The notes below the pieces were generated by a model. It saw only the letters and a program-made list of their open reading frames with translations. It ran no database searches and was not told the DNA's origin. This document shows positions 1 to 64,000 of a DNA stretch of 64,000 nucleotides, one piece after another. The stretch is from Chryseobacterium sediminis (lineage in GTDB: Bacteria; Bacteroidota; Bacteroidia; Flavobacteriales; Weeksellaceae): NCBI RefSeq assembly GCF_008386505.1, contig NZ_VUNZ01000001.1:806001-870000 (forward strand), given 5' to 3'. Position numbers and translations under genes: made by a program. The stretch's first letter is position 1; each line of letters starts with the position of its first letter.

Positions 1-558
1 ACCTCGTTCTTTAAGTGCTGCTTCGAGATTAAAAGGAACTTCGTTTTTTCTTCTGGCCAATGTTTCTTCAAACCAGTCAAATCCTGTAACAGATTTTCCT
101 TTAATCATATATTCTCCGTCAGATAATCTTACATTCAGCAATCCTCCGACTCCATGACAAATCGCGGCAACTATTTTATGACTTTCATACTGTTTCCTAA
201 GAATAGCCTGTAATGTAGCGTTATCCGGAAAATCATACATGGTAGCATGCCCGCCTGTGAGGTAAACACAATCGAAAGAAGTATTTTCTATTTCACTCAG
301 ACTTTTTGTATGAGCCAAAATATCCATAAATGCAGGATTTTCATAATACTTTTTTGAAATATCATCAAGCACAAATGGTTTCAGACTTTCCGGATCAATA
401 GGAGTATGCCTGCCCTTTGGAGAAGCAATGGTAATCTGCCATCCTTTTTCTTTTGCTGCATGATACATATGGGTAAGCTCACTCAGCCACAATCCTGTCT
501 TTAGCTGGCTGTTGGCATATTGGTCTACATTGGTTACAATTAACAAAATATTTTTCAT
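1..558 (-). CDS. DJ-1/PfpI (Hsp31-like) family protein, C-terminus cut by window edge
   Basis: The gene reads leftwards from an ATG at 556-558 (MKNILLIVTNVDQ) and runs off the window at base 1, so about 186 residues are visible. The fold is the class I glutamine-amidotransferase-like DJ-1/PfpI superfamily: a beta-strand start, an SPKG segment, a TGGHATMYD turn and the nucleophile elbow AAICHGVGG with the expected cysteine. An N-terminal aspartate-containing stretch follows the Hsp31/glyoxalase III subgroup layout, so glyoxalase or chaperone-deglycase activity is possible but not shown. It lies just downstream of an AraC regulator on the same strand (10 nt gap), a common pairing for stress-inducible DJ-1 proteins. 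Family confident, substrate unknown. Confidence 0.85.
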   Translation of the reverse strand, partial: MKNILLIVTNVDQYANSQLKTGLWLSELTHMYHAAKEKGWQITIASPKGRHTPIDPESLKPFVLDDISKKYYENPAFMDILAHTKSLSEIENTSFDCVYLTGGHATMYDFPDNATLQAILRKQYESHKIVAAICHGVGGLLNVRLSDGEYMIKGKSVTGFDWFEETLARRKNEVPFNLEAALKERG

Positions 559-568
559 CATAACAGTT

Positions 569-1477
569 TTAATTAAAAGATTTTCTGAATTCTAAAGGAG
601 AAACAGCCGTCTGATTTTTAAACAAACGATGAAAAGACTGTGGATGCTCAAATCCCAGGCTATAAGCAATCTCAGATACGGACATTGTAGTGGTAGACAA
701 CAGCTCTTTTGCCTTTTCAATCACTCTGTTCTGAATATGCTGCTGTGTGGTCTGCCCTGTGTGAACCCTTAGCATATCGCTTAAATAATTGGGGCTGATA
801 TTCATTTGCTTTGCCACAAATTGTACAGTAGGAATTCCATTGAGCAACAGGTTTTCATTTTTAAAATAATCATCCAGTAAGTTTTCAAGCTGGGTCAAAA
901 GATCATGATTCACTTTTTTCCGGGTTAAAAACTGGCGGTTATAGAATCTGTCACAATATTTTAACAGTAAATCAATATTGGATACCAATAAATCCTGGGT
1001 AAAACCATCCATATTGGCTTCGATCTCTCTGCTGATATTATCCATGATATCCGTTACAGATTTTTCTTCTTTTTCGGAAAGATACAGAGCTTCATTGGCC
1101 GTATAAGAGAAGTAGCCATAATCTTTTATGACAGAAGCTAATGGATATCCCTGCAGAAAATCGGGATGTATAACCAGCACGTTTCCTCTCACTTCAGAAA
1201 GCAGAATATCTTCAAACTGCAATACCTGATGGGGAGCAATAAAATACATGATTCCATCCTCAAAGTCATAATAATGCTGTCCATATTTACATCTTCCTGC
1301 ACAATCCTTTTTAATGGAAACCACATAAAAATCTGTAGTCACGGCACTCAGAATAGTTTCCGGATCAATACTCACTTCGTTAAAATCAAACACACTGATC
1401 AAAGGGTTGGAAGGTCTTTTCAACTTCAGATAGTTGTGCAATGCTGTTATAGACGTTACTTTTTCAGGAGCTTTCAT
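569..1477 (-). CDS. AraC-family transcriptional regulator
   Basis: A 302-residue protein. The last ~100 residues form the two helix-turn-helix motifs of AraC/XylS regulators: a first motif around VQFVAKQMNISPNYLSDML and a second around MSVSEIAYSLGFEHPQSFHR, followed by the usual LFKNQTAVSPLEFRK end. The N-terminal ~190 residues are a cupin-like sensing region typical of Flavobacteriia AraC proteins. The start is the ATG at 1475-1477. Its stop is 10 nt before the DJ-1 gene, so the two are probably co-transcribed and this protein likely controls that operon. The ligand is unknown. Confidence 0.9.
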   Translation of the reverse strand: MKAPEKVTSITALHNYLKLKRPSNPLISVFDFNEVSIDPETILSAVTTDFYVVSIKKDCAGRCKYGQHYYDFEDGIMYFIAPHQVLQFEDILLSEVRGNVLVIHPDFLQGYPLASVIKDYGYFSYTANEALYLSEKEEKSVTDIMDNISREIEANMDGFTQDLLVSNIDLLLKYCDRFYNRQFLTRKKVNHDLLTQLENLLDDYFKNENLLLNGIPTVQFVAKQMNISPNYLSDMLRVHTGQTTQQHIQNRVIEKAKELLSTTTMSVSEIAYSLGFEHPQSFHRLFKNQTAVSPLEFRKSFN

Positions 1478-1598
1478 TTTATTTCTTTTTTCACCACCCC
1501 GTCAAAAATTCTTTGAATTTTCGCCACCCTCCAAAGAAGGAAAATGTTTTGCCCTTTGGTTGTGGTATTGGTTGTTCTAAGTTACTTATTTTAAAGAA

Positions 1599-2537
1599 TT
1601 ATTTTGAGCTTTGCTGTTCTTTTTTGATCTCTTCAATTCCCTGTCTGTAGGTAGTTACCTGAAATTCCGGGAATCTTTTCCTGAATTTTGAATCGTCAAA
1701 GAGGTTATCATATTGATATCTTGGAAGCAGTTCCTGCAGTTCTTTTGCATTTTTGTTGAAAAATGATCCTATAGTAAAAGCCAGATTCGGGATAATGGAA
1801 TATTTGAATTCTTTTCCATAGATCTGAGAGATTAGTGCGATGAACTCCTTATAGTTTAACTTATTATCATCTACCGGCAAATGCCAGGTTTGTCCATAGG
1901 CATCAGGAGTATTTCCGATTAAAGCTGTAGCGCGGCTTGCATCAGGTGTCCAGATCAGACTTCGCAGTTTATCATCTCTTAAAGGTACTTTCAGTTTTTT
2001 ATCTTCTTTAATGGCATTAAAAATAAGACTATTGGTAATACTTTGAGTTTTCCCCGGACCATAAAATTCAGGAGCCCTGCAGATTACAGCGTCTATTGTT
2101 TGGGCTTTTATTTCTTTCAGAAGCATCTCTGCCATTACTTTTCTTACCCTTCCTTTTCTGCCTACAGGAGCAAATTGGGTTTGTTCTGTTAATATTTCGT
2201 TATTCTGAGGATACATATAAGTATTGTCAAAAAATACCAGTTTTGTGCCACTGATTTTACAAGCTTCAATAACATTTTTCAATATTACGGAGAATTGTCT
2301 TTCCCAAAGACCGGTATCCATGGGAAGTCCCAGAGTAAAGTAAGCAATTTCACTTCCTTTTACGGCTTCTATTGCCTTTTCTCTGTCTGATAAGTCTGCT
2401 GAGAAAACAGTATCTGTATCATTTACTTTTTTAGCATTTCTGCTGACAATACGGATATCTGAAGTATAATTTCTTTTCAGTTCTCTTGCCAGCTCTTCGC
2501 CAATCTGCCCATTGGCTCCTAATATCGTTTGCATCAT
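1599..2537 (-). CDS. NAD-dependent epimerase/dehydratase-like (extended SDR) protein
   Basis: A 312-residue Rossmann-fold protein. The N-terminus ILGANGQIGEELAREL carries the GxxGxxG dinucleotide-binding motif of extended or atypical short-chain dehydrogenases. A YMYPQ segment near residue 107 occupies the region of the catalytic Tyr, but the classical YxxxK is not clear, so it may be an atypical SDR (NmrA/epimerase-like) rather than a sugar epimerase. The C-terminal half has the substrate-domain pattern common in this family (WHLPVDDNKLNYKEFI). It stands alone, separated by about 220 nt from the upstream DoxX gene. Reaction not assignable from sequence. Confidence 0.8.
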   Translation of the reverse strand: MMQTILGANGQIGEELARELKRNYTSDIRIVSRNAKKVNDTDTVFSADLSDREKAIEAVKGSEIAYFTLGLPMDTGLWERQFSVILKNVIEACKISGTKLVFFDNTYMYPQNNEILTEQTQFAPVGRKGRVRKVMAEMLLKEIKAQTIDAVICRAPEFYGPGKTQSITNSLIFNAIKEDKKLKVPLRDDKLRSLIWTPDASRATALIGNTPDAYGQTWHLPVDDNKLNYKEFIALISQIYGKEFKYSIIPNLAFTIGSFFNKNAKELQELLPRYQYDNLFDDSKFRKRFPEFQVTTYRQGIEEIKKEQQSSK

Positions 2538-2757
2538 TTTTTATTTTGAGGGTTAGATATCACACTGAAAATAAACAGAATATTCAGTTGCTCTTATTTC
2601 TGATACAAAATTCGGGCATAATGATAAAAACAGAGTAACTGAATCCATGAAAATTGTAACATAATCTCTGAGATCATAAAAAAAGCTGAGAAAGTAAAGA
2701 TCACAACACCTGAATAATTGTCTTTTTATTCTTCATTGTTTCCTTTCTTTCCCAGCC

Positions 2758-3165
2758 TTAAACTGCTAGCTTTTTTAGTTTTTTCCTATCCAGAGCCAGA
2801 GCATTGTCATCAATTCTGCTGATCAGAATGTAGAATAATCCTGCATAAATCATCTGAATACCCATGGCTTCCCAGTTTTCGACAGTACTGCTTCCAAAAA
2901 GCAGTAGAACAATCAGAGAAGCTCCGGCTATTGTAGCTATCCGTGTTTTAAAACCAATCATCAACAATAACCCGATGAGAAATTCAAAAAAGGGGAGTGT
3001 AATCCCGAAGAGATGTACCATTGACTGTGGAAGCCAGCTCGTTTCAAAGCCTTTCATCATTCCTGATGCGAAGTCCTGTAATTTTACCAAACGGACTAAT
3101 CCGTGTCCTAAAAGGTTTATTCCCATCGAGACGCGAAGGAAAAAATAGGCTGTTTTTGTGTGCAT
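2758..3165 (-). CDS. DoxX family membrane protein
   Basis: A 135-residue protein with four predicted membrane helices. The N-terminal FLRVSMGINLLGHGLVRL and central FEFLIGLLLMIGFKTRIA segments match the DoxX pattern (R-x2-G-x3-GHG, then a GL-x-L-x-G-x-RT-A turn). DoxX proteins are small inner-membrane proteins linked to redox stress and to quinol or thiosulfate oxidation in some lineages; no enzymatic residues can be named here. The start chosen is the ATG of MHTKTAYFFLRVS, which places the first helix at the usual position. It is the same strand as the downstream SDR gene but about 220 nt away. Confidence 0.85.
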   Translation of the reverse strand: MHTKTAYFFLRVSMGINLLGHGLVRLVKLQDFASGMMKGFETSWLPQSMVHLFGITLPFFEFLIGLLLMIGFKTRIATIAGASLIVLLLFGSSTVENWEAMGIQMIYAGLFYILISRIDDNALALDRKKLKKLAV

Positions 3166-3304
3166 ATAGTAGTATTTTTTTGGGGTTAGGAGAGGGAAGC
3201 TGGAGAAAGGAAGTTATTAAGGTCTGCAAAACAAATTACAGGTTAATTTAAACAGATAAAAAAGATGGTAAAATGAATCATACCAGATATAACTTCCAGC
3301 TTCC

Positions 3305-4279
3305 TTACTTGTTAAACTTTTCTTCGTTATTATCAATAGGAGTGTCAGGATCATTCATTACCATTTTGGCTATATCATCTTTTCTCATAAAGACTACTCC
3401 TTGTTTTTCTTTGGTATATTTTATAAATCCTTCCATTGCATGTACCATTGCAGGAGTTCCGCCAATTCTGTCGTGAAAGCTGATACTCATCATTCTTCTT
3501 TTTGATGCTCCTTCTTCATAAAGACGATCAAATTCAAATTTTAACTGATTCAAAAACTGATCAGGACTCCAATGTTTTCCTTCAATATTAACAATATCAT
3601 TATTACGCAATGTATAAGGGATTACCACAAAGTTTTTACCTTTTACTTTAGTAATGAAAGGTTCATCGTGGCTTAAATCATCTATATGATACAGAAAACC
3701 AAGATCTTGTAGCACTTTAAGCGTATTTGGGCTTCTTCTCAGCCAGTTACAGTTATATCCAACTGCTTTCTGGCCTGTAATTTTTTCAACAACATCTACG
3801 CCCTGTTTCACAAAATTTAACTCATCAGCATAATTTTTATTCCACTGATTATCCCAGGTAAAACCATGGGCTGCAATTTCATGACCTCCGTTGGCAATAG
3901 CTTTTGCTACTTCCGGATACTTTTCTGCTGCCGTTCCCACCACATGGGAGGTTACTTTAATGTCATATTTTTTCCATAGATCCAGCATTCTGTAAATCCC
4001 TTCATTTCCGCCGTAACGATACCAGCTTTCCGCCGGAAGATCTGGCTGGCCTTTAGGAAGTGAAGTTCCACTGAAAGGACTTTCAGCACCTTCAGGCTGC
4101 CCACCTGTTTCAAACTGCATGGAAACGGAAATCACCAGCTGTGCCCCATTAGGCCAGTATTTTTTTGTTAAAGTCTTTATTTCAGATTGATCTTTTTTTA
4201 CTCTTTTATCATGATCAGAAAAAGACATCAGAACGATGGTAGAAGCAAGCAACAGTACAGATTGTTTTATATATTTCAT
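3305..4279 (-). CDS. Exported polysaccharide deacetylase (PuuE/NodB-like)
   Basis: I start the protein at the ATG of MKYIKQSVLLLAS because it gives a clean signal peptide; an upstream TTG would add 11 non-hydrophobic-leader residues. The mature protein is a carbohydrate esterase 4 (NodB) fold: segments YRYGGNEGIYRMLDLWKKYD, HEIAAHGFTWDNQ and ISFHDRIGGTPAMVHAMEGF align with the PuuE/allantoinase-like polysaccharide deacetylase branch, where the H-x-H type metal ligands sit in the GGHEIAAHG and SFHD turns. It probably removes acetyl or formyl groups from a glycan or related amide in the periplasm. It is divergent from an AraC regulator (4372) with about 90 nt between the starts, which suggests that regulator controls it. 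Confidence 0.85.
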   Translation of the reverse strand: MKYIKQSVLLLASTIVLMSFSDHDKRVKKDQSEIKTLTKKYWPNGAQLVISVSMQFETGGQPEGAESPFSGTSLPKGQPDLPAESWYRYGGNEGIYRMLDLWKKYDIKVTSHVVGTAAEKYPEVAKAIANGGHEIAAHGFTWDNQWNKNYADELNFVKQGVDVVEKITGQKAVGYNCNWLRRSPNTLKVLQDLGFLYHIDDLSHDEPFITKVKGKNFVVIPYTLRNNDIVNIEGKHWSPDQFLNQLKFEFDRLYEEGASKRRMMSISFHDRIGGTPAMVHAMEGFIKYTKEKQGVVFMRKDDIAKMVMNDPDTPIDNNEEKFNK

Positions 4280-4371
4280 TTTGAATGTATTTAACAGGAC
4301 AAAATTGATCAATAATGGATCACAATATATTGTAAAAATTAATGGTAAATTTGTAAAAATCCATTCTTTTA

Positions 4372-5226
4372 ATGAAACGAATCGTTAACTTCAATTCTTT
4401 TAATGTTTTCAGCATTGAAAAAGAAATATGGGACGTTGAATATCACAATCATAATTTTTATGAACTGATTATCATAGAACATGGAAAAGGATTTCATCAT
4501 CTCAACAATATTACTTTCCCCTACAAAAGAGGAGATGTTTTTCTCCTGCGGCCCAGTGATGGCCATGAGTTTTCCATTACCAATAAAACACGTTTTATTT
4601 ATATAAAATTTACAGAACATTACATTTGGGAAAATCTGCTGTCTGATAAAAAAAATGAACTGAAAAAAGTTGTCCAACTTCTGATGGAAGACCATTCCTT
4701 TGTATACGAATCGGTGATCAAATGTAAAACAGATAGGGAACATCTGTTGCAGCTTGCCCGAATTCTTCTGTACGAGTTCAGCCACAAAAACACTTATAAT
4801 AAAGAGATAAGTTCAGATCTTTTCTCTGCCATTATTACTATTCTCATCCAGAATACCATGAGTAATATCACAGCTAAAAACTGGATTACTCAAAACCTGA
4901 GCAGAATTGAAAGGATATTGTATTATATGAATATTAATGCTTTGGATGCAGACAAAATGAAAATTGAAAATCTGGCCAGAGAGTTTATGCTTTCTCCTAA
5001 TTACATCAGCATTTATATTAAAAAGCAGACAGGATTTTCTATACAGCAGCATGTTATGCAGCATAAAATGAAAATTGCAGAAAAACTTTTGCTTCAAAGC
5101 CATTACAACATCAGTGAGATTGCAGATAAACTGGGTTTCAATGATGCCAGCCACTTCAATAAAATATTCAAAGGATATAAAGAAATATCGCCTTCTGAGT
5201 TTAAAAAGAAATCAATGGTGAAGTAA
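4372..5226 (+). CDS. AraC-family regulator with N-terminal cupin domain
   Basis: A 284-residue protein. Residues ~1-140 look like the AraC ligand-binding cupin (VEYHNHNFYELIIIEHGKGF, then a KRGDVFLLRPSDGHEF loop). The C-terminal ~100 residues have two helix-turn-helix motifs (NLAREFMLSPNYISIYIKKQ and ISEIADKLGFNDASHFNKIF) and the typical KEISPSEFKKK end. The histidine-rich cupin loops suggest binding of a sugar-like or small organic effector. It is divergent from the polysaccharide deacetylase, its probable target. Effector unknown. Confidence 0.9.
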   Translation: MKRIVNFNSFNVFSIEKEIWDVEYHNHNFYELIIIEHGKGFHHLNNITFPYKRGDVFLLRPSDGHEFSITNKTRFIYIKFTEHYIWENLLSDKKNELKKVVQLLMEDHSFVYESVIKCKTDREHLLQLARILLYEFSHKNTYNKEISSDLFSAIITILIQNTMSNITAKNWITQNLSRIERILYYMNINALDADKMKIENLAREFMLSPNYISIYIKKQTGFSIQQHVMQHKMKIAEKLLLQSHYNISEIADKLGFNDASHFNKIFKGYKEISPSEFKKKSMVK

Positions 5227-5315
5227 TTAAGATAAATTACATGTCAGTCCCTTATAGTTCTCTTTTACGGCTTAATTAATATTTTCATATCTTTAATAAT
5301 CAAACTTTTAAACTT

Positions 5316-5780
5316 ATGAAAGTGAGTGCTGGCGTTTTACTCTTTAAAAAAGAAAAAGACAGTTTGTATTACTTTCTGATACATCCCGGTGGGCCTTTTT
5401 GGAAAAATAAAAACCTGGGTGCATGGTCTATTCCAAAAGGAGAGCTCCTTCCAGACGAAAATCCATTGGAGCGTGCGTTAATAGAATTTAAAGAAGAAAC
5501 CGGACAATCTATAGAAGGAGAGTTCATCAAATTATCTCCCATTAAGCAAAAGGGAGGAAAAACCGTTTACGCATGGGCTGTAGAAGCTGATATTGACACT
5601 TCAGTTCTTTACAGTAATACATTCTCTATGGAATGGCCACCCAATTCCGGCAAAATAACAGAAATCCCCGAAGTAGATCAATGGGAATGGTTTCCCTCAG
5701 AAGAAGCACTGCAACGAATCAATACTGCACAGAAAGATTTCATTACAGAACTTGAAAACATATTAAAAAACAACACCTAA
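5316..5780 (+). CDS. NUDIX hydrolase domain protein
   Basis: A 154-residue single-domain protein with a recognisable NUDIX box: G42, E48 seven residues before the helix, then E57, E60-E61 and G63 (GELLPDENPLERAL followed by IEFKEETG). The canonical arginine of the REuxEExGu helix is isoleucine 56 here, while the metal-binding glutamates are kept. The start (MKVSAGVLLF) and W-rich tail (VDQWEWFPSEEAL) match the MutT-like DUF4 subgroup that carries a long insertion (GAWSIPKG). It probably hydrolyses a nucleoside-diphosphate-linked compound, substrate unknown. It ends 11 nt before the cysteine-rich peptide gene, so they may share a transcript. A TATCTTTA sequence near 5287 could be its -7 element. 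Confidence 0.88.
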   Translation: MKVSAGVLLFKKEKDSLYYFLIHPGGPFWKNKNLGAWSIPKGELLPDENPLERALIEFKEETGQSIEGEFIKLSPIKQKGGKTVYAWAVEADIDTSVLYSNTFSMEWPPNSGKITEIPEVDQWEWFPSEEALQRINTAQKDFITELENILKNNT

Positions 5781-5791
5781 CAACAAAAACC

Positions 5792-6019
5792 ATGAAAAAA
5801 TTAAACAGAAAAAAATTAAAAAACATTATTGGAGAAATAGGAATAGAGCTGAATCTTCCTCTTCCTGTTGGCATATGCCTTGGAAATATTCTTTCCCTAT
5901 GTCCTCCTCATTCTCATTGCCGCGCAGATGAAAGTTGCTATCCTGATGCAGTGGGTCCCTGTATCAACGGGATGTGTCCTTCCGGCTATCACTGCCATTC
6001 GGGAGAATGTGTAAGATAA
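5792..6019 (+). CDS. Bacteriocin-like leader peptide with eight-cysteine core
   Basis: A 75-residue product. The first ~14 residues (MKKLNRKKLKNIIGEIG) resemble the Lys/Leu/Asn-rich leader of the Chryseobacterium bacteriocin-like family, also present in the 26730 gene of this window. The core holds eight cysteines in short spacings (C-P-P, C-x4-C, C-x4-C and a CPSGYHCHSGEC tail), the pattern of a small disulfide-stabilised secreted protein; the tail looks like extracellular cysteine-knot repeats. No obvious exporter, protease or immunity gene is adjacent. The preceding NUDIX gene is 11 nt away and a strong hairpin terminator follows at once. Leader similarity is seen; secretion and antibacterial activity are inference. 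Confidence 0.7.
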   Translation: MKKLNRKKLKNIIGEIGIELNLPLPVGICLGNILSLCPPHSHCRADESCYPDAVGPCINGMCPSGYHCHSGECVR

Positions 6020-6024
6020 AAAAA

Positions 6025-6059
6025 CAAAAAACGTTTATCAGACTGATAAACGCTTTTTT
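6025..6059. terminator. Bidirectional intrinsic terminator
   Basis: A near-continuous palindrome (CGTTTATCAG, one base, CTGATAAACG) preceded by an A-run and followed by six Ts. It ends the NUDIX/peptide unit and can also serve the convergent gene at 6073. Confidence 0.85.
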
Positions 6060-6072
6060 ATATATTAAAGTT

Positions 6073-6564
6073 TTACCGCTTTATCCCAATAGCCCTTAGC
6101 GCACTGGATGTCAAAAATATATCATCAAAAACAGTAAGCGATTCTACATCATTGAATCCTGCAGGGAGCAGGTCATTTTTATTGAATGATAATTCTATAG
6201 AAGCATCATAGGAAGCAATAATTCTCACTTTTGAATATCCGTTATAGTCTACTTTAAAACCTTCAAACATACAGTTCTGTTCGGCCTTCTGATATTCTCC
6301 ATATTCTTCAAACCCTGCAATATCAGTCCTTTTTCCGTCATTATGGTCAAGGGATTTCCATGAGTCATAATTTTTAGGTTCTTTCAGGATGTTTCCTTCA
6401 CGATCTAAGGGAACAAACATTCCAAGAGTCAGACGTTTCTTTAAAAAATTGGCATAATTATTCATCAGATTCAAAATCTGAAGATCGGCATATCCTTCGT
6501 GTGAATAATATTCCAGCACGAAAGTGGTCATCGGAATCAGCTTATGAGAAGCATCAGTCGGCAT
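6073..6564 (-). CDS. Hypothetical protein, 163 aa
   Basis: I do not recognise this family. The protein is soluble, without signal peptide or membrane segment; it opens with MPTDASHKLIPMTTFVLEYY, has a charged middle with many Asp, Lys and Tyr (NYDSWKSLDHNDGKR) and ends in a beta-rich stretch (SKVRIIASYDASIEL) and AIGIKR. It contains one cysteine. It is flanked by a terminator on its 3' side and by about 210 nt without genes before the divergent SH3-like gene. The single-gene layout gives no functional clue. Confidence 0.6.
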   Translation of the reverse strand: MPTDASHKLIPMTTFVLEYYSHEGYADLQILNLMNNYANFLKKRLTLGMFVPLDREGNILKEPKNYDSWKSLDHNDGKRTDIAGFEEYGEYQKAEQNCMFEGFKVDYNGYSKVRIIASYDASIELSFNKNDLLPAGFNDVESLTVFDDIFLTSSALRAIGIKR

Positions 6565-6757
6565 AATGAGTCTTTACTTTTTTTGGCCGATAAAAATAGT
6601 ATTTTTATTTACTTTACCCAATGGAAGTGAATGAATAGGATGGTATTTATACCCATTCTGAATAACAATAAGAGTAGGAATGTCCTTCATTATTCAGTAT
6701 TTTTGAAGGAAATAACCTTATAACAAAAGCAAACTCTTTTCCCAAAAAAGGAAATAT

Positions 6758-6765
6758 TAGGTTTG
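6758..6765 (+). promoter_or_regulatory. Candidate -7 promoter element (TAGGTTTG)
   Basis: Matches the Bacteroidota sigma consensus TAnnTTTG and lies 14 nt before the ATG of the 6779 gene, so the transcript would have a very short leader. No clear -33 TTG is seen. Confidence 0.5.
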
Positions 6766-6778
6766 TCCAAATTACAAT

Positions 6779-7993
6779 ATGTTGAAAAAGATATTATTAG
6801 GAGCTGGCATTATTCATTGCTGTTTTTATACTATCATGGCACAAAAACCTGGTGAACATCCTGTTTATACATCTGAATGGGGACATCTCTATCGTGAAAA
6901 TGGTAATAATAAAGATCTTCTGGGAATATTTTCTACTGAAGCTCCCGTTTACCTTCTGGATTCTACCCAAACCCAATATAAAGTACAGGTAAGTAATGGT
7001 GATATTGGGTTCATAGATCGTCAGCCTTTATTAAAATCCATGCGTGGCAAGAAATCTCCGGGTGAACCTGTTCAGTATTTTTATAGAGGAACACAGGGAT
7101 ATCAGTGTCCACACTATTATGTACAGGTATCTGAATTACGTGTAAGGAAAGCTCCTGCCACAGAAAGTGCTGCCATCCGAAGAGCTGCTTTAAACGAGCT
7201 GGTGTGCATTGATTATGTCCCTTTATATCAGGATGGCTGGGTATATATTGGAGATCATTTCCATGAAAATCCTGAATATATTCAAATGAAATATCTCGGC
7301 ACTGAGCTTACTTATGAGAAAGTTTTGAAAGAATATCTTGCAGTGAAAGGAAAAAATAAGGAAAAGGAACTTACACAGGTGGGAAGATTACGTGAAATTG
7401 CATGGCTGGAGGACAAAAACCTGAAACAAGCCTTGAATTACTGGAAAGAATCTTATACAAATGCCGGTGTAGAAAATCCTAAAATAGATATCGACTTTGA
7501 ACTCCTTGTGGCAGATCAATTGGCAAAAAAACAGGGAACAGAAGCTTATGAAAAAAAACTGAAAGCCCTGAACCTGCATTTTATATGGAAAGACACTCAA
7601 CTTTTTGATGGAAAAATTACAGAGGCCCAGGTAAAACAGCTGGACATGCAGAAAGTAAAAGATATCCCCAATACTCCTGAATGTGGATGGGAGCCCCAAT
7701 ATTTTTACAGAACACCCAATATCACTGTTGCTTTTGAAGAATATAAAGGAAAAGTTTCCGGAAGTATCTACAAAATGTCTTTTAGCAATGGTGAAGCTTT
7801 AGTCATAGGAAATGAGCGTATGGACTCCAATTATGATGAAAGAAATTTTGTAACCCATTTTGGGGATATGCTGTCGGCACGCTGGATTTCTTCTCCCCAT
7901 GAGTACCACATTCAGAATAGTGATGCAGGTCTTTTCATTTTTACCTTTAAAAACGGAAAACTTTTCAGCTATGAATGTATGTTCTATTGCTAG
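6779..7993 (+). CDS. Exported SH3-like domain protein, 404 aa
   Basis: Residues 1-21 form a signal peptide (MLKKILLGAGIIHCCFYTIMA|QK). Two SH3-like stretches follow: one around residues 30-80 (EAPVYLLDSTQTQYKVQVS) and a second around 115-160 where YVQVSELRVRKAPATESAAI has the bacterial SH3b 'L-x-V-R-x-x-P' signature. The C-terminal ~230 residues are not recognised; they contain a lysine-rich helical part (KNKEKELTQVGRLREIAW) and a beta-rich end with cysteines near the terminus (YECMFYC). SH3b domains usually bind peptidoglycan or other envelope ligands, so a periplasmic binding role is plausible. It is followed by two small genes (8043, 8506), perhaps a loose group. Confidence 0.75.
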   Translation: MLKKILLGAGIIHCCFYTIMAQKPGEHPVYTSEWGHLYRENGNNKDLLGIFSTEAPVYLLDSTQTQYKVQVSNGDIGFIDRQPLLKSMRGKKSPGEPVQYFYRGTQGYQCPHYYVQVSELRVRKAPATESAAIRRAALNELVCIDYVPLYQDGWVYIGDHFHENPEYIQMKYLGTELTYEKVLKEYLAVKGKNKEKELTQVGRLREIAWLEDKNLKQALNYWKESYTNAGVENPKIDIDFELLVADQLAKKQGTEAYEKKLKALNLHFIWKDTQLFDGKITEAQVKQLDMQKVKDIPNTPECGWEPQYFYRTPNITVAFEEYKGKVSGSIYKMSFSNGEALVIGNERMDSNYDERNFVTHFGDMLSARWISSPHEYHIQNSDAGLFIFTFKNGKLFSYECMFYC

Positions 7994-8042
7994 ATAAATT
8001 TTTAATTACATTTATAAATCATAACATTTAAATTTTACATTA

Positions 8043-8387
8043 ATGACCAATGATCCTATTTCCTTAGCTGCTGATACTGCTGCATTTGGTTATACAATAG
8101 CAGAACTCGTTGCTGATAAGTTACAGAATGGGTATTTTCTTGGATATCAGCATCGTGATTTTTGCGGAATGGCAATGAAAATGAATGAAAAAAATCAATT
8201 TCTATATGGAGAACTTTACGATGGAACTGACTTTTCTGTTCCCACGGTTTTTGAAGACAGAGGATTATTTGTTGCATGGCTTTCTGAACAATCTACAGCC
8301 TCATTAGCCCGACTTGAAGATGATGATTTTTATAGAGGAAATCAGGTAATTACGAGAAAACGGCTATTGGAATTTATAAATGATTGA
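8043..8387 (+). CDS. Hypothetical protein, 114 aa
   Basis: A small acidic soluble protein opening with MTNDPISLAADTAAFGYTIA and ending with an aromatic-acidic segment (LEDDDFYRGNQVITRKRLLEFI). It has no signal peptide and no known motif that I can name. The ATG at 8043 lies 50 nt after the SH3-like gene, so co-transcription is possible. Short acidic proteins next to exported ones can be immunity or accessory factors, but nothing here shows that. Confidence 0.6.
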   Translation: MTNDPISLAADTAAFGYTIAELVADKLQNGYFLGYQHRDFCGMAMKMNEKNQFLYGELYDGTDFSVPTVFEDRGLFVAWLSEQSTASLARLEDDDFYRGNQVITRKRLLEFIND

Positions 8388-8505
8388 AATGGGCTTCAGC
8401 TAATCCCCAAAAGGCAGGTTCTCTATTCTTCAAAAAGCCCATCTATTTTCCTACAACAGTGATTAAATTTTAAAGCTGTATCTTTACACTACCAAACAAA
8501 ATATT

Positions 8506-8991
8506 ATGTCATTTATTACACCGGAAGGAGCCAGGAAGGCTCAGCTATCCCTATCCGAAAGAGCGCCCGTTGCTCATGCTATTCTCTCCGGAGCAGAGAA
8601 TATTTCGAAATACAACAGTGGAGTATGTCATGACGTGGTAGCCTATGCATTATATATGCGTGGGGCATCCATAAGTCCTGCTCAGCTGGCAGAATCAGCC
8701 GGACAAAAATGGTTGACTCTATTTAATTATCTTTCAGGAGAGAAATGGGACGGATATTCACCTATTCCCGCAGGAAAAGCCATTGGTTTTTACCGACTTA
8801 TTGATAAAACCTTCTTTCACTCAGCGGTTACTACTGGAAACGGAAATGAAATAAGATCCGTTAACGGATTTTCATTAGGTTCTGCATGGTCTGTACCTGT
8901 AGATATGAAATGGGTATTGGGCAAAAGAAATTCTGATGGCACTTTCAACTATGACGGTACCAAAATAGAAGTCTATATCTCTTCTTTATAG
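8506..8991 (+). CDS. Hypothetical protein with possible papain-like (NlpC/P60-type) fold
   Basis: A 161-residue protein without signal peptide. The central part has a cysteine at the start of a helix (KYNSGVCHDVVAYALYMRGA) and, ~60 residues later, a histidine at a strand start followed by a polar residue on the next strand (TFFHSAVTTGNGNEIRSVNG). That order (Cys on helix, then His, then a polar third residue) is the arrangement of NlpC/P60 and other papain-fold enzymes, but overall similarity to any named family is weak and the match is my inference. It is a single gene between an untranscribed gap and a bidirectional terminator; a TATCTTTA sequence at 8477-8484 may be the -7 box. Confidence 0.6.
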   Translation: MSFITPEGARKAQLSLSERAPVAHAILSGAENISKYNSGVCHDVVAYALYMRGASISPAQLAESAGQKWLTLFNYLSGEKWDGYSPIPAGKAIGFYRLIDKTFFHSAVTTGNGNEIRSVNGFSLGSAWSVPVDMKWVLGKRNSDGTFNYDGTKIEVYISSL

Positions 8992-9005
8992 TAACAAATA
9001 AAGGT

Positions 9006-9044
9006 AAAAAGGCAGATGAGCGAATTCGTTTATCTGCCTTTTTT
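9006..9044. terminator. Bidirectional intrinsic terminator
   Basis: A 12-bp stem (AAAAAGGCAGAT with ATCTGCCTTTTT) with a 14-nt loop between the convergent genes 8506 (+) and 9050 (-). A/T-runs on both sides suit termination in either direction. Confidence 0.88.
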
Positions 9045-9049
9045 GTTTT

Positions 9050-9439
9050 TTAAGCATCAGCACATTTTGGGCAGATCCCACTGATAATAAAATTGTACTC
9101 CTGTGCTATAAAATGCTCTGGTAAACTGATTTCCGGAATCGCGTTTTCAATGCACGTTACAGAATGACATTCTTTGCAGTTGAAGTGAACATGATTATGG
9201 AAATGTTGCTCATGAGTACATTTTCCACTGCACTTCGCAAAATTCACCACACCGTCAATATTAACAATCTTGTGGATAGCGCCTTCGTTTTCAAGCCTTT
9301 CCAAAACCCTATAAATCGTTACCCTATTGCATAGATTACCCAATTTCTTTTGGATATCTGAGTGCGTAAGAGCAATATCTGAGTTATTAATAAGGCTTAA
9401 AATTTCAGTTTTGGCATGTGTATTTCTGACCTGTTTCAT
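9050..9439 (-). CDS. Fur-family metalloregulator, probably zinc-responsive (Zur-like)
   Basis: A 129-residue Fur-family protein: winged helix in residues ~1-65 (VTIYRVLERLENEGAIHKI is the recognition helix region) and a dimerisation/metal domain with the structural zinc pairs C88-x2-C91 and C123-x2-C126 plus an HFHNHVHF metal cluster at 79-86. Family alone does not tell iron from zinc. The neighbours do: the divergent genes encode a MerC-like protein and a COG0523 metallochaperone, classic zinc-starvation targets, and a repeated operator lies between them. I therefore propose a zinc repressor that also regulates itself, since one operator lies 9 nt upstream of its own start codon. Confidence 0.85.
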   Translation of the reverse strand: MKQVRNTHAKTEILSLINNSDIALTHSDIQKKLGNLCNRVTIYRVLERLENEGAIHKIVNIDGVVNFAKCSGKCTHEQHFHNHVHFNCKECHSVTCIENAIPEISLPEHFIAQEYNFIISGICPKCADA

Positions 9440-9447
9440 ATTTTAAT

Positions 9448-9460
9448 GCAACAAAGTTGC
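9448..9460. promoter_or_regulatory. Putative Zur operator 1 (GCAAC-AAA-GTTGC)
   Basis: A perfect 5-3-5 inverted repeat directly in front of the Fur-family gene start (9439). The same core recurs at 9488-9500. Suggests autoregulation. Confidence 0.65.
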
Positions 9461-9480
9461 GTTATTTAAATTTTTATCTA

Positions 9481-9500
9481 TACTTTTGCAACAAAGTTAC
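9481..9500 (+). promoter_or_regulatory. merC-cobW promoter -7 box with overlapping Zur operator 2
   Basis: TACTTTTG at 9481-9488 matches TAnnTTTG. The operator GCAAC-AAA-GTTAC at 9488-9500 begins on its last base and covers the expected transcription start, so a bound repressor would block initiation. Confidence 0.65.
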
Positions 9501-9526
9501 AATAAGAAAAATTAATCCATACTATT

Positions 9527-9865
9527 ATGAAGTCAAAAATTCTTGATGCTGTAGGAATCTCCGCTGCTGTTTTATGCCTGATTCATTGTATAGTCTTTCC
9601 ATTATTACTGATTGTCCCTTTGGGTATATCCCATAATCCCTATATCGATTTAGCTTTCCTTTGCATTGGTACCGTTGTCGTATTCAGAGTAACAAAAAAA
9701 ATAACCAACCGATGGCTGAAACTTCTATTCTGGATATCTGTTGCTCTCATTTTTATTTCTGTACTCACAGATCTGATATTTGAGATTCATGTCCCTCTGA
9801 TCTATCTTGGAACTGCGGGTTTAATCACTGGCCATATCATCAATTTTAAAAATCATAAACATTAA
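9527..9865 (+). CDS. MerC-domain membrane protein
   Basis: A 112-residue protein with four predicted helices. The first carries the MerC signature ([21 protein letters not shown]), a Cys-x3-Cys type pair in the membrane. MerC proteins move mercuric ions in mer operons, but stand-alone Bacteroidota copies are usually beside COG0523 GTPases and Fur/Zur regulators, where a role in zinc acquisition is more likely. It ends 4 nt before the GTPase, so the two are one operon under the operator at 9488-9500. Confidence 0.85.
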
Positions 9866-9869
9866 TTAC

Positions 9870-11072
9870 ATGACGAAAAAACTTCCTGTAACGGTACTCA
9901 GTGGCTTTTTGGGAGCTGGAAAAACCACATTACTGAATCATATTCTCCATAATAAGCAAGGCTTAAAAGTAGCTGTCATTGTGAATGATATGAGCGAGGT
10001 TAATATTGATGCCCGCCTTATTGAAAATCAAAATACTCTTTCCAGAACAGAAGAAAAATTGGTAGAAATGAGTAACGGATGCATCTGCTGTACACTCCGC
10101 GAAGATCTGATGGTAGAAGTAGAACGCCTTGCCCACGAAAATCGTTTTGATTACTTATTGATAGAGAGTACGGGGATCAGTGAACCCATTCCGGTTGCCC
10201 AGACCTTTACTTATATTGATGAAGAGAGCGGAATAGACCTTTCCCGTTTCAGCTATGTAGATACCATGGTAACTGTAGTGGATTGTTTCAATTTTATGAA
10301 AGATTTCGGTTCCAATGAACTGTTGACGGATCGTGACCTTACCGATATGGAAGGAGATTACAGGACAATTGTCAACCTTCTTACCGACCAGATTGAGTTT
10401 GCCAATGTTATTATTTTAAACAAAACAGATCTTATAAATACTGAAACACTTGGATTTTTAAAGGCTGCCATTAAAAAATTAAACCCAGACGCCGTTATTC
10501 TAAATTCCGAGTTTGGTAAAATTGAACCTCAACAGATTTTAAATACTCAGCTTTTTGACTTTGATAAAGCACAATCTTCAGCTGGCTGGCAAAAAGAATT
10601 ACAGGCTGAACATCATACCCCGGAAACTGAAGAATATGGAATAAGCTCATTGGTATTCAGAGATAAAAAACCATTTCACCCTGTAAGACTTTGGGAATAT
10701 TTGAATTATCATTATCCTGAAGGAATAATAAGAGCAAAAGGCTTGTTCTGGCTGGCCTCAAGACCAAGCGATGCTTTGAACTTTTCCCAGGCAGGAGGCT
10801 CTTTCCGTCTGGAAAAGGCAGGAGTCTGGTGGGGCAGTATGCCTATGAACCAACGGGTACAGTATTCTTCATTCACAGAAAATCAGGAGTTTATAGAAAG
10901 TAGATGGGATAAAAACTGGGGTGACAGAATCAATGAGCTTGTATTCATCGGGCAGAACCTGGATAAAGATCAAATGATATCAGACCTTCAGCATTGTCTT
11001 ATTAATGAGCAGGAAAAAGAATTGCTTGAACAAAAAATGCCTTTTGAAGATCCTTTTCCAAAGAATATTTAA
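9870..11072 (+). CDS. COG0523 (CobW/ZigA-type) GTP-dependent metallochaperone
   Basis: A 400-residue G3E-family GTPase: Walker [13 protein letters not shown] at 12-23, the defining metal site C71-I-C73-C74, an IEST motif ([10 protein letters not shown]), and NKTD for guanine specificity. A CobW C-terminal domain with HH and acidic stretches follows (residues ~245-390). COG0523 proteins next to Zur operators deliver zinc to client enzymes during zinc shortage. Downstream 77 nt begins an alkaline phosphatase, a zinc enzyme, which may be a client or a co-regulated gene. Confidence 0.92.
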
Positions 11073-11087
11073 AATTAACTTTTAATT

Positions 11088-11103
11088 AATGCAACTTGGT
11101 TTC
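11088..11103. promoter_or_regulatory. Imperfect third copy of the zinc operator
   Basis: AATGCAAC-TTG-GTTTC: the left arm equals that of operator 1, including the AAT flank, and the right arm differs by one base. It lies about 47 nt before the alkaline phosphatase ATG. A TAACTTTC near 11123-11130 could be the -7 box. Weak on its own; supported by the neighbouring copies. Confidence 0.4.
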
Positions 11104-11149
11104 GATAAAAAACTAAATACAATAACTTTCCGCTTTATTTCAAAACAAT

Positions 11150-12547
11150 ATGGACAGAAGAAAATTTCTAAAAGGCTCAGCATTACTTTCAGGGTTATTG
11201 ACTTTATCACCGTCTGACCTCTGGAGCTTCGGGAAAACTATTGAAAATCCCCACACAGGAAAAGCAAAGAACATCATCTTTATGGTAAGTGATGGGATGA
11301 GTCTCGGAACGCTTTCAATGGCAGACATCTATTCCCGGAACATTTTGGGAAAGGGGAGTAACTGGCTCAATCTGTATCATGACAAAAAAGTGACCCGTGC
11401 TTTGATGGACACTGCTTCAGCAAATTCTATTGTAACAGATTCTGCTGCGGCAAGTTCAGCATTCGGAGGCGGAATACGGGTTAAAAATGGAACCCTGAAC
11501 ATAGGAGCCAACGGTGAAAAACATCTTCCCATATGGCAGCAATATAAAAAAGCAGGAAAGAAAGCAGGCTGCGTGACAACGGTTACCATCACACATGCCA
11601 CTCCTGCAGGATTTTGTGTAAACTCATCAAAAAGAAATGCAGAACCTCAAATCGCCGAAATGTATGCTGAGCTGGAACTGGATGTACTGTTAGGAGGCGG
11701 AGACGAATTTTTCAATCCAGCCAAAAGAGAAGACAAAAAAGATCTCTACTCTGTGTACAGTAAAAAAGGATACAGGATTCTAAAAACACAGAACGACCTT
11801 AAAGAAATCAAAAAAGGAGAGAAGTTATTAGGAATATTCAGTACAGGAGCATTGCCCTACAGTATTGACAGAACCCATCTTCCGGAATTCAAAAACACAC
11901 CGGCTCTTGCTGAATTGGCAAAGACTGCTATCGATCAGATGAAAGATCATCCCGAGGGTTTTGTTCTTCAGGTAGAAGCCGGAAAAGTAGACTGGTCTGC
12001 CCATGCCAATGATGTAGCAGCACTTATCCATGATCAGCTGGCATTTGATGAAGCTGTAAAAACCGTAATGGATTTTGCCGAAAAAGACGGAAATACATTA
12101 GTCATTATCACTACAGATCATGGAAATGCCAATCCCGGAACAATCTACGGAGCTGATGCCACCAGGAACTTTAACAGCATTTCAGATTATAAGTACACCA
12201 ACGAATATATTCTGAACAAGATTCAGAAAGATGATTCCGTAAAAGACATTAAAGACTGGATCTATGAAGGTAATAGAATCATTCTGAATGATGATGAAGC
12301 CAAGCATCTTCTGAGTTTTTACAACGGTCTTGAGAAAGAGGAAGAAGGGCTCTATAATTATAAAAAACTGCCTTTCAAACTTTATTCAGAAATTCAGAAA
12401 AGCAGGAACTCTGTAGGATGGATCAGCATGGATCATTCCGGAGATTATGTGGAAGTGGCGGCCTATGGTCCCGGAAATGAACTTTTGCAGCCTTTTGTTA
12501 AAAATACAGACCTGCATAATCTGATGCTGAAAGCCTGTTTAATATAG
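11150..12547 (+). CDS. Alkaline phosphatase (PhoA family), Tat-exported
   Basis: A 465-residue enzyme. The N-terminus MDRRKFLKGSALLSG is a twin-arginine signal. Family motifs in order: MVSDGMSLGTLSMAD (metal-binding Asp), TDSAAASSAFGGG (nucleophile Ser of the D-S-A-A core), a Gly-rich LGGGDEFFNPAKRED, VEAGKVDWSAHANDV (Asp/His ligands), ITTDHGNANPG and SMDHSGDYVEVAAYGPG with the terminal ligand His. It hydrolyses phosphomonoesters in the periplasm with two zinc and one magnesium. It follows the COG0523 gene by 77 nt with a degenerate Zur-like operator between them. Confidence 0.92.
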   Translation: MDRRKFLKGSALLSGLLTLSPSDLWSFGKTIENPHTGKAKNIIFMVSDGMSLGTLSMADIYSRNILGKGSNWLNLYHDKKVTRALMDTASANSIVTDSAAASSAFGGGIRVKNGTLNIGANGEKHLPIWQQYKKAGKKAGCVTTVTITHATPAGFCVNSSKRNAEPQIAEMYAELELDVLLGGGDEFFNPAKREDKKDLYSVYSKKGYRILKTQNDLKEIKKGEKLLGIFSTGALPYSIDRTHLPEFKNTPALAELAKTAIDQMKDHPEGFVLQVEAGKVDWSAHANDVAALIHDQLAFDEAVKTVMDFAEKDGNTLVIITTDHGNANPGTIYGADATRNFNSISDYKYTNEYILNKIQKDDSVKDIKDWIYEGNRIILNDDEAKHLLSFYNGLEKEEEGLYNYKKLPFKLYSEIQKSRNSVGWISMDHSGDYVEVAAYGPGNELLQPFVKNTDLHNLMLKACLI

Positions 12548-12586
12548 ACATTCATATTTTTTCATATTTAATTATTTGGGAGAGTG

Positions 12587-12620
12587 CAAGGCGGAGTGAT
12601 TGTGTCCGCCTTGTTTTTTT
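12587..12620. terminator. Intrinsic terminator
   Basis: A GC-rich stem CAAGGCGGA / TCCGCCTTG with a 9-nt loop and seven Ts, downstream of the alkaline phosphatase and just before the convergent MocR stop. Confidence 0.9.
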
Positions 12621-12629
12621 GTGATTTAT

Positions 12630-14048
12630 TTACATACTCTTTATAATATCACCTAATCTTTTCAGAGCATTTTCTACCTTATCATTCCAAAGATTATTAC
12701 AGCTGATCCGGATATAGTTTCTATAATCTCCATGATTGGAAAACAGCGGTCCCGGAGCAAAATTTACAAACTGATCAATAGCTTTTTTCTGAAGTTCAAA
12801 TGCATCAATGTGCGCAGGCAGCTCTATCCATACTACCAGACCTCCTTCAGGCCGGCTCATCCGGATATCGGGTGGAAAATATTTTTCTATCGCCTGAAAG
12901 GTCAAAAGCATGAGTCTATGCAATTCAGGCCTAAGCTTGCGCAAGTGACGGTCATAAGCTCCTGTTTTCAGTAATTGTAACAAAGAAGACTGTACGATAC
13001 TTGCTGTAGCAACATTTGTAACAGCTTTCAATTTAATTACCTGCTCTGTAAACCTTCCTGCAGCACACCAGCCGATTCTGTAACCAGGTGCAGCCGATTT
13101 GGAAAAAGAGGAGCAAAGCATAATCCAACCATGCTCGTCATAACTTTTTATCGTTGTTGGGCGCTGTGCCTGAAAATGTAAATCCCCATAAATATCATCT
13201 TCAATGACAGGAACTTGCATTTTTTCAGCAAAAGCAACTATTGCTGATTTCTGTTCATTATTTAAGGTAATACCATTTGGATTATTAAAATTTGAAATTA
13301 AAAGACATGCGGAAATCTTTTGTCTGCTGCAGATTTCTTCCAATTCCTGAATATTGATTCCGGTCAAAGGACAGCCGGAAAATTCAACTACTTTGAGATC
13401 AAGACTTTCAATGGTTTGCAATATACCATGGTAGATTGGAGACTGCACAAGAACAGTATCACCCGCTTTTGTGACAGCACGCAGACATAAACTTACTGCT
13501 TCCAAAGCGCCATTGGTGATCACTACATCATCAGCCACAAGATTACCCTGCCAAAGGAAAGACCTGCGGGCAAGTTCAGCTCTCAACTGACTGTTTCCTG
13601 CAGAAGGTTCATACTGTAAATGCGGTCCTGTTAAATCTCTGGAAGCCTGCTGTAAACTTCTCCGTAAAGCATTAAAAGGCAGAAGGTCCGGATGTAAGAC
13701 AGCGTTAAAAAATGAAACATAAGATTTGTTTTCCGAATCAGGAAATGATACTTCCTGTAATACTTTCCCAATAGCTATTTTTTGAGCAAGAGTATTGCTT
13801 TCAGTCTGTTTTGGCAGATTTACAGAAGAAACTGAAGTACGGAGAACAACGAACCCTGACCTTTCTTTTCCTGCCACCAAACCTTTATCTTCCAATAAAG
13901 TAAAGGCTTTCAGAATAGTCCCAACACTTATTTTAAATTGTTGACGAATACTTCGTAATGATGGAAGTTTGGTCCCAACAGGATACGTTCCGTTGTTAAT
14001 GGAAAGTTCAAACTTATCTGCAAGTGCTATGTATTGAAAATCCTTCAT
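12630..14048 (-). CDS. MocR/PdxR-type regulator (GntR HTH + class I aminotransferase domain)
   Basis: A 472-residue fusion. Residues ~1-75 are a GntR winged helix (LADKFELSINNGTYPVGTKL then SLRSIRQQFKISVGTILKAF). Residues ~105-470 are an aminotransferase fold I domain: VITNGALEAVSLCLRAV, the cofactor-contacting NFNNPNG and EDDIYGDL, and the PLP lysine K317 in SSFSKSAAPGYRIGW. MocR proteins use PLP or a PLP adduct as effector. It is divergent from an aspartate/glutamate racemase gene (14134), probably its target. Two direct repeats lie between the starts. Confidence 0.92.
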   Translation of the reverse strand: MKDFQYIALADKFELSINNGTYPVGTKLPSLRSIRQQFKISVGTILKAFTLLEDKGLVAGKERSGFVVLRTSVSSVNLPKQTESNTLAQKIAIGKVLQEVSFPDSENKSYVSFFNAVLHPDLLPFNALRRSLQQASRDLTGPHLQYEPSAGNSQLRAELARRSFLWQGNLVADDVVITNGALEAVSLCLRAVTKAGDTVLVQSPIYHGILQTIESLDLKVVEFSGCPLTGINIQELEEICSRQKISACLLISNFNNPNGITLNNEQKSAIVAFAEKMQVPVIEDDIYGDLHFQAQRPTTIKSYDEHGWIMLCSSFSKSAAPGYRIGWCAAGRFTEQVIKLKAVTNVATASIVQSSLLQLLKTGAYDRHLRKLRPELHRLMLLTFQAIEKYFPPDIRMSRPEGGLVVWIELPAHIDAFELQKKAIDQFVNFAPGPLFSNHGDYRNYIRISCNNLWNDKVENALKRLGDIIKSM

Positions 14049-14084
14049 CTGTTATACTAATATATTCATTTTTTGTATCTGTTA
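14046..14084. promoter_or_regulatory. Direct repeat ATCTGTTA x2, putative MocR binding sites
   Basis: ATCTGTTA occurs at 14047-14054 and again at 14077-14084, a 30-bp period, each followed by a similar AT-rich tail (ACTAATATA / CAATATA). MocR proteins typically bind spaced direct repeats in the divergent intergenic region. The first copy overlaps the regulator start codon, as expected for autorepression. Confidence 0.5.
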
Positions 14085-14133
14085 CAATATAGCAAAGATA
14101 TCTACTTTTACTGAACAAAAAAATAAGAAGAAT

Positions 14134-14850
14134 ATGAAAAAATTAGGATTGGTAGGAGGCATCAGCTGGGCTTCTACTTTAGACTATTACCGCCTTTTGA
14201 ATGAAGGAATTAATCAGCAATTGGGTGGATTGAATTTCGCAGAATGTATTATTTACTCAGTCAACTTTAATCATTTTCAACAGTTTAATGCAGATTATGA
14301 CTGGGATGCTACTTACGAACTTCTATACAATGCTGCAGAAAATCTAAAAAAGTCCGGAGCGGAAGCTATTGTACTTTGTGCCAACACAGCCCACATTGTT
14401 GCTGACAGGATTGAAGAACAAATAGGATTGCCGCTCATTCATATTACAACCGCTACAGCCAATGCTGTTAAACGGAAAGGCCTAAAGAAAATCGGTTTAC
14501 TAGGAACAAGCTATACGATGGAGCTGGATTTTTATAAGGATAAACTGATCGAAGGTGGCCTTGAACCTCTGATTCCCGAGAAAAGTGAAGACAGAGATTA
14601 TATTGAGGATATTTTAAGAAATGAATTAAGCAGGGGAATTATAAATCCTGAAACCAAAAAAAATTATCTGAAGATTATTCAGGAACTTATAGGCCGTGGG
14701 GCAGAAGGGATTATTTTAGGCTGTACAGAAATTCCACTTCTGATCAAACAGGAAGATGTGTCTGTTCCGGTATTTGATACCATACAGATTCATGTAGATG
14801 CTGCCGTAGCATTTTCCGTTTCAAAGCATAACATAACAGCGATATCATAA
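14134..14850 (+). CDS. Aspartate/glutamate racemase family protein
   Basis: A 238-residue PLP-independent racemase fold. Both catalytic cysteines are in place: C82 in VLCANTAH and C197 in ILGCTEIPLL, with the Gly-rich start LGLVGGISWASTLDYYR. The family interconverts D- and L-aspartate or glutamate, or hydantoins in the wider group. The YgeA-like pattern points to a broad-specificity amino-acid racemase. Regulation by the divergent MocR protein fits, since such pairs are common. Confidence 0.9.
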   Translation: MKKLGLVGGISWASTLDYYRLLNEGINQQLGGLNFAECIIYSVNFNHFQQFNADYDWDATYELLYNAAENLKKSGAEAIVLCANTAHIVADRIEEQIGLPLIHITTATANAVKRKGLKKIGLLGTSYTMELDFYKDKLIEGGLEPLIPEKSEDRDYIEDILRNELSRGIINPETKKNYLKIIQELIGRGAEGIILGCTEIPLLIKQEDVSVPVFDTIQIHVDAAVAFSVSKHNITAIS

Positions 14851-14938
14851 AACACTAAAATACAATCAAATACAGTTCAATTTAAAAGAAACCGACAATA
14901 ATCAATTGAGTTCAATCTATTTAACGGTTTCAAATATA

Positions 14939-14969
14939 AATACCACATAATCACATGTGGTATTTTTTA
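14939..14969 (+). terminator. Intrinsic terminator of the racemase gene
   Basis: ATACCACAT / ATGTGGTAT stem, 6-nt loop, followed by a T-run, about 90 nt after the racemase stop. Confidence 0.8.
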
Positions 14970-15211
14970 TTCCATAATACCTATTTCTTCTTTTAAAATC
15001 CGGAATTCACTTCAATGAATTTGAAATAATCATATATATACCTTTATTGTGAAATTTACTACAATGGAATACAAAATTATTTCGTATTTTGGTTTACTTA
15101 TTAAAATAATAATTTAAAGGACTTAAAAATGCTTAAAACACAAACTTTAAGGCTTTGATTATCATTTTTTAATAATCGAAAATGAAAAATCTCTAACAGT
15201 TGAAATAATAT

Positions 15212-18200
15212 ATGAAGAAGTATCCAATTCCTGCAAATGAAGAAGCCCGAATGAAGAAACTGGAGTTTTTTGATCTTTTAAACCTGGAAAAAGATCCCCA
15301 GTTAGACATTTTTGCAGAAACAGCATGCCTCGTGACCGACTGCCCTGCAGCGCTTATTGCCATGATGGAAAGTGAAACTCAGACCATCCAAAGCTGCGTG
15401 GGTCTTGCCCTTGATTTTGTAGACAGGAAAAGTACTTTATGCCAATATTCTATTGCAAGTGGAGAGGTGGTTGTTATCAATGATACTTTATTAGACGAAA
15501 GATCTTTTGACAACCCGCTTATTCTGGCAGGAGGAATCCGGTTTTATGCAGGAATTCCTCTGATTGATGATGAAGGATTTGTATTAGGAACCATCTGCGT
15601 CATTGATTATAAGCCTAAAACAATTACAGACGATCAGATCTCAACCCTGAAAAAGATAGGAGAGGCGATCACAAAAGTCCTGACTGGTAAAAGAAAAAAC
15701 ATTCAGGCTGAATATTTTCAACAGACATTTAGTATTTCCAATAACCTGATCTGTGTTCTGGATAAAGATTTCTCTCTGAAAGATGTCAATCCAGCTTTTG
15801 AAAACGTTTTTCAATTGGAGAAGTCTCAGGTCATTGACCAGAACTTCCTCAATGTTTTGGGTAACCATAACTCCCAACTGCAACTGCTTACCAAAAATCT
15901 CCCCACTACAGATGAAGAAGTAACATTTACCACATCTACAAATATTGATGATACACAAACCATTATTGTAGAATGGAATCTGAAACTGAATCAGAAGTAT
16001 TCTGAAATTTTCTGCTTCGGAATTAATATTACCCAGCGTATCGAAGAAAAATTAAAGCTCGAAAGTTCAGAACGCCGCTTCAGAAGCTTCTTTGAAAATG
16101 CAATAGGCCTCATGAGTATGCATGACATGGAAGGGAATATTACCGCCGTAAACGAAAAAGGAAGAGAAACCCTGCAGTACTCTGCAGAAGAAGTGGAAGG
16201 ACTGAATCTCAGAGACCTTGTCCCTGAAAAAAACTGGCCATTGCTGGAACAGTATCTGGAAAGAATTAACAAAAATCAGGAAGATTTCGGAACTATGATT
16301 CTGAAAACCAAAGGAGGTGAAGAAGTGATCTGGATGTACCACAATCTGGTGGAAATCAATAAAGAAGGAAACCCTTATGTAGTAAGCACCGCACTGAATG
16401 TTACCGAAAGAATGACATTGGAAAAAGATCTTGTTCATACCAAAAAAATGCTGGAACAGACAAGTGCTGTAGCCCAGGTGGGGGGATGGGAAGTTAATCT
16501 TAAAAAGAATACCGTATTCTGGTCACAGTCTACCAGAGAAATACATAAAATAGATAAAACATTCCAGCCCAATCTGGAAAATGCACTGGGCTTTTACAGC
16601 GAAGACAGCCGCGAAAAACTAAAGTTTTTATTTGAGAGAGCTGTAACAGAAGGTGTTCCTTATGATGAAGAATTACAGCTTGTACGAAATGACGGTGTGA
16701 TGATCTGGGTAAGGGTAAAAGGAATACCGGAGTTTGAAGAAGGAGCCTGTATCAGAGTATATGGAATCATTCAGGATATTGATAATTTCAAAAATATATA
16801 CCTTGAACTGGCCAAAAAAGAGGCGATGCTGCAGTCATTCGTCGCCTATGTTCCTGCAACAGTGGCTATGTTTGACAAAGAGCTTAATTATCTTTCTGTA
16901 AGCAGCAGCTGGAAAGATGAATTCCAGATGAATGATATCAGGCTTATCGGGGAGAATATGTTCAAAATTTCTCCTAATGTACCGGATGAAAGGTTAAAAA
17001 TATATAAGGATGCCTTAGCAGGAATTGCCTATAAAAATGAAGACATGGCAATAGAAGTCCCTGGTAAAGAAATAATTCAGCATTACAATATTGAAGTTAC
17101 TCCATGGTACCTTTCCAGTCATACAATAGGCGGAATCATTGTTTCTGCACAAAATATTACAGCATCCGTAAGAATCAATAAAGAGCTTAAAAACGCCAAG
17201 AAAATGGCTGATATTGCCAATAAAGCAAAATCAGAATTTCTAGCCAATATGAGCCATGAAATCAGGACTCCGCTAAATGGTGTCATTGGATTCTCTGATC
17301 TTCTGCTAAAAACTCCGTTGAACGAGATACAGACTCAATACCTCAATTATATTAATGAATCCGGGGAAAATCTGTTAAGCATCATTAATGATATTCTCGA
17401 TTTTTCTAAAATAGAATCTGGAAAAATGGATCTTTCTATTGAAAAATCCAATGTATATGATCTTGTAAGCCAGGTGATCAACGTTATCCTTTATCAATCG
17501 CAGAAAAAAAATATAGAATTACTGTTAAATATAGAACAGGGACTTCCGGAAACCATTTGGGTGGACGAATCCAGACTGAAACAGATTCTGATCAACCTTC
17601 TCGGAAATGCAGTCAAGTTTACCTCACAGGGAGAAATAGAACTTAAAGTAGAAAAACTGAAGATTGACCATAAAGATATCACATTAAGATTTTCAGTCCG
17701 GGATACCGGAATCGGTATTCATAAAGAGAAACAGCAGTTTATTTTTGATGCCTTCACTCAGGAAAACAGCTCTATCAGCAAACGTTATGGCGGAACAGGA
17801 CTTGGGCTTACCATTTCAAACAATATTCTCAAATATATGGGAAGCAGCCTGTCTTTGGTGAGCGAGGTTGAAAAGGGTTCTGTTTTCTATTTTGACATTC
17901 AGATTCCTTATGAAATGACAGAACACCCTGAAGAAGAAGATCTGAAAATAAACAGAGTTCTTATTGTTGATGATAATGAAGCCAACAGGGTGATTCTTCA
18001 GCATATGCTTGCCTATAAAAATATAGATTCAAAGCTGGCTGCCAATGGTATGGAAGCTCTTCAGATACTTCTTGCCGGGGAACGTTTCGATGTTATTCTT
18101 ATGGATTACCATATGCCGATCATTTCAGGACTGGAAACCATAGAAAAAATCAAGGAACTTTTTAATAAACAAAACGAGCTTTCTCCTCTGATTATCCTTC

Positions 18201-19120
18201 ACACTTCTTCCGAAGAACACGATGTCATCAATTCTTTCCGTCAGGAAAACAATTCTTACTTCCTGCTGAAGCCTATCAAATCAGAAGAACTGTATAAAAC
18301 ATTGAAACAGGCTGTAAAGCACACAGAAAAAGAAATCAGACAAGTTCCACATCCGGAAACTGACACTTCATTACTTATGCAGGCACCTCAGGTTCTATTG
18401 GTGGATGACAATCCTGTTAATATGGTCCTTAACCATAAAATGATGCGTTCATTAATTCCTGATGCAGAGCTTATAGAAGCTACTGACGGCTTACAGGCAT
18501 GGGAACAGTGCAAAGAAAAAACATTCAATATCATTTTAATGGATGTTCAGATGCCAATAATGGATGGTATTGAGGCTACAAAACAAATCCGTTTACTGCC
18601 CGGCTATGCTGAAGTTCCGATTATTGGAGTAACAGCCGGAAATGTATTGGGAGAAAGAGAAAAATGTATGGATTCCGGGATGAATGATTTTCTGCCTAAA
18701 CCTTTAAGACAGGCCGATCTTCTGGAAATGCTGAAGAAATACATTATGAATAAAAATCATACAGTGTCTGAGGATTCTCTGGATGAGACAAAATATCTGG
18801 ATATCAATCTTTTGAATGAACAAATAGGTGATGATGATGAAGATTTCAGAAAAGTATTTTTGGACCTCGTAATACAACAGCTTACTCAGGCTGAAGAAGA
18901 TATTAAAAAAAATGCCGCTGAAAAAGACAGTACCAACCTGAAATTGATCCTTCACAAACTCAAAGGAACTTCCGGAACCGCAGGATTGCTGAAACTTACA
19001 GAATATACGGCAGACTGGGAAAGAAAAACAAATCCGGATATGGATTTTGCTGCCATGGAACAGGAAATCATCCAGGAAATAACAACAGGATTACAATTAA
19101 TTAAAAATTTAATACAATAA
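15212..19120 (+). CDS. Hybrid sensor histidine kinase (GAF-PAS-HisKA-HATPase-REC-REC-Hpt)
   Basis: A 1302-residue cytoplasmic phosphorelay protein without membrane segments. Order: GAF (~25-160), four PAS-like domains (~165-275, 290-400, 415-525, 540-655), HisKA with phospho-His682 in MSHEIRTPLNG, HATPase with DTGIGI and GGTGLGL (~735-900), two receiver domains with D965 (LMDYHMP) and D1111 (LMDVQMP), and a C-terminal Hpt domain with H1248 in LHKLKGTSG. Transmission to Hpt would pass phosphate to a separate response regulator, and one follows 12 nt downstream. It heads the operon of HEAT and glycosyltransferase genes, so it likely controls their output. The soluble sensor part implies an intracellular cue. 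Confidence 0.94.
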   Translation: MKKYPIPANEEARMKKLEFFDLLNLEKDPQLDIFAETACLVTDCPAALIAMMESETQTIQSCVGLALDFVDRKSTLCQYSIASGEVVVINDTLLDERSFDNPLILAGGIRFYAGIPLIDDEGFVLGTICVIDYKPKTITDDQISTLKKIGEAITKVLTGKRKNIQAEYFQQTFSISNNLICVLDKDFSLKDVNPAFENVFQLEKSQVIDQNFLNVLGNHNSQLQLLTKNLPTTDEEVTFTTSTNIDDTQTIIVEWNLKLNQKYSEIFCFGINITQRIEEKLKLESSERRFRSFFENAIGLMSMHDMEGNITAVNEKGRETLQYSAEEVEGLNLRDLVPEKNWPLLEQYLERINKNQEDFGTMILKTKGGEEVIWMYHNLVEINKEGNPYVVSTALNVTERMTLEKDLVHTKKMLEQTSAVAQVGGWEVNLKKNTVFWSQSTREIHKIDKTFQPNLENALGFYSEDSREKLKFLFERAVTEGVPYDEELQLVRNDGVMIWVRVKGIPEFEEGACIRVYGIIQDIDNFKNIYLELAKKEAMLQSFVAYVPATVAMFDKELNYLSVSSSWKDEFQMNDIRLIGENMFKISPNVPDERLKIYKDALAGIAYKNEDMAIEVPGKEIIQHYNIEVTPWYLSSHTIGGIIVSAQNITASVRINKELKNAKKMADIANKAKSEFLANMSHEIRTPLNGVIGFSDLLLKTPLNEIQTQYLNYINESGENLLSIINDILDFSKIESGKMDLSIEKSNVYDLVSQVINVILYQSQKKNIELLLNIEQGLPETIWVDESRLKQILINLLGNAVKFTSQGEIELKVEKLKIDHKDITLRFSVRDTGIGIHKEKQQFIFDAFTQENSSISKRYGGTGLGLTISNNILKYMGSSLSLVSEVEKGSVFYFDIQIPYEMTEHPEEEDLKINRVLIVDDNEANRVILQHMLAYKNIDSKLAANGMEALQILLAGERFDVILMDYHMPIISGLETIEKIKELFNKQNELSPLIILHTSSEEHDVINSFRQENNSYFLLKPIKSEELYKTLKQAVKHTEKEIRQVPHPETDTSLLMQAPQVLLVDDNPVNMVLNHKMMRSLIPDAELIEATDGLQAWEQCKEKTFNIILMDVQMPIMDGIEATKQIRLLPGYAEVPIIGVTAGNVLGEREKCMDSGMNDFLPKPLRQADLLEMLKKYIMNKNHTVSEDSLDETKYLDINLLNEQIGDDDEDFRKVFLDLVIQQLTQAEEDIKKNAAEKDSTNLKLILHKLKGTSGTAGLLKLTEYTADWERKTNPDMDFAAMEQEIIQEITTGLQLIKNLIQ

Positions 19121-19132
19121 AAAAATAAAACT

Positions 19133-19486
19133 ATGTTGATTCTAATCGCTGAAGACGACGAACTGATTCTAAAAACGATAGAACATAAATTATTAAAAGA
19201 AGGCCACGAAGTGATCCTCACCCGCAATGGTAAAGATGCTATTGAAACCCTTAAAACCAAAGAGGTAGATCTGGCTATTACAGATATTATGATGCCATTT
19301 GCCTCGGGAATTGAAATACTTTCAGCTATCAAAACAATGGACAAGCAGGTACCAGTGATCATGCTTTCCAGTATGGGGCAGGAAGAAGTGGTACTGAATG
19401 CTTTTGACCTCGGAGCTGCCGATTTTATAGTAAAACCATTCAGTCCCAATGAATTGATATTAAGAATAAAAAGATTTTCAAAATAA
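19133..19486 (+). CDS. Single-domain response regulator
   Basis: A 117-residue CheY-like receiver without output domain. Acidic pocket E7-D8-D9, phospho-Asp D51 in ITDIMMP, switch S79/S80 and conserved Lys K101 in FIVKPF. It lies 12 nt after the hybrid kinase and 9 nt before the HEAT gene, and is the obvious acceptor from the kinase Hpt domain. With no DNA-binding domain it must act by protein contact, perhaps on the HEAT protein or the glycosyltransferase downstream. Confidence 0.93.
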   Translation: MLILIAEDDELILKTIEHKLLKEGHEVILTRNGKDAIETLKTKEVDLAITDIMMPFASGIEILSAIKTMDKQVPVIMLSSMGQEEVVLNAFDLGAADFIVKPFSPNELILRIKRFSK

Positions 19487-19495
19487 ACTATAACC

Positions 19496-20560
19496 ATGTT
19501 TCTCACTACTTCTGTGCATTTTCTTTTTCTTGTATTTATGGGAATGCTTTCTTTAGTACTCTTACTGATCATAGCCGTACTCATTTACAGCTTTTATCAG
19601 TACAGAGAATCTCTCCATATTTTCAGATGGTCAGAAATGATCAATAAAAGAATTTCAGAAGTGATTGTATATGGTGAAGAAACCTCTGCTGACAAAAACT
19701 TTTCAACAGCATCCGGACATTCTTTATTCAGAAATTTATTCCTACAAAAACTGGCAGAATCCGAGAAGAAATTTTCCGGTGCAGCACAGCATAAACTCAA
19801 AGACCTTTTTCAGGAATATGGTCTTCAGGAAGAAGCATTAAAAAAGCTGAATCAAAAGAAGATACATATTATTGCAGGAGGCATACAGGAACTTACAGCG
19901 ATGAATGTAGAAGAAGCACTGCCAAAGATTTCTACATTTTTAACGCATCCTTCACCACAGGTTTATCAGGAAGCACAATATGCGATGGTTCATTTTAAGG
20001 GATTTGAAGGACTCCATTTTCTGAACAGCTTTTCAACAAAGATATCAGAATGGCAGCAGCTGCGTCTGCTTATTTCAGTCACCAGCATTCCTGAAAATTC
20101 CAGTGACAACATCAAAAGCTGGGTTGAAAGTTCTAATGCTTCAGTGGTAATTTTTACCCTTAAACTATTAAGAAAATTTCAGGTATTATCTCTTTATCCT
20201 TCAGTCATTGATCTGCTGGATCATCCTTCGGTTGAAGTACGGGTACAGGCAGTACAGACATTATTATCCCTTGAAAATTCTTCAACTATTGCTTATCTCA
20301 TGGAAGTATATCCCAATCAGCCTCTTGAAGTACAGAAAGAGATGCTTAAAGTAATGAAGAAATCAAAAGACCTATGTTCCGTAGATTTTCTGAAAGATCA
20401 ATTATTAAAAGACACAGATTCCGGAATAAAGGTCTATGCAGCAGAGGCTTTATGCGCAATGGAAAAACAGGACTACCTGATAGAAATATCAAAAAAAGAG
20501 ACTTCACCAGAGGAATTAATTCAAATCATTAAATACGCGTTACAGGAAAAAGTATGTTAG
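19496..20560 (+). CDS. Membrane-anchored HEAT-repeat protein
   Basis: A 354-residue protein with one N-terminal membrane helix (FLFLVFMGMLSLVLLLIIAV), then a cytoplasmic helical region. Residues ~125-350 are HEAT-like repeats of ~30 residues, seen in VEEALPKISTFLTHPSPQVY, YPSVIDLLDHPSVEVRVQAV and LKDTDSGIKVYAAEALCAM. Such solenoids are protein-binding scaffolds. Its stop overlaps the next start by 7 nt (ATG at 20554), so translation is coupled to the glycosyltransferase and the two proteins probably form a complex. I would expect it to bridge the response regulator and the synthase. Confidence 0.88.
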   Translation: MFLTTSVHFLFLVFMGMLSLVLLLIIAVLIYSFYQYRESLHIFRWSEMINKRISEVIVYGEETSADKNFSTASGHSLFRNLFLQKLAESEKKFSGAAQHKLKDLFQEYGLQEEALKKLNQKKIHIIAGGIQELTAMNVEEALPKISTFLTHPSPQVYQEAQYAMVHFKGFEGLHFLNSFSTKISEWQQLRLLISVTSIPENSSDNIKSWVESSNASVVIFTLKLLRKFQVLSLYPSVIDLLDHPSVEVRVQAVQTLLSLENSSTIAYLMEVYPNQPLEVQKEMLKVMKKSKDLCSVDFLKDQLLKDTDSGIKVYAAEALCAMEKQDYLIEISKKETSPEELIQIIKYALQEKVC

Positions 20561-23500
20561 AATTCTCACACATCATCTATGAAGTTGTTATCTGGCTATT
20601 CCTGATTTACGGAACGGCCATAACCCTTATCTATGGCTGGATAGGAATTTATGCACTTGGAGCTGTACTTCGTTATAAAAAAGAAAACACATTTACAGAT
20701 TACAGCATTATTGCTGCAAACCCCAATGCTCCGGTATTCAGCGTTATTGCTCCGGCGTATAATGAAGGAATGACCATTGTAGAAAATGTACGTTCTCTGT
20801 TATCTCTTTACTATCATAACCTCGAAATTATTATTGTAAATGACGGAAGCAAAGATGATTCCATCCAAAAGCTTATTGAAGCTTATGAACTGGAATCCAT
20901 GGCTTATTTCATTCAGGGAAAAATAGAAACCAATACTGTAAGAGGCGTTTATAAAAGTAAAAATCCAGCCTTTAAAAAACTGATTGTTGTTGATAAAGAA
21001 AACGGCGGAAAAGCAGATGCCCTGAACGTAGGAGTGAATATTTCTTCCGGCAAATATCTCGTTTGTATTGACGTAGACTGTATTCTGGAGCAGGATGCAA
21101 TCCTGAAACTCGCAAAACCAATGCTGGAACAGACCGATAAAAAGTTCATCGCCTGCGGTGGAGTCATTCGTCTTGCTAATAATTGTGTAATAGAAAACGG
21201 TAAAATAGTAAGTGTCAACATGCCGAAAACCCTTTTGGGCAGAACACAGGCATTAGAATACATAAGAGCTTTTGTACTCGGACGTATGGCGTGGTCCCGG
21301 GCATCAGGACTGATTCTGATCTCTGGTGCTTTTGGAGTTTTTGACAGAAAAATAGTACTCGCTTGCGGCGGTTATGATAAAAATACGGTGGGAGAGGACA
21401 TGGAGCTGGTGGTAAGGATGAGAAAGTACATGGAAGAAAGGAATGAACCCTATGAGGTGCTTACCATTCCGGATCCTTTATGCTGGACAGAAGTTCCCGA
21501 ATCCAAAGATATTCTCAGAAAACAACGTAACAGATGGATGCGTGGAACAATGGAAACCCTGTGGAAGCACAGAAAGATGATGTTCAATCCGAAATATGGA
21601 AAACTAGGAATGATCAGTCTTCCGTATTGGTTCTTCTTTGAATTTCTGGGTCCGTTAATCGAGTTTTCAGGATATATCATCTTTATTATCTTTTTATTGC
21701 TGGGAATTATCAACTGGCCGTTCTTTACGGTTCTGTTTGCCCTCGTTATTTCAATGGGATTTCTTTATTCTATTTATTCAATATTGGTAGATCTTGTAAG
21801 CAGGCAGGTTTATACCAAAAGAAAAGATTTCCTCACCCTTATAGTAACAGCTTTTTCCGAACCTTTTTATTTTCATCCTATTGTGGTAAAAGCAGGAGTA
21901 AGCGGATTTATAGATTACTTCAAAAAATCTCACGGCTGGGGCGAAATGACAAGGCAGGGCTTCAATCAAAGCACACAGCATTTACCTTTCAAAGAAAGAA
22001 TGTACGCTATTCTTCAGTCAGGTCTTAAAAAATGGGGAATACTCACATTAGTTTTCTTTGCCTTATTTTTAGTGGGAGTAACTGCAGAATGGTTATGGTA
22101 TCGGTATACATTTCCAAAATTGGAAACTTCTGCAATTATTGGAAACCTTTTTACAGACAATATTTTATTTGCCCTCAGACTCACATTTTGTGTTGGAACT
22201 GCTTATCTTATTATCAATTTCGTCAGAGAAAGCTGGGCAAGAGCTCTTGCTGTTACAATTTTGCTTGTTGTTACCGTTACTCAGTATATTTTATTTCTGT
22301 ATTTCGCAGAAACCCGCAATATATTGGGTGCAGACCTTTTATACTACAGCAAAGAAGAGATGAAGCAGATTTTACAGGCAAGCGGAATGCTTAATTTTAA
22401 GAACTTTGCACTACTGGGTATTTTAATAACGGCTTCTCTCGTTCCTATATGGATAGCAGGTAAAGCAGCCTTAAAATCCATCTATCCGGGACTTGTATTA
22501 CTGGTCTTCGGGTTAGCAGCATTTTTCATCCCATCCAATATACTGGGTGCCAAAACCTTGGGTTCTGAGAATGAATTTAACCAAAATGCTGCAAAAAGTA
22601 AATGGGCTTATTTCTTTAAATCCAATGAAGACAATTTTATCAGTGATCATCCTGAGCTGAATAAGTTACTGAGCGAAAATGAAGACTTCACCGCCAACGC
22701 AGAAATGCTCGACAAAAATTTTCCTTTCTGGAGAAAAGAAAATACACCGGACTTTTTAGGACCTTATTTCAACAAATCTGAAAAAGTTCCCAACATCGTT
22801 TTCCTTATCATGGAAGGTTTTGGACATGCTTATACTTCTCCAAAGGGATATATCGGTAACTTCACTCCATACTTAGATTCTTTATCCGGCAAAGGATTAT
22901 ATTGGGAAAACTCTTTAAGCTCAGCAGGAAGAACATTTGGGGCATTGCCATCAATCACAGGATCACTTCCTTTTGGAAAGAACGGTTTCCTTGAAATAGA
23001 AAAAACACCGGAAAACTTCAATCTTTATAATATTCTGAAGGCGAACGGGTTTGAAACAGGTTTCTATTATGGGGGGCACACATCTTTTGACCGTTACCGC
23101 GAGTTCCTTGAATATAGTGGGGTAGATCATATCGTAGACGAGGCTTCATTCAGTAATCCTTACCGCAAGCTTCCCGCCAATAACGGAGAAAGCTGGGGAT
23201 ATGAAGATCAGGCCGTTTTTGGTAAAATGCAGCAACAGCAAAAACCACAGGATCGTCCATATTTCAATATGATTCTTACACTTTCAACACATAATCCTTT
23301 CTTAATCAACAATAAAGATTATTATGAAAAGCTGTATAATCAAAGGCTAAATTCAGGTATTCTAACTTCTGAACAGAAGAAATGGGCCGCAGCTCACAAA
23401 GACCAGTTGATTTCGGTTCTTAATGCCGATGATGCCATCAAAGGTTTCTTTGAAAGTTACAGCAAACGTCCGGATTTCAGGAATACCATTTTTGTAATCA

Positions 23501-23991
23501 CGGGAGATCACAGTATGCCCGAAATCACGTTACAGTCTAAAATTGATAGATTCCATGTACCATTACTGATCTATTCACCTTTGCTGAAAGAATCGAAACG
23601 TTTCTACAAAACAGCAAGCCATTTTGATATTGCACCTTCCATTTTGGCTTATTACAGAAATAATTATAAAATCAGTACACCTTCTACGGTAACATGGGTA
23701 GGAAGAGGATTTTCTCCGGATTCCGAAATCAGCAAAACCGGAATTCCAATGATGCAGAGCAAAAACCAGCTTATTGATTTTGTTTCTGAAAAGTATTATA
23801 TCCATGACGGACAGCTTTTCACCCTGAAAAATATGGAAGAAGATGCATCCAATAATAACGCAACCCTGAGTAAAATCAACGGCAGATTCAATCAATACAA
23901 AAGCATGAATTCCCAGTTTTATTCTACTAAAAAACTGATGCCTGATTCGGTAATGGTAAACTTTAAGAAAAAAGTAAAATCAAAGTTTTAA
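20554..23991 (+). CDS. Family 2 glycosyltransferase fused to an LtaS-like phosphotransferase/sulfatase domain
   Basis: A 1145-residue membrane protein with two enzyme halves. Residues ~20-500 form a processive GT2 synthase (BcsA/PgaC-like): SVIAPAYNEGMTIVENV, IVNDGS, the DVDC metal site at ~174, GEDMEL (~281) and the Q-x-x-RW motif in RKQRNRWMRG (~320). Several membrane helices follow (~360-700). Residues ~745-1060 are an alkaline-phosphatase-superfamily domain: E754 (LIMEGFGH), Thr794 as nucleophile (SAGRTFGALPS) and D985-H986 (TGDHSMPE). A Thr nucleophile is typical of phosphoglycerol/phosphoethanolamine transferases rather than sulfatases. It likely makes a surface polysaccharide and decorates it. 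The extracellular placement of the second half fits the topology. Confidence 0.9.
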   Translation: MLEFSHIIYEVVIWLFLIYGTAITLIYGWIGIYALGAVLRYKKENTFTDYSIIAANPNAPVFSVIAPAYNEGMTIVENVRSLLSLYYHNLEIIIVNDGSKDDSIQKLIEAYELESMAYFIQGKIETNTVRGVYKSKNPAFKKLIVVDKENGGKADALNVGVNISSGKYLVCIDVDCILEQDAILKLAKPMLEQTDKKFIACGGVIRLANNCVIENGKIVSVNMPKTLLGRTQALEYIRAFVLGRMAWSRASGLILISGAFGVFDRKIVLACGGYDKNTVGEDMELVVRMRKYMEERNEPYEVLTIPDPLCWTEVPESKDILRKQRNRWMRGTMETLWKHRKMMFNPKYGKLGMISLPYWFFFEFLGPLIEFSGYIIFIIFLLLGIINWPFFTVLFALVISMGFLYSIYSILVDLVSRQVYTKRKDFLTLIVTAFSEPFYFHPIVVKAGVSGFIDYFKKSHGWGEMTRQGFNQSTQHLPFKERMYAILQSGLKKWGILTLVFFALFLVGVTAEWLWYRYTFPKLETSAIIGNLFTDNILFALRLTFCVGTAYLIINFVRESWARALAVTILLVVTVTQYILFLYFAETRNILGADLLYYSKEEMKQILQASGMLNFKNFALLGILITASLVPIWIAGKAALKSIYPGLVLLVFGLAAFFIPSNILGAKTLGSENEFNQNAAKSKWAYFFKSNEDNFISDHPELNKLLSENEDFTANAEMLDKNFPFWRKENTPDFLGPYFNKSEKVPNIVFLIMEGFGHAYTSPKGYIGNFTPYLDSLSGKGLYWENSLSSAGRTFGALPSITGSLPFGKNGFLEIEKTPENFNLYNILKANGFETGFYYGGHTSFDRYREFLEYSGVDHIVDEASFSNPYRKLPANNGESWGYEDQAVFGKMQQQQKPQDRPYFNMILTLSTHNPFLINNKDYYEKLYNQRLNSGILTSEQKKWAAAHKDQLISVLNADDAIKGFFESYSKRPDFRNTIFVITGDHSMPEITLQSKIDRFHVPLLIYSPLLKESKRFYKTASHFDIAPSILAYYRNNYKISTPSTVTWVGRGFSPDSEISKTGIPMMQSKNQLIDFVSEKYYIHDGQLFTLKNMEEDASNNNATLSKINGRFNQYKSMNSQFYSTKKLMPDSVMVNFKKKVKSKF

Positions 23992-25220
23992 AACTTTCTG
24001 GTATAGCCTAACGTAACATCAAACTGATTTCCTTTTTCACCCGGACGGTATTCCTGATTATAATACATCGTCCCCACTGAAAACAGATTGGAATGATAGG
24101 AGAAATTGTATTCACCTCCTATTTTAAATGTTTTAAGCTTAAAAGTTTCATTTTCCAGAAGGTTATTACGGTTTTCTTCCGGACTAATTCCGGTTCCGAT
24201 CTGGAAAGCAAAATAATCCTGGGCTCCTTTTGTATAATACCTTACAGTTCCTGTATAAGAATGTGAAATATTTTTGCTGTCAGGAGTGATATAAGTACGC
24301 AGATTAAACCAGAAGTTTTTATAATATTTCCCTATGGCAGCGGTATACATCCAGATACTGCTGCTGAAATAAAGCTGGCGGTACCCTAATTCTGCTTCAA
24401 AACTATGGGGAAGGTTTGCATTCAGAGAAACTCCAGTACGATATTTCGGAAACAAACCGACATCGTCAGAATAACCTCCGCCTACATAGAGGTAAAACAT
24501 TTTAGAAAGCCTTGGGTAAGCTTCCAGCTCAATTTGTGTTCCTCCCTGAGCAAATTTATTGGCATAATTTCCGCGAAGAATTACAGAACCGATAGGAGTA
24601 ATTCTCTTATAGCTTACCCCCACAATATGCCAGTCATCATCAAACTGTTTGTCAAAATGAGAGTAATTATAAACAATTCCTACTGCATTTTTAGAATTAA
24701 GTTCATTTATTCTTACCGCAAGAGCCCTTGCTTCTGTATTTTTAGGATTGATGGTCAAAAGAGTAGTTACAGCCTTATCTGCCTCCTCATAATTATCCAT
24801 CCCAAAATACACTTTCGCTTTCAGCAATAATAATGTTTCAGATTTAGGATGATAGGAAAGTCCTTTATCTATGATTTCAATAGCTTTTGTATTTTGATCA
24901 TTCCAGTATTCCAACGAAGCATAGGCCAGAAAATAATCTTCATCCTGAACCTCTCTTTTTCCAAGCTCTTCAAATATGGCCCTTGCGGAAGCCAGGTCTT
25001 TGTTCCAGGTATATAGCCTGCCCAGAAAAACAGAAATATCTGTATAATTAGGAGCTTTTTCCAATGCCTCTTTGGCCAGAGCAATAGATGCAGGATAATC
25101 TTTCTGTTCAAAAGCAGCGGTTCGGGCTTTAAGGAATAATTCATCAGCTGATAAATTCTGCTGACTGTACATTGTGATTGGAAAAAGTAATGCAAATAAA
25201 AAGGTCGAATATCTTTTCAT
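23988..25220 (-). CDS. YaiO-type outer-membrane protein with TPR repeats
   Basis: A 410-residue exported protein with signal peptide (MKRYSTFLFALLFPITMYSQ|Q). Residues ~25-165 contain TPR-like repeats (ALEKAPNYTDISVFLGRLYT; KSETLLLLKAKVYFGMDNYE). Residues ~180-410 are amphipathic beta-strands ending in the outer-membrane signature VTLGYTRKF, matching the YaiO/OMB family. TPR plus barrel is the layout of polysaccharide export porins such as PgaA/BcsC, though this barrel is smaller. It is convergent with the glycosyltransferase and the two stop codons overlap by 4 nt. Confidence 0.88.
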   Translation of the reverse strand: MKRYSTFLFALLFPITMYSQQNLSADELFLKARTAAFEQKDYPASIALAKEALEKAPNYTDISVFLGRLYTWNKDLASARAIFEELGKREVQDEDYFLAYASLEYWNDQNTKAIEIIDKGLSYHPKSETLLLLKAKVYFGMDNYEEADKAVTTLLTINPKNTEARALAVRINELNSKNAVGIVYNYSHFDKQFDDDWHIVGVSYKRITPIGSVILRGNYANKFAQGGTQIELEAYPRLSKMFYLYVGGGYSDDVGLFPKYRTGVSLNANLPHSFEAELGYRQLYFSSSIWMYTAAIGKYYKNFWFNLRTYITPDSKNISHSYTGTVRYYTKGAQDYFAFQIGTGISPEENRNNLLENETFKLKTFKIGGEYNFSYHSNLFSVGTMYYNQEYRPGEKGNQFDVTLGYTRKF

Positions 25221-25491
25221 TGAAAGTTTAATTATTAATGAACTACTGGTATCACAAATATATTGAACTTTTACATCACAACCCAGAGATTATTCGTCAA
25301 AACATATTTTTTTAAGATTATTTTTCAATTAAACAACACTTAAAAGCAGTTATGATGGAATAATTATTGCCGTAATTAAAAATAACTGATTTCTTCAAAA
25401 AACTTCATCATGAAGCAAGATAATGCACATTACAATATACTCCCGGTTTATAAAATCAGGAGCATATTATATAATAAGGTTGATATGAATA
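25221..25491. other. AT-rich intergenic region
   Basis: About 270 nt holding the YaiO promoter and the 3' end of the XRE gene. I see no gene and no strong hairpin. Confidence 0.5.
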
Positions 25492-26280
25492 CTAAGACTG
25501 TTTACGGCGGCGGCCAGAAACCTTTTTATCAAGATCCCTGATATCCTGTCTCAGCTCACGGAACATTTCTTTAAAATTATAGCTTTCATAGTCGCCAGGC
25601 TCAAAATCTTCCGGGAAAATTCCTGAAGCATACTGCCAGATTTCAACAACTTCTTCAAACGGAATCTCATAAGGTTCATAGAAAGAATTGTCAGCGCTTA
25701 CACAGATTGTATTTTCTTTTCTTTCCTTAAAGCGTTTATAAGTAATCCCGTCATTCAGCGTTACAAAAACATAGGTTTTTCCCTGTTTCAGATCATTGAT
25801 TCCTTCCACATATTTTCCTACAATATAAGACCCGTTTCTGAATGGAGGCATAGAATCACCATCTGCGGGGAATGCTCTGTATTTTCCGTTAGTAAGAAAG
25901 GGAAGAGCAATACGCTGAAGGCTCTCAATATAATCTACATCACTATAGCCTTCCAGATATCCCATGGAAGCCTTTTGAGGAATAATTTCTATTGTATCAT
26001 TCCCGTGGGTATCTACCGCTACCGGAAGAACAATTCTATTGTCCGGCAGTTTCAGCATATCATCCGTAGGATACTTCTGAATATCTACGGACAGCATAAG
26101 ATCAATACTTACATGAAAATATTTGGAGATTTTTATAAGCAGTTCGATAGGAGGTTCAGATATTCCGTTCTCATATTTTGAATACCGGACTCTGGAGATC
26201 ACCAGTTCATCAGCTACATTTTGTTGGGAGAGCTTTCTTTTCGCTCTTAAGAAGCGTATATTATTTGAAAAAATTGACAT
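25492..26280 (-). CDS. XRE-family repressor with S24 (LexA-like) domain
   Basis: I place the start at the ATG at 26278-26280 (MSIFSNNIRFLRAKRKLSQQ), because residues upstream of it do not fit the family. Residues ~5-60 are a lambda-type helix-turn-helix (LSQQNVADELVISRVRYSKYE). Residues ~105-225 are an S24-like domain (FPADGDSMPPFRNGSYIVGKYV with the Ser region, then YVFVTLNDGITYKRF with the Lys region). Serine S114-type and lysine residues look present, so self-cleavage is possible. The C-terminal ~50 residues are a charged coiled tail. A -7 element (TATTTTTG on the minus strand, 26298-26305) lies 18 nt upstream. Confidence 0.88.
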   Translation of the reverse strand: MSIFSNNIRFLRAKRKLSQQNVADELVISRVRYSKYENGISEPPIELLIKISKYFHVSIDLMLSVDIQKYPTDDMLKLPDNRIVLPVAVDTHGNDTIEIIPQKASMGYLEGYSDVDYIESLQRIALPFLTNGKYRAFPADGDSMPPFRNGSYIVGKYVEGINDLKQGKTYVFVTLNDGITYKRFKERKENTICVSADNSFYEPYEIPFEEVVEIWQYASGIFPEDFEPGDYESYNFKEMFRELRQDIRDLDKKVSGRRRKQS

Positions 26281-26305
26281 TGATAAAAGTATGTAAGCAA
26301 AAATA

Positions 26306-26729
26306 CAAAATTTGAATGCGTTAACAACCACTGGAGCGGGTTTTACTAATAAGATATAAGGAAATTTAGCTGGTTTGCTCTCTATTTTTACTAAAACGAA
26401 GAAATCTTCATGCCTGAATATTCAATTTTCTCACGATAAAAACTGATTTCCGAGCAAATATACAAGGCTTCGCATAGGTTAAATAATAATCATTAATAAA
26501 CAGAATTTAGCACAAAAACAATAACTCCAAATTTCATAAATTGAGTTATTATTTTTAACATTTAGTAAATCAATCACATATAAGTGAAAACCATATTTAT
26601 ATTAAAACACACATATATTAATGAAATATTAAATAATAAAAACATATAATTAATTTATTGAAAATAATTTGCATTTGTAAAAATATTATTCATATATTCG
26701 TGATGTAATAATCATATAAAATTATAGTT
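26306..26729. promoter_or_regulatory. Long AT-rich intergenic region with hairpin, promoter of the 26730 gene
   Basis: About 420 nt without an open reading frame. A strong hairpin AATAACTC / GAGTTATT (26520-26527 and 26543-26550) is followed by ATTTTT, like a plus-strand terminator, though no plus-strand gene ends here. TATATTCG near 26695, with TTTG about 20 nt upstream, resembles a Bacteroidota promoter just before the leader-peptide gene. Confidence 0.5.
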
Positions 26730-27014
26730 ATGAAAAACTTAAAAAAATTAGACAGAAACGAATTAAAAGCTATTTCAGGTAACGGATTACTAGATCCAAT
26801 CGGCGGACTTCTAGGTGGACTAGGAGGTGTTGTAGGTGGAGTAGTAGGCGGAGTAGGTACTATCGTTGGTGGCGTAGTTACTGGCGTAGGATCTACAGTA
26901 GGTGGTGTAGTTGGCGGTGTAAGCACTGTTGTAACTAACGCATTATGCCAGACACAATGTGTTGTAAATGGTGTAATCCACATCAAATTACTTGAGTGCG
27001 GATCAACTTGCTAG
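26730..27014 (+). CDS. Bacteriocin-like leader peptide with Gly/Val-rich core
   Basis: A 94-residue product. The leader MKNLKKLDRNELKAISGNG belongs to the Chryseobacterium bacteriocin-like family, ending in a possible S-G/G-N processing site. The core ~20-66 is almost all Gly, Val, Leu, Thr and Ser with GG and GxxxG steps (GGLLGGLGGVVGGVVGGVG), suited to helix packing in membranes as in class II two-peptide bacteriocins. The tail has four cysteines (CQTQCVVNGV...ECGSTC). No ABC exporter, protease or immunity gene is adjacent; a SHOCT-tailed exported protein follows. Function as an antibacterial peptide is inferred from the leader. Confidence 0.75.
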   Translation: MKNLKKLDRNELKAISGNGLLDPIGGLLGGLGGVVGGVVGGVGTIVGGVVTGVGSTVGGVVGGVSTVVTNALCQTQCVVNGVIHIKLLECGSTC

Positions 27015-27042
27015 TCAGTAAGCATTACATGTAAAAAATCAG

Positions 27043-27068
27043 ACCGCTCTTTTCAGAGCGGTTTTTTT
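27043..27068 (+). terminator. Intrinsic terminator
   Basis: ACCGCTCT / AGAGCGGT, 4-nt loop and seven Ts, 28 nt after the bacteriocin-like gene. It makes that gene a single-gene transcript. Confidence 0.92.
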
Positions 27069-27205
27069 ATGCCTTTGCCGCACCAGCAATTAAAACTCCT
27101 AATTGAAAAAAATTGTTGAAGATTCGGCTGCAGTGTAATATTTGAAATTTATAAATTTTATTGACGATTTACGGCATTCCATAATTTATGATAGATTAGA
27201 TTTAT

Positions 27206-27213
27206 TATCTTTG
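27206..27213 (+). promoter_or_regulatory. Candidate -7 promoter element (TATCTTTG)
   Basis: Exact TAnnTTTG match about 80 nt before the 27295 start codon. Confidence 0.5.
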
Positions 27214-27294
27214 GTTAGATCACATAAACTGAAAAAAAAACAATTATTTTAGTGCTGATTGTAAATAAGCAACTCTATTAATTAAATAACAATT

Positions 27295-28002
27295 ATGAAA
27301 AAAACCATTACCTTTTTTACTATTCTTTTATCGATAGTAAATATTCAAGCTCAAGAAAATATTGATTTATTGACATACGAAAACACTCAGGATATTAATT
27401 TTTTCAATACTATTAAAAGTGGCGCTCAGGTTAAAGAATATGTAACAACGAGTAAAAATAGTGTGAAGGTGGGTGATACTTTAATACTAGGATCTCCTAC
27501 CTCTGAAGAACTGAATACAAGAACTTATTCAGGCAGCTATGGAAATAAAGCAAGAGGAGGTATTGCACAATCAAGAAGTACTTCAAAAAAAACTTATGAA
27601 TTTGTACAAATGGGAAGACCAGCCGGATTTGGAAGCATTATGTCTGCTATGGGTGGTGAAGCACAGAATATGGCAGATAACAGTTTAAAAAATACTAAAG
27701 TTATTGTCAGAGAGATAAAAACATATCATAGAGGTAGTAAAAATAAACCTTTGTATGTAGTTATGGTTTTGGGAGAAATAAATGATAGAGCTTTTGGAAT
27801 AAATAAATATTTAAGCGTCATGGATACAGAATTAGGGATTGAGTCTGGTGAAATTCTTTTAAAAAATAGAAAAATGACTAGAGATGAAGCGATTGCAAAA
27901 TTAAAAGAAGCAAAAGAACTAGTGGAAATTGATATGATGAGCAAAGAAAAGTTTGAAGAATTAAAAAAAGAACTTGCACCGATTATTAACAATAATAACT
28001 AA
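27295..28002 (+). CDS. Exported hypothetical protein with SHOCT-like C-terminus
   Basis: A 235-residue protein with signal peptide (MKKTITFFTILLSIVNIQAQ). The middle is unrecognised and Gly/Ser-rich (TYSGSYGNKARGGIAQSRS). Residues ~195-230 (RDEAIAKLKEAKELVEIDMM then SKEKFEELKKEL) follow the SHOCT pattern, a short helical pair often placed at the end of envelope or oligomeric proteins. It lies downstream of the bacteriocin-like gene but has its own -7 element and a terminator in between. No function assigned. Confidence 0.65.
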   Translation: MKKTITFFTILLSIVNIQAQENIDLLTYENTQDINFFNTIKSGAQVKEYVTTSKNSVKVGDTLILGSPTSEELNTRTYSGSYGNKARGGIAQSRSTSKKTYEFVQMGRPAGFGSIMSAMGGEAQNMADNSLKNTKVIVREIKTYHRGSKNKPLYVVMVLGEINDRAFGINKYLSVMDTELGIESGEILLKNRKMTRDEAIAKLKEAKELVEIDMMSKEKFEELKKELAPIINNNN

Positions 28003-28047
28003 GAATTACACTTTTACTGATAAAGAGAAACATAATTAAGCAATATT

Positions 28048-28720
28048 ATGATCAGTGACTTTCCTGTTATTTTAACAAACGAAAAAGGTAATGAAAAAAA
28101 GTCTGAATTTCGTAATACACTATTTAATGTAGACAAAGTATTATCAGCAATAATAATGTAGAACATCTGATGACTATTTATAACTTAGCAAAACAATTAG
28201 ATATTCGAAATAAAGTATTGAAATTGCTATATGATTTTAATTATCCATTACTGAAGGATTTTTTCACAAGTGCCTACAAGAAAGAGCGTTATTTGGATAT
28301 GAAAATATATGCTTTACGTGGACTTTTATTGAGGAAAAGGAAATCGCTCAGCTTTAAAAAAAATTTAACCAATCATTGACTAAAAGACAGCAAACGACAC
28401 CATATAATTTTCAGGAGTATGAACTTTTAAAAGGAAGAAATACTTTGCCCTATTTTGTTGAAAAATTTGGTTATCCTTGTTTTAAAGAAACACTGGAACA
28501 AGTAAACATACAATGCAATGCCGGATGCATTTAAAGGACATTATAGAATTGATGAAAATGGAGACATCAAAATGCTGAAAAGCCTAGGAGAATCTAAGGC
28601 AATTATGAACAGATTTTGGGAAGAGGAGAGAAGCAAGCTAAAAATAATTCTTTTAAAGCGTATCAAAATCTCAAAAATGATCTAAAATTTTTGTGCTTAA
28701 ATGCAGCCTTACATAATGTT
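28048..28720 (+). pseudogene. Decayed coding region with several frameshifts, origin unknown
   Basis: Four short plus-strand pieces in different frames read like consecutive parts of one protein: 28048-28161 (MISDFPVILTNEKGNEKKSE), 28170-28379 (MTIYNLAKQLDIRNKVLKLL), ~28379-28533 (TKRQQTTPYNFQEYELLKGR and YFVEKFGYPCFKETLEQVN) and ~28517-28600 (MPDAFKGHYRIDENGDIK), followed by NYEQILGRGEKQAKNNSFKA running up to the next gene. Each is protein-like (compositional bias, in-frame run), but stops and shifts separate them. I cannot name the parent family. A single assembly error would not explain several breaks. Confidence 0.6.
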
Positions 28721-28726
28721 ATTAAT

Positions 28727-29965
28727 ATGGATACAAAATCTATCAATTTTCCCAATCAAAGAAACCAAAACGTTGTACTACGTTTCCTGCATTTGTATAT
28801 TATTTCTTATGTGTATCTTTTTATATTTACATCACAGTTTTCACCTTTAGAAGGAATATATAAGAATGGAGTACTGTGGTTGTGTAAAAATGTTTTTCAC
28901 CAAAAGCAGGTTGAATATATTAAGATGACTGGCAGCGGCGATACTACATTGGATTATTGGGTAGTAATTGTAAATATTGGCTTAGCGGCCGTGGCTGCAC
29001 TCGTTATACTTCTTGCAGATAAAAAACAACGAACCTTTAAAGACCTTCATTGGTTTACGGTAGTAGTCGCACGCTATTATGTAGCTATGATAATGCTTTC
29101 GTACGGTTTTGCAAAACTGCACAACGGACAATTTCCCGCTAACTCAATTGGCAGATTAGAAGAAAAAGTCGGGGATATGTCGCCAATGGGTATGGTATGG
29201 ACCATGATGGGAGCTTCCACTGGCTATACATTTATTTCCGGATTGTTGGAAACTATTGGTGGACTTTTACTTCTTTTCAGGAGAACCAAAACTTTTGGCG
29301 CACTTTTTTCCATGACAGTAATGATCAATGTGGCTCTGTTGAATTTTTTTTATGATGTGCCGGTAAAAATATTTTCCAGTCATATTGTTTTATTCTGTGT
29401 CTTTATTGTAAGCGGTGATGCAATTGCATTATATCGTTTTTTTGTTTTACATCAGCCATCGCAATTACGTTTTCAAAAAAGAACATCTGACAAAAAATGG
29501 AAGAGAATTACACTTACCGGACTCAAATGGCTCATAGTGGCTTTTTTTATATTAAGTTCGTCATCAGCGCTGTTTTATACACCTCCGGCTGTACCAATGG
29601 AAGGTGCGTATAATGTTGATAAATTTATTATAAACAATCAGGAAATACCAGTCAATGATTCTTTTGGCTGGAAAAAAATATTGATCAGTTATCCAGGCCG
29701 GACAAATATAATTCTTAACAATGACAGCACTAAAGTATTTCAGAGTGTTTTAGATACTGGAAAAAAAACACTTATGCTTCGTAAAACAGATCAACAAGAC
29801 ATTTACGCTTACCTGCATTACAATATTCAGAAAGATAGTATCATTTTTACGGGAATTAAGGGGAGCGATTCTATAAAAATAAAAACAATAAGAAAGAAAA
29901 AGGAAGATTATCCCTTAAACAAGAGAGGTTTTCACTGGATTAATGAATATCCGTTTAACAAGTAA
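28727..29965 (+). CDS. DoxX-like polytopic membrane protein, 412 aa
   Basis: I start at the ATG at 28727 (MDTKSINFPNQRNQNVV), because the 37 codons upstream in the same frame probably belong to the preceding decayed gene. The protein has about 6-7 membrane helices in residues ~18-275. One core, YYVAMIMLSYGFAKLHNGQF followed by SGLLETIGGLLLLFRRTKTF, resembles the DoxX/DoxD layout (G-F-x-K turn, then GxxLLxxRTxxxG). The last ~120 residues are a soluble domain after helix SSSALFYTPP. It is followed 6 nt later by a small DNA-binding-like gene, so the two form an operon. Role unknown. Confidence 0.75.
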   Translation: MDTKSINFPNQRNQNVVLRFLHLYIISYVYLFIFTSQFSPLEGIYKNGVLWLCKNVFHQKQVEYIKMTGSGDTTLDYWVVIVNIGLAAVAALVILLADKKQRTFKDLHWFTVVVARYYVAMIMLSYGFAKLHNGQFPANSIGRLEEKVGDMSPMGMVWTMMGASTGYTFISGLLETIGGLLLLFRRTKTFGALFSMTVMINVALLNFFYDVPVKIFSSHIVLFCVFIVSGDAIALYRFFVLHQPSQLRFQKRTSDKKWKRITLTGLKWLIVAFFILSSSSALFYTPPAVPMEGAYNVDKFIINNQEIPVNDSFGWKKILISYPGRTNIILNNDSTKVFQSVLDTGKKTLMLRKTDQQDIYAYLHYNIQKDSIIFTGIKGSDSIKIKTIRKKKEDYPLNKRGFHWINEYPFNK

Positions 29966-29971
29966 TAATCA

Positions 29972-30223
29972 ATGAAATTTACAGAACAGGAAGAAATAAT
30001 TGAACAGATATTGAAAGCTGTGGAATTACAAACCGGTATTAACAGATCTGATTTTGTTTCTAATTCAAGAAAAGAAAATTATTTGGACGCAAGAAAAAAG
30101 GCTACAGAACTTTTAATTAAAGAAGCTCATTTAAATGATGAAGGAATAGCAAAGGTTTTGGGAGTTTCAAAAAGTACAGCAAACACCTATAGAAACAGTC
30201 TGCACTATAAACGCAAAAACTAA
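29972..30223 (+). CDS. Small protein resembling DnaA domain IV
   Basis: An 83-residue helical protein. The order of segments TGINRSDFVSNSRKENYLDA, RKKATELLIKEAHLNDEGIA and KVLGVSKSTANTYRNSLHYK matches the C-terminal DNA-binding domain of DnaA: a 'v-x-x-l-x-s-x-s-R-x-x-x-x-x-a-R-x-x-a' basic-loop helix, then a helix-turn-helix. The AAA+ part is absent. It lies 6 nt after the membrane protein gene. It could be a sequence-specific DNA-binding factor derived from DnaA; the target is unknown. Confidence 0.6.
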   Translation: MKFTEQEEIIEQILKAVELQTGINRSDFVSNSRKENYLDARKKATELLIKEAHLNDEGIAKVLGVSKSTANTYRNSLHYKRKN

Positions 30224-30740
30224 TAGCAAAAATCTATAAACGTAGCCCTAAGGATTAAAAGATCATTTGATTTTTGAAAATGGAAAACAAATACAATTTA
30301 ACATAATATAAATTATAGGATTTTTATTATGCCCATTAAAAGAGAGTACTAAGCTCTCCAGAATCCCTTATTCTTCTTTTTTTCTTTACTAATATTCTTT
30401 AACCGTTTCTCAGAATTCTTTATTTAATTTCCTCCACCAGCATCTTTTGTACAGACATTTTTTTTTCACGTTCATTTATAAGCTTGTCTAGTCCTTTATA
30501 ATCATAAATTCATAGTCAGAAAAATTTTCATAATTTTTATCAGTATATACAGCCTCTGTATTTCCTCTTAATTTTTACAATACTCTTACTATGTTTATTA
30601 GAATTTATCTCAGACAAATATTATGTTAAATTGAAGCTGATGAGAATCTCCTCTTAATCTTAAAATACAAAATCTTGCCACATGACAGCTTTTATGATCA
30701 CAAAACTGAATACCTTTATCTTAACCAAAAAATAAATAGT
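30224..30740. other. Intergenic region with degenerate coding remnant
   Basis: About 500 nt with no intact gene. The minus strand at 30349-30565 holds a decayed coding segment, listed separately. The rest is AT-rich with no clear promoter, repeat or hairpin. Confidence 0.6.
30349..30565 (-). pseudogene. Minus-strand remnant of a helical protein gene
   Basis: Read on the minus strand, protein-like pieces join across frameshifts: NTEAVYTDKNYENFSDYEF, then YKGLDKLINEREKKMSVQK and MLVEEIK, then IKNSEKRLKNISKEKKKN and GFWRA ending at a stop (30349-30351). Lysine/glutamate-rich helices and the clean tail suggest the 3' end of a once longer gene. No family recognised. Confidence 0.45.
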
Positions 30741-31136
30741 ATGAAACCAAAAATGATCTGGGCGAATCTGGCTGTAGCCGACCTTGAACGCACACAGAAA
30801 TTTTATACAGAACTGGGATTCAAGCCCAATAATCCGCACAGTTCTAATGAATTGGTAAGTTTTTTTGCAGGTGAAAATGAATTTGTTATTCACTTTTTCT
30901 TAAAAAACATCATAGAAAGAAATTTAAAAACAATGAAATTTGGAGATCCTCAAACCTCCAATGAAATCATATTCACCCTCTCCGCTGAAAATAAAGATCA
31001 GGTTGACGATTGGGCTCAGGAAGTAAAAGATGCCGGAGGAACTATTGTTTCAGAACCTGAGAGTTTTGGAGAAAATTATTATGGTTTTGTGTTTGCAGAT
31101 CCTGATGGACACAAGTTTAACGTATTTTATATGTAG
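30741..31136 (+). CDS. VOC (glyoxalase/bleomycin-resistance) family protein
   Basis: I start at the ATG at 30741 (MKPKMIWANLAVADLERTQK), where the first beta-alpha-beta-beta-beta module begins; the 22 codons before it do not fit the fold. The 131-residue protein has the family pattern: TQKFYTELGFKPN, an ENEFVIHFFL strand with the metal-position His, and the C-terminal YYGFVFADPDGHKFNVFYM. Family members bind metal and catalyse isomerisation or bind toxins; the reaction here is unknown. It is a single gene. Confidence 0.9.
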   Translation: MKPKMIWANLAVADLERTQKFYTELGFKPNNPHSSNELVSFFAGENEFVIHFFLKNIIERNLKTMKFGDPQTSNEIIFTLSAENKDQVDDWAQEVKDAGGTIVSEPESFGENYYGFVFADPDGHKFNVFYM

Positions 31137-31330
31137 ATTTTACCCTATTTTTTCTATATTTGATATTCAACAGATAAATATGAACTTAGCGAGCTGTATT
31201 TCCCCACCAAGATTTTAATATTTCAAATTCTGATTTGAAGTGCTGAAGCTGATAAATTTTTATTGGCCAATTGGTTTATGCTTCAAATTTCACAATACAT
31301 AATTTAAAATCTTTATACAGTTCATTCTCA

Positions 31331-32197
31331 ATGAAAAAATCATATTTATTATTGCATTTGGCCGTAGTACTGGCCGGATTTACAGGAGTATTCGGAAAAT
31401 TGATATCACTTAATGAAGGTCTTTTAACATGGTACAGAGTTATGTTTTCCTGCGTGATTCTGTTTTTTATCCTTAAAATATTTAAAATTCCCAATACCGC
31501 TTCAGGAAAAGAAAAACTGAAAATTGCTCAGGCAGGACTTCTTATTACCTTACATTGGGTTCTGTTCTATGCAAGCATCAAATATTCCAATATATCAATT
31601 GGAGTTGTGTGCTATTGTCTCACCAGCTTTTTTACAGCTTTACTGAAACCGATTATTGATAGACAGAAATTCAGGTTATCAGAACTGGGACTCAGTACTT
31701 TGACGCTTTTGGGAATCAGCCTCATCTTCCATTTTGATGCGTCTTACCAGCTGGGAATTATTTTAGGTGTATTTTCTTCTGCAGTTGCAGCGCTTTATAC
31801 CATTTATAATGAGCGCCTGGTTCAGCGTTTTGACAGCATTATTATCAACTATTATCAGATGCTTGCCGGCACTGTATGCCTTGGAGCAATTTTGCCCATA
31901 TATCTCCTCTATTTCAAAGCAGATAGCATAGTTCCTGGATTAAAAGACATGGCTTATTTAGGGCTTTTAGCGCTTTTTTGTACGGTAGGACTTTATGTGA
32001 TATTTGCAGAAGTTTTAAAGAAAATTCCGGCCTTTACAGTGAACTTAACTTTCAATCTGGAGCCGGTATATGCTATTATTATTGCCTTTTTATTTTTCGA
32101 TGAAAGTAAAGAAGTTAATCTTTCGTTTTATATAGGATTGGCATTTATTATTGCTTCCGTAGCTTTGCAGACATTGATTTCAATTAAGAAAAAATAA
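31331..32197 (+). CDS. EamA/DMT family transporter
   Basis: I use the ATG at 31331 (MKKSYLLLHLAVVLAGFTGV); the 20 residues upstream are not helix-forming. The 288-residue protein has ten predicted membrane helices in two EamA repeats, with conserved points such as WYRVMFSCVILF, LHWVLFYASIKYSNIS and FNLEPVYAIIIAFLFFDE. It exports or imports a metabolite in the inner membrane; substrates of this family range from amino acids to purines. No partner gene nearby. Confidence 0.9.
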   Translation: MKKSYLLLHLAVVLAGFTGVFGKLISLNEGLLTWYRVMFSCVILFFILKIFKIPNTASGKEKLKIAQAGLLITLHWVLFYASIKYSNISIGVVCYCLTSFFTALLKPIIDRQKFRLSELGLSTLTLLGISLIFHFDASYQLGIILGVFSSAVAALYTIYNERLVQRFDSIIINYYQMLAGTVCLGAILPIYLLYFKADSIVPGLKDMAYLGLLALFCTVGLYVIFAEVLKKIPAFTVNLTFNLEPVYAIIIAFLFFDESKEVNLSFYIGLAFIIASVALQTLISIKKK

Positions 32198-32241
32198 TAG
32201 AAATAGATATCTTATTTATTAAAATATTCTAAATTAAATTG

Positions 32242-32304
32242 CTCACAGTTATTTTTTTTCATCAAAATCATATATTTGCTACTAAACAAAAAAATAACTG
32301 TGAG
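32242..32304 (+). promoter_or_regulatory. Perfect 17-bp inverted repeat bracketing the SRA-HNH promoter
   Basis: The left arm at 32242-32258 (CTCACAGTTA plus seven Ts) is the exact reverse complement of the right arm at 32288-32304, separated by 29 nt. A TATATTTG -7 element (TAnnTTTG) lies at 32271-32278 between them, so transcription should start near 32285. The left arm would then sit near -43 to -27 and the right arm would cover the first bases of the message and the GTG start at 32300. It looks like a DNA-level operator. Confidence 0.75.
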
Positions 32305-33172
32305 TAAACCTATTATATTTGGTGAAATTGAAGGTATTGAAGAGGGATATCATTTTAATAATAGAAAAGAGATGATGCCAACAAGCTTTCATAGAAATTG
32401 GGGTGCAGGAATTGACGGAAATGCAAAAGAAGGTACTGCTGCAATTGTTCTTTCTGGAGGATATGAAGATGATTTAGATTTTGGAGAAGAAATTATTTAT
32501 ACGGGTGCTGGTGGTAACGATAGCAATACTGGAAAGCAAATAAGAGATCAGACATGGGAAAAAGGGAATGCTGGACTTATAATAAGTATGGACCAAGGAT
32601 TACCCGTAAGAGTTATACGGGGATCAACACATAGATCTGAATTTTCTCCTCAAAATGGTTATTCTTATGCTGGATTATATAGCGTTGTTGATGCTTGGGA
32701 AGAAACTGGTAAAAGTGGGTTCAAAATTTGTAGATTTCGTTTAGAATATTCTGGTAATAATCAGTCTAAAAAAACAGTGCAACAAATTGAATTAGACTAT
32801 TCTGAAAGGACAAAAAAAAGAATAGAAAGTACTATTTTAAGAATTGTACGAGATACTAAAGTTGCATTGCAGATAAAAAGATTATATAATTTTAAATGCC
32901 AAGTTTGTCAGATTTCTATTCCAACCAAATTAGGTCATTATGCAGAAGGAGCTCATATCAAACCGCTAGGTAAACCCCATAATGGAGATGATAATCCTAA
33001 TAATCTTATTTGTCTTTGCCCTAATCATCATATCATGTTTGATAAAGGTGTATTTTCAATTAAAGATGACTTACAATTAATTGGTTTATCAGGAGAACTT
33101 ACAATTAATGATAATCATACATTGAATCTTTCAAATCTACAATACCACCGTCAAACGCATGGTTTCGAATAA
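32300..33172 (+). CDS. SRA-HNH modification-dependent restriction endonuclease
   Basis: I choose the GTG at 32300 (protein 290 aa, starting M/VSKPIIFGEIEGIEEGYHF) because the -7 box at 32271 would place a TTG at 32276 before the transcript start. Residues ~10-150 are an SRA/YDG domain that reads modified cytosine: EGIEEGYHFNNRKEM, YTGAGGNDSNTGKQIRDQTW, RGSTHRSEFSPQNGYSYAGL. Residues ~185-265 are an HNH nuclease: C-x2-C (CQVCQ), GHYAEGAHIKPLGK with the catalytic His region and LCPNHHIMFDKG. SRA-HNH proteins cut 5mC/5hmC-containing DNA (type IV restriction). There is no methyltransferase beside it. Codons look more A/T-rich than flanking genes, suggesting transfer. Confidence 0.92.
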   Translation: MSKPIIFGEIEGIEEGYHFNNRKEMMPTSFHRNWGAGIDGNAKEGTAAIVLSGGYEDDLDFGEEIIYTGAGGNDSNTGKQIRDQTWEKGNAGLIISMDQGLPVRVIRGSTHRSEFSPQNGYSYAGLYSVVDAWEETGKSGFKICRFRLEYSGNNQSKKTVQQIELDYSERTKKRIESTILRIVRDTKVALQIKRLYNFKCQVCQISIPTKLGHYAEGAHIKPLGKPHNGDDNPNNLICLCPNHHIMFDKGVFSIKDDLQLIGLSGELTINDNHTLNLSNLQYHRQTHGFE

Positions 33173-33178
33173 AATATT

Positions 33179-33213
33179 AGCCTCTTAGAAATAATATTTT
33201 GAGAGGCTTTTTT
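33179..33213. terminator. Intrinsic terminator of the SRA-HNH gene
   Basis: AGCCTCT / AGAGGCT with a 16-nt loop and a T-run, between the nuclease and the convergent YdcF gene. Confidence 0.8.
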
Positions 33214-33224
33214 ATTTAAACTTA

Positions 33225-34007
33225 TTATTTATTAATCCCTAAACTGTTGTATATCTTTACCTGCCATATCCCCACGACCTCTTTAAGCATAACAAAAGTA
33301 AACGCAGCATTATAGCTGTTAGGAAAAAAAGTGATTTCTGAATCTATAAGATCTGATGCCTGCGGAATAGGTTTTAATCCAAATATCTGAAACAAAGCAA
33401 CAGATCTTTTCATATGAAAGCCCGAAGTAACCAAATAAACATTTGTAGGAGCCATCTTTTTTACAATCGGACTTGAGAATTTTGCATTCTGATACGTATT
33501 CATGCTTTTATCTTCCTTGATGATATCGGAATCTGACACCCCCATTTTTTTAAAGTTTTCACTGAATAATTCTGCTTCGCTTGTATGCCCTCTTCCCTTT
33601 CCGGAAATTATTATTTTACAGGGCATATTTTTTTCCTGAAATTCATGATACAATTGATAGGCCGTAACAATTCTGGAATAAGACATCGTATGCAGTTTTT
33701 CAATATTGTTAATATCTACAACTCCACCACCCAATACAACAATAACAGGTTTCTGAGTAACCGCTTTATTCATTTCAGAAGTCTTGAGGTAATTATTCTG
33801 CAGATATCCGGAGATTAGTTTCCCTAGGAAGCCATTTCCTATAAAGATGATGATTAAAACGACCGATATACCAATTCCTATTCTAAGTTTTTTACGCTTA
33901 TTTTTTCTTTTCAGCAAAGCTATTATAGCTACTGCAAGAAATAATAAGAAATAAGGTTCCGTAAATAGCTGTAAAACACGAAATAAAATGTCCAGTAAAA
34001 ATTTCAT
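33225..34007 (-). CDS. YdcF/ElyC/SanA-family (DUF218) membrane protein
   Basis: A 260-residue protein with two N-terminal membrane helices (FLLFLAVAIIALL; GIGISVVLIIIFIGNGFLG) and a DUF218 domain: KPVIVVLGGGVVDI (nucleotide-like Gly-rich strand), SRIVTAYQLYHE, KIIISGKGRGHTSEAELF, ESKNTYQNAKFS-type acidic loop (KSMNTYQNAKFSSP) and YLVTSGFHMKRSVALF. Family members affect envelope integrity, peptidoglycan precursors or vancomycin tolerance. The enzymatic reaction is not known. Confidence 0.9.
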   Translation of the reverse strand: MKFLLDILFRVLQLFTEPYFLLFLAVAIIALLKRKNKRKKLRIGIGISVVLIIIFIGNGFLGKLISGYLQNNYLKTSEMNKAVTQKPVIVVLGGGVVDINNIEKLHTMSYSRIVTAYQLYHEFQEKNMPCKIIISGKGRGHTSEAELFSENFKKMGVSDSDIIKEDKSMNTYQNAKFSSPIVKKMAPTNVYLVTSGFHMKRSVALFQIFGLKPIPQASDLIDSEITFFPNSYNAAFTFVMLKEVVGIWQVKIYNSLGINK

Positions 34008-34157
34008 CTATGATAATATTGATTAATGTATAGAAAACATCAGATACAAAGGTAGCCATTTTCCTGAGGACTGCCTTTCTCAATGCACTTTCAAAGGTTT
34101 ATTTGAAATAATTTCTTTTTTATTTAATACTTTTATAAAATCAGAATGTAAAGTACA

Positions 34158-34970
34158 ATGGATTATCAAACCTTTCAGCCACAGCCCGATCTGGCTTCTA
34201 TAATAAAATGCTATTGGACGCTGGACAATCCCATGGAAGCCATTCCTCAGGTACAAACCATTATTCCGGATGGCTGTATGGAAATGATTTTCCATTATGG
34301 TGATCTTTACAAGCAATATATTAACGGGAAAGCAGTTCTGCAACCCAGGAGCTGTGTTTTCGGACAACTCACTGAGCCGTTAAAAATAGAACCGACAGGC
34401 ATTACCGGTATTTTCTCTGTCCGTTTTCATCATGATGGCTTTATTCCTTTTGCTGCCATTCCTATTAAAGAAATGGATAATCAGGCTATTCCACTGGAAA
34501 AACTCTTCGGAATACACGGAACTGAGTTGGAAAAAAACGTGTTGCAAGCCCCTACCACAGAAGAAAAGATACATATTGTAGAAACCTTTTTATTGAAAAG
34601 ACTGAACAGAGAAACCATCGACAGAATTGTACAGTCTACCATTGATCTGCTTTTAAATGTTGATGGAAAAATATCCGTAAACGAACTTTCCAGGCAAACA
34701 AATATCAACAGAAGACAACTGGAACGCAAATTTTCATCCGTTATTGGATTGAGTCCGAAACAGCTTTCAAAAACCATACGGCTTCAGACGACACTCAAGC
34801 ATCTTCTCAATAAAGAATACACCAGCCTTACAGCACTCGCCCACGAATCTGAATATTATGATCAGGCCCATTTTATCAAAGACTTCAAAGAATTTACAGG
34901 ATTTACACCCAAAGAATTCTACGGAGATACGCTGCAGATGTCTCTCCTGTTTTACGGAAAAATTTCCTGA
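34158..34970 (+). CDS. AraC-family regulator with DUF6597-type N-terminal domain
   Basis: A 270-residue protein. Residues ~1-130 match the domain seen in many Bacteroidota AraC proteins: FQPQPDLASIIKCYWTLDNP, IIPDGCMEMIFHYGD, PRSCVFGQLTEPLKIE. The C-terminal HTH part has SVNELSRQTNINRRQLERKF and TALAHESEYYDQAHFIKDFK with the FTGFTPKEFY end. It precedes a small exported protein gene (35037) by 66 nt and may control it or a distant operon. Confidence 0.9.
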   Translation: MDYQTFQPQPDLASIIKCYWTLDNPMEAIPQVQTIIPDGCMEMIFHYGDLYKQYINGKAVLQPRSCVFGQLTEPLKIEPTGITGIFSVRFHHDGFIPFAAIPIKEMDNQAIPLEKLFGIHGTELEKNVLQAPTTEEKIHIVETFLLKRLNRETIDRIVQSTIDLLLNVDGKISVNELSRQTNINRRQLERKFSSVIGLSPKQLSKTIRLQTTLKHLLNKEYTSLTALAHESEYYDQAHFIKDFKEFTGFTPKEFYGDTLQMSLLFYGKIS

Positions 34971-35036
34971 TGTCGCATTTTTACAATTTTAAAACGCTTC
35001 TTATCCTGAACTTTGCTCAAATCAAACAATTGGGCA

Positions 35037-35510
35037 ATGAAAACAACATTAATACTTGCAATGATCGGTCTATCCATCGCAGGCAGCTGGGCACAACAAC
35101 AAAGTGAAACTAAAAAAATAGAATGGCTTCTCGGAACCTGGGAAACCAAAACCTCAAAAGGAAATCTCTATGAAACCTGGACACGAAAAAGCCATACAGA
35201 ATTTCAGGGAAAAAGCTACTACCTGAAACAAAAAGACACTCTCTTTTTAGAATCTGTTCGTCTGGTAGAAAAAGAGAAAAAGCTGCATTATATTGTTTCT
35301 GTAAAAAATCATAACCATGAACAGCCTGTAGATTTTGCTTCTAAAGCAATAAAAGATCCTGCTTTACTTGTCTTTGAAAACCTTCAGCATGATTTTCCTC
35401 AAACCATCACTTATAAAAAAGTGGGCAAAGATTCTTTGTTTGCAGAAATCTCCGGAATTATGAACGGAAAAATGGCCAGACAGGCATTTCCTATGAAGAA
35501 GATACAATAA
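35037..35510 (+). CDS. Exported DUF6265-like protein
   Basis: I start at the ATG at 35037, which gives signal peptide MKTTLILAMIGLSIAGSWAQ; an earlier in-frame ATG would add eight hydrophilic residues. The 157-residue protein has the pattern KIEWLLGTWETKTSKGNLYE-TW, EFQGKSYYLK and FENLQHDFPQTITYKKVGKD, typical of DUF6265, a lipocalin-like beta-barrel. Function unknown. Follows the AraC regulator in the same direction. Confidence 0.85.
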   Translation: MKTTLILAMIGLSIAGSWAQQQSETKKIEWLLGTWETKTSKGNLYETWTRKSHTEFQGKSYYLKQKDTLFLESVRLVEKEKKLHYIVSVKNHNHEQPVDFASKAIKDPALLVFENLQHDFPQTITYKKVGKDSLFAEISGIMNGKMARQAFPMKKIQ

Positions 35511-35641
35511 CTCTTTATTCTGCTTGTCATAGCAGGTTTTGCATTTTCATACGGATATACAATGTATTGACCGCAACAAAAAAATTAAAAAATTATTAAA
35601 ATTTTTCGCTTAATTTATCTTTCTGTTTATACAATTATTTA

Positions 35642-35893
35642 TACATTTGCACTCATCAAACAACACACTTTTTAGTGTGCTAATGAAAAAGATAAATACC
35701 TACCCTAGTGAAAAAGCAGAAAAGTATCGCCGTTTTTATGACCGTACTCCATATATTTTTGGACAGACATTTTTGTAAAGAGAAAAACAAAAGCTCTTCC
35801 TCAAATCTCAGGAAACAGTTGTAACATCAAACAAGGAAAAGAAATCCTTAAGACAAAAAATAAAGATTGATATTGAACCTGTTCAATATTTTC
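35642..35893 (+). ncRNA. Candidate small transcript (sRNA or small-protein mRNA)
   Basis: A compact unit in a 720-nt gap: -7 element TACATTTG (35642-35649), hairpin CACACT-TTTT-AGTGTG (35664-35679) at the likely 5' end, and a terminator-like stem ATATTGAAC / GTTCAATAT (35870-35889) followed by TTTTC. Two small reading frames overlap inside: 35683-35778 (31 codons, MKKINTYPSEKAEKYRRFYD) and 35708-35824 (38 codons, GTG start, VKKQKSIAVFMTVLHIFLDR). Neither has recognisable similarity. It could be an RNA regulator or a tiny protein. Confidence 0.4.
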
Positions 35894-35989
35894 AAAAAAA
35901 TCATCCGGCAAGTAAGGAAAGAAATACTCTACTTTTCTTAGATAGATGATTATTTTTCCCCTACAATTCTATTATCATAGCATTATATA

Positions 35990-36010
35990 TTCGGCGCCTC
36001 TGGCGCCGAA
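35990..36010. terminator. GC-rich perfect hairpin
   Basis: TTCGGCGCC-TCT-GGCGCCGAA, a 9-bp stem far more GC-rich than its surroundings. It is followed by ACTTTT, so a weak terminator or structural mark is possible. Confidence 0.5.
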
Positions 36011-36023
36011 ACTTTTCACTACC

Positions 36024-36066
36024 CTTCATCAGGCAAGAGAACTTGCTAACCCGTTAGCTTCCTAAA
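36024..36066. repeat. Short dispersed repeat, copy 1
   Basis: Begins CTTCATC, carries a GGCAAG-n4-CTTGC hairpin and ends GCTTCCTAAA. A second copy at 37011-37052 has the same start, hairpin position and end. The copies flank the methyltransferase gene. Confidence 0.55.
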
Positions 36067-36203
36067 CTTATCTCTCGAAAGCCGATCCTTATTTTAAAAC
36101 TATATTTTAAATTAAAATAAGATATCCTATTAATAAATAATATTGTTAAAAGATTTAATATCAAAATTAACATTATCTCAATATAATATGGATTTAAAAA
36201 AAA

Positions 36204-36211
36204 TACATTTG
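36204..36211 (+). promoter_or_regulatory. Methyltransferase promoter -7 element
   Basis: TACATTTG, exact TAnnTTTG match, 27 nt before the ATG at 36239. Confidence 0.6.
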
Positions 36212-36238
36212 TCTTGTACAATTTAACATAATACCGAA

Positions 36239-37003
36239 ATGTCAACAGTTCTCAAAACATTTGTAGCTTATCTTAAAAGACCTGCTCTTTATCCTGAACT
36301 GGGCAGAAAAATCATTAAAAATACGGTAAGCAGAAGAAGTCCGTTTAAGGGAAAAGCAAAAGCAAATTTCTGGGCTGCATCCGTAGCAGTTTCACAAAAA
36401 GAGGTAATCTCTAGACTTTTCTCTATAGATACAGATCATTTCAGATCTACTTATGCTGATATCCTGGAAAAAGCCCGTGTAAAAGAAAAAGAATGCCCCA
36501 TTACAATGGGTGGTGCTGGCGCACTGGAGCTTATTTATTATGCCTGTGAATTTACCAAAGCACAAAACGTTCTTGAAACAGGAGTGGCTTATGGATGGTC
36601 TTCCTTAGCCATATTGCTTTCGCTTCAAAAAAGAAATGGTACGCTCTATAGCTCAGATATGCCTTATCTTGCTCAGGATGGTGATCAATATGTAGGATGT
36701 GTTGTTCCTGAAAACCTTAAAAAATATTGGAAGCTATTCCGTTTTGCAGACAGAGAATCTTTACCGAAAATTTTGAAAAAAGTTTCTTCTTTTGATGTTT
36801 TTCATTATGATTCCGATAAAAGTTACCACGGAAGAATGTGGGCTTATCATAAGATTTATAAAAGACTGAGACCTGGCGCAGTATTTATCAGTGATGATAT
36901 TGGCGACAATTCCGCGTATCAGGATTTTTGCAACAGAATGAATATCAGTACTCTTGTTGTAGAATACAATGGAAAATATATCGGAGTTTTTGTAAAACAA
37001 TAA
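36239..37003 (+). CDS. Class I SAM-dependent methyltransferase (O-methyltransferase-like)
   Basis: A 254-residue protein. An N-terminal helical part (~1-85) precedes the Rossmann domain: motif I VLETGVAYGWSSLAILL (SAM site), the YSSDMPYLAQDG strand, then a Methyltransf_24-like FDVFHYDSDKSYHGRMWAYH (metal-position Asp/His) and GAVFISDDIGDNSAY. Such enzymes methylate sugars, catechols or small acceptors; the acceptor here is unknown. It is a lone gene bounded by the two copies of a repeat (36024, 37011). Confidence 0.85.
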   Translation: MSTVLKTFVAYLKRPALYPELGRKIIKNTVSRRSPFKGKAKANFWAASVAVSQKEVISRLFSIDTDHFRSTYADILEKARVKEKECPITMGGAGALELIYYACEFTKAQNVLETGVAYGWSSLAILLSLQKRNGTLYSSDMPYLAQDGDQYVGCVVPENLKKYWKLFRFADRESLPKILKKVSSFDVFHYDSDKSYHGRMWAYHKIYKRLRPGAVFISDDIGDNSAYQDFCNRMNISTLVVEYNGKYIGVFVKQ

Positions 37004-37010
37004 TCTTCCG

Positions 37011-37052
37011 CTTCATCGGGCAAGTTCACTTGTCCATTCTTTGCTTCCTAAA
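37011..37052. repeat. Short dispersed repeat, copy 2
   Basis: Same start (CTTCATC), hairpin core (CAAG-TTC-ACTTG) and end (GCTTCCTAAA) as the copy at 36024. The middle differs. Confidence 0.55.
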
Positions 37053-37139
37053 ATAAAAACTCTTCTAATTAAAGCCTTTTGTAATAATTATTATAAAAGG
37101 TTTTTTAGTTAAATACCATTTTTTTCAAAAAAAACTTGC

Positions 37140-37155
37140 GTAGCTAAATAACTAC
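37140..37155. promoter_or_regulatory. Putative ArsR-family operator
   Basis: GTAGCTAAATAACTAC, a near-perfect inverted repeat (GTAG-TA / TA-CTAC) ending 3 nt before the ArsR start codon. Position fits autorepression. Confidence 0.5.
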
Positions 37156-37158
37156 ACG

Positions 37159-37485
37159 ATGAATTTAAGAAGAGATGTATTTCAGGCGATAGCAGATCCT
37201 ACAAGACGATCTATATTGATGTTGGTGGCGGCACAGTCGATGACAGCGGGAGCCATTGCCTCCAATTTTGATACGGCGAGACCTACCGTTTCAAAGCATC
37301 TCCAGATCCTTACAGAATGTGAACTGCTAAGATCCGAACAAAACGGCCGAGAAATAATCTATCACCTAAATCCCAATAAAATGAAAGAAATAGCCGATTT
37401 TATAGAACCCTTCCGCAAAATGTGGGACGAAAAGTTCAATAAGCTGGAAAGTGTAATGAAAGCCTATCAGAATAAAAATGCGTGA
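37159..37485 (+). CDS. ArsR-family winged-helix repressor
   Basis: A 108-residue protein with the family core: [40 protein letters not shown] (recognition helix) and [20 protein letters not shown] (wing). No metal-binding cysteines are visible, so it probably senses something else. In Bacteroidota this type usually precedes an SRPBCC (AHSA1) gene, as here (37654), together with YdeI and DoxX genes. The operator in front suggests autorepression of the whole cluster. Confidence 0.9.
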
Positions 37486-37653
37486 TGCGAGATTCGGGGT
37501 ACGGTTTCGGGATGTGCAGGATAAATGATTTGCAGCTTACCATCTCAAAATCCTCACACACAAAATAACTCAAATCTCAATAACCCGTAACACGCATCAA
37601 ACCCAAAACCCTCCCACTCTAATACTCTCAAACCCAAGAAAACCACCAACATC
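37486..37653. repeat. Intergenic region with dispersed low-complexity repeat
   Basis: Contains GATGCGAG...GGGTACGG...TTTCGGGATG and a 25-nt block at 37611-37635 (CTCCCACTCTAATACTC then TCAAACCC). The same 25-nt block recurs exactly at 38196-38220, and GATGCGAG-type sequence recurs at 38153 and in altered form near 50280. Confidence 0.6.
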
Positions 37654-38118
37654 ATGGAACTTAAAACAAAAATCCACGCCGAAGACGGAAAACAGGAAAT
37701 TTTCATCACCAGAGAATTTGATCTTCCGGTAGAACTTCTTTTCAAAGCCTATACAGAAGCAGAGCTTTTTGAACAATGGATGGGCACCAAAGTGACAAAA
37801 TTTGAAAACAAACAACACGGAAGTTACCGATTTGAAACGTTAAATCCACAAGGAGATGTAGTTTTCAGTGCCAATGGAACTATTCATGACATTGTTCAAA
37901 ATGAAAAAATTATAAGAACTTTTCAGATGGAAAACACTCCTTTTCCTGTTCAGACTGAGTTTTTAGAATTTGAAAAAATCACGGATACCACCAGCAAAAT
38001 TACCATCCAGACGATCTATAAATCTGTAGACTTCAGAGACCAGCATCTGAAAATGCCATTCGCACAGGGAATCAATATGGCGCATAACCGTTTACAGGAA
38101 TTATTAGGTAACAGGTAG
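37654..38118 (+). CDS. SRPBCC (AHSA1-like) domain protein
   Basis: A 154-residue START-like fold: IFITREFDLPVELLFKAYTE, LFEQWMGTKVTKFENKQHGS and a helix ending IQTIYKSVDFRDQHLKMPF. AHSA1/SRPBCC proteins bind hydrophobic ligands or act with Hsp90-like systems; the small stand-alone copies are of unknown ligand. Located after the ArsR gene, whose product probably controls it. Confidence 0.9.
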   Translation: MELKTKIHAEDGKQEIFITREFDLPVELLFKAYTEAELFEQWMGTKVTKFENKQHGSYRFETLNPQGDVVFSANGTIHDIVQNEKIIRTFQMENTPFPVQTEFLEFEKITDTTSKITIQTIYKSVDFRDQHLKMPFAQGINMAHNRLQELLGNR

Positions 38119-38236
38119 CAGATAATAGGTGATAGGAAATGCGTACATCGAAATATACGGGATGCGAGTTTCGAGATTTATACTCCACCCCAACTCTCCC
38201 ACTCTAATACTCTCAAACCCTCAAACATAAAACACC
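38119..38236. repeat. Intergenic region with second copy of dispersed repeat
   Basis: Carries GGGATGCGAG at 38152 and the 25-nt block at 38196-38220 that is identical to 37611-37635. Confidence 0.6.
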
Positions 38237-38815
38237 ATGAATCCAAAAGTCAATTTTTTCTTTAATGAAAGCCAGCAATGGCACAAAGAATTTGAAAAAT
38301 TAAGAACAATTGCCCTAAGCACCGAACTTGTAGAAGATTTAAAATGGGGATGCCCGTGTTATACTTACGAAGGAAAAAATATTTTCCTTATCCACGGTTT
38401 TAAGGAATATTGCGCCCTCCTTTTCTTTAAAGGAGCTTTGATGAAAGATCCGGACCAGATTCTGATCCAGCAATCCAAAAATGTACAGGCAGCAAGACAG
38501 GTTCGTTTTACAGATGCAGATCAAATCAATGACTTGGAAGATGTTCTTCGGAATTATATGTTTGAAGCCGTTGAAATTGAAGAATCAGGTGCTAAAGTTA
38601 AAATGAAGAAAACAAAAGAGTTTGAAATGGCCGAAGAGTTTCAGAATAAACTGGATCAGGATCCGGCACTGCAAGAAGCTTTTAAGGCATTAACTCCCGG
38701 AAGACAAAGAGCTTACCTACTCCACTTTTCTTCTGCAAAACAGTCCAAAACCCGTGAAGCCCGCATTGAAAAATGCATTCCACAAATCATGGACGGAATA
38801 GGATTAAACGACTAA
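38237..38815 (+). CDS. YdeI/OmpD-associated family protein (DUF1801 + YdeI C-terminal region)
   Basis: A 192-residue protein. The first ~120 residues match DUF1801 (NFFFNESQQWHKEFEKLRTI, DLKWGCPCYTYEGKNIFLIH, CALLFFKGALMKDP). The C-terminal part has the YdeI motif (TPGRQRAYLLHFSSAKQSKT then REARIEKC). Function unknown; it belongs to the ArsR/SRPBCC gene set in many Flavobacteriia. Confidence 0.9.
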   Translation: MNPKVNFFFNESQQWHKEFEKLRTIALSTELVEDLKWGCPCYTYEGKNIFLIHGFKEYCALLFFKGALMKDPDQILIQQSKNVQAARQVRFTDADQINDLEDVLRNYMFEAVEIEESGAKVKMKKTKEFEMAEEFQNKLDQDPALQEAFKALTPGRQRAYLLHFSSAKQSKTREARIEKCIPQIMDGIGLND

Positions 38816-38831
38816 CTATAAAAAACATATC

Positions 38832-39230
38832 ATGAACACACCACAACAATCACAAAAAAGAACAAAGATCATCTATTGGATTTTTACCCTTTGGATGGCA
38901 CTGGGAATGGTTTCCACCGCAATTGTACAGCTGATGAAAAGTAAAGATGAGCTGCTCAATTTCACCAATTTAGGTTATCCTTCTTACCTGATGACCATCA
39001 TCGGAATATGGAAAATATTGGGAGTAATTGCCATATTAATCCCCAAACGCCTGCTTTTAAAAGAATGGGCTTATGCAGGATTTTTCTTTGTAATGTCCGG
39101 AGCTGTTATTTCCCATCTGATCGTAGGCGATATGGCAGGAAGAACTTTTCCGGCAGTATTATTATTGATGCTGGTTATTATTTCCTGGTATTTCAGACCT
39201 GCAGACAGAAAAATCACTATTATTGACTAA
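38832..39230 (+). CDS. DoxX-like membrane protein
   Basis: A 132-residue four-helix protein: IIYWIFTLWMALGMVSTAIV, LGYPSYLMTIIGIWKILGVI, LIPKRLLLKEWAYAGFFFVM and FPAVLLLMLVIISWYF. The P-x-Y-L-x-x-I-G-x-W-K-I-L-G pattern is that of the DoxX-like subfamily (DUF4267-like neighbours). It is 16 nt after the YdeI gene, so co-transcribed. Confidence 0.87.
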   Translation: MNTPQQSQKRTKIIYWIFTLWMALGMVSTAIVQLMKSKDELLNFTNLGYPSYLMTIIGIWKILGVIAILIPKRLLLKEWAYAGFFFVMSGAVISHLIVGDMAGRTFPAVLLLMLVIISWYFRPADRKITIID

Positions 39231-39373
39231 TCATTTTTAAGATTAAAAAAGAAAGAAATTTTATCGCAGATAAAAGCCTTGCGCATAAAAAAAACTCTTA
39301 TTTGTAAAACTTGAGCCTTTGCGATTATCCAACAGTATAAACCAATTCAATCAATAATAAAACAAAACTTGAT

Positions 39374-39928
39374 ATGAAAAAGAAACTGACACAAGAACAA
39401 ATCAACGAACTTTTAAAAACACTAAAAGCCCGTTTTGAAAAAAATATGCCCCGCCATAAAGACCTGAAATGGGAAAAAATCCAGCAAAAACTGGAAGCAA
39501 ACCCTGAAAAAATATGGTCTCTATACGAAATGGAAACTACAGAAGGTGAACCCGATATTGTAGATTACAACAAAAAGACAGATGAATATTCTTTCGTTGA
39601 CTGTTCTCCGGAAAGCCCGAAACGAAGAAGCCTTTGCTATGATTATCAGGCCTGGGATGCCCGAAAAGCCAACAAACCGGAAAGTAACGTCATCGACAAA
39701 GCTAAAGAAATCGGTATTGAACTTTTAACAGAAGAACAATACCGTAACCTTCAGGAACTTGGAAAGTTCGATCAAAAGACATCCAGCTGGATAAAAACTC
39801 CATCACAGGTAAGAGAACTTGGAGGCGCTCTTTTCTGTGACAGACGATACAACACCGTATTCACTTATCACAATGGTGCAGATTCTTATTATGCAGCAAG
39901 AGGATTCAGAGGAATACTAAAAATATAA
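39374..39928 (+). CDS. DUF4256 domain protein
   Basis: A 184-residue soluble protein with the DUF4256 pattern: TLKARFEKNMPRHKDLKWEK, SLYEMETTEGEPDIVDYNKK, DCSPESPKRRSLCYDYQAWD and SWIKTPSQVRELGGALFCDR. The full family length is present. Function unknown, but it commonly accompanies SRPBCC and YdeI genes. Confidence 0.92.
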   Translation: MKKKLTQEQINELLKTLKARFEKNMPRHKDLKWEKIQQKLEANPEKIWSLYEMETTEGEPDIVDYNKKTDEYSFVDCSPESPKRRSLCYDYQAWDARKANKPESNVIDKAKEIGIELLTEEQYRNLQELGKFDQKTSSWIKTPSQVRELGGALFCDRRYNTVFTYHNGADSYYAARGFRGILKI

Positions 39929-39935
39929 GAATACA

Positions 39936-40895
39936 TCAGGAATCTCTCAACCAGGGAGATTCCACACTCCAGAAGATAATTTTTACCCCAAGATAGTTTT
40001 CAGCATATTCTACAAACTCTTCTTTGGTAAAAGGTTTTTTAGTTTTCGGATTTTTGTACGTAAGAGTCGGCTCCTGAACCGCCATGGCAACTAAAGGCAG
40101 CTTTCCTTTATATTGATTAAAAAAGGGATATGAGTTTTTCATCTGGCCTTTTTTATTCGGAACAATATCCGGTCCTCCCAGCCCTATATTATTTTTATAG
40201 GCAAAATCAAATAATCTGGACATGTATTGATGATCATTATCCCATTCACAAGGAAAAAAATTGACATACTGCAAAACATTGGATTGATGGAAAGCATTTC
40301 TCGCAAACTTCAGATTTTCTAATTCGGCCTGAAAATAGCGGTCACAGCTAAAACCTGTTTTATCTGCTCTCATTTCTATATCTATTGATGTTTCAGGAAG
40401 ATTAATCCCTTGAATTTTGCCGTCAAACTTCTGTGCCAGCGCTCCTATAAGCTTTTGAAATCTCTCCCGGACAGCAGAATTCCATTGCTGGGTAACCCAT
40501 CCGCTTCCAACAGGTTTATTCTCACCAGGGTTATCATATTGAGGAACCAATCCTCCTGTATACTCTTTATCATTCAACAGATAATCAGGAACATACCTGG
40601 CCTGTGGCTCAAAAAACCTGTCCTGAAGCTGAATAAATAATTTTTTATGCAAAGAAGTTAAATATTCCAGATCTTTTTCAATACCAGAAAAATCATACAC
40701 ACCTTTTGAAATTTCCAAAGCTCTCCAGTTGTAAACAATCTGTACCCCTCCAATATCCTCACGAGTGATCATTTTTTCTATGTTCTTAAGGTCTCCCGAA
40801 GATGTATAAATATAATTCTGAGGAGTCTGTCCCGACATCCAATGCAAACCAAGCATAAGTAATCCCAATCCCAGCGCTTTGGTAATTTTTTTCAT
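39936..40895 (-). CDS. Exported TIM-barrel glycosidase-like protein
   Basis: I start at the internal ATG (MKKITKALGLGLLMLGLHWM), which yields a signal peptide. Mature segments GGVQIVYNWRALEISKGVYD, KLFIQLQDRFFEP, KIQGINLPETSIDIEM and AMAVQEPTLTYKNPKT resemble beta-galactosidase/GH42-like (alpha/beta)8 barrels, with glutamates E171-type (LPETS) and one near VQEPT as candidate acid/base and nucleophile. Substrate unknown. It is convergent with DUF4256 with only 8 nt between stops. Confidence 0.65.
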   Translation of the reverse strand: MKKITKALGLGLLMLGLHWMSGQTPQNYIYTSSGDLKNIEKMITREDIGGVQIVYNWRALEISKGVYDFSGIEKDLEYLTSLHKKLFIQLQDRFFEPQARYVPDYLLNDKEYTGGLVPQYDNPGENKPVGSGWVTQQWNSAVRERFQKLIGALAQKFDGKIQGINLPETSIDIEMRADKTGFSCDRYFQAELENLKFARNAFHQSNVLQYVNFFPCEWDNDHQYMSRLFDFAYKNNIGLGGPDIVPNKKGQMKNSYPFFNQYKGKLPLVAMAVQEPTLTYKNPKTKKPFTKEEFVEYAENYLGVKIIFWSVESPWLRDS

Positions 40896-41171
40896 TACAA
40901 TCATTTCGCAAGGTAGATCATTTTTCGTGCCTAAATCTGTTTAATAACTAAAGATCAGGATTACAAGGTTACAGGAACTGAGTACTGTGATAGAAAAATA
41001 AAAATCAATTAAACATATCAACTCATATTTTAATTAGCATTTTTTCTTAAAACCTCTTTTAAAAAACACTAATTTTCATCATAAAATGATTATCTCTTTA
41101 TATCCTATTTTTAATATACAAATACTATTGTTATTTTAGCAGAATAGAAATTTGATTTAACAATTAAGGAT
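40896..41171. other. AT-rich intergenic region
   Basis: About 276 nt between divergent genes. Only promoter-like AT-rich sequence; no repeat, hairpin or ORF that I trust. Confidence 0.5.
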
Positions 41172-41675
41172 ATGAAAAAATTAATCTTATTGGGTGCTGT
41201 ATCAGCTTTTTTAATCAATTGTAATAAGAAAACTGAAGCTCCGGCTCCCAAAGCAGCTGCAGATACCATCGCTGTTGAAGAACCTGTAATAGATACTCTT
41301 GGGCCAAAATCGTTCTGCTATATCGGGGTAACAGGAAAAGACAGTGTTTTTGCTTCTATTGATGACAATTTAGGAACAATCACCGGAAAATTATCTTATA
41401 AAAACAGTGAAAAAGACAGCTCAAAAGGAGATATAACCGGTTTCAAATCCGGAGATACCCTGAAACTGACTTACGAATTTGCTTCAGAAGGTAAAAAAAG
41501 CAAAAGAGATATTTACTTCATCCAGAAAGACAATACTTTGACAGAAGGAATTGGAGATCATAAAGAGGAAGACGGACAGTCTAAATATGCTGACGAGAAA
41601 AAAATCAGCTATAAAGACGGACAGAAGCTAAGCACTGCAGACTGTAAAGTAGTAAGTGAAGCCTTAAAAAAATAA
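41172..41675 (+). CDS. Predicted lipoprotein, 167 aa
   Basis: The N-terminus MKKLILLGAVSAFLINCNKK has a lipobox (LINC), so the mature protein starts at a lipid-modified Cys17. A Pro/Ala-rich linker (KKTEAPAPKAAADTIAVEEP) leads to a beta-rich domain (GPKSFCYIGVTGKDSVFASI, NLGTITGKLSYKNSEKDSSK). Cysteines near the start and end of the mature part could form a disulfide. Unknown function; followed directly by a MITE-like element. Confidence 0.8.
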   Translation: MKKLILLGAVSAFLINCNKKTEAPAPKAAADTIAVEEPVIDTLGPKSFCYIGVTGKDSVFASIDDNLGTITGKLSYKNSEKDSSKGDITGFKSGDTLKLTYEFASEGKKSKRDIYFIQKDNTLTEGIGDHKEEDGQSKYADEKKISYKDGQKLSTADCKVVSEALKK

Positions 41676-41685
41676 TATATTATCA

Positions 41686-41847
41686 ATAAAAAGTTGTCTC
41701 AAAAGTCAAAATAATAGGCTTTTGTCATTCTGACGAAGGAAGAATCTTATTTAAAACAAGAATATGAGATTCTTCACTACATTTCAGAACTACGTTCGCA
41801 GACCTTTAGCCTGTATTCAGAATGATATTTTTGAGACAACTTTTTAT
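41686..41847. mobile_element. MITE-like element, 162 bp, perfect 19-bp terminal inverted repeats
   Basis: The ends are exact reverse complements: left 41686-41704 (ATAAAAAGTTGTCTCAAAA) and right 41829-41847. Inside are further complementary segments: GTCATTCTGA against TCAGAATGA and GAAGAATCTTAT against ATGAGATTCTTC, so the whole element can fold into a long hairpin. It has no coding capacity. The sequence TCATTCTGACGAAGGAAGAA is typical of repeats I associate with Flavobacteriia intergenic regions. It sits between a lipoprotein stop and the stop of the threonine aldolase gene and could act as a terminator. Confidence 0.75.
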
Positions 41848-41849
41848 AA

Positions 41850-42881
41850 CTATAATTCTGTTTCTATAATCTCAATAAAGCGGTTCACAGCTTCATCACC
41901 CGTATTCCAGGAAGTAATAAGGCGAATGGCCGAAAAATTATCATCTACTTTTTTCCAAACATAGAATTCAAATTTTTCAGACAGAATCTCAATAAGATCA
42001 TTACTCAGAATAGGAAAAATTTGATTGGTATAGGTATCTGAAAGAAAGGCCGCTCCTTTTTTCTGCAATGCACTCTTAATTTTCATAGCCTGCTGATTGG
42101 CATGCTTCGCCAGATCAAAATACAGATTATCTTTCATCAGTTCCATAAACTGTATTCCCAACAATCTTCCTTTAGCCAATAAAGCTCCTTTCTGTTTGAT
42201 ATTAAATGCAAAATCCTCCTGAAGAACCGGATTATTAATGACAATAGCCTCTCCTATCAGCGCTCCGTTTTTGGTTCCTCCAAGGTAAAAAACATCCGTC
42301 AGACGGGCTACTTTTTCCAGAGTAAGATCACTGATTTCTGATGTCAGCCCATGTCCCAACCTTGCTCCATCCATAAACAGGTATAGTTTATTTTGCTTAC
42401 AAAATGCTGAAAGCTCTTCCAGTTCTTTTGCCTGATAAATGGTTCCCAGCTCTGTAGAATTGGATATATACACCAGCTTAGGCATCACCTGATGAGGCAC
42501 ATTGCTATGACCTTCTAAAACAGGAATGATGTCTGACGGTTTCAATTTTCCATCCTCAGTTTCAATACTTAATACTTTATGGCCTGTGGCTTCAATAGCT
42601 CCTGTTTCATTATTCAGAATGTGGCCGGGAGCGGCAGAGATCACACATTGATAAGGTTTTAAGATGGCTGAAATAACAATTAAGTTAGCCTGCGTTCCTC
42701 CTGAAACCAAAAAAACTTCAGAACTCTGATTGTTGATTTTTTCTTTAATTAGTGTTTTTGCTTTTAATGAATACTCATCTTCTCCATATCCGGCCTGCTG
42801 ATCAAGATTATGCTGTAAAAGAGCCTGTAAAATATTGGGGTGGCACCCTTCAGAATAGTCGTTTTTGAATGAAAATTTCAT
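41850..42881 (-). CDS. L-threonine aldolase (low-specificity), PLP-dependent
   Basis: A 343-residue fold-type I enzyme: FLVSGGTQANLIVIS (phosphate-binding), PGHILNNETGAIEATG, FMDGARLGHGL (Asp contacting the pyridine nitrogen) and the Schiff-base lysine K204 in LGGTKNGALIGEA. It cleaves L-threonine or allo-threonine to glycine and acetaldehyde in the cytosol. Length is normal. Its start is about 86 nt from the divergent DtxR-family gene. Confidence 0.9.
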   Translation of the reverse strand: MKFSFKNDYSEGCHPNILQALLQHNLDQQAGYGEDEYSLKAKTLIKEKINNQSSEVFLVSGGTQANLIVISAILKPYQCVISAAPGHILNNETGAIEATGHKVLSIETEDGKLKPSDIIPVLEGHSNVPHQVMPKLVYISNSTELGTIYQAKELEELSAFCKQNKLYLFMDGARLGHGLTSEISDLTLEKVARLTDVFYLGGTKNGALIGEAIVINNPVLQEDFAFNIKQKGALLAKGRLLGIQFMELMKDNLYFDLAKHANQQAMKIKSALQKKGAAFLSDTYTNQIFPILSNDLIEILSEKFEFYVWKKVDDNFSAIRLITSWNTGDEAVNRFIEIIETEL

Positions 42882-42937
42882 AGAGTAAAAGTAAAAAAAG
42901 TTAAAATAACAAGAGTAAACTTTTCATTTTATTTTGT

Positions 42938-42945
42938 TAGATTTG
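42938..42945 (+). promoter_or_regulatory. -7 promoter element of the DtxR-family gene
   Basis: TAGATTTG (TAnnTTTG) 22 nt before the TTG start at 42967. Confidence 0.5.
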
Positions 42946-42966
42946 TATTGAAAATCATCTAACATT

Positions 42967-43620
42967 TTGAAAACAACCCTAACAGAAGAGAATTACCTGA
43001 AAGCTTTGTTTCATTTAGTTGACAATGAAGGAAAGGTTACGATTAATGAACTCAGTAAATTTTTGAATGTAAAAATGCCGAGTGTCAATAATATGATGAA
43101 AAAGTTTGCAGAGAAAAAGTGGGTCATTTATGAAACCTACAAACCTTTAATCGTCACAGAAAGCGGAAGACGTGAAGCTGCGCTGGTAGTCCGAAAACAC
43201 AGACTTACCGAAATGTTTCTGGTTAAAAAAATGAATTTTGGCTGGGAAAACGTTCATGAGATTGCGGAACAGCTAGAGCATGTACATTCTCAAATTTTCT
43301 TTGATAAAATGGATGAAATTCTGGATTATCCTAAATTTGATCCCCATGGAGAGCCTATTCCTGATAAAGACGGAAATATTATTTCCCAGGATCTGCAGAA
43401 ACTCAGCAATTGTGAACCTGGTGAAAATGTTACTTTTGCTTCTGTCACTTTATCTGACGATGCTTTCTTAACCTATCTCAACGATCGAAAGCTTCTTCTC
43501 AACACCAAAGTAAAAGTCGTTAAAGTGGAAAGTTTTGACAAATCAATGACCATAGAAATTGATGGTAAAACAGAAATTTTAAGCAAAAAAGCGACTGAAA
43601 AAATATTGGTTAAGAAATAA
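42967..43620 (+). CDS. DtxR/MntR-family metal-dependent regulator
   Basis: A 217-residue protein. The start is a TTG (MKTTLTEENYLKALFHLVDN), the only start that preserves the full N-terminal helix. Residues ~1-65 are the winged helix (TINELSKFLNVKMPSVNNMM), 70-140 the dimer/metal domain (VRKHRLTEMFLVKKMNFGWE then EIAEQLEHVHSQ; glutamate and histidine ligands), and the end is an FeoA/SH3-like domain (LSNCEPGENVTFASVTLSDD). Either iron or manganese could be the cofactor. Confidence 0.9.
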   Translation: MKTTLTEENYLKALFHLVDNEGKVTINELSKFLNVKMPSVNNMMKKFAEKKWVIYETYKPLIVTESGRREAALVVRKHRLTEMFLVKKMNFGWENVHEIAEQLEHVHSQIFFDKMDEILDYPKFDPHGEPIPDKDGNIISQDLQKLSNCEPGENVTFASVTLSDDAFLTYLNDRKLLLNTKVKVVKVESFDKSMTIEIDGKTEILSKKATEKILVKK

Positions 43621-43639
43621 TCTTAACGATAAAAATAAG

Positions 43640-43672
43640 CCTCACAGATTGTAAAGTCTGTGAGGTTTTTTA
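43640..43672 (+). terminator. Intrinsic terminator
   Basis: CCTCACAGA / TCTGTGAGG with an 8-nt loop and T-run, 20 nt after the DtxR-family stop. Confidence 0.92.
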
Positions 43673-43795
43673 TTCCCGCGACATCACTTTAAATAAGTTT
43701 TTTGAAATCTTAAAAAACAGTGTGTTTCTATTCCTGTAACTGTTAAAAAACGGTTAAACTCTCTTTCATAAAATACCTGAAAATTAATTTTTAAT

Positions 43796-43803
43796 TAGGT
43801 TTG
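43796..43803 (+). promoter_or_regulatory. -7 promoter element of the metallo-beta-lactamase gene
   Basis: TAGGTTTG (TAnnTTTG), 66 nt before the ATG at 43870. Confidence 0.5.
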
Positions 43804-43869
43804 CAAAACATTCTACAGACTTTGTCTTTCCGACAAATACAAATAATTAATTATTACCAAAAAAAAATT

Positions 43870-44598
43870 ATGAAAAAAAGCATTCCGTTTTTTATTATTT
43901 CGATGTTATTAAGTCCATTTACAAATGCTCAGACTACTGAGGTAAGGGATTTTGTGATTGAACCTCAGATTAAACCCAATTTTTATATTTACAAAACTTT
44001 CGGAGTATTTGGAGGAAAAGAATATTCTACCAATGCTGTTTATCTTGTTACAAAAAAAGGCGTGGTCCTATTTGATGTGCCATGGCAGAAAACCCAATAT
44101 CAAAGCTTGATGGACACTATTCAAAAACGTCATAACCTTCCTGTTATTGCAGTATTTGCCACCCACTCGCATGAAGACAGAGCCGGAGATTTAAGCTTTT
44201 ATAACAACAAAGGAATTAAAACTTATGCAACAGCAAAAACCAATGAACTGTTGAAGAAAGACGGAAAAGCGACTTCTACAGAAATCATCAAAACAGGGAA
44301 ACCTTACCGTATTGGCGGAGAAGAATTTGTGGTAGACTTTTTGGGTGAAGGACATACAGCCGATAATGTAGTGGTATGGTTCCCAAAATATAAAATCCTG
44401 GATGGAGGATGTCTTGTGAAAAGCAAATCAGCAGTTGATCTCGGCTACACAGGAGAAGCCAATGTTGCACAATGGCCACAAACCATGACAAAACTGAAAA
44501 CCAAATATTCACAGGCTACTCTTGTGATTCCCGGCCACGATGAATGGAAAGGCGGCGGACATGTAGAGCATACTCTTGATCTTCTGAATAAAAAATAA
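43870..44598 (+). CDS. bla: Subclass B1 metallo-beta-lactamase, IND/CGB type
   Basis: I start at the ATG at 43870, because the promoter box at 43796 would lie upstream and the signal peptide MKKSIPFFIISMLLSPFTNA begins there. The mature enzyme has all zinc ligands: H99-S-H101-E-D103 (HSHED), H162 in GEGHTADN, C181 in GGCLVKS and H223 in PGHDEWKGG (residue numbers of this precursor). The sequence FGVFGGKEYSTNAVYLVTKK is nearly that of IND and CGB enzymes, intrinsic to Chryseobacterium. It hydrolyses penicillins, cephalosporins and carbapenems in the periplasm. E102 replaces the usual second Asp of HSHDD; this residue is not a zinc ligand. It is a chromosomal lone gene with no mobile element beside it. 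Confidence 0.95.
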   Translation: MKKSIPFFIISMLLSPFTNAQTTEVRDFVIEPQIKPNFYIYKTFGVFGGKEYSTNAVYLVTKKGVVLFDVPWQKTQYQSLMDTIQKRHNLPVIAVFATHSHEDRAGDLSFYNNKGIKTYATAKTNELLKKDGKATSTEIIKTGKPYRIGGEEFVVDFLGEGHTADNVVVWFPKYKILDGGCLVKSKSAVDLGYTGEANVAQWPQTMTKLKTKYSQATLVIPGHDEWKGGGHVEHTLDLLNKK

Positions 44599-44604
44599 AA
44601 TCAA

Positions 44605-44637
44605 AGAGCCCTGGCAAATGCCTGGGCTCTCTAATTT
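44605..44637 (+). terminator. Intrinsic terminator of the beta-lactamase gene
   Basis: AGAGCCC / GGGCTCT stem extended by TGGCA-type pairs, followed by a moderate T-rich tail (CTAATTTT). Confidence 0.8.
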
Positions 44638-44650
44638 TAAAGCCATCATT

Positions 44651-45826
44651 TTAATGATTAATATTTTCTAAGAGTTGTGATACGCTTTCTATTTCCTCTA
44701 ATGTATTGAAATAATGAGGTGATAACCGGATCGCATGATCTACATTTTTAGATGTAAAATCAATTAATGCATCTCCTTTTTTATTTTCCTTAAAAAACAC
44801 ATTGTTCTCAGTCAGTATTTGATGAACCTTTTCAACCCCTCCGTCTGCCTGGCAAAAAGTAATAATACTGCTTAATCTGTTTCCCTTATCCAAAACTCTG
44901 AAGCCATTCTTCTGCAAACTGGTCCTTAAGGTATCTGCCAACGCACGATTATAATTCTCAATTTGATCTATTCCAATCATATTGGCATAGCGCAAAGCCT
45001 CTGTAAATCCTAACAGAGCAGCGTATGACCTTTCAAAAAGTTCAAACCTTTTAGCAGTATCATTAAGTTTAAAATCATCAAAAGAAGTCCATTTTGCCCC
45101 AAAGCTATCTAAAAACAAAGGATACATATTCTCATTTAAGGCCTTATCAGAAACATACAAAAAGCCTGTTCCCCTTGGTCCTCTCATAAATTTCCTTCCG
45201 GTTGCCGTCAAAAAGTCACAATTAATTTTTTCAACATCCACCACAATCTGTCCTACAGACTGACATGCATCCACAAGATAAAGAACATTATACTGTTTAC
45301 ATAAGTTCCCCACTCTTTCTACATTTTGAATTAGGCCGGAATTCGTAGGAATGTGAGTGACAGCAATTAATTTAGGATTATGCTTTTTGATTAAATTCTC
45401 AAAATCTTCAAGATCAAGTTCGTAGTCAGGCAGATTGGCAACTCTGATGATTTCAATATGATACCTTTTCTTCAGGGAAATAAAAGCAATCTGATTGGAT
45501 ATATAATCATCGTTGGTAGTAATAATACAGTCTCCTTCTTTAAAAGAAATACTGGACAATGCTTTTGCATAACCATCTGTTGAGCTGCTTACAAATGCAA
45601 TATTGGAAGGTTTTGCATTAATCAGTTTCGCAGTCTCTTCATAAAACTGGCTTATATGAGCTGAGTTTCGTACCGCAGCCGTATAGCCTCCAAACTCCTG
45701 TTCTTCATATAAAAATTTAACTGTAGCATCTACAACGCTCTTAGGCATTAATGATGCCCCTGCACTGTTTAAAAATATCTTATCCGAACATCCCGGGGTC
45801 TCCTGTCTAATGAGCTCTAAATTCAT
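44651..45826 (-). CDS. Aminotransferase class V-fold PLP enzyme
   Basis: I start at the ATG of MNLELIRQETPGCSDKIFLN; an ATG three codons earlier is also possible. The 391-residue protein has the class V/NifS-like pattern: FLNSAGASLMPKSVVDATVK, FVSSSTDGYAKALSSI, VTHIPTNSGLIQNVERVG, YLVDACQSVGQIVVDV (Asp/His region) and the lysine in ATGRKFMRGPRGTGFLY. The absence of a desulfurase cysteine loop suggests an aminotransferase or lyase, not a cysteine desulfurase. It ends a run whose upstream gene is tssK, ~100 nt away; likely independent of it. Confidence 0.88.
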   Translation of the reverse strand: MNLELIRQETPGCSDKIFLNSAGASLMPKSVVDATVKFLYEEQEFGGYTAAVRNSAHISQFYEETAKLINAKPSNIAFVSSSTDGYAKALSSISFKEGDCIITTNDDYISNQIAFISLKKRYHIEIIRVANLPDYELDLEDFENLIKKHNPKLIAVTHIPTNSGLIQNVERVGNLCKQYNVLYLVDACQSVGQIVVDVEKINCDFLTATGRKFMRGPRGTGFLYVSDKALNENMYPLFLDSFGAKWTSFDDFKLNDTAKRFELFERSYAALLGFTEALRYANMIGIDQIENYNRALADTLRTSLQKNGFRVLDKGNRLSSIITFCQADGGVEKVHQILTENNVFFKENKKGDALIDFTSKNVDHAIRLSPHYFNTLEEIESVSQLLENINH

Positions 45827-45924
45827 TTTTATCAATCCTTAAAGTAAATTTACTTTTAATTTTTTCTGCATATCCACATAAAAAATCCCGAATTTAAATC
45901 CGGGATTCTATTTTTTAAAGTGAT

Positions 45925-47064
45925 TTAATCTAAAACACTCCAGCCTCTTTTAGGATTTGTATTGGTAGAAACCTCCTGCTCGTTAACAATGATGTTTTCT
46001 TTTCTCTGACCGATATAATCAAGTTCGCTTAGTTTAGAGAAAATTGTCTCAAGACTTTTCAGCATCTGTTGGATGTAAAGCAACGGTTCTCCACAGTTAT
46101 GATGATCATAATTCGTTTCTGCAACAATAGAAAGCTGGTTTAATAAAGTATGAGGAGCAATCTCACTCCATTCCAGACTATAATTCAGCATTTCTTCCAA
46201 TTCAGCAGGAACAAGAAGCTGGGTTGAATTATATAAATGAAGAGCTAATCTTGCAAAAGACTCAATCAAAAATACAGGTGGCTGCCAAGGAGTAATATTT
46301 CTGAACTGGAAATACATATCTCCAAAAGTATTCACCATTGTGCTGCACAGGAACTTAACGTTTTGTGCTAAAGCTGTATTCTGGTTTTTATGGGAGGTCT
46401 TCTGAATAATTTTAAAAGCATATTGCTGAAGATTCCCGATAGATTTTGCATAACTGCTGTAATAATCCACCAAAGCCGGATGACTTTGCACAGAAGTACA
46501 AGGCGGAATAAAGTTGGAATCTACCTGAGCGATATTCCCTTTTAAATCTACTTTCCCAATAATAAGATAATTACCTCCGGAATAGCTGCTGTTCAAAGAA
46601 GTTACAGGAAGCAGTTCAATATGGTGGTTGGGCTGTGCGCTTGGGTGACGTGGCGGAATTTCTTCAGGGTCAATATCTCCGAAAGGAACTTTATCAAAAG
46701 GGTTTACAGAGATTAAGATATAATATTCTCCGTCTGCCTGCTCTTCGTTCATAGATTTTGCCAAAGACTTTACACTGATTCTTCTGTCTGTCAGTTCAAT
46801 ACGGTACCCTGCCATTGTTACAGCGCTGCAACGCTTGATAACAAGCTGTACATCATTGGTTGCTGTGTTGTGAACATCAAAAATGGTACGGTCTGTAAAT
46901 TCATTGGAAATAGGCAGAAGTCCGTAGTTATATGTAGTAATTCCAAGGGAATTGGAATCTCTGATGGTATCAATTAAGAAATTATCCTGATCATTAAGGT
47001 GTCTCTGGGAAACCTTCATCCCATCCACCCAATTGATTGCAAAATGTTTTATTGGCTGTATCAT
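45925..47064 (-). CDS. tssK: Type VI secretion baseplate protein TssK (Bacteroidota subtype iii)
   Basis: A 379-residue protein. The N-terminal segment FAINWVDGMKVSQRHLNDQD, the NYGLLPIS turn and the IDPEEIPPRHPSAQP-type proline stretch (PFGDIDPEEIPPRHPSAQPN) match TssK of the Bacteroidota T6SS. TssK trimers join the baseplate wedge to the membrane complex. It is downstream of tssN and tssG in one minus-strand unit. Confidence 0.88.
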   Translation of the reverse strand: MIQPIKHFAINWVDGMKVSQRHLNDQDNFLIDTIRDSNSLGITTYNYGLLPISNEFTDRTIFDVHNTATNDVQLVIKRCSAVTMAGYRIELTDRRISVKSLAKSMNEEQADGEYYILISVNPFDKVPFGDIDPEEIPPRHPSAQPNHHIELLPVTSLNSSYSGGNYLIIGKVDLKGNIAQVDSNFIPPCTSVQSHPALVDYYSSYAKSIGNLQQYAFKIIQKTSHKNQNTALAQNVKFLCSTMVNTFGDMYFQFRNITPWQPPVFLIESFARLALHLYNSTQLLVPAELEEMLNYSLEWSEIAPHTLLNQLSIVAETNYDHHNCGEPLLYIQQMLKSLETIFSKLSELDYIGQRKENIIVNEQEVSTNTNPKRGWSVLD

Positions 47065-47090
47065 GTTTAATACTTTTTAATTTTTTGTGA

Positions 47091-47993
47091 TTATGATTTT
47101 CTTGCGACTCCCTCCTCTTCATGCTGAATGACTCTCTTACAAATCACCACTTCATTTTCAGAAATGCTGTTTGTTGTAATGTCCTGGTCGAAATCTATAT
47201 ATTTTCTGAAACTGAAAAACGATTTTTTAGTGTAAAATATCCAGTAATAAGGTTCATTCCCCTCATCTGAAAGATGAATAATAGAACCTGGGTTTTTATG
47301 GTTATAATCATCCACTACTCTATAGAACCAATCTCCGAAGGTAACTCCTGTCGGAAGTGTTTTCGCTTTGATTCTGAAACGGTTGGTATCTTCTAATTTT
47401 TTGCTCAATTCAACATTCAGTACCATTAATCTGTCAAAATCTGCCCCTTCAAAATCTGGCAGTTTCTGCTCCGGTGAATATCTCCATGTTTTATAAATAT
47501 CAAAAGGAATTGTAATAAACTGGATATAACAGTAATAAAATACCATCGGAACTACAAAGATCAGCATACTTGTTGCTGCCATTACAGAATATCCTAATCC
47601 TTTACTCATCCAGTTAAAGATCAAAGTAAAAAGATACCCTCCCAAAGCGATACACGTTAATGAAAGTATAGACTCAAACAGAATACTCATTGCCAGAGAT
47701 TCTATATGCTTCTTGAAATATTTATGCAATAAATTCACATGAATAATCCCAAAAATAAGGTAAATAACTTGTGCGATGAGATACCAGTACGGATTAAAAA
47801 GGTTTCCGGCAAATCCAAAAAACCCCGGAATAGCCAGGCATAAACTGCACAGAAGTACATATATAATAATTACTTTAATTTTTATCGCAGGTTTATTTCT
47901 CCTGATTACACCCAGTATAACCATCATAATAATTGCGATTAAAGGCATTAAGATATACCTTAAAAAAATACCTTTTACTGAAGAAATTTCCAT
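47091..47993 (-). CDS. tssN: Type VI secretion protein TssN
   Basis: A 300-residue protein with about five N-terminal membrane helices (residues ~10-165; YILMPLIAIIMMVILGVIR, ALGGYLFTLIFNWMSKGLGY) and a cytoplasmic C-terminal domain (ADFDRLMVLNVELSKKLEDT; GVTFGDWFYRVVDDYNHKNP). TssN is restricted to the Bacteroidota T6SS, where it belongs to the trans-envelope complex that replaces TssJLM. It lies 26 nt upstream of tssK and 54 nt after tssG. Confidence 0.85.
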   Translation of the reverse strand: MEISSVKGIFLRYILMPLIAIIMMVILGVIRRNKPAIKIKVIIIYVLLCSLCLAIPGFFGFAGNLFNPYWYLIAQVIYLIFGIIHVNLLHKYFKKHIESLAMSILFESILSLTCIALGGYLFTLIFNWMSKGLGYSVMAATSMLIFVVPMVFYYCYIQFITIPFDIYKTWRYSPEQKLPDFEGADFDRLMVLNVELSKKLEDTNRFRIKAKTLPTGVTFGDWFYRVVDDYNHKNPGSIIHLSDEGNEPYYWIFYTKKSFFSFRKYIDFDQDITTNSISENEVVICKRVIQHEEEGVARKS

Positions 47994-48047
47994 TTGTTTC
48001 TTTTCGAATTTATACTTTGTTGGTAGTTGTAAATATAATAAAATAAT

Positions 48048-48989
48048 TTAGAGGAATGTAGAGTATCCAAGGCGGCTGGCATTTCTTCCATCGTCCTCAA
48101 GACTGAACGAATATTCCTCTTTTTCTGTAACAAAATTCTCTTCCACATCCACTGTTACCGGAAGAAAATAATCATACAGCGACTGAAGTACATTTCTGAA
48201 CGGACTTCCCGGGATATATTTTTTCATATCTTCATAAGGTATAGGTCCAATATTCACCACCCAGTTTCGCTGCCCATCCATATGAGGACCACTTGGAATA
48301 TAGGTTACCCCCAATCTTGAATTCCCCAATAACATGGAGTTATCATTTTTCTCAATCTCATCAATAATGTTGGGTGAAAAAGTTACGTTTACCGGTACCT
48401 GCAGGAAAGCAGTCATACATCTTTCAAACCATTTTTTATCTCCTCTTATCTGGTGGAAAAACGGAAGAATATGCATAAAAATATAGGCACTCTGCTTGTC
48501 CAGCATCTTTATCAGCGGCCAGAGTTCACTTACCGTTTCCAATAAAGAATCCGTATTGCTTGTAATATCAAATTCAGATTCTTTAAGTAAAGCACTGATC
48601 TCCGTAAAAAAAACTTCCAGCTCAAAAGGACGGAAAAACTTACGGGCATCATCTTCTACTCTTTTCTGTTTACGGATTTCCCTTACCACAGTATCTACAT
48701 TCTTTCTGGAAGCCCCAAGAGACGGCGGATGGAATAAACCCTCCGGAAGATAGTCATAAATGCCTTCCCTGTAACTCTCTATGGTAAATACTTCCTCATC
48801 AAATCCTAAATAACTGCTTGAAATACTCTTAATATCCTTCAGATAAGCACGGTCGTTCACGCCAACACGCTCAATAAATATATTGCTTACCGCACGGTGA
48901 TATTTCAAAAGGTTAACAGCCACAGCTTCAGCTTTAAAGTCTGTCTGCAGCTTATTGTAATGCATATCTACAATATTAGTCTCATACAT
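48048..48989 (-). CDS. tssG: Type VI secretion baseplate protein TssG-like
   Basis: A 313-residue protein. The pattern FKAEAVAVNLLKYHRAVSNI, KIFIERVGVNDRAYLKDIKS-like start (FIERVGVNDRAYLKDIKSIS), and LGVTYIPSGPHMDGQRNWVV followed by IGPIPYEDMKKYIPGS fit the Bacteroidota TssG-like baseplate family. TssG pairs with TssF in the wedge; no tssF is present upstream (48990-49478 has no gene). It is the first gene of the tssG-tssN-tssK unit. Confidence 0.85.
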   Translation of the reverse strand: MYETNIVDMHYNKLQTDFKAEAVAVNLLKYHRAVSNIFIERVGVNDRAYLKDIKSISSSYLGFDEEVFTIESYREGIYDYLPEGLFHPPSLGASRKNVDTVVREIRKQKRVEDDARKFFRPFELEVFFTEISALLKESEFDITSNTDSLLETVSELWPLIKMLDKQSAYIFMHILPFFHQIRGDKKWFERCMTAFLQVPVNVTFSPNIIDEIEKNDNSMLLGNSRLGVTYIPSGPHMDGQRNWVVNIGPIPYEDMKKYIPGSPFRNVLQSLYDYFLPVTVDVEENFVTEKEEYSFSLEDDGRNASRLGYSTFL

Positions 48990-49448
48990 AGTGTTTCCTC
49001 TGATTATGACTTGTAAAGATAATATATCTCATAAGTTTGAAAAAATATTTTACGAATAATTTTATCCTAAAAATAATAATTTATTGACATTAAAAGGAAT
49101 AAATTCAGGCAAATTCCGTAAAAATACGGTAAATAAAAGGTTTACTTGTTTTTTTAAATTTAAAACTAACTATTCAGAATCAGACGGTTAAAGGTCTAAA
49201 ATTCAATGTTTGAGTTGATATTAAAGTTTTTTATTTTAGTTCATCCTTTATATATAAGAATCTTGTGTCTTACTATTCTTCTATATCCACACTCTCCTGT
49301 TCCTGTTATTTATTCTCGTCTCCTGATCCGATAAAATATAAGCTTCAAACGTAGTACAATTACATCTTATCATGCAGATTAAATTTTATTAACATCATCT
49401 TATGGAATAAATTCGGGATAATGCATGCTCATTCCGAAAGTGGGCCGT
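48990..49448. other. Gene-free intergenic region
   Basis: About 460 nt between divergent tssG and the nuclease gene. It presumably holds the tss promoter; no ORF above background, repeat or hairpin is evident. Confidence 0.55.
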
Positions 49449-49456
49449 ATCTTTGC
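49449..49456 (+). promoter_or_regulatory. S1/P1 nuclease promoter -7 element
   Basis: TATCTTTG (TAnnTTTG) 23 nt before the ATG at 49479. Confidence 0.6.
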
Positions 49457-49478
49457 AGACTGAAAATTGTTATTTAAA

Positions 49479-50270
49479 ATGAAAAGTATTTATTCTAAAA
49501 TTCTGATTTTAGCATTCATGGCCTCTTCACTTTATTCTTATGCATGGGGATTAACGGGACACAGAGTTATTGCAGACATTGCAGAAAACCATCTTTCCCG
49601 AAAAGCAAGAAGAGAAATCAAAAAAATAATGGGAAAAGAACGCCTGGCTTACTGGGCAAACTGGCCGGATTTTATTAAATCTGATACCACAGGAGCATGG
49701 AAGCAGGCTTCGTCATGGCATTACGTAAACATTGATCCAATGACCGACTTTAAAGCTTTTGAACAAAACTTAAAAGCACAGGCAGGACCAAGCCTTTACA
49801 CTCAGGTAAACACCCTGTCCAGCCAGATCAAAGACAAAAACACTTCTGAAAAAGACAGAAAAATTGCTTTAATCTTCCTTATCCATATTATGGGAGATCT
49901 TGCACAACCCCTTCACGTAGGAAGAGCAGAAGATTTGGGTGGAAATAAAATCAATGTGACCTATTTCGGGGAAAAAACCAATTTACACTCAGTTTGGGAC
50001 GGAAAATTGGTAGATTCTCAAAAATACAGTTACACAGAATATTCTAAACTTTTAGATATTAAATCTAAAGAAGAAGTAGCACAGATACAGTCCGGAACAC
50101 TGGAAGACTGGTTGTATGATTCTCATAAAATTGCCAACAAGATCTATGCGCAGACTCCTAACGATTCTAAATTATCTTACGACTATCAGTATAAATTCAA
50201 CGATACAGTAGAAAGACAATTATTGTATGGAGGATTGAGACTTGCAAAAGTATTAAATGAGCTTTTTTAG
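49479..50270 (+). CDS. Exported S1/P1 family nuclease
   Basis: I start at the ATG at 49479 (MKSIYSKILILAFMASSLYS), giving a signal peptide and a mature N-terminus at or near WGLTGHRVIADIAE, whose tryptophan is a zinc ligand in the family. Other ligand segments: YWANWPDFIKSD, SWHYVNIDP, IHIMGDLAQPLHVGRAEDLG and NLHSVWDGKLVD, all with the expected His and Asp. The three-zinc enzyme degrades single-stranded DNA/RNA or removes 3'-phosphates; it is probably periplasmic or secreted. Confidence 0.93.
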   Translation: MKSIYSKILILAFMASSLYSYAWGLTGHRVIADIAENHLSRKARREIKKIMGKERLAYWANWPDFIKSDTTGAWKQASSWHYVNIDPMTDFKAFEQNLKAQAGPSLYTQVNTLSSQIKDKNTSEKDRKIALIFLIHIMGDLAQPLHVGRAEDLGGNKINVTYFGEKTNLHSVWDGKLVDSQKYSYTEYSKLLDIKSKEEVAQIQSGTLEDWLYDSHKIANKIYAQTPNDSKLSYDYQYKFNDTVERQLLYGGLRLAKVLNELF

Positions 50271-50615
50271 TTACTAGTTATGAGTTGCGTGTTGCGAGTT
50301 TACGGGTTCACAAACCCAAACTTAAAATAGTACTCTTAGATATAAAAACGAAACTTCGGTTTCGTTTTTTTTTGTTTAAGGTTTAAGGAAATTACAGAAT
50401 TCTCAGATAAGGTCTGGTCTTTTTGTTATTAATGAATATTTTATTTATAGTCCGAAACAAACCATAAACAACTGAATATCAGAAATATATTTTGTTTTTA
50501 AGAAAATTATCATTATTTTAACAGGTTTCTTTTCACAAAAAAAATAAAACTTGTGTAACCTTTTTACCTTTTCATACGTATATATTATAGTAACTCTTTT
50601 TTGAGGATAAAATAA
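50271..50615. other. Intergenic region with dispersed repeat and terminator
   Basis: Contains a low-complexity block (ATGAGTTGCGTGTTGCGAG then TTTACGGG) related to the repeats at 37482 and 38150, and a terminator at 50344-50373. The rest is the AT-rich promoter region of the sigma factor gene. Confidence 0.6.
50344..50373 (+). terminator. Intrinsic terminator with UUCG tetraloop
   Basis: AAAAACGAAAC-TTCG-GTTTCGTTTTT, a C(UUCG)G-closed stem and long T-run, about 75 nt after the nuclease stop. Confidence 0.9.
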
Positions 50616-51482
50616 ATGAGACAATTAAAAATCACTAAGCAGGTAACCAACAGGGAAACTGCTTCATTAGACAAGTATTTGCAGGAAATTGGTAAAGTGG
50701 AACTGATCACTGCGGACGAAGAAGTAGAATTGGCACAAAGAATACGTGCAGGCGACAGAGCCGCACTGGAGAAATTAATCAAAGCCAACCTTCGTTTCGT
50801 AGTTTCTGTATCTAAGCAATACCAAAATCAAGGTCTTTCTTTACCCGATTTGATCAATGAAGGTAACCTAGGATTAATGAAAGCGGCAAAAAGGTACGAT
50901 GAAACTAGAGGTTTCAAATTTATCTCTTATGCAGTATGGTGGATCCGTCAATCAATCTTACAGGCATTGGCTGAGCAGTCAAGAATTGTAAGACTACCAT
51001 TGAACAAAATTGGTTCTATCAACAAAATCAATAAAGCATACGCTCACCTTGAGCAGGAAAATGAAAGACCACCTTCTCCGGAAGAATTGGCTGAAGTTCT
51101 TGACATGAGCGAGGAAGATATTAAAGAATCTATGAAAAACTCCGGAAGACACCTGTCTATGGATGCACCTTTAGTAGAAGGTGAAGATTCTAATCTTTAT
51201 GATGTATTACGTTCAGGAGAATCTCCAAGTCCAGATAAAGATCTGATGCTTGAATCTCTACAAATCGAGATTGAAAGAGCATTGAATACTTTGACGCCAA
51301 GAGAGGCTGATTTGGTAAGATTATACTTCGGACTGAACGGAAAACACCCAATGACTTTAGAGGAAATTGGTGAAACTTTCGATCTTACAAGAGAGAGAGT
51401 TCGTCAGATCAAAGAAAAAGCAATTAAGAGACTAAAACACAATACCAGAAGCAAGATTCTTAAATCTTATCTGGGTAAATAA
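50616..51482 (+). CDS. rpoD: Primary RNA polymerase sigma factor (RpoD/SigA family, Bacteroidota type)
   Basis: A 288-residue sigma-70 protein without the long region 1.1/NCR of proteobacterial RpoD, as in Bacteroidota. Region 1.2 at the start ([20 protein letters not shown]), region 2 ([40 protein letters not shown] is the -7 recognition and melting helix), region 3, and region 4 ([40 protein letters not shown]). The sigma factor that reads TAnnTTTG promoters. Single gene with its own terminator. Confidence 0.96.
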
Positions 51483-51504
51483 TTTTAGCGTAAAAAATTT
51501 TATA

Positions 51505-51537
51505 GGCGGAGTCTGGTTTCAGGCTCCGTTTTTTTAT
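51505..51537 (+). terminator. Intrinsic terminator of rpoD
   Basis: CGGAGTCTG / CAGGCTCCG-type stem and seven Ts, 22 nt after the stop codon. Confidence 0.9.
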
Positions 51538-51713
51538 TTATTCCAAAGGCTATATAGAATCAATTACATTCAATCTGCAGACTTCTGTAACATTTTTCAC
51601 CGTTTGTTCAACTAATTAAAATCATATCCTTTCCTCATTTGCATTAAAATCTAAATGAGTAATTTTAGTTGTTGGGATATGATACTGATGATACACCAAA
51701 ATAAAAACAGACT

Positions 51714-52302
51714 ATGAAAAAAATACTTTTTGCCTCTATCCTTGCATTATCTGTACTTTCTTGTAGAGAAAATAAATCCCAAAAACATGATATTGTTGAA
51801 AAAGCAGCTGAGAATACGGAATCAAGTATGCCAATAAAGAGATTAAGTAAAACTCAGGATATATTCAATGGTATTTATTATGAAAAAATAAAAAATGATG
51901 AAGGATTAAAGAAAATGGATGAGAAAATATCTTTAATTCAAGAAGATGCTCATAAAATGCAAAGTATATAGCAGCATCATTTCTAATTCAGAAGATTATT
52001 ATTTGATTGCAAAAAATGAAGCAAAATCTATTAATGATTCGGTTTTAAGAAAGGAAATGATGAACCTCATCACAGAAAGTTCAGACAAGTATTATCTAAA
52101 AGTTCAAAAAATAAAAGAACTTAAGAGTAAGATTAATAGGAATAAACAAAGTATTTACAGTGTATATGCTGCACTCAAAATCAGAAAAACCCTTCCTGAA
52201 ATTGAAAAATACCAGAATGCCCATCCTCTGAAAACAGACAGCCTCAATCAATTCATCAATAAACAAAAACAACTGCTGGAAGAGTTGAAAAAAATAAAAT
52301 AA
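51714..52302 (+). pseudogene. Frameshifted lipoprotein gene
   Basis: Two overlapping frames together make one ~195-residue lipoprotein. Frame 1 (51714-51971) begins MKKILFASILALSVLSCREN with a lipobox (LSVLSC) and stops after HKMQSI. Frame 2 continues from ~51960 in another frame (YSSIISNSEDYYLIAKNEAK to the end EELKKIK). The shift is at ATGCAAAGTATATAG. Both halves are helical and Lys/Glu-rich and alike in composition, so a single indel or a sequencing error explains it. No family assigned. Confidence 0.7.
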
Positions 52303-52317
52303 ACACCGCTACACCTC

Positions 52318-52818
52318 ATGAAATATACTACAAAATGGCTCACTGATAAAGCCCGCGTTAAAGAACTTGTGGACTTTTTTATTACTCATAAAACAGACTC
52401 TTATATTTCCCATGGTGAAATGATGTCCGGCAGAGCCATCGATTCCCATCACTGGAATCCCGATCTTGAACTGATTCTTACCGAACAGCTGATTACTGAT
52501 TTTAATTCTGATGGCAGTTCTAAACTGAATATTTTAATTGCAGAAAACGAAAATGGGGAAATTGTCGGAATGATGGTTTTCAATGTGATCAACAGTCCCT
52601 TTAAAAAGTATGCGATTTTAGAAGACATGCTTTTGGATCAGTCCGTAAGAGGCCAGTCACTGGGAAGTAAACTTCTGGAAAAAGCTATTCATGAATCTAA
52701 AAACTGGAATATCAGTTTTATCTTATTGGAAAGCGGAGTCAACAATCATGGAGCGCACAACTTTTTTAGCAGATATGGTTTTAAAAAGGTATCGGAAAGC
52801 TATATTATAACAATTTAA
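52318..52818 (+). CDS. GNAT family N-acetyltransferase
   Basis: A 166-residue GNAT fold: strand GEIVGMMVFNVINSPFKKYA, the acetyl-CoA pyrophosphate loop in LLDQSVRGQSLGSKLLEKAI (R-x-x-G-x-G-like, with S in place of the second Gly) and the C-terminal VNNHGAHNFFSRYGFKKVSE. Substrate unknown; the diverged pocket region gives no clue. It lies 15 nt before a flavin monooxygenase gene and shares its direction. Confidence 0.88.
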   Translation: MKYTTKWLTDKARVKELVDFFITHKTDSYISHGEMMSGRAIDSHHWNPDLELILTEQLITDFNSDGSSKLNILIAENENGEIVGMMVFNVINSPFKKYAILEDMLLDQSVRGQSLGSKLLEKAIHESKNWNISFILLESGVNNHGAHNFFSRYGFKKVSESYIITI

Positions 52819-52833
52819 ATTAAATGATGTCTT

Positions 52834-53952
52834 ATGAACACCATTTCAATCATCGGAGCCGGAATCGGAGGGCTTACCCTCGGAAATATACTGAAACAGC
52901 ATCAGTATGATTTTACAATCTACGAGTCTGCCCCTGAAATAAAACCTGTAGGAGCCGGAATTATGATGGCAGTGAATGCAATGCAGGTTTTTGATCAACT
53001 GGGATTAAAGGAAAAAATTGAAAAGGCAGGTAATAAAATTCACAGAATTGTTATCGCCAATGAATCTTTACAGACTATCTCCAAGACAGAAATTCTGGAA
53101 CTTGAAACGAAGTACAATTCATGTAATGTTGCAATCCACCGTGCTGAACTCCAAAAGATTTTAGCTGAAAACCTTTTTCCCGATTCCATTAAACTGAATC
53201 ATTCTCTACAGAAAATTGAAAAAAAAGAAAACTATATTTTAGATTTTGAAAACGGAAATCAGATTGAAAGTAAAATCGTTTTTGGAGCAGATGGTATAAA
53301 ATCCCCTATCCGAAATCAGATTTTAAAAACCGGAACAATCCGCAACTCAGGGCAGAAATGCTGGCGCGGTCTTTTAGATTTCGATCTGCCTGAGAAACAT
53401 CATCAGGAAGCTTTTGAAATGTGGGGAAAAGGAAAACGCTTTGGGTTTGTAAAAATTTCTGACAAAAAAGTATACTGGTATGCCTGCGTGAATGAGAAAA
53501 GTTTCGGGAGATATATTGAAATTGCAGAGATTTTTAATGATTTTGATCCTTTGGTTTTACAAATTATTGACGCTACTCCAGACGAAAATATTATTTGTAA
53601 CACAATTTCTGACCTCTCACCTATTCCCAAATGGTATTCTGAAAATCTATGCCTGATTGGAGATGCCGCTCATGCCACAACTCCCAATATGGGTCAAGGT
53701 GCCTGTCAGGCTATTGAAGATGCTTATATCATCGGAAAGCTGTTGGAAAAAGATAAGGATTTCAATACAGTTTTTGAGGCATTTCAAAGCATCAGAAGAA
53801 AAAAAGTGGATTATATTGTCAACACAAGCCGAACCATAGGAAAAGTATCCCAATGGGAAAGAGGAAATTCAATACGTAATTTTCTCATGGGTATGATTCC
53901 GGAAAGCATCAATCAAAAAATGGCTAAAAAAGTTATAGAACTGGAATTGTAA
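52834..53952 (+). CDS. FAD-dependent monooxygenase (PheA/TetX-like)
   Basis: A 372-residue group A flavoprotein. Motifs: GAGIGGLTLGNIL (FAD-binding GxGxxG), IVFGADGIKSPIRNQI (DG motif) and LIGDAAHATTPNMGQGACQA (GD motif, FAD ribityl). The enzyme hydroxylates an aromatic or polycyclic compound using NAD(P)H and O2. A resemblance to TetX is family-level only and does not imply tetracycline activity. Confidence 0.9.
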   Translation: MNTISIIGAGIGGLTLGNILKQHQYDFTIYESAPEIKPVGAGIMMAVNAMQVFDQLGLKEKIEKAGNKIHRIVIANESLQTISKTEILELETKYNSCNVAIHRAELQKILAENLFPDSIKLNHSLQKIEKKENYILDFENGNQIESKIVFGADGIKSPIRNQILKTGTIRNSGQKCWRGLLDFDLPEKHHQEAFEMWGKGKRFGFVKISDKKVYWYACVNEKSFGRYIEIAEIFNDFDPLVLQIIDATPDENIICNTISDLSPIPKWYSENLCLIGDAAHATTPNMGQGACQAIEDAYIIGKLLEKDKDFNTVFEAFQSIRRKKVDYIVNTSRTIGKVSQWERGNSIRNFLMGMIPESINQKMAKKVIELEL

Positions 53953-54021
53953 AAATTCGGTTAAAAAATAAAATTTAAAAAATTATATTCGATTTATTAA
54001 TAACAACTAAAAATTAAAAAC

Positions 54022-56055
54022 ATGAAAAAAATCTTTTACGTATTGCTCTTATTCATAGGAGTACATACAGCACAAGCACAGGAGGTCCCGGTACTGGACA
54101 GGGGTTTATTTTTTGGGAACCCGGAAATTTCCGGAGGACAGCTGAGCCCGGATGGAAAATGGATTTCCTTCACGAAAGAATATGGAGGCATTATGAATAT
54201 ATGGGTAAAAAAGATTGATGAACCTTTTGAAAAAGCCCGCCCACTAACGGATAGCAAGCGCCCGATGAACGGATATTTCTGGTCAGAAGACGGTAAGTAT
54301 ATTCTTTATGTAAAAGATGGAAATGGTGATGAAAACATGAATATTTTTGCTGTAGATCCCATGGCAAAAGTAACCACCGGAGTTCCGGAATCAAGGAATT
54401 TAACTCCGCTTAAAGAAGTAACAGCTCAAATCTACATGGTAAGCAGAAAAGATCCTGATTTGTTGATGGTGGGATTAAATAACCGTGATAAAGCATGGCA
54501 TGATTTATACTCATTGAAAATTTCTACAGGTGAGCTGAAAAAGATTTATGAAAATACAGACCGCATTACAAGTTATGAATTTGACTGGGATGAAAAATTG
54601 AGAGTTCTTTCCAAAACGGATGATAAAGGAACTACCCAGTTTTTTTATAAAGAAGGAGATAAACTCACTCCTATTTACGAGACTTTGGTAACGGAAAGCG
54701 CCTATATCTCAAACTGGAACGAGGATAATTCTAAGTTCTATCTGGTAACCAACAAAGGGAACCTAGATAAATCAACCTTATTCCTGATGGACCCGAAAAC
54801 CAAAGAGATTACAAAAATAGAAAGCGATCCTAAAGATAAAGTAGATTTTGGAGGGTTGTTTCTGGACAGAAATACAAGAAAGATGATCTATACCTCTTAC
54901 ACCGGAGATAAAACAGAGTATTACTGGAAAGACAAAGTATGGGAGGACAATTATAAATTTCTGCAAAGTAAATTTCCTGGAAGAGAAGTTAATTTTTCAA
55001 GTTCTACCAATGATTATTCTAAATTCTTAGTTGCTGTTGGAGGTGATAAATATGCTTCAGAAGCGTATTTCTTTGATGCAAAGACAAAACAGCTGATTTT
55101 CCAGTATACCCCAAGAACAGAATTAAAAAAAGTGGAAAAATATCTGGCTGCGATGACTCCTATTTCTTATAAAAGCAGTGACGGACTTGAAATTCCGGCT
55201 TATCTGACTTTACCTGTAGGTTCATCGGGTAAAAATGTACCTGTAGTTGTTTTGGTTCACGGAGGTCCGAAAGGTCCAAGAGATTATTGGGGATACAATT
55301 CAACCGTACAGTTTTTAGCTAACAGAGGATATGCGGTATTGCAACCTAATTTCAGAGCGAGTGGTGGATACGGTAAAAAGTTTCAGAATGGCGGCGATCT
55401 TCAGTGGGGAAAACTGATGCAGGACGATATTACATGGGGTGTAAAATATTTAATTGATAAAGGAATTGCAGACAAAAGCAAAGTAGTGATTATGGGAGGA
55501 AGTTACGGTGGATATGCAACGCTTGCAGGTTTAGCATTTACTCCTGATGTATATGCTGCCGGAGTAGATATTGTAGGACCAAGCAACCTCTTTACTTTAC
55601 TGGATTCTGTTCCTGCTTACTGGGAAGCTGCACGCGCTTTCCTTTACGGAATGGTAGGTGATCCTAAAACTGAAGAAGGCAAAAAACGTATGCATGATGC
55701 CAGTCCGTTGTTTAGTGTGGATAAAATTAACAAGCCATTATTGATTGTTCAGGGAGCTAACGACCCGAGAGTAAAACAGGCTGAAGCAGATCAGATTGTC
55801 ATTGCGCTGCGTGATAAAGGTAAAAAGGTAAATTACATCCTTGCTGATGATGAAGGGCACGGATTCCGCAAACCGGTGAACAGCATGGCAATGTATGCTG
55901 AAACAGAGAAATTCCTTGCTGAAGTAATTGGAGGAAGATATCAGAAAGAAATGCCTGAAAATGTAGCAAAACGTCTTAAGGAAATGACGGTTGATATTGC
56001 AAAAGTTACTTATACTCCGGCGAAAAGCGAAAAAACCGCAGGAGCTTCTAAATAA
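54022..56055 (+). CDS. Exported S9 family peptidase (acylaminoacyl/prolyl oligopeptidase-like)
   Basis: A 677-residue protein with signal peptide [20 protein letters not shown]. Residues ~25-400 are beta-propeller-like repeats ([35 protein letters not shown]). Residues ~405-640 are the alpha/beta-hydrolase: [19 protein letters not shown] (oxyanion HGGP), nucleophile S494 in [13 protein letters not shown]581 in [13 protein letters not shown] and H613 in DEGHGFRKP. Cuts short peptides in the periplasm. A -7-like TATATTCG lies at 53984-53991. Confidence 0.95.
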
Positions 56056-56075
56056 AGTTTCGGTATAATAAAGAC

Positions 56076-56115
56076 AAAGCCATCTCATTTTTACGAGATG
56101 GCTTTTATTTTTTAA
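56076..56115. terminator. Bidirectional intrinsic terminator
   Basis: AAAGCCATCTC / GAGATGGCTTT with an 8-nt loop between the S9 peptidase and the convergent haem-binding gene. Confidence 0.9.
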
Positions 56116-56118
56116 GTC

Positions 56119-56583
56119 TTATTTTTCATTTTCAGTCTGCATCAGCTCTATCCAGTGAACTATTTCTTTTATCTGTTTTTCGGAAAGTTTAGCTTCCGGA
56201 TGAAGATAAGTATATGAGGTAAGCGGCATTTTCTTCTGTTGTATCTGATTGGCAATAGAATTTAATTTATTGACCTGTTTACGACGGCTGTAATTACTCC
56301 ATTCATTAAAATTCAATTCTTCTTTTCCTTTTTTAATATGCTTTTCAAGATAATAACTTAAAGGCTGTATATAGGAATAGAATGGATAATGGGTAGAATT
56401 GCTATGACAGTCATAGCAGGAATTTGTAAGAATAGATTGCACATTCTTAGGAAGCTTGTAAACCTTTGAAATATCTGTTGAAGGAACCTGCCCATAATCA
56501 ATATTACGGGCAGGCTGAATGATCTGAATGAGTAAAAAAATTAGAACAAACCCTAACAATATGTTTTTCACGTGTCGGTTCAT
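56119..56583 (-). CDS. Haem-binding domain (cytochrome-like) protein
   Basis: A 154-residue protein with one N-terminal membrane helix (ILLGFVLIFLLIQIIQ) and a single c-type haem motif C-x2-C-H in NSCYDCHSN. The DIKEIVHWIELMQTE-like end and PLSYYLEKHIKKGKEELNFN middle match the haem-binding domain of Bacteroidota (Haem_bd). It probably faces the periplasm and carries electrons. It precedes the copper genes on the same strand, ending the run. Confidence 0.9.
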   Translation of the reverse strand: MNRHVKNILLGFVLIFLLIQIIQPARNIDYGQVPSTDISKVYKLPKNVQSILTNSCYDCHSNSTHYPFYSYIQPLSYYLEKHIKKGKEELNFNEWSNYSRRKQVNKLNSIANQIQQKKMPLTSYTYLHPEAKLSEKQIKEIVHWIELMQTENEK

Positions 56584-56596
56584 TTTTTTTACAATT

Positions 56597-57202
56597 TTAA
56601 AATACTTTTTTTATAGATCCGCAATTGATCATTTTTTGCCCTTCATATGGATTGACAATCTCTTCCGACTCACTGATCCAGGTTCCACCCTTTCCATTAT
56701 TATACATAGGACAGAAATCCTGATACAATTTTAATCCGTCAGTCCCCTTTTCTTTTATTAAATCAGTAATATCATTACTCAGAGAAAGTAGATGTTCTCT
56801 CTGATGGGCTATATCGTCAGATTTTTCACTGATATGCTCTGCATTTTCTGCTGCACTTTCCAAAATATCTTTTACTTCAGGGCTTAGTTTACTTACATCC
56901 TGTTTTTTTAAGACAGAATATAATTTTTTAGCTTCTGATGAGGCTGTTTTAGAATCATCCTTCGTTAAAGCATTTTTTAAAGGAAGATAGCTCTCAACAA
57001 TCTGTTTTATTGAAAATGCTGAAGAATCTGTTGATTCCTTTTTATCTTTCTCCGAATCATTATCTGCCTTTAGCGGTTCGGTTGCTACGGATGATTCTTC
57101 CTCCATTTTAAGATCAGCTTTTGTCTCCTTTTTGGTGGAATTGTTTTTAGTACATGAGTATAAAAGACCTCCTACTAAAAGAACGGTTACTATGTTTTTC
57201 AT
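56597..57202 (-). CDS. DUF3347 lipoprotein, copper-associated
   Basis: A 201-residue lipoprotein: MKNIVTVLLVGGLLYSCTKN has lipobox LLYSC. A Lys/Glu/Ser-rich linker (~20-60) leads to the DUF3347 domain: IVESYLPLKNALTKDDSKTA and the end YQDFCPMYNNGKGGTWISES then NPYEGQKMINCG. The C-P-M and C-G ends, with Met, Cys and acidic residues, fit metal binding. DUF3347 sits beside CusB-like copper export proteins. The multicopper oxidase is 39 nt upstream. Confidence 0.88.
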   Translation of the reverse strand: MKNIVTVLLVGGLLYSCTKNNSTKKETKADLKMEEESSVATEPLKADNDSEKDKKESTDSSAFSIKQIVESYLPLKNALTKDDSKTASSEAKKLYSVLKKQDVSKLSPEVKDILESAAENAEHISEKSDDIAHQREHLLSLSNDITDLIKEKGTDGLKLYQDFCPMYNNGKGGTWISESEEIVNPYEGQKMINCGSIKKVF

Positions 57203-57241
57203 TGTTTTACTAATTAATTTTATAAAAATTTTAATGTTTTA

Positions 57242-60010
57242 TCAGTATGTTAAAGTAACACCTGCACCCCAGCCCATTTCATTATCATAATTTCCGGAAA
57301 CGGATATCCATTTTTGAAGAATGTACCTCATTCCTGTTGAAAATTCACCATCGGAATTGACACTGAAATTTCCTCTCAATCTTCTGGAAAGCGGGATATC
57401 CTCACGGCTCAGTTCTAATAATACTTTTCCGTTTTGGTCAACACTTGCATCAGCGGTAATCAACATTGGCAATACATACTGCATACCCACCATGAATGCA
57501 AATTTGTTTTTTGAAGCTTTCTGCTGTCCGAACCAGGTCTTTTTACCATGAAAATCCATTCCCAATTCCTCTGTCATCTGCCTTTCCATAATCTCATGAT
57601 TTTTTTGAACTCTTACTCCTGCATACGGAAGTGCCCATTGGAATTTCCCTAAAAATCGTCCCACTTTTGCACTTCCTTCAAAATGATCAAAATTCCAGTT
57701 AGAATGAAACTCATTAAGGTTAGCCCATCTCGGACCGAACATTGTCATTGTTTCTGCATGGATTTTATTGCTTGCGACATCCAGCATCGCCATAGAGCTG
57801 GTCATTTTATTATCCTGTATAAAATTTTTCCAGGCCAGTTTTCTGTTCGGAAGCTGTGGATTGGGTTTAGAGTTTTCATAGCTGAAAATTCTTCCCATTC
57901 CTGCCATCATATGGTATAAAATATGACAGTGGAAAAACCAGTCACCATCCTGATTGGCTGCAAATTCTATCGTTACGGTTTCCATCGGCATGATATCTAC
58001 TACGTTTTTCAGTGGAGAATACTCTCCTTTTGAATTGATCAGTCTGAAATCATGACCATGAAGATGCATCGGGTGGCGCATCATAGAATTATTATACATT
58101 TTAATTCTAAGAACTTCTCCCTTTTTTATCAGGATTTTATCTGTTTCTGTTACGGTTTTATTATCCAGAGTCCACAGATAATGATTCATATTTCCTTCCA
58201 GCGTAAACTTCATTTCACGGATGCTGTCTGTAGGAAAAATAGTTTTTTCAGGAGACTTTAAAATATTATAAGAAAGCCTCTTAATCGTTTTTTCTTCCCC
58301 CATATCCATTCCTGAGTGTTGAGAATGATCTTCTTTTTTATCTTCTTTTGTCTTCACCCCCATCATCTCATTGATATGCTTTGCAGTAGTTTTTCTTTGA
58401 TTTTCAGATAATTCCGGATACATTACTTCGTTCATATCCATCATCTGGTTTCCCATCGTCATGGTCATGGGCTTCATATTTCCGCTCATTTCCATCATAC
58501 CATTCATCATTTTCATTCCTTCAAAAAGCATTAGTCTTGGAAGATTAGGCGCTTCTACCTTTTCACCGGAGCCCAGCCAAAGGGATGCATGCCCTATTCT
58601 GTCTTCCGAAGTCGCTCTGAATTCAAAGCTTTTATTTTCCGGAATTGTGACTTCAATATCATAAGTCTCGGAAACCCCAACAATCAAACGGTCAACATCT
58701 GTCGGAACTACATCATTACCGTCATTTCCTACTACTTTTATCTTCCCACCTCCATAATTCAGCCAGAAATAAGTAGATGAACCTCCGTTGGCCACTCTTA
58801 ATCTTACTTTATCTCCAGGCTTTAGATTGGAATAATCTGAACTAGGAGTACCATTAATCAGGAATTTATCATAATAGACATCACTTACATCCATCGCCTC
58901 CATCCTTTTCCATTCATTCAGTGCTTTTGTCCCGAAATTTCCAGACTTGATGGCTTCCCAATAACTCTGTACTGCGTTTTTCTTTACCGCATACCAGTCT
59001 GTATTGGCCATATGAAGTCTTCTTGCAATCTGCATTGGATCATCATCACTCCAATCTCCCAGCAATACCGGAATCTCAGCATTGTATTCTGTTTTAGGTT
59101 CACCTTCTCTTTTCTTGAAAACCAGTATTCCATTCATTCCTATTTGCTCCTGAAGGGCTTCATGGGAATGATACCAATACGTCCCGTTTTGGGAAACTCT
59201 GAATTTGTATAAGTGGGTTTCTCCCGGCGTTACCGGTTTTGTGGTAAGATACGGAACCCCATCATGCTCGTTGGGAAGAATCACTCCGTGCCAGTGCAAT
59301 CCTGTATTTTCCTTAAGCATATTGTGCAGATAAATTTCCGCAGTATCTCCTTCCGTAAAATATAAAGTCGGAGCCTGAAGTTTCCCGTTAATCGCGATCG
59401 CTCTTCTGTTTTTTCCGGTGAAGTTGACAATGGTATCTTTTACATACAGATCATAACGAACCGTTTTCCCACCGAAAGTAATTCTTCCGTTTTCTGAATT
59501 ACGTTTTAAAATAGATTTTTCCTCATTTGGATTTTCAGCCTGCCCATGGGAATGATCTTCTTTTTCTACCAGATCCATCCCGCATTTAGGACATTTTCCC
59601 GGCTTATCCGAAACTACTTCAGGATGCATGGGGCAGGTATAAGTAGTTTGAGCGTGAGTTAAAACCTGAGATTTAGCTGGTGATGCAGCTTTTTTCTCTG
59701 GTTGAACAGAAGGCTTTATTACTTTTGCTTTCTCAACCTTAGTTGTTTCCTTTACTTTATTTATATTTATATTTATCTTATTTATTTTTGTTTCTGCAGG
59801 CTTTGCCTTCGTTTCTGTTTTAGATACAGGTTTCACTTCCGGTTTTACAACAACTGTCTTTTTTACCAGAGTCATTCCGCATTTCGGACAGTCTCCAGGT
59901 TTTGATGACACCACTTCAGGATGCATCGGACAGGTATAATACGTTTTTGTAGTTTGTGCGAAAGTAAAAACAGAGAATAAAAGCACCAGAAACATTATCA
60001 GTTTTTTCAT
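57242..60010 (-). CDS. Multicopper oxidase (CopA-like) with two N-terminal heavy-metal-binding repeats and CopB-like C-terminus
   Basis: A 922-residue exported protein with signal peptide (MKKLIMFLVLLFSVFTFAQ). Two repeats TCPMHPEVVSSKPGDCPKCG and TCPMHPEVVSDKPGKCPKCG (residues ~24-50 and 123-149) are heavy-metal-binding domains, joined by a Lys/Val-rich linker. The oxidase follows with cupredoxin copper ligands HWHG (~237), YWYHSHE (~280), HPMHLHGHDF (~643) and HCHILYHMMAGM (~693). A Met-rich segment lies near 495-535. From ~760 onward the sequence is beta-rich (GMQYVLPMLITADASVDQNG; SVSGNYDNEMGWGAGVTLTY), like CopB, so the gene fuses CopA and CopB functions. It likely oxidises Cu(I) and limits copper damage. 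Confidence 0.9.
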   Translation of the reverse strand: MKKLIMFLVLLFSVFTFAQTTKTYYTCPMHPEVVSSKPGDCPKCGMTLVKKTVVVKPEVKPVSKTETKAKPAETKINKINININKVKETTKVEKAKVIKPSVQPEKKAASPAKSQVLTHAQTTYTCPMHPEVVSDKPGKCPKCGMDLVEKEDHSHGQAENPNEEKSILKRNSENGRITFGGKTVRYDLYVKDTIVNFTGKNRRAIAINGKLQAPTLYFTEGDTAEIYLHNMLKENTGLHWHGVILPNEHDGVPYLTTKPVTPGETHLYKFRVSQNGTYWYHSHEALQEQIGMNGILVFKKREGEPKTEYNAEIPVLLGDWSDDDPMQIARRLHMANTDWYAVKKNAVQSYWEAIKSGNFGTKALNEWKRMEAMDVSDVYYDKFLINGTPSSDYSNLKPGDKVRLRVANGGSSTYFWLNYGGGKIKVVGNDGNDVVPTDVDRLIVGVSETYDIEVTIPENKSFEFRATSEDRIGHASLWLGSGEKVEAPNLPRLMLFEGMKMMNGMMEMSGNMKPMTMTMGNQMMDMNEVMYPELSENQRKTTAKHINEMMGVKTKEDKKEDHSQHSGMDMGEEKTIKRLSYNILKSPEKTIFPTDSIREMKFTLEGNMNHYLWTLDNKTVTETDKILIKKGEVLRIKMYNNSMMRHPMHLHGHDFRLINSKGEYSPLKNVVDIMPMETVTIEFAANQDGDWFFHCHILYHMMAGMGRIFSYENSKPNPQLPNRKLAWKNFIQDNKMTSSMAMLDVASNKIHAETMTMFGPRWANLNEFHSNWNFDHFEGSAKVGRFLGKFQWALPYAGVRVQKNHEIMERQMTEELGMDFHGKKTWFGQQKASKNKFAFMVGMQYVLPMLITADASVDQNGKVLLELSREDIPLSRRLRGNFSVNSDGEFSTGMRYILQKWISVSGNYDNEMGWGAGVTLTY

Positions 60011-60099
60011 AATATTTCAAAGTTTTTAGAAGTTGCATAGCTTAAAGCTAATTATAATTTAAACTATACAACTTATTGTTTTAAAGAATAATAGACTAA

Positions 60100-60573
60100 T
60101 TATTTAATCTCTGACTTTACGCTTCCACATGAAAGCATAGATTTCCCGTAGTATGGGTTTGCAATCTGTTTTTCATCGCTCAGCCAGCTACCGTCTGCCA
60201 TTGGGCAATATTGTACATAGACTGGTTTTTCAGAAAGTTTGAACTGCTTGGTTAAAGCGATCATATTGTCTGAAAGGTTGAGAAAAGTTTCTCTTTGAGC
60301 AGTAACCGTTCTTGCTTCAGAAATAGCAGAAGCATCTTTTCTAAGAATATTAAGATTACCTTCAGAAACCATTTTATAATCAATGGTTGAGGCTGTTTTA
60401 ATGAATTCTGTTGCTGCTTTTGAAGTTTTGTCAGCATCATCTGAAGCTAACGCTGATTTGATTGCGATATAGTTCTGATACAGTTTAGAAACCGTAGCAT
60501 CCTTTTTAGATTGCGCTGATAGTGAAACGATTGAGAATAAAGATAAGGCTGCTGTAATGATATATTTTTTCAT
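60100..60573 (-). CDS. Exported DUF3347 protein, copper-associated
   Basis: I start at the ATG at 60571-60573 (MKKYIITAALSLFSIVSLSA), giving a signal peptide; 16 codons upstream do not fit. The 157-residue protein is a DUF3347 domain with VSKLYQNYIAIKSALASDDA and the terminal VQYCPMADGSWLSDEKQIAN then PYYGKSMLSCGS. It matches the lipoprotein at 56597 in domain and metal-type ends, so the two bracket the multicopper oxidase. Confidence 0.88.
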   Translation of the reverse strand: MKKYIITAALSLFSIVSLSAQSKKDATVSKLYQNYIAIKSALASDDADKTSKAATEFIKTASTIDYKMVSEGNLNILRKDASAISEARTVTAQRETFLNLSDNMIALTKQFKLSEKPVYVQYCPMADGSWLSDEKQIANPYYGKSMLSCGSVKSEIK

Positions 60574-60690
60574 TGTTTTAAATTTTAGAATTAATTTTTT
60601 TAATAAGAATAAGGGACACATCGGAAAATGTGTCAGAACATGTCGCCTGTAATTGTATACGATAATGATACAGAAAACGACAGACGGATT

Positions 60691-61071
60691 CTAAATTCTA
60701 AAATTACAATGATTGATGTAGATGGGTACCGGCCGGTATTCAGGCGGTGCATTGATCTGAATTTGAGTAAATTTGGTAGCTGAAAAAGACTTATCAATAA
60801 CAGCAAACTGATGTTCCACAGGAATTTCTGAAACTGCACTTAAGAAATCTACGTTAAGATAATCAGATTTCTGGGAATCATCTACTTTTACTACTTTGAT
60901 CTCTGTTTTGCAGCATCCTTTTTTTTCTTTAACACCGCATTTAGCACAGATATCGTCTGTTTTCTGGCTTACAGAAACAAATTCCTTCATGCAATAATGA
61001 ATGCTAAAAGCTGCTCCGGAAGAAAATCCGAAGTAGAAAATAGAAAACAATATGGCAAGAATCTTTTTCAT
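60691..61071 (-). CDS. HYC_CC_PP family protein
   Basis: A 126-residue exported protein. The HYC motif is in FSIHYCMKEFVSVSQ, a C-x2-C pair is ICAKCG, CC is KKGCCKTEIKVVKV, and PP is INAPPEYRPVPIYI, giving the family name. The signal peptide is MKKILAILFSIFYFGFSSG. Small cysteine-rich periplasmic proteins of this type accompany copper-handling genes. It is the first gene of the minus-strand copper run. Confidence 0.87.
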   Translation of the reverse strand: MKKILAILFSIFYFGFSSGAAFSIHYCMKEFVSVSQKTDDICAKCGVKEKKGCCKTEIKVVKVDDSQKSDYLNVDFLSAVSEIPVEHQFAVIDKSFSATKFTQIQINAPPEYRPVPIYINHCNFRI

Positions 61072-61079
61072 TGGTAAGA

Positions 61080-61145
61080 CAAAGTTAAAAATATCTCTGA
61101 GACCGTTGTTATAAAATTTGGTAATGTTGTTATAAAATTCGGGTA
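61080..61145 (-). promoter_or_regulatory. Promoter with two 21-bp-spaced direct repeats before the copper run
   Basis: Minus strand: -7 element TAACTTTG (61080-61087 on the plus strand as CAAAGTTA). Upstream, GTTGTTATAAAATT occurs at 61105-61118 and 61126-61139 (plus strand), exactly 21 bp apart, and the proximal copy covers the -33 position. The spacing fits two helical turns. Confidence 0.55.
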
Positions 61146-61150
61146 AAATA

Positions 61151-61180
61151 AAAAGCTTCCGAAATTTTCCGAAAGCTTTT
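61151..61180. terminator. Bidirectional terminator
   Basis: AAAAGCTT / AAGCTTTT stem around CCGAAATTTTCCGA, with A/T-runs on both sides. It ends the TonB-receptor unit. Confidence 0.8.
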
Positions 61181-61222
61181 ATTTATTCTTTGAGAGATTA
61201 AAATAAACCTCATCTTTAATTT

Positions 61223-63460
61223 TTATAGTTTGAATTCCAGTTTCACATTAAAGAAACGCCCTGTAAGACGTACCGGAACGGGATACATATAATTGCTATT
61301 ATAATCTGTAATCCATTGGTTGGCTACCGTATTATTAATATTAAATGCGTTGAAAACCTGAACTCCTAATGTCAGCTCTTCAAAATTACCCCAGAAGCCA
61401 GACCTCTTATTCTTTTCTTTCGGATCAATAAATACCTTCGTCAATCCTAAGTCTACTCTTTTATATGCAGGAAGAGTCTGCTGATAATTATAAGCAGAGC
61501 CAAAATCCGGCTGTCCATTACTGTTGAACATCACAGGAGCGCCTGTTGGTAATCCCATAGCATATACCAAAGTAAGGTTTACTCTCATAGACGGGAAGCT
61601 TGGCATATAATCCTGATAGAACATCGCAAATCTCAATCTCTGATCTGTAGGTCTCGGAATATCTCCTCTTCCGTCAATATTTTCATATACTCTGGCATAA
61701 CTCGCAGATAACCACGAATCTACCCCTGGAACAAACTCTCCAAATAGTCTTGTATCAATACCATAGGCATATCCTTTGGAATTATTCTGTCCGGAATAAC
61801 GGATTCTTACATTATCCATATAGTACGGAATCAGATTATCCATTTTCTTATAGTAAAGTTCTGTAGTAAGCTTAAATGGCCTGTCATACATCTGGAACTC
61901 ATAATCATTGGCAAGAATCACCTGAATAGAGCGCTGTGATTTTATATTGGAGTTAAAATTACCATCCAGATCTTTTATTTCTTTATAGAAAGGAGACTGA
62001 TAATAGATTCCCCCTGAAATTTTGAACAACATATCGCTTTCCCAATCAGGCTTAATAGCAAACTGGGCTCTTGGTGAGAATATCGTTTCTTTATTGAAAC
62101 TCCAGTTGGCAACACGTACTCCGGCATTTACAAATACCTTACTGGCTCCCCAGTAGAACTTCTGTGAATATTGTGCATACGCAGAAAGTCTTGTAGGCTC
62201 AATATTGTTTTGTCCGGCAATATAATAAGCAAGCTTAAGATCTCCAGTAGTTCCTGTTCTCGGATCAATAATTTCCGGTCTTGGAAGGCTGTATCCTGCA
62301 GAATCTACAAGTTTCCACTCATTGGTAAGATCTTTCAGGTTTTCTTTTTCATATTTAAATCCAACCTCAAAATCTGTGTTTACATTAGGAGAAAATTTGG
62401 CTCTGAACTGTGTTCCGTATGTTCTTACAAATAAATCATTTCTTGCATGTTCTATCTGTCCGCCAACATCGAAAGATGTCACAGGCTGCTGTGTCACCGG
62501 ATCAAATGTCTGCAGCTCGTATGCTGACTGTATGGTATAATATTCTCTTTCTCTGTTCTGATAGGCAAAGGCATCCAATGTAAGCTTCCAGTTATCAGTC
62601 GGCTTATAATTCATGGAGAATGTACCCATCATATTTTTATACTGGTCATTTTCTTTACCCGCATACCCAATATTCACGGTAATAGGCTGCTGAAGGCTTC
62701 CGAAAGTAACACTTTTTGCCTTAGGAATCATCTCGTAATCATTCTTGGAATAGTATCCGATGAATGACATGGAGAATTTATCACTGACATGATAATTCAG
62801 ATAAGACTGGAAATCCCAATACGTAGGGTTAAAGTCCGTATCTTCCTTCAAGGTATTAAGAACAAGATTGGTATTTCTGTATCTTCCGGAAAATAAGGCT
62901 GTAAATTTTTTATTTTTCGAAGCCAGACCTGTTGTTAATCTACCTCCAATTAAACTGGCCTCTCCTGAAACTTCAAATTTTTCAGGCTCACGGTAATAGA
63001 TATTTAAGGCAGAAGACATTTTATCACCATATTTGGCTTCAAATCCTCCTGCAGAGAAGTTCACTGCAGAAACCATATCCGGATTGATGATACTCATCCC
63101 TTCCTGTTGTGAATTTCTAATCAGGAAAGGTCTGTAGATCTCAATATCATTAATGTAGATAAGGTTTTCATCATAGTTTCCACCACGAACCATATATTGA
63201 GAAGACAGCTCAGTATTGGAGTTTACGGAAGGAAGTGTTTTAAGCAATCCTTCAATTCCACCGTTGATAGAAGCTACAGATTTTGCTTCTTTTGCTGAAA
63301 TTCTCACATTGGTAAGGTCATTGGTTCTTCCTGTTGTTTTTTTCTGGAAGACAACTTCCTCTATATCGGTTACTTTAGTGGTCGCTGTATCCTTTTTTCT
63401 TTGTTGGGAGAAAATCAGAAAAGGGACCATAAGGCTTAGCGGTAAAACTAGTTTTTTCAA
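61223..63460 (-). CDS. TonB-dependent outer-membrane receptor
   Basis: A 745-residue protein with signal peptide (MKKLVLPLSLMVPFLIFSQ). The plug domain is at ~30-165 (VTDIEEVVFQKK as a TonB-box-like start, GGIEGLLKTLPSVNSNTELS, MVRGGNYDENLIYINDIEIY). The rest is a 22-strand-type barrel ending in aromatic strand TGRFFNVKLEFKL. No N-terminal carboxypeptidase-like domain and no SusD partner are present, so it is probably not a glycan importer. Substrate unknown; the nearby copper run is across a terminator. It starts 43 nt after kdsA. Confidence 0.92.
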   Translation of the reverse strand: MKKLVLPLSLMVPFLIFSQQRKKDTATTKVTDIEEVVFQKKTTGRTNDLTNVRISAKEAKSVASINGGIEGLLKTLPSVNSNTELSSQYMVRGGNYDENLIYINDIEIYRPFLIRNSQQEGMSIINPDMVSAVNFSAGGFEAKYGDKMSSALNIYYREPEKFEVSGEASLIGGRLTTGLASKNKKFTALFSGRYRNTNLVLNTLKEDTDFNPTYWDFQSYLNYHVSDKFSMSFIGYYSKNDYEMIPKAKSVTFGSLQQPITVNIGYAGKENDQYKNMMGTFSMNYKPTDNWKLTLDAFAYQNREREYYTIQSAYELQTFDPVTQQPVTSFDVGGQIEHARNDLFVRTYGTQFRAKFSPNVNTDFEVGFKYEKENLKDLTNEWKLVDSAGYSLPRPEIIDPRTGTTGDLKLAYYIAGQNNIEPTRLSAYAQYSQKFYWGASKVFVNAGVRVANWSFNKETIFSPRAQFAIKPDWESDMLFKISGGIYYQSPFYKEIKDLDGNFNSNIKSQRSIQVILANDYEFQMYDRPFKLTTELYYKKMDNLIPYYMDNVRIRYSGQNNSKGYAYGIDTRLFGEFVPGVDSWLSASYARVYENIDGRGDIPRPTDQRLRFAMFYQDYMPSFPSMRVNLTLVYAMGLPTGAPVMFNSNGQPDFGSAYNYQQTLPAYKRVDLGLTKVFIDPKEKNKRSGFWGNFEELTLGVQVFNAFNINNTVANQWITDYNSNYMYPVPVRLTGRFFNVKLEFKL

Positions 63461-63503
63461 AAGAAATGTTTTAGAATTTCTAAAATTAATGTTTTTTTAA
63501 CAA

Positions 63504-64000
63504 TTACAAAATTGATTCTCTAATTCTTGTCAATTTTTGTAACAAATCTTCTAATAAATCTAATCTTAACATGTTGGCCCCATCAGATAATGCGGTTTCT
63601 GGTGTAGGGTGTGTTTCAATGAAAATTCCGTCTGCACCTACAGCAATCCCTGCTTTGGCAACAGTTTCAATAAGGTCTGGTCTTCCGCCTGTAACCCCTG
63701 AGTTTTGGTTAGGCTGCTGCAGAGAGTGTGTAACATCTAAAATAACGGGAGCATATTCTCTCATCGTAGGAATTCCTCTGTAATCCACGATAAGATCTGT
63801 ATATCCGAAAGAATTTCCTCTTTCAATAATGGCTACTTTCTGGTTATCAGAATCTGTTACTTTCTGAACGGCAAATTTCATGGCTTCCGGTGAAAGGAAC
63901 TGCCCTTTTTTCAGGGTAACACATTTTCCTGTTTTCGCTGCTGCGATTAATAAATCTGTCTGACGAACAAGGAATGCAGGAATCTGCAGAACATCTACAT
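63504..64000 (-). CDS. kdsA: 3-deoxy-8-phosphooctulonate synthase (KdsA), N-terminus outside the window
   Basis: The gene enters from the right edge, so only the C-terminal ~165 residues are seen. They include VLQIPAFLVRQTDLLIAAAK, LKKGQFLSPEAMKFAVQKV, ERGNSFGYTDLIVDYRG, PVILDVTHSLQQPN and DGIFIETHPTPETALSDGAN, all hallmark KdsA segments with substrate- and metal-contacting Asp/His/Cys region. It condenses arabinose 5-phosphate with PEP for Kdo of lipopolysaccharide. In-frame reading from 63504 to the edge is uninterrupted. Confidence 0.95.
   Translation of the reverse strand, partial: VDVLQIPAFLVRQTDLLIAAAKTGKCVTLKKGQFLSPEAMKFAVQKVTDSDNQKVAIIERGNSFGYTDLIVDYRGIPTMREYAPVILDVTHSLQQPNQNSGVTGGRPDLIETVAKAGIAVGADGIFIETHPTPETALSDGANMLRLDLLEDLLQKLTRIRESIL

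Follow-up and report, generated by a model that had tools for sequence, protein, structure and literature searches.

In phage T4 the genes e (lysozyme), I-TevI and segB, and in Aeh1 the gene mobE, possess a promoter inside a hairpin that is formed by read-through RNA only (PMC2988022, PMC3014915). The products are nucleases or lytic enzymes, and for T4 gene e the hairpin gives a 100-fold reduction according to review (PMC2988022/PMC3014915). Hairpins at the start of C-controlled type II restriction genes, PvuII among them, have been predicted in 9 of 11 C-dependent systems (PMC2997769), where they would occlude the restriction-gene start on RNA arriving from upstream. This PvuII work is the nearest that we found in the open-licence literature, either to the locus described here or to such locks in restriction genes. 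The setting of the present locus differs from that of T4, since Bacteroidota lack Shine-Dalgarno sequences; in Flavobacterium johnsoniae, structure at the start tunes translation, and an upstream A favours it (PMC6847099).

The window (the whole stretch of Chryseobacterium sediminis DNA that was analysed, 64,000 nucleotides) encodes an SRA-HNH nuclease whose start lies in an inverted repeat. An earlier note on this DNA had reported perfect 17-bp arms, a -7 box between them, and a right arm that covers the GTG start of the nuclease gene, and each of these features is confirmed at the positions in Table 1. The spacer between the 17-bp arms is 29 nt, the GTG occupies 32300-32302 within the right arm, and both nuclease domains were found (SAD_SRA, E 2e-44; HNH_2, E 3e-14). 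The arms extend to 20 nt at 95% identity. The transcription start is predicted at about 32283 from the TAHHTTTG-to-start spacing (PMC6847099), which agrees with the note in placing the left arm upstream of it. In 1.264 Mb of the same genome there are three repeats with perfect 17-bp arms and a spacer of 20-80, the nuclease repeat included and none of them longer, against a chance expectation of 0.05 (mean of 20 local dinucleotide shuffles).

Table 1. Features of the nuclease locus; positions are counted from the first letter of the window.
Feature	Coordinates	Strand	Remarks
EamA/DMT-type transporter gene	31331..32197	+	PF00892, E 8.5e-30; proposed source of read-through RNA
Left arm	32239..32258	+	Perfect 17 bp at 32242-32258, sequence CTCACAGTTATTTTTTT; 20 RNA pairs including one G-U
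-7 promoter element TATATTTG	32271..32278	+	In the loop; matches TAHHTTTG (PMC6847099)
Predicted leader of the nuclease gene's own transcript	32283..32299	+	About 17 nt, A-rich, A at -3; from TAHHTTTG spacing
Right arm	32288..32307	+	Translation initiation region including the start codon; exact complement of the left arm at 32288-32304
SRA-HNH modification-dependent nuclease gene	32300..33172	+	GTG start, 290 aa; PF02182, PF13391; TagI 6GHS
Terminator-like hairpin 3' of the nuclease gene	33179..33208	+	Consensus scan

Two further sequence features were seen in passing. The motif ATTCTAAA at 32226-32233, just 5' of the left arm, is conserved across 5/5 aligned sequences while the flanking intergenic sequence varies. 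Another of the three 17-bp repeats has arms containing the self-palindrome TATGCATGCATA, like a classical operator; at G000:C1:525462-525556 two self-palindromic TATGCATGCATA sites lie in inverted arms directly upstream of one ORF, and by appearance these sites look like a true repressor operator.

The encoded protein is of the TagI type (family TagI, ScoA3IV, TbiR51I) and resembles TagI over nearly its full length. The best match among solved relatives is TagI itself (6GHS; E 1.4e-68, residues 6-285), the SRA and HNH domains stand in the TagI order, and the Zn ligands and HNH residues are present, with TagI Cys210, Cys213, His229, Asn245, Cys250, His254 and Asp258 matched in the alignment. 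The exception is Asp253, replaced by His (CxxH for CxxD), a variant named as equivalent in PMC6212794. The nuclease here differs in coming from Chryseobacterium and in having a predicted activity; the description of TagI in PMC6212794 mentions no start hairpin. PADLOC returned weak HNH matches only, and the viral contigs contain one weak relative of the protein, confined to the HNH part. The dN/dS of the nuclease gene is 0.08-0.11 against the four syntenic orthologues described below, which indicates that the protein is maintained. Its synonymous divergence to the genome G095 is 0.16, versus 0.38 and 0.52 for the neighbouring genes, and it is also below the neighbours for the other three orthologues, owing either to recent exchange or to constraint on synonymous sites. 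An in-frame upstream TTG (32276) was considered as the true start and rejected: it is out of frame in the four orthologues, and the GTG is kept in 5/5 syntenic sequences.

The C5-cytosine methyltransferase family (PF00145) has no match in this genome, as has been reported for T. agreste (PMC6212794). Among the 173 genus genomes (G000-G172) the family occurs in 80, in 0/9 carriers of the nuclease and 80/164 of the others (Fisher one-sided p 0.003, uncorrected for shared descent). A carrier is a genome whose SRA-HNH gene is matched over its length, and the nine carriers are the ten genus matches minus G117, which has the HNH part only. The pattern, which bears indirectly on a putative cleavage of 5mC or 5hmC DNA, fits a modification-dependent nuclease that would be incompatible with resident 5mC.

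A search of the 173 genus genomes and named contigs gave four syntenic orthologues, in G095 (97% identity), C. panacisoli (93%), C. ureilyticum (88-89%) and C. indologenes (87%). The order glyoxalase, transporter, SRA-HNH, DUF218 is shared by the window, G095 and C. indologenes. Only fragments of the transporter gene remain in C. panacisoli, and C. ureilyticum has no more than a trace of it (47 bp matched, E 0.006). In the genome G081 a 28-codon SRA-HNH remnant (L022:1501-1584) stands beside the same DUF218 gene, and this genome has a C5-cytosine methyltransferase. Elsewhere in the window, a small ORF at 26730-27014 has a MKNLKKLDRNELKAISGNG-like leader and after it a glycine-rich stretch, and we take it to resemble the bacteriocin-like leader peptides.

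We propose that the repeat is an RNA read-through lock on the nuclease start, such that only transcripts started at the gene's own promoter would be translated; we give this reading a probability of about 0.47, slightly under even. Transcripts entering from the transporter gene would carry both arms, and in them a predicted hairpin of about 20 pairs would cover the leader and the GTG start and block ribosomes. RNA from the promoter in the loop would instead start after the left arm, expose an open A-rich leader and be translated, so that the dose of nuclease would be set by this promoter alone. Because the predicted start lies 3' of the left arm, the gene's own RNA should be unable to form the hairpin, while transporter-derived RNA can. 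The transporter gene is co-directional with the nuclease gene, and a simple consensus scan of the + strand found no terminator between 32197 and 32242. Its stop lies 44 nt 5' of the 17-bp left arm, and terminating ribosomes should therefore not hold the hairpin open. The U-rich left arm would oppose the favouring of translation by upstream A. What was observed are the layout of the locus, the predicted folds, the synteny and the differences between the sequences; read-through, the block by the hairpin in the cell, use of the promoter and maintenance by selection are the steps that we infer. The perfect match between the arms may have arisen by template switching.

The predicted folds are consistent with such a lock. 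RNA was folded from -100 to +40, with -13..+6 taken as the initiation region. In the read-through RNA the initiation region is unpaired at 0.07 in the window, 0.11 in G095 and 0.19 in C. indologenes, and at 0.41 and 0.64 in C. panacisoli and C. ureilyticum. In RNA from the predicted own start, where the left arm is absent, the value is 0.66 in the window and 0.56-0.86 across the five sequences. The locus resembles the T4-type hairpins in that its initiation region is predicted to be hidden when transcription starts at upstream promoters, in that its own promoter is so placed that the RNA would lack the 5' arm, and in encoding a nuclease. It differs in lying on a bacterial chromosome, in belonging to a restriction gene and in having an ordinary Bacteroidota promoter rather than a late-phage one, and it is known from sequence and predicted folds. 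The PvuII-type systems share the occlusion of a restriction-gene start by a predicted hairpin on RNA from upstream, but their hairpins are weak (cut-off -4.0 kcal/mol; PvuII -4.6) and lie within the co-transcribed regulator gene, and the account in PMC2997769 describes no restriction-gene promoter inside the hairpin.

Occlusion of this degree is rare in the genome. Among 928 ORFs of the same genome, a mechanical set (first ATG) rather than annotated genes and one from which the GTG-started nuclease gene is absent, none reaches 0.07 or below, one is at or below 0.11 and eight are at or below 0.19. No ORF with a TANNTTTG box is as occluded as the nuclease gene when all pass through a uniform pipeline (0/349). 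When only the upstream sequence was shuffled, the observed value was reached in 0/400 shuffles for the window and for G095, 12/400 for C. indologenes, 18/400 for C. panacisoli and 322/400 for C. ureilyticum. The hairpin is absent from more distant relatives at other sites: the two nearest of these, in C. paridis and G163, have no such structure (unpaired 0.78 and 0.77), and the start of the Elizabethkingia SRA-HNH genes folds differently (0.22 and 0.31). Of the ten rows in the fold set of relatives, two (L044, L047) take the match start in place of a start codon as their reference point, and L046 is the same record as L038. In Elizabethkingia L035 and L038 a small hairpin, CTTAGTA/TACTAAG, occurs just upstream of the SRA-HNH start.

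We also compared tandem with divergent genes carrying a TANNTTTG box for start occlusion in read-through RNA, expressed as the mean shuffle quantile; these ORFs too were called mechanically from the first ATG. The first 1.26 Mb gave 0.459 for tandem genes (n=88) vs 0.571 for divergent genes (n=95; p 0.011), a fresh 1.2 Mb gave 0.517 (n=85) vs 0.538 (n=81; p 0.36), and both samples together gave 0.488 (n=173) vs 0.556 (n=176; p 0.023). We dropped a general lock of tandem genes, since the difference between the two classes did not replicate on the fresh sample.

The earlier note had named a lack of conservation in orthologues as refuting its reading, and this applies in part: the exact repeat is not conserved, and pairing is kept in 2/4 syntenic orthologues. 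The full 17 bp exist in this genome only. G095, the nearest relative, has 15 bp perfect, with a right arm shorter by two A; C. panacisoli has three mismatches within the 15-bp core; and in C. ureilyticum the left arm differs and the right arm is two bases shorter. In C. indologenes the perfect core is 11 bp long and has G-C in place of the A-U of the others; beyond one mismatch more pairs follow, and the outer part contains two U-G pairs where the window has C-G. Since U-G pairs count in RNA but not as DNA symmetry, C. indologenes keeps the RNA pairing and loses the outer DNA symmetry, and G095 alone among the four orthologues keeps the DNA symmetry of the arms. The TAHHTTTG box is at the same position in 5/5 aligned sequences.

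In a grid of 18 pairs by 5 rows, pairing holds in 86.4% of cells, vs 41-52% with partners slid by 1-3, a count that excludes two pairs created by an AA insertion seen in the window only, and three outer positions that do not pair. The test that shuffles the letters of the 3' side gave 103/500, which is not significant; it has almost no power, as expected with the only double change in a single row. The covariation score is 0.106 vs 0.094 for the +1 slide, and the double changes are equal in number. The nuclease gene's own tree gives no resolution among the five. The order of events in the arms comes from hand parsimony on the tree of the neighbouring DUF218 gene, by which the core CRGTTATTTTT was present in the ancestor shared with C. 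indologenes.

Intact pairing coincides with an intact transporter gene in 5/5 sequences, and two species have lost both. With five species and two losses, this association is a lead only. In C. panacisoli and C. ureilyticum the nearest gene upstream is now the co-directional glyoxalase gene (at 315 and 225 nt), on whose strand no terminator was detected, so these two loci are not clearly free of read-through. In C. indologenes no terminator was found between the transporter gene and the left arm, and a terminator-like site lies 5' of the transporter gene. More tentatively than the lock itself, we suggest that a chromosomal restriction gene may be licensed by the origin of its transcript, the promoter lying within the start-codon hairpin so that no other transcripts than its own are translated, with the lock being kept as long as a co-transcribed neighbour feeds RNA into the gene and decaying after deletion of that neighbour.

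The serious and main rival is that the hairpin is a by-product, which we regard as possible and as the less probable account. The T-rich region upstream of the promoter and the A-rich leader are half-complementary by nature, and template switching in the ancestor of the window and G095 would have perfected the left arm, with no regulatory role. Such T-rich upstream and A-rich leader sequences are found at other ORFs of the genome, one of them with an unpaired value of 0.08, an ORF that we take for pyrH. Three core positions that are mispaired in C. panacisoli match the complement of the right arm in the window and G095. Template switching can create and mend hairpins (PMC8794818), and it may equally be the origin of a functional one. 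The loss of the exact repeat in C. panacisoli and C. ureilyticum and the failure of the genome-wide comparison to replicate point the same way, and further weight against a lock comes from the small sample of five sequences and the non-significant covariation. Disruption of the start hairpins of pvuIIR had no significant effect (PMC2997769); the occluding hairpin there is far weaker, but the result means that a predicted hairpin is no proof. Against a by-product stand the ancestral core shared with C. indologenes, where pairing is achieved via a two-sided difference and U-G, the loss of hairpin and transporter gene in the same two species, and the stronger occlusion of the nuclease gene than of any of the 928 ORFs.

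The earlier note had argued from the position of the left arm upstream of the start that the repeat is more likely an operator than an RNA hairpin; on an operator a dimeric or looping repressor would bind both arms and cover the promoter. That argument is not supported: a promoter inside a hairpin of read-through RNA also has its left arm 5' of the start, a geometry shared by T4 gene e, I-TevI, segB and Aeh1 mobE. An operator is improbable on other grounds as well. Its only positive evidence is the perfect symmetry around the -7 box, and the arms themselves have no internal symmetry, are not self-palindromic and lie 46 bp apart from centre to centre. Non-palindromic arms at such a spacing that do not recur are unusual for a dimeric repressor site. 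The arm, whose genome-wide search the note had suggested, matches 8 places in 4.9 Mb with up to two mismatches, two of them the arms, against 9 for the reversed control; by arm and core searches the arms are single-site in their own genome. The core pair occurs at scattered sites in 29/173 genus genomes; judged by eye and without summing, the reversed control has more matches. No recurring set was seen upstream of this gene's neighbours or of other genes, in the own genome or the 173 genus genomes, a one-mismatch copy of the arm (L003) shows no second arm by eye within 321 bases, and an exact search of the viral contigs for the 13-bp arm pair gave nothing. Left-arm DNA is not conserved in C. 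panacisoli, in C. ureilyticum or in the outer part of C. indologenes. AraC- and ArsR-type regulators do lie 2-5 kb from the repeat, together with a weak DnaA-C-like HTH (below the Pfam cut-off) within 5 kb, and the note's statement that no obvious repressor is nearby holds only in the sense that none of them is tied to the site. As a separate observation, G096 and G142 (L170, L171) have a GTTATTTTT/AAAAATAAC pair between two divergent ORFs; a TAHHTTTG box faces each way, and each right arm ends up 5-7 nt ahead of a start codon. A recombinase that flips the 29-nt loop and so turns the gene on or off is a far more remote prospect. Phase-variable promoters of Bacteroidota are bracketed by inverted repeats, as this promoter is, but the loop has one orientation in 5/5 sequences, is very short, and is followed by a right arm that overlies the leader, and no recombinase is among ten scanned neighbours.

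If the read-through lock is real, the mechanism described in phage T4 also controls a defence nuclease of a cell, and does so in a phylum that lacks Shine-Dalgarno sequences and in which structure at the start tunes translation. The contrast would then be with PvuII, whose weaker start hairpins had no effect when tested. The lock would account for the position of a lone nuclease gene after an unrelated gene with no evident terminator, and further cases could be sought cheaply by looking for start-codon hairpins that hold a promoter in the loop.
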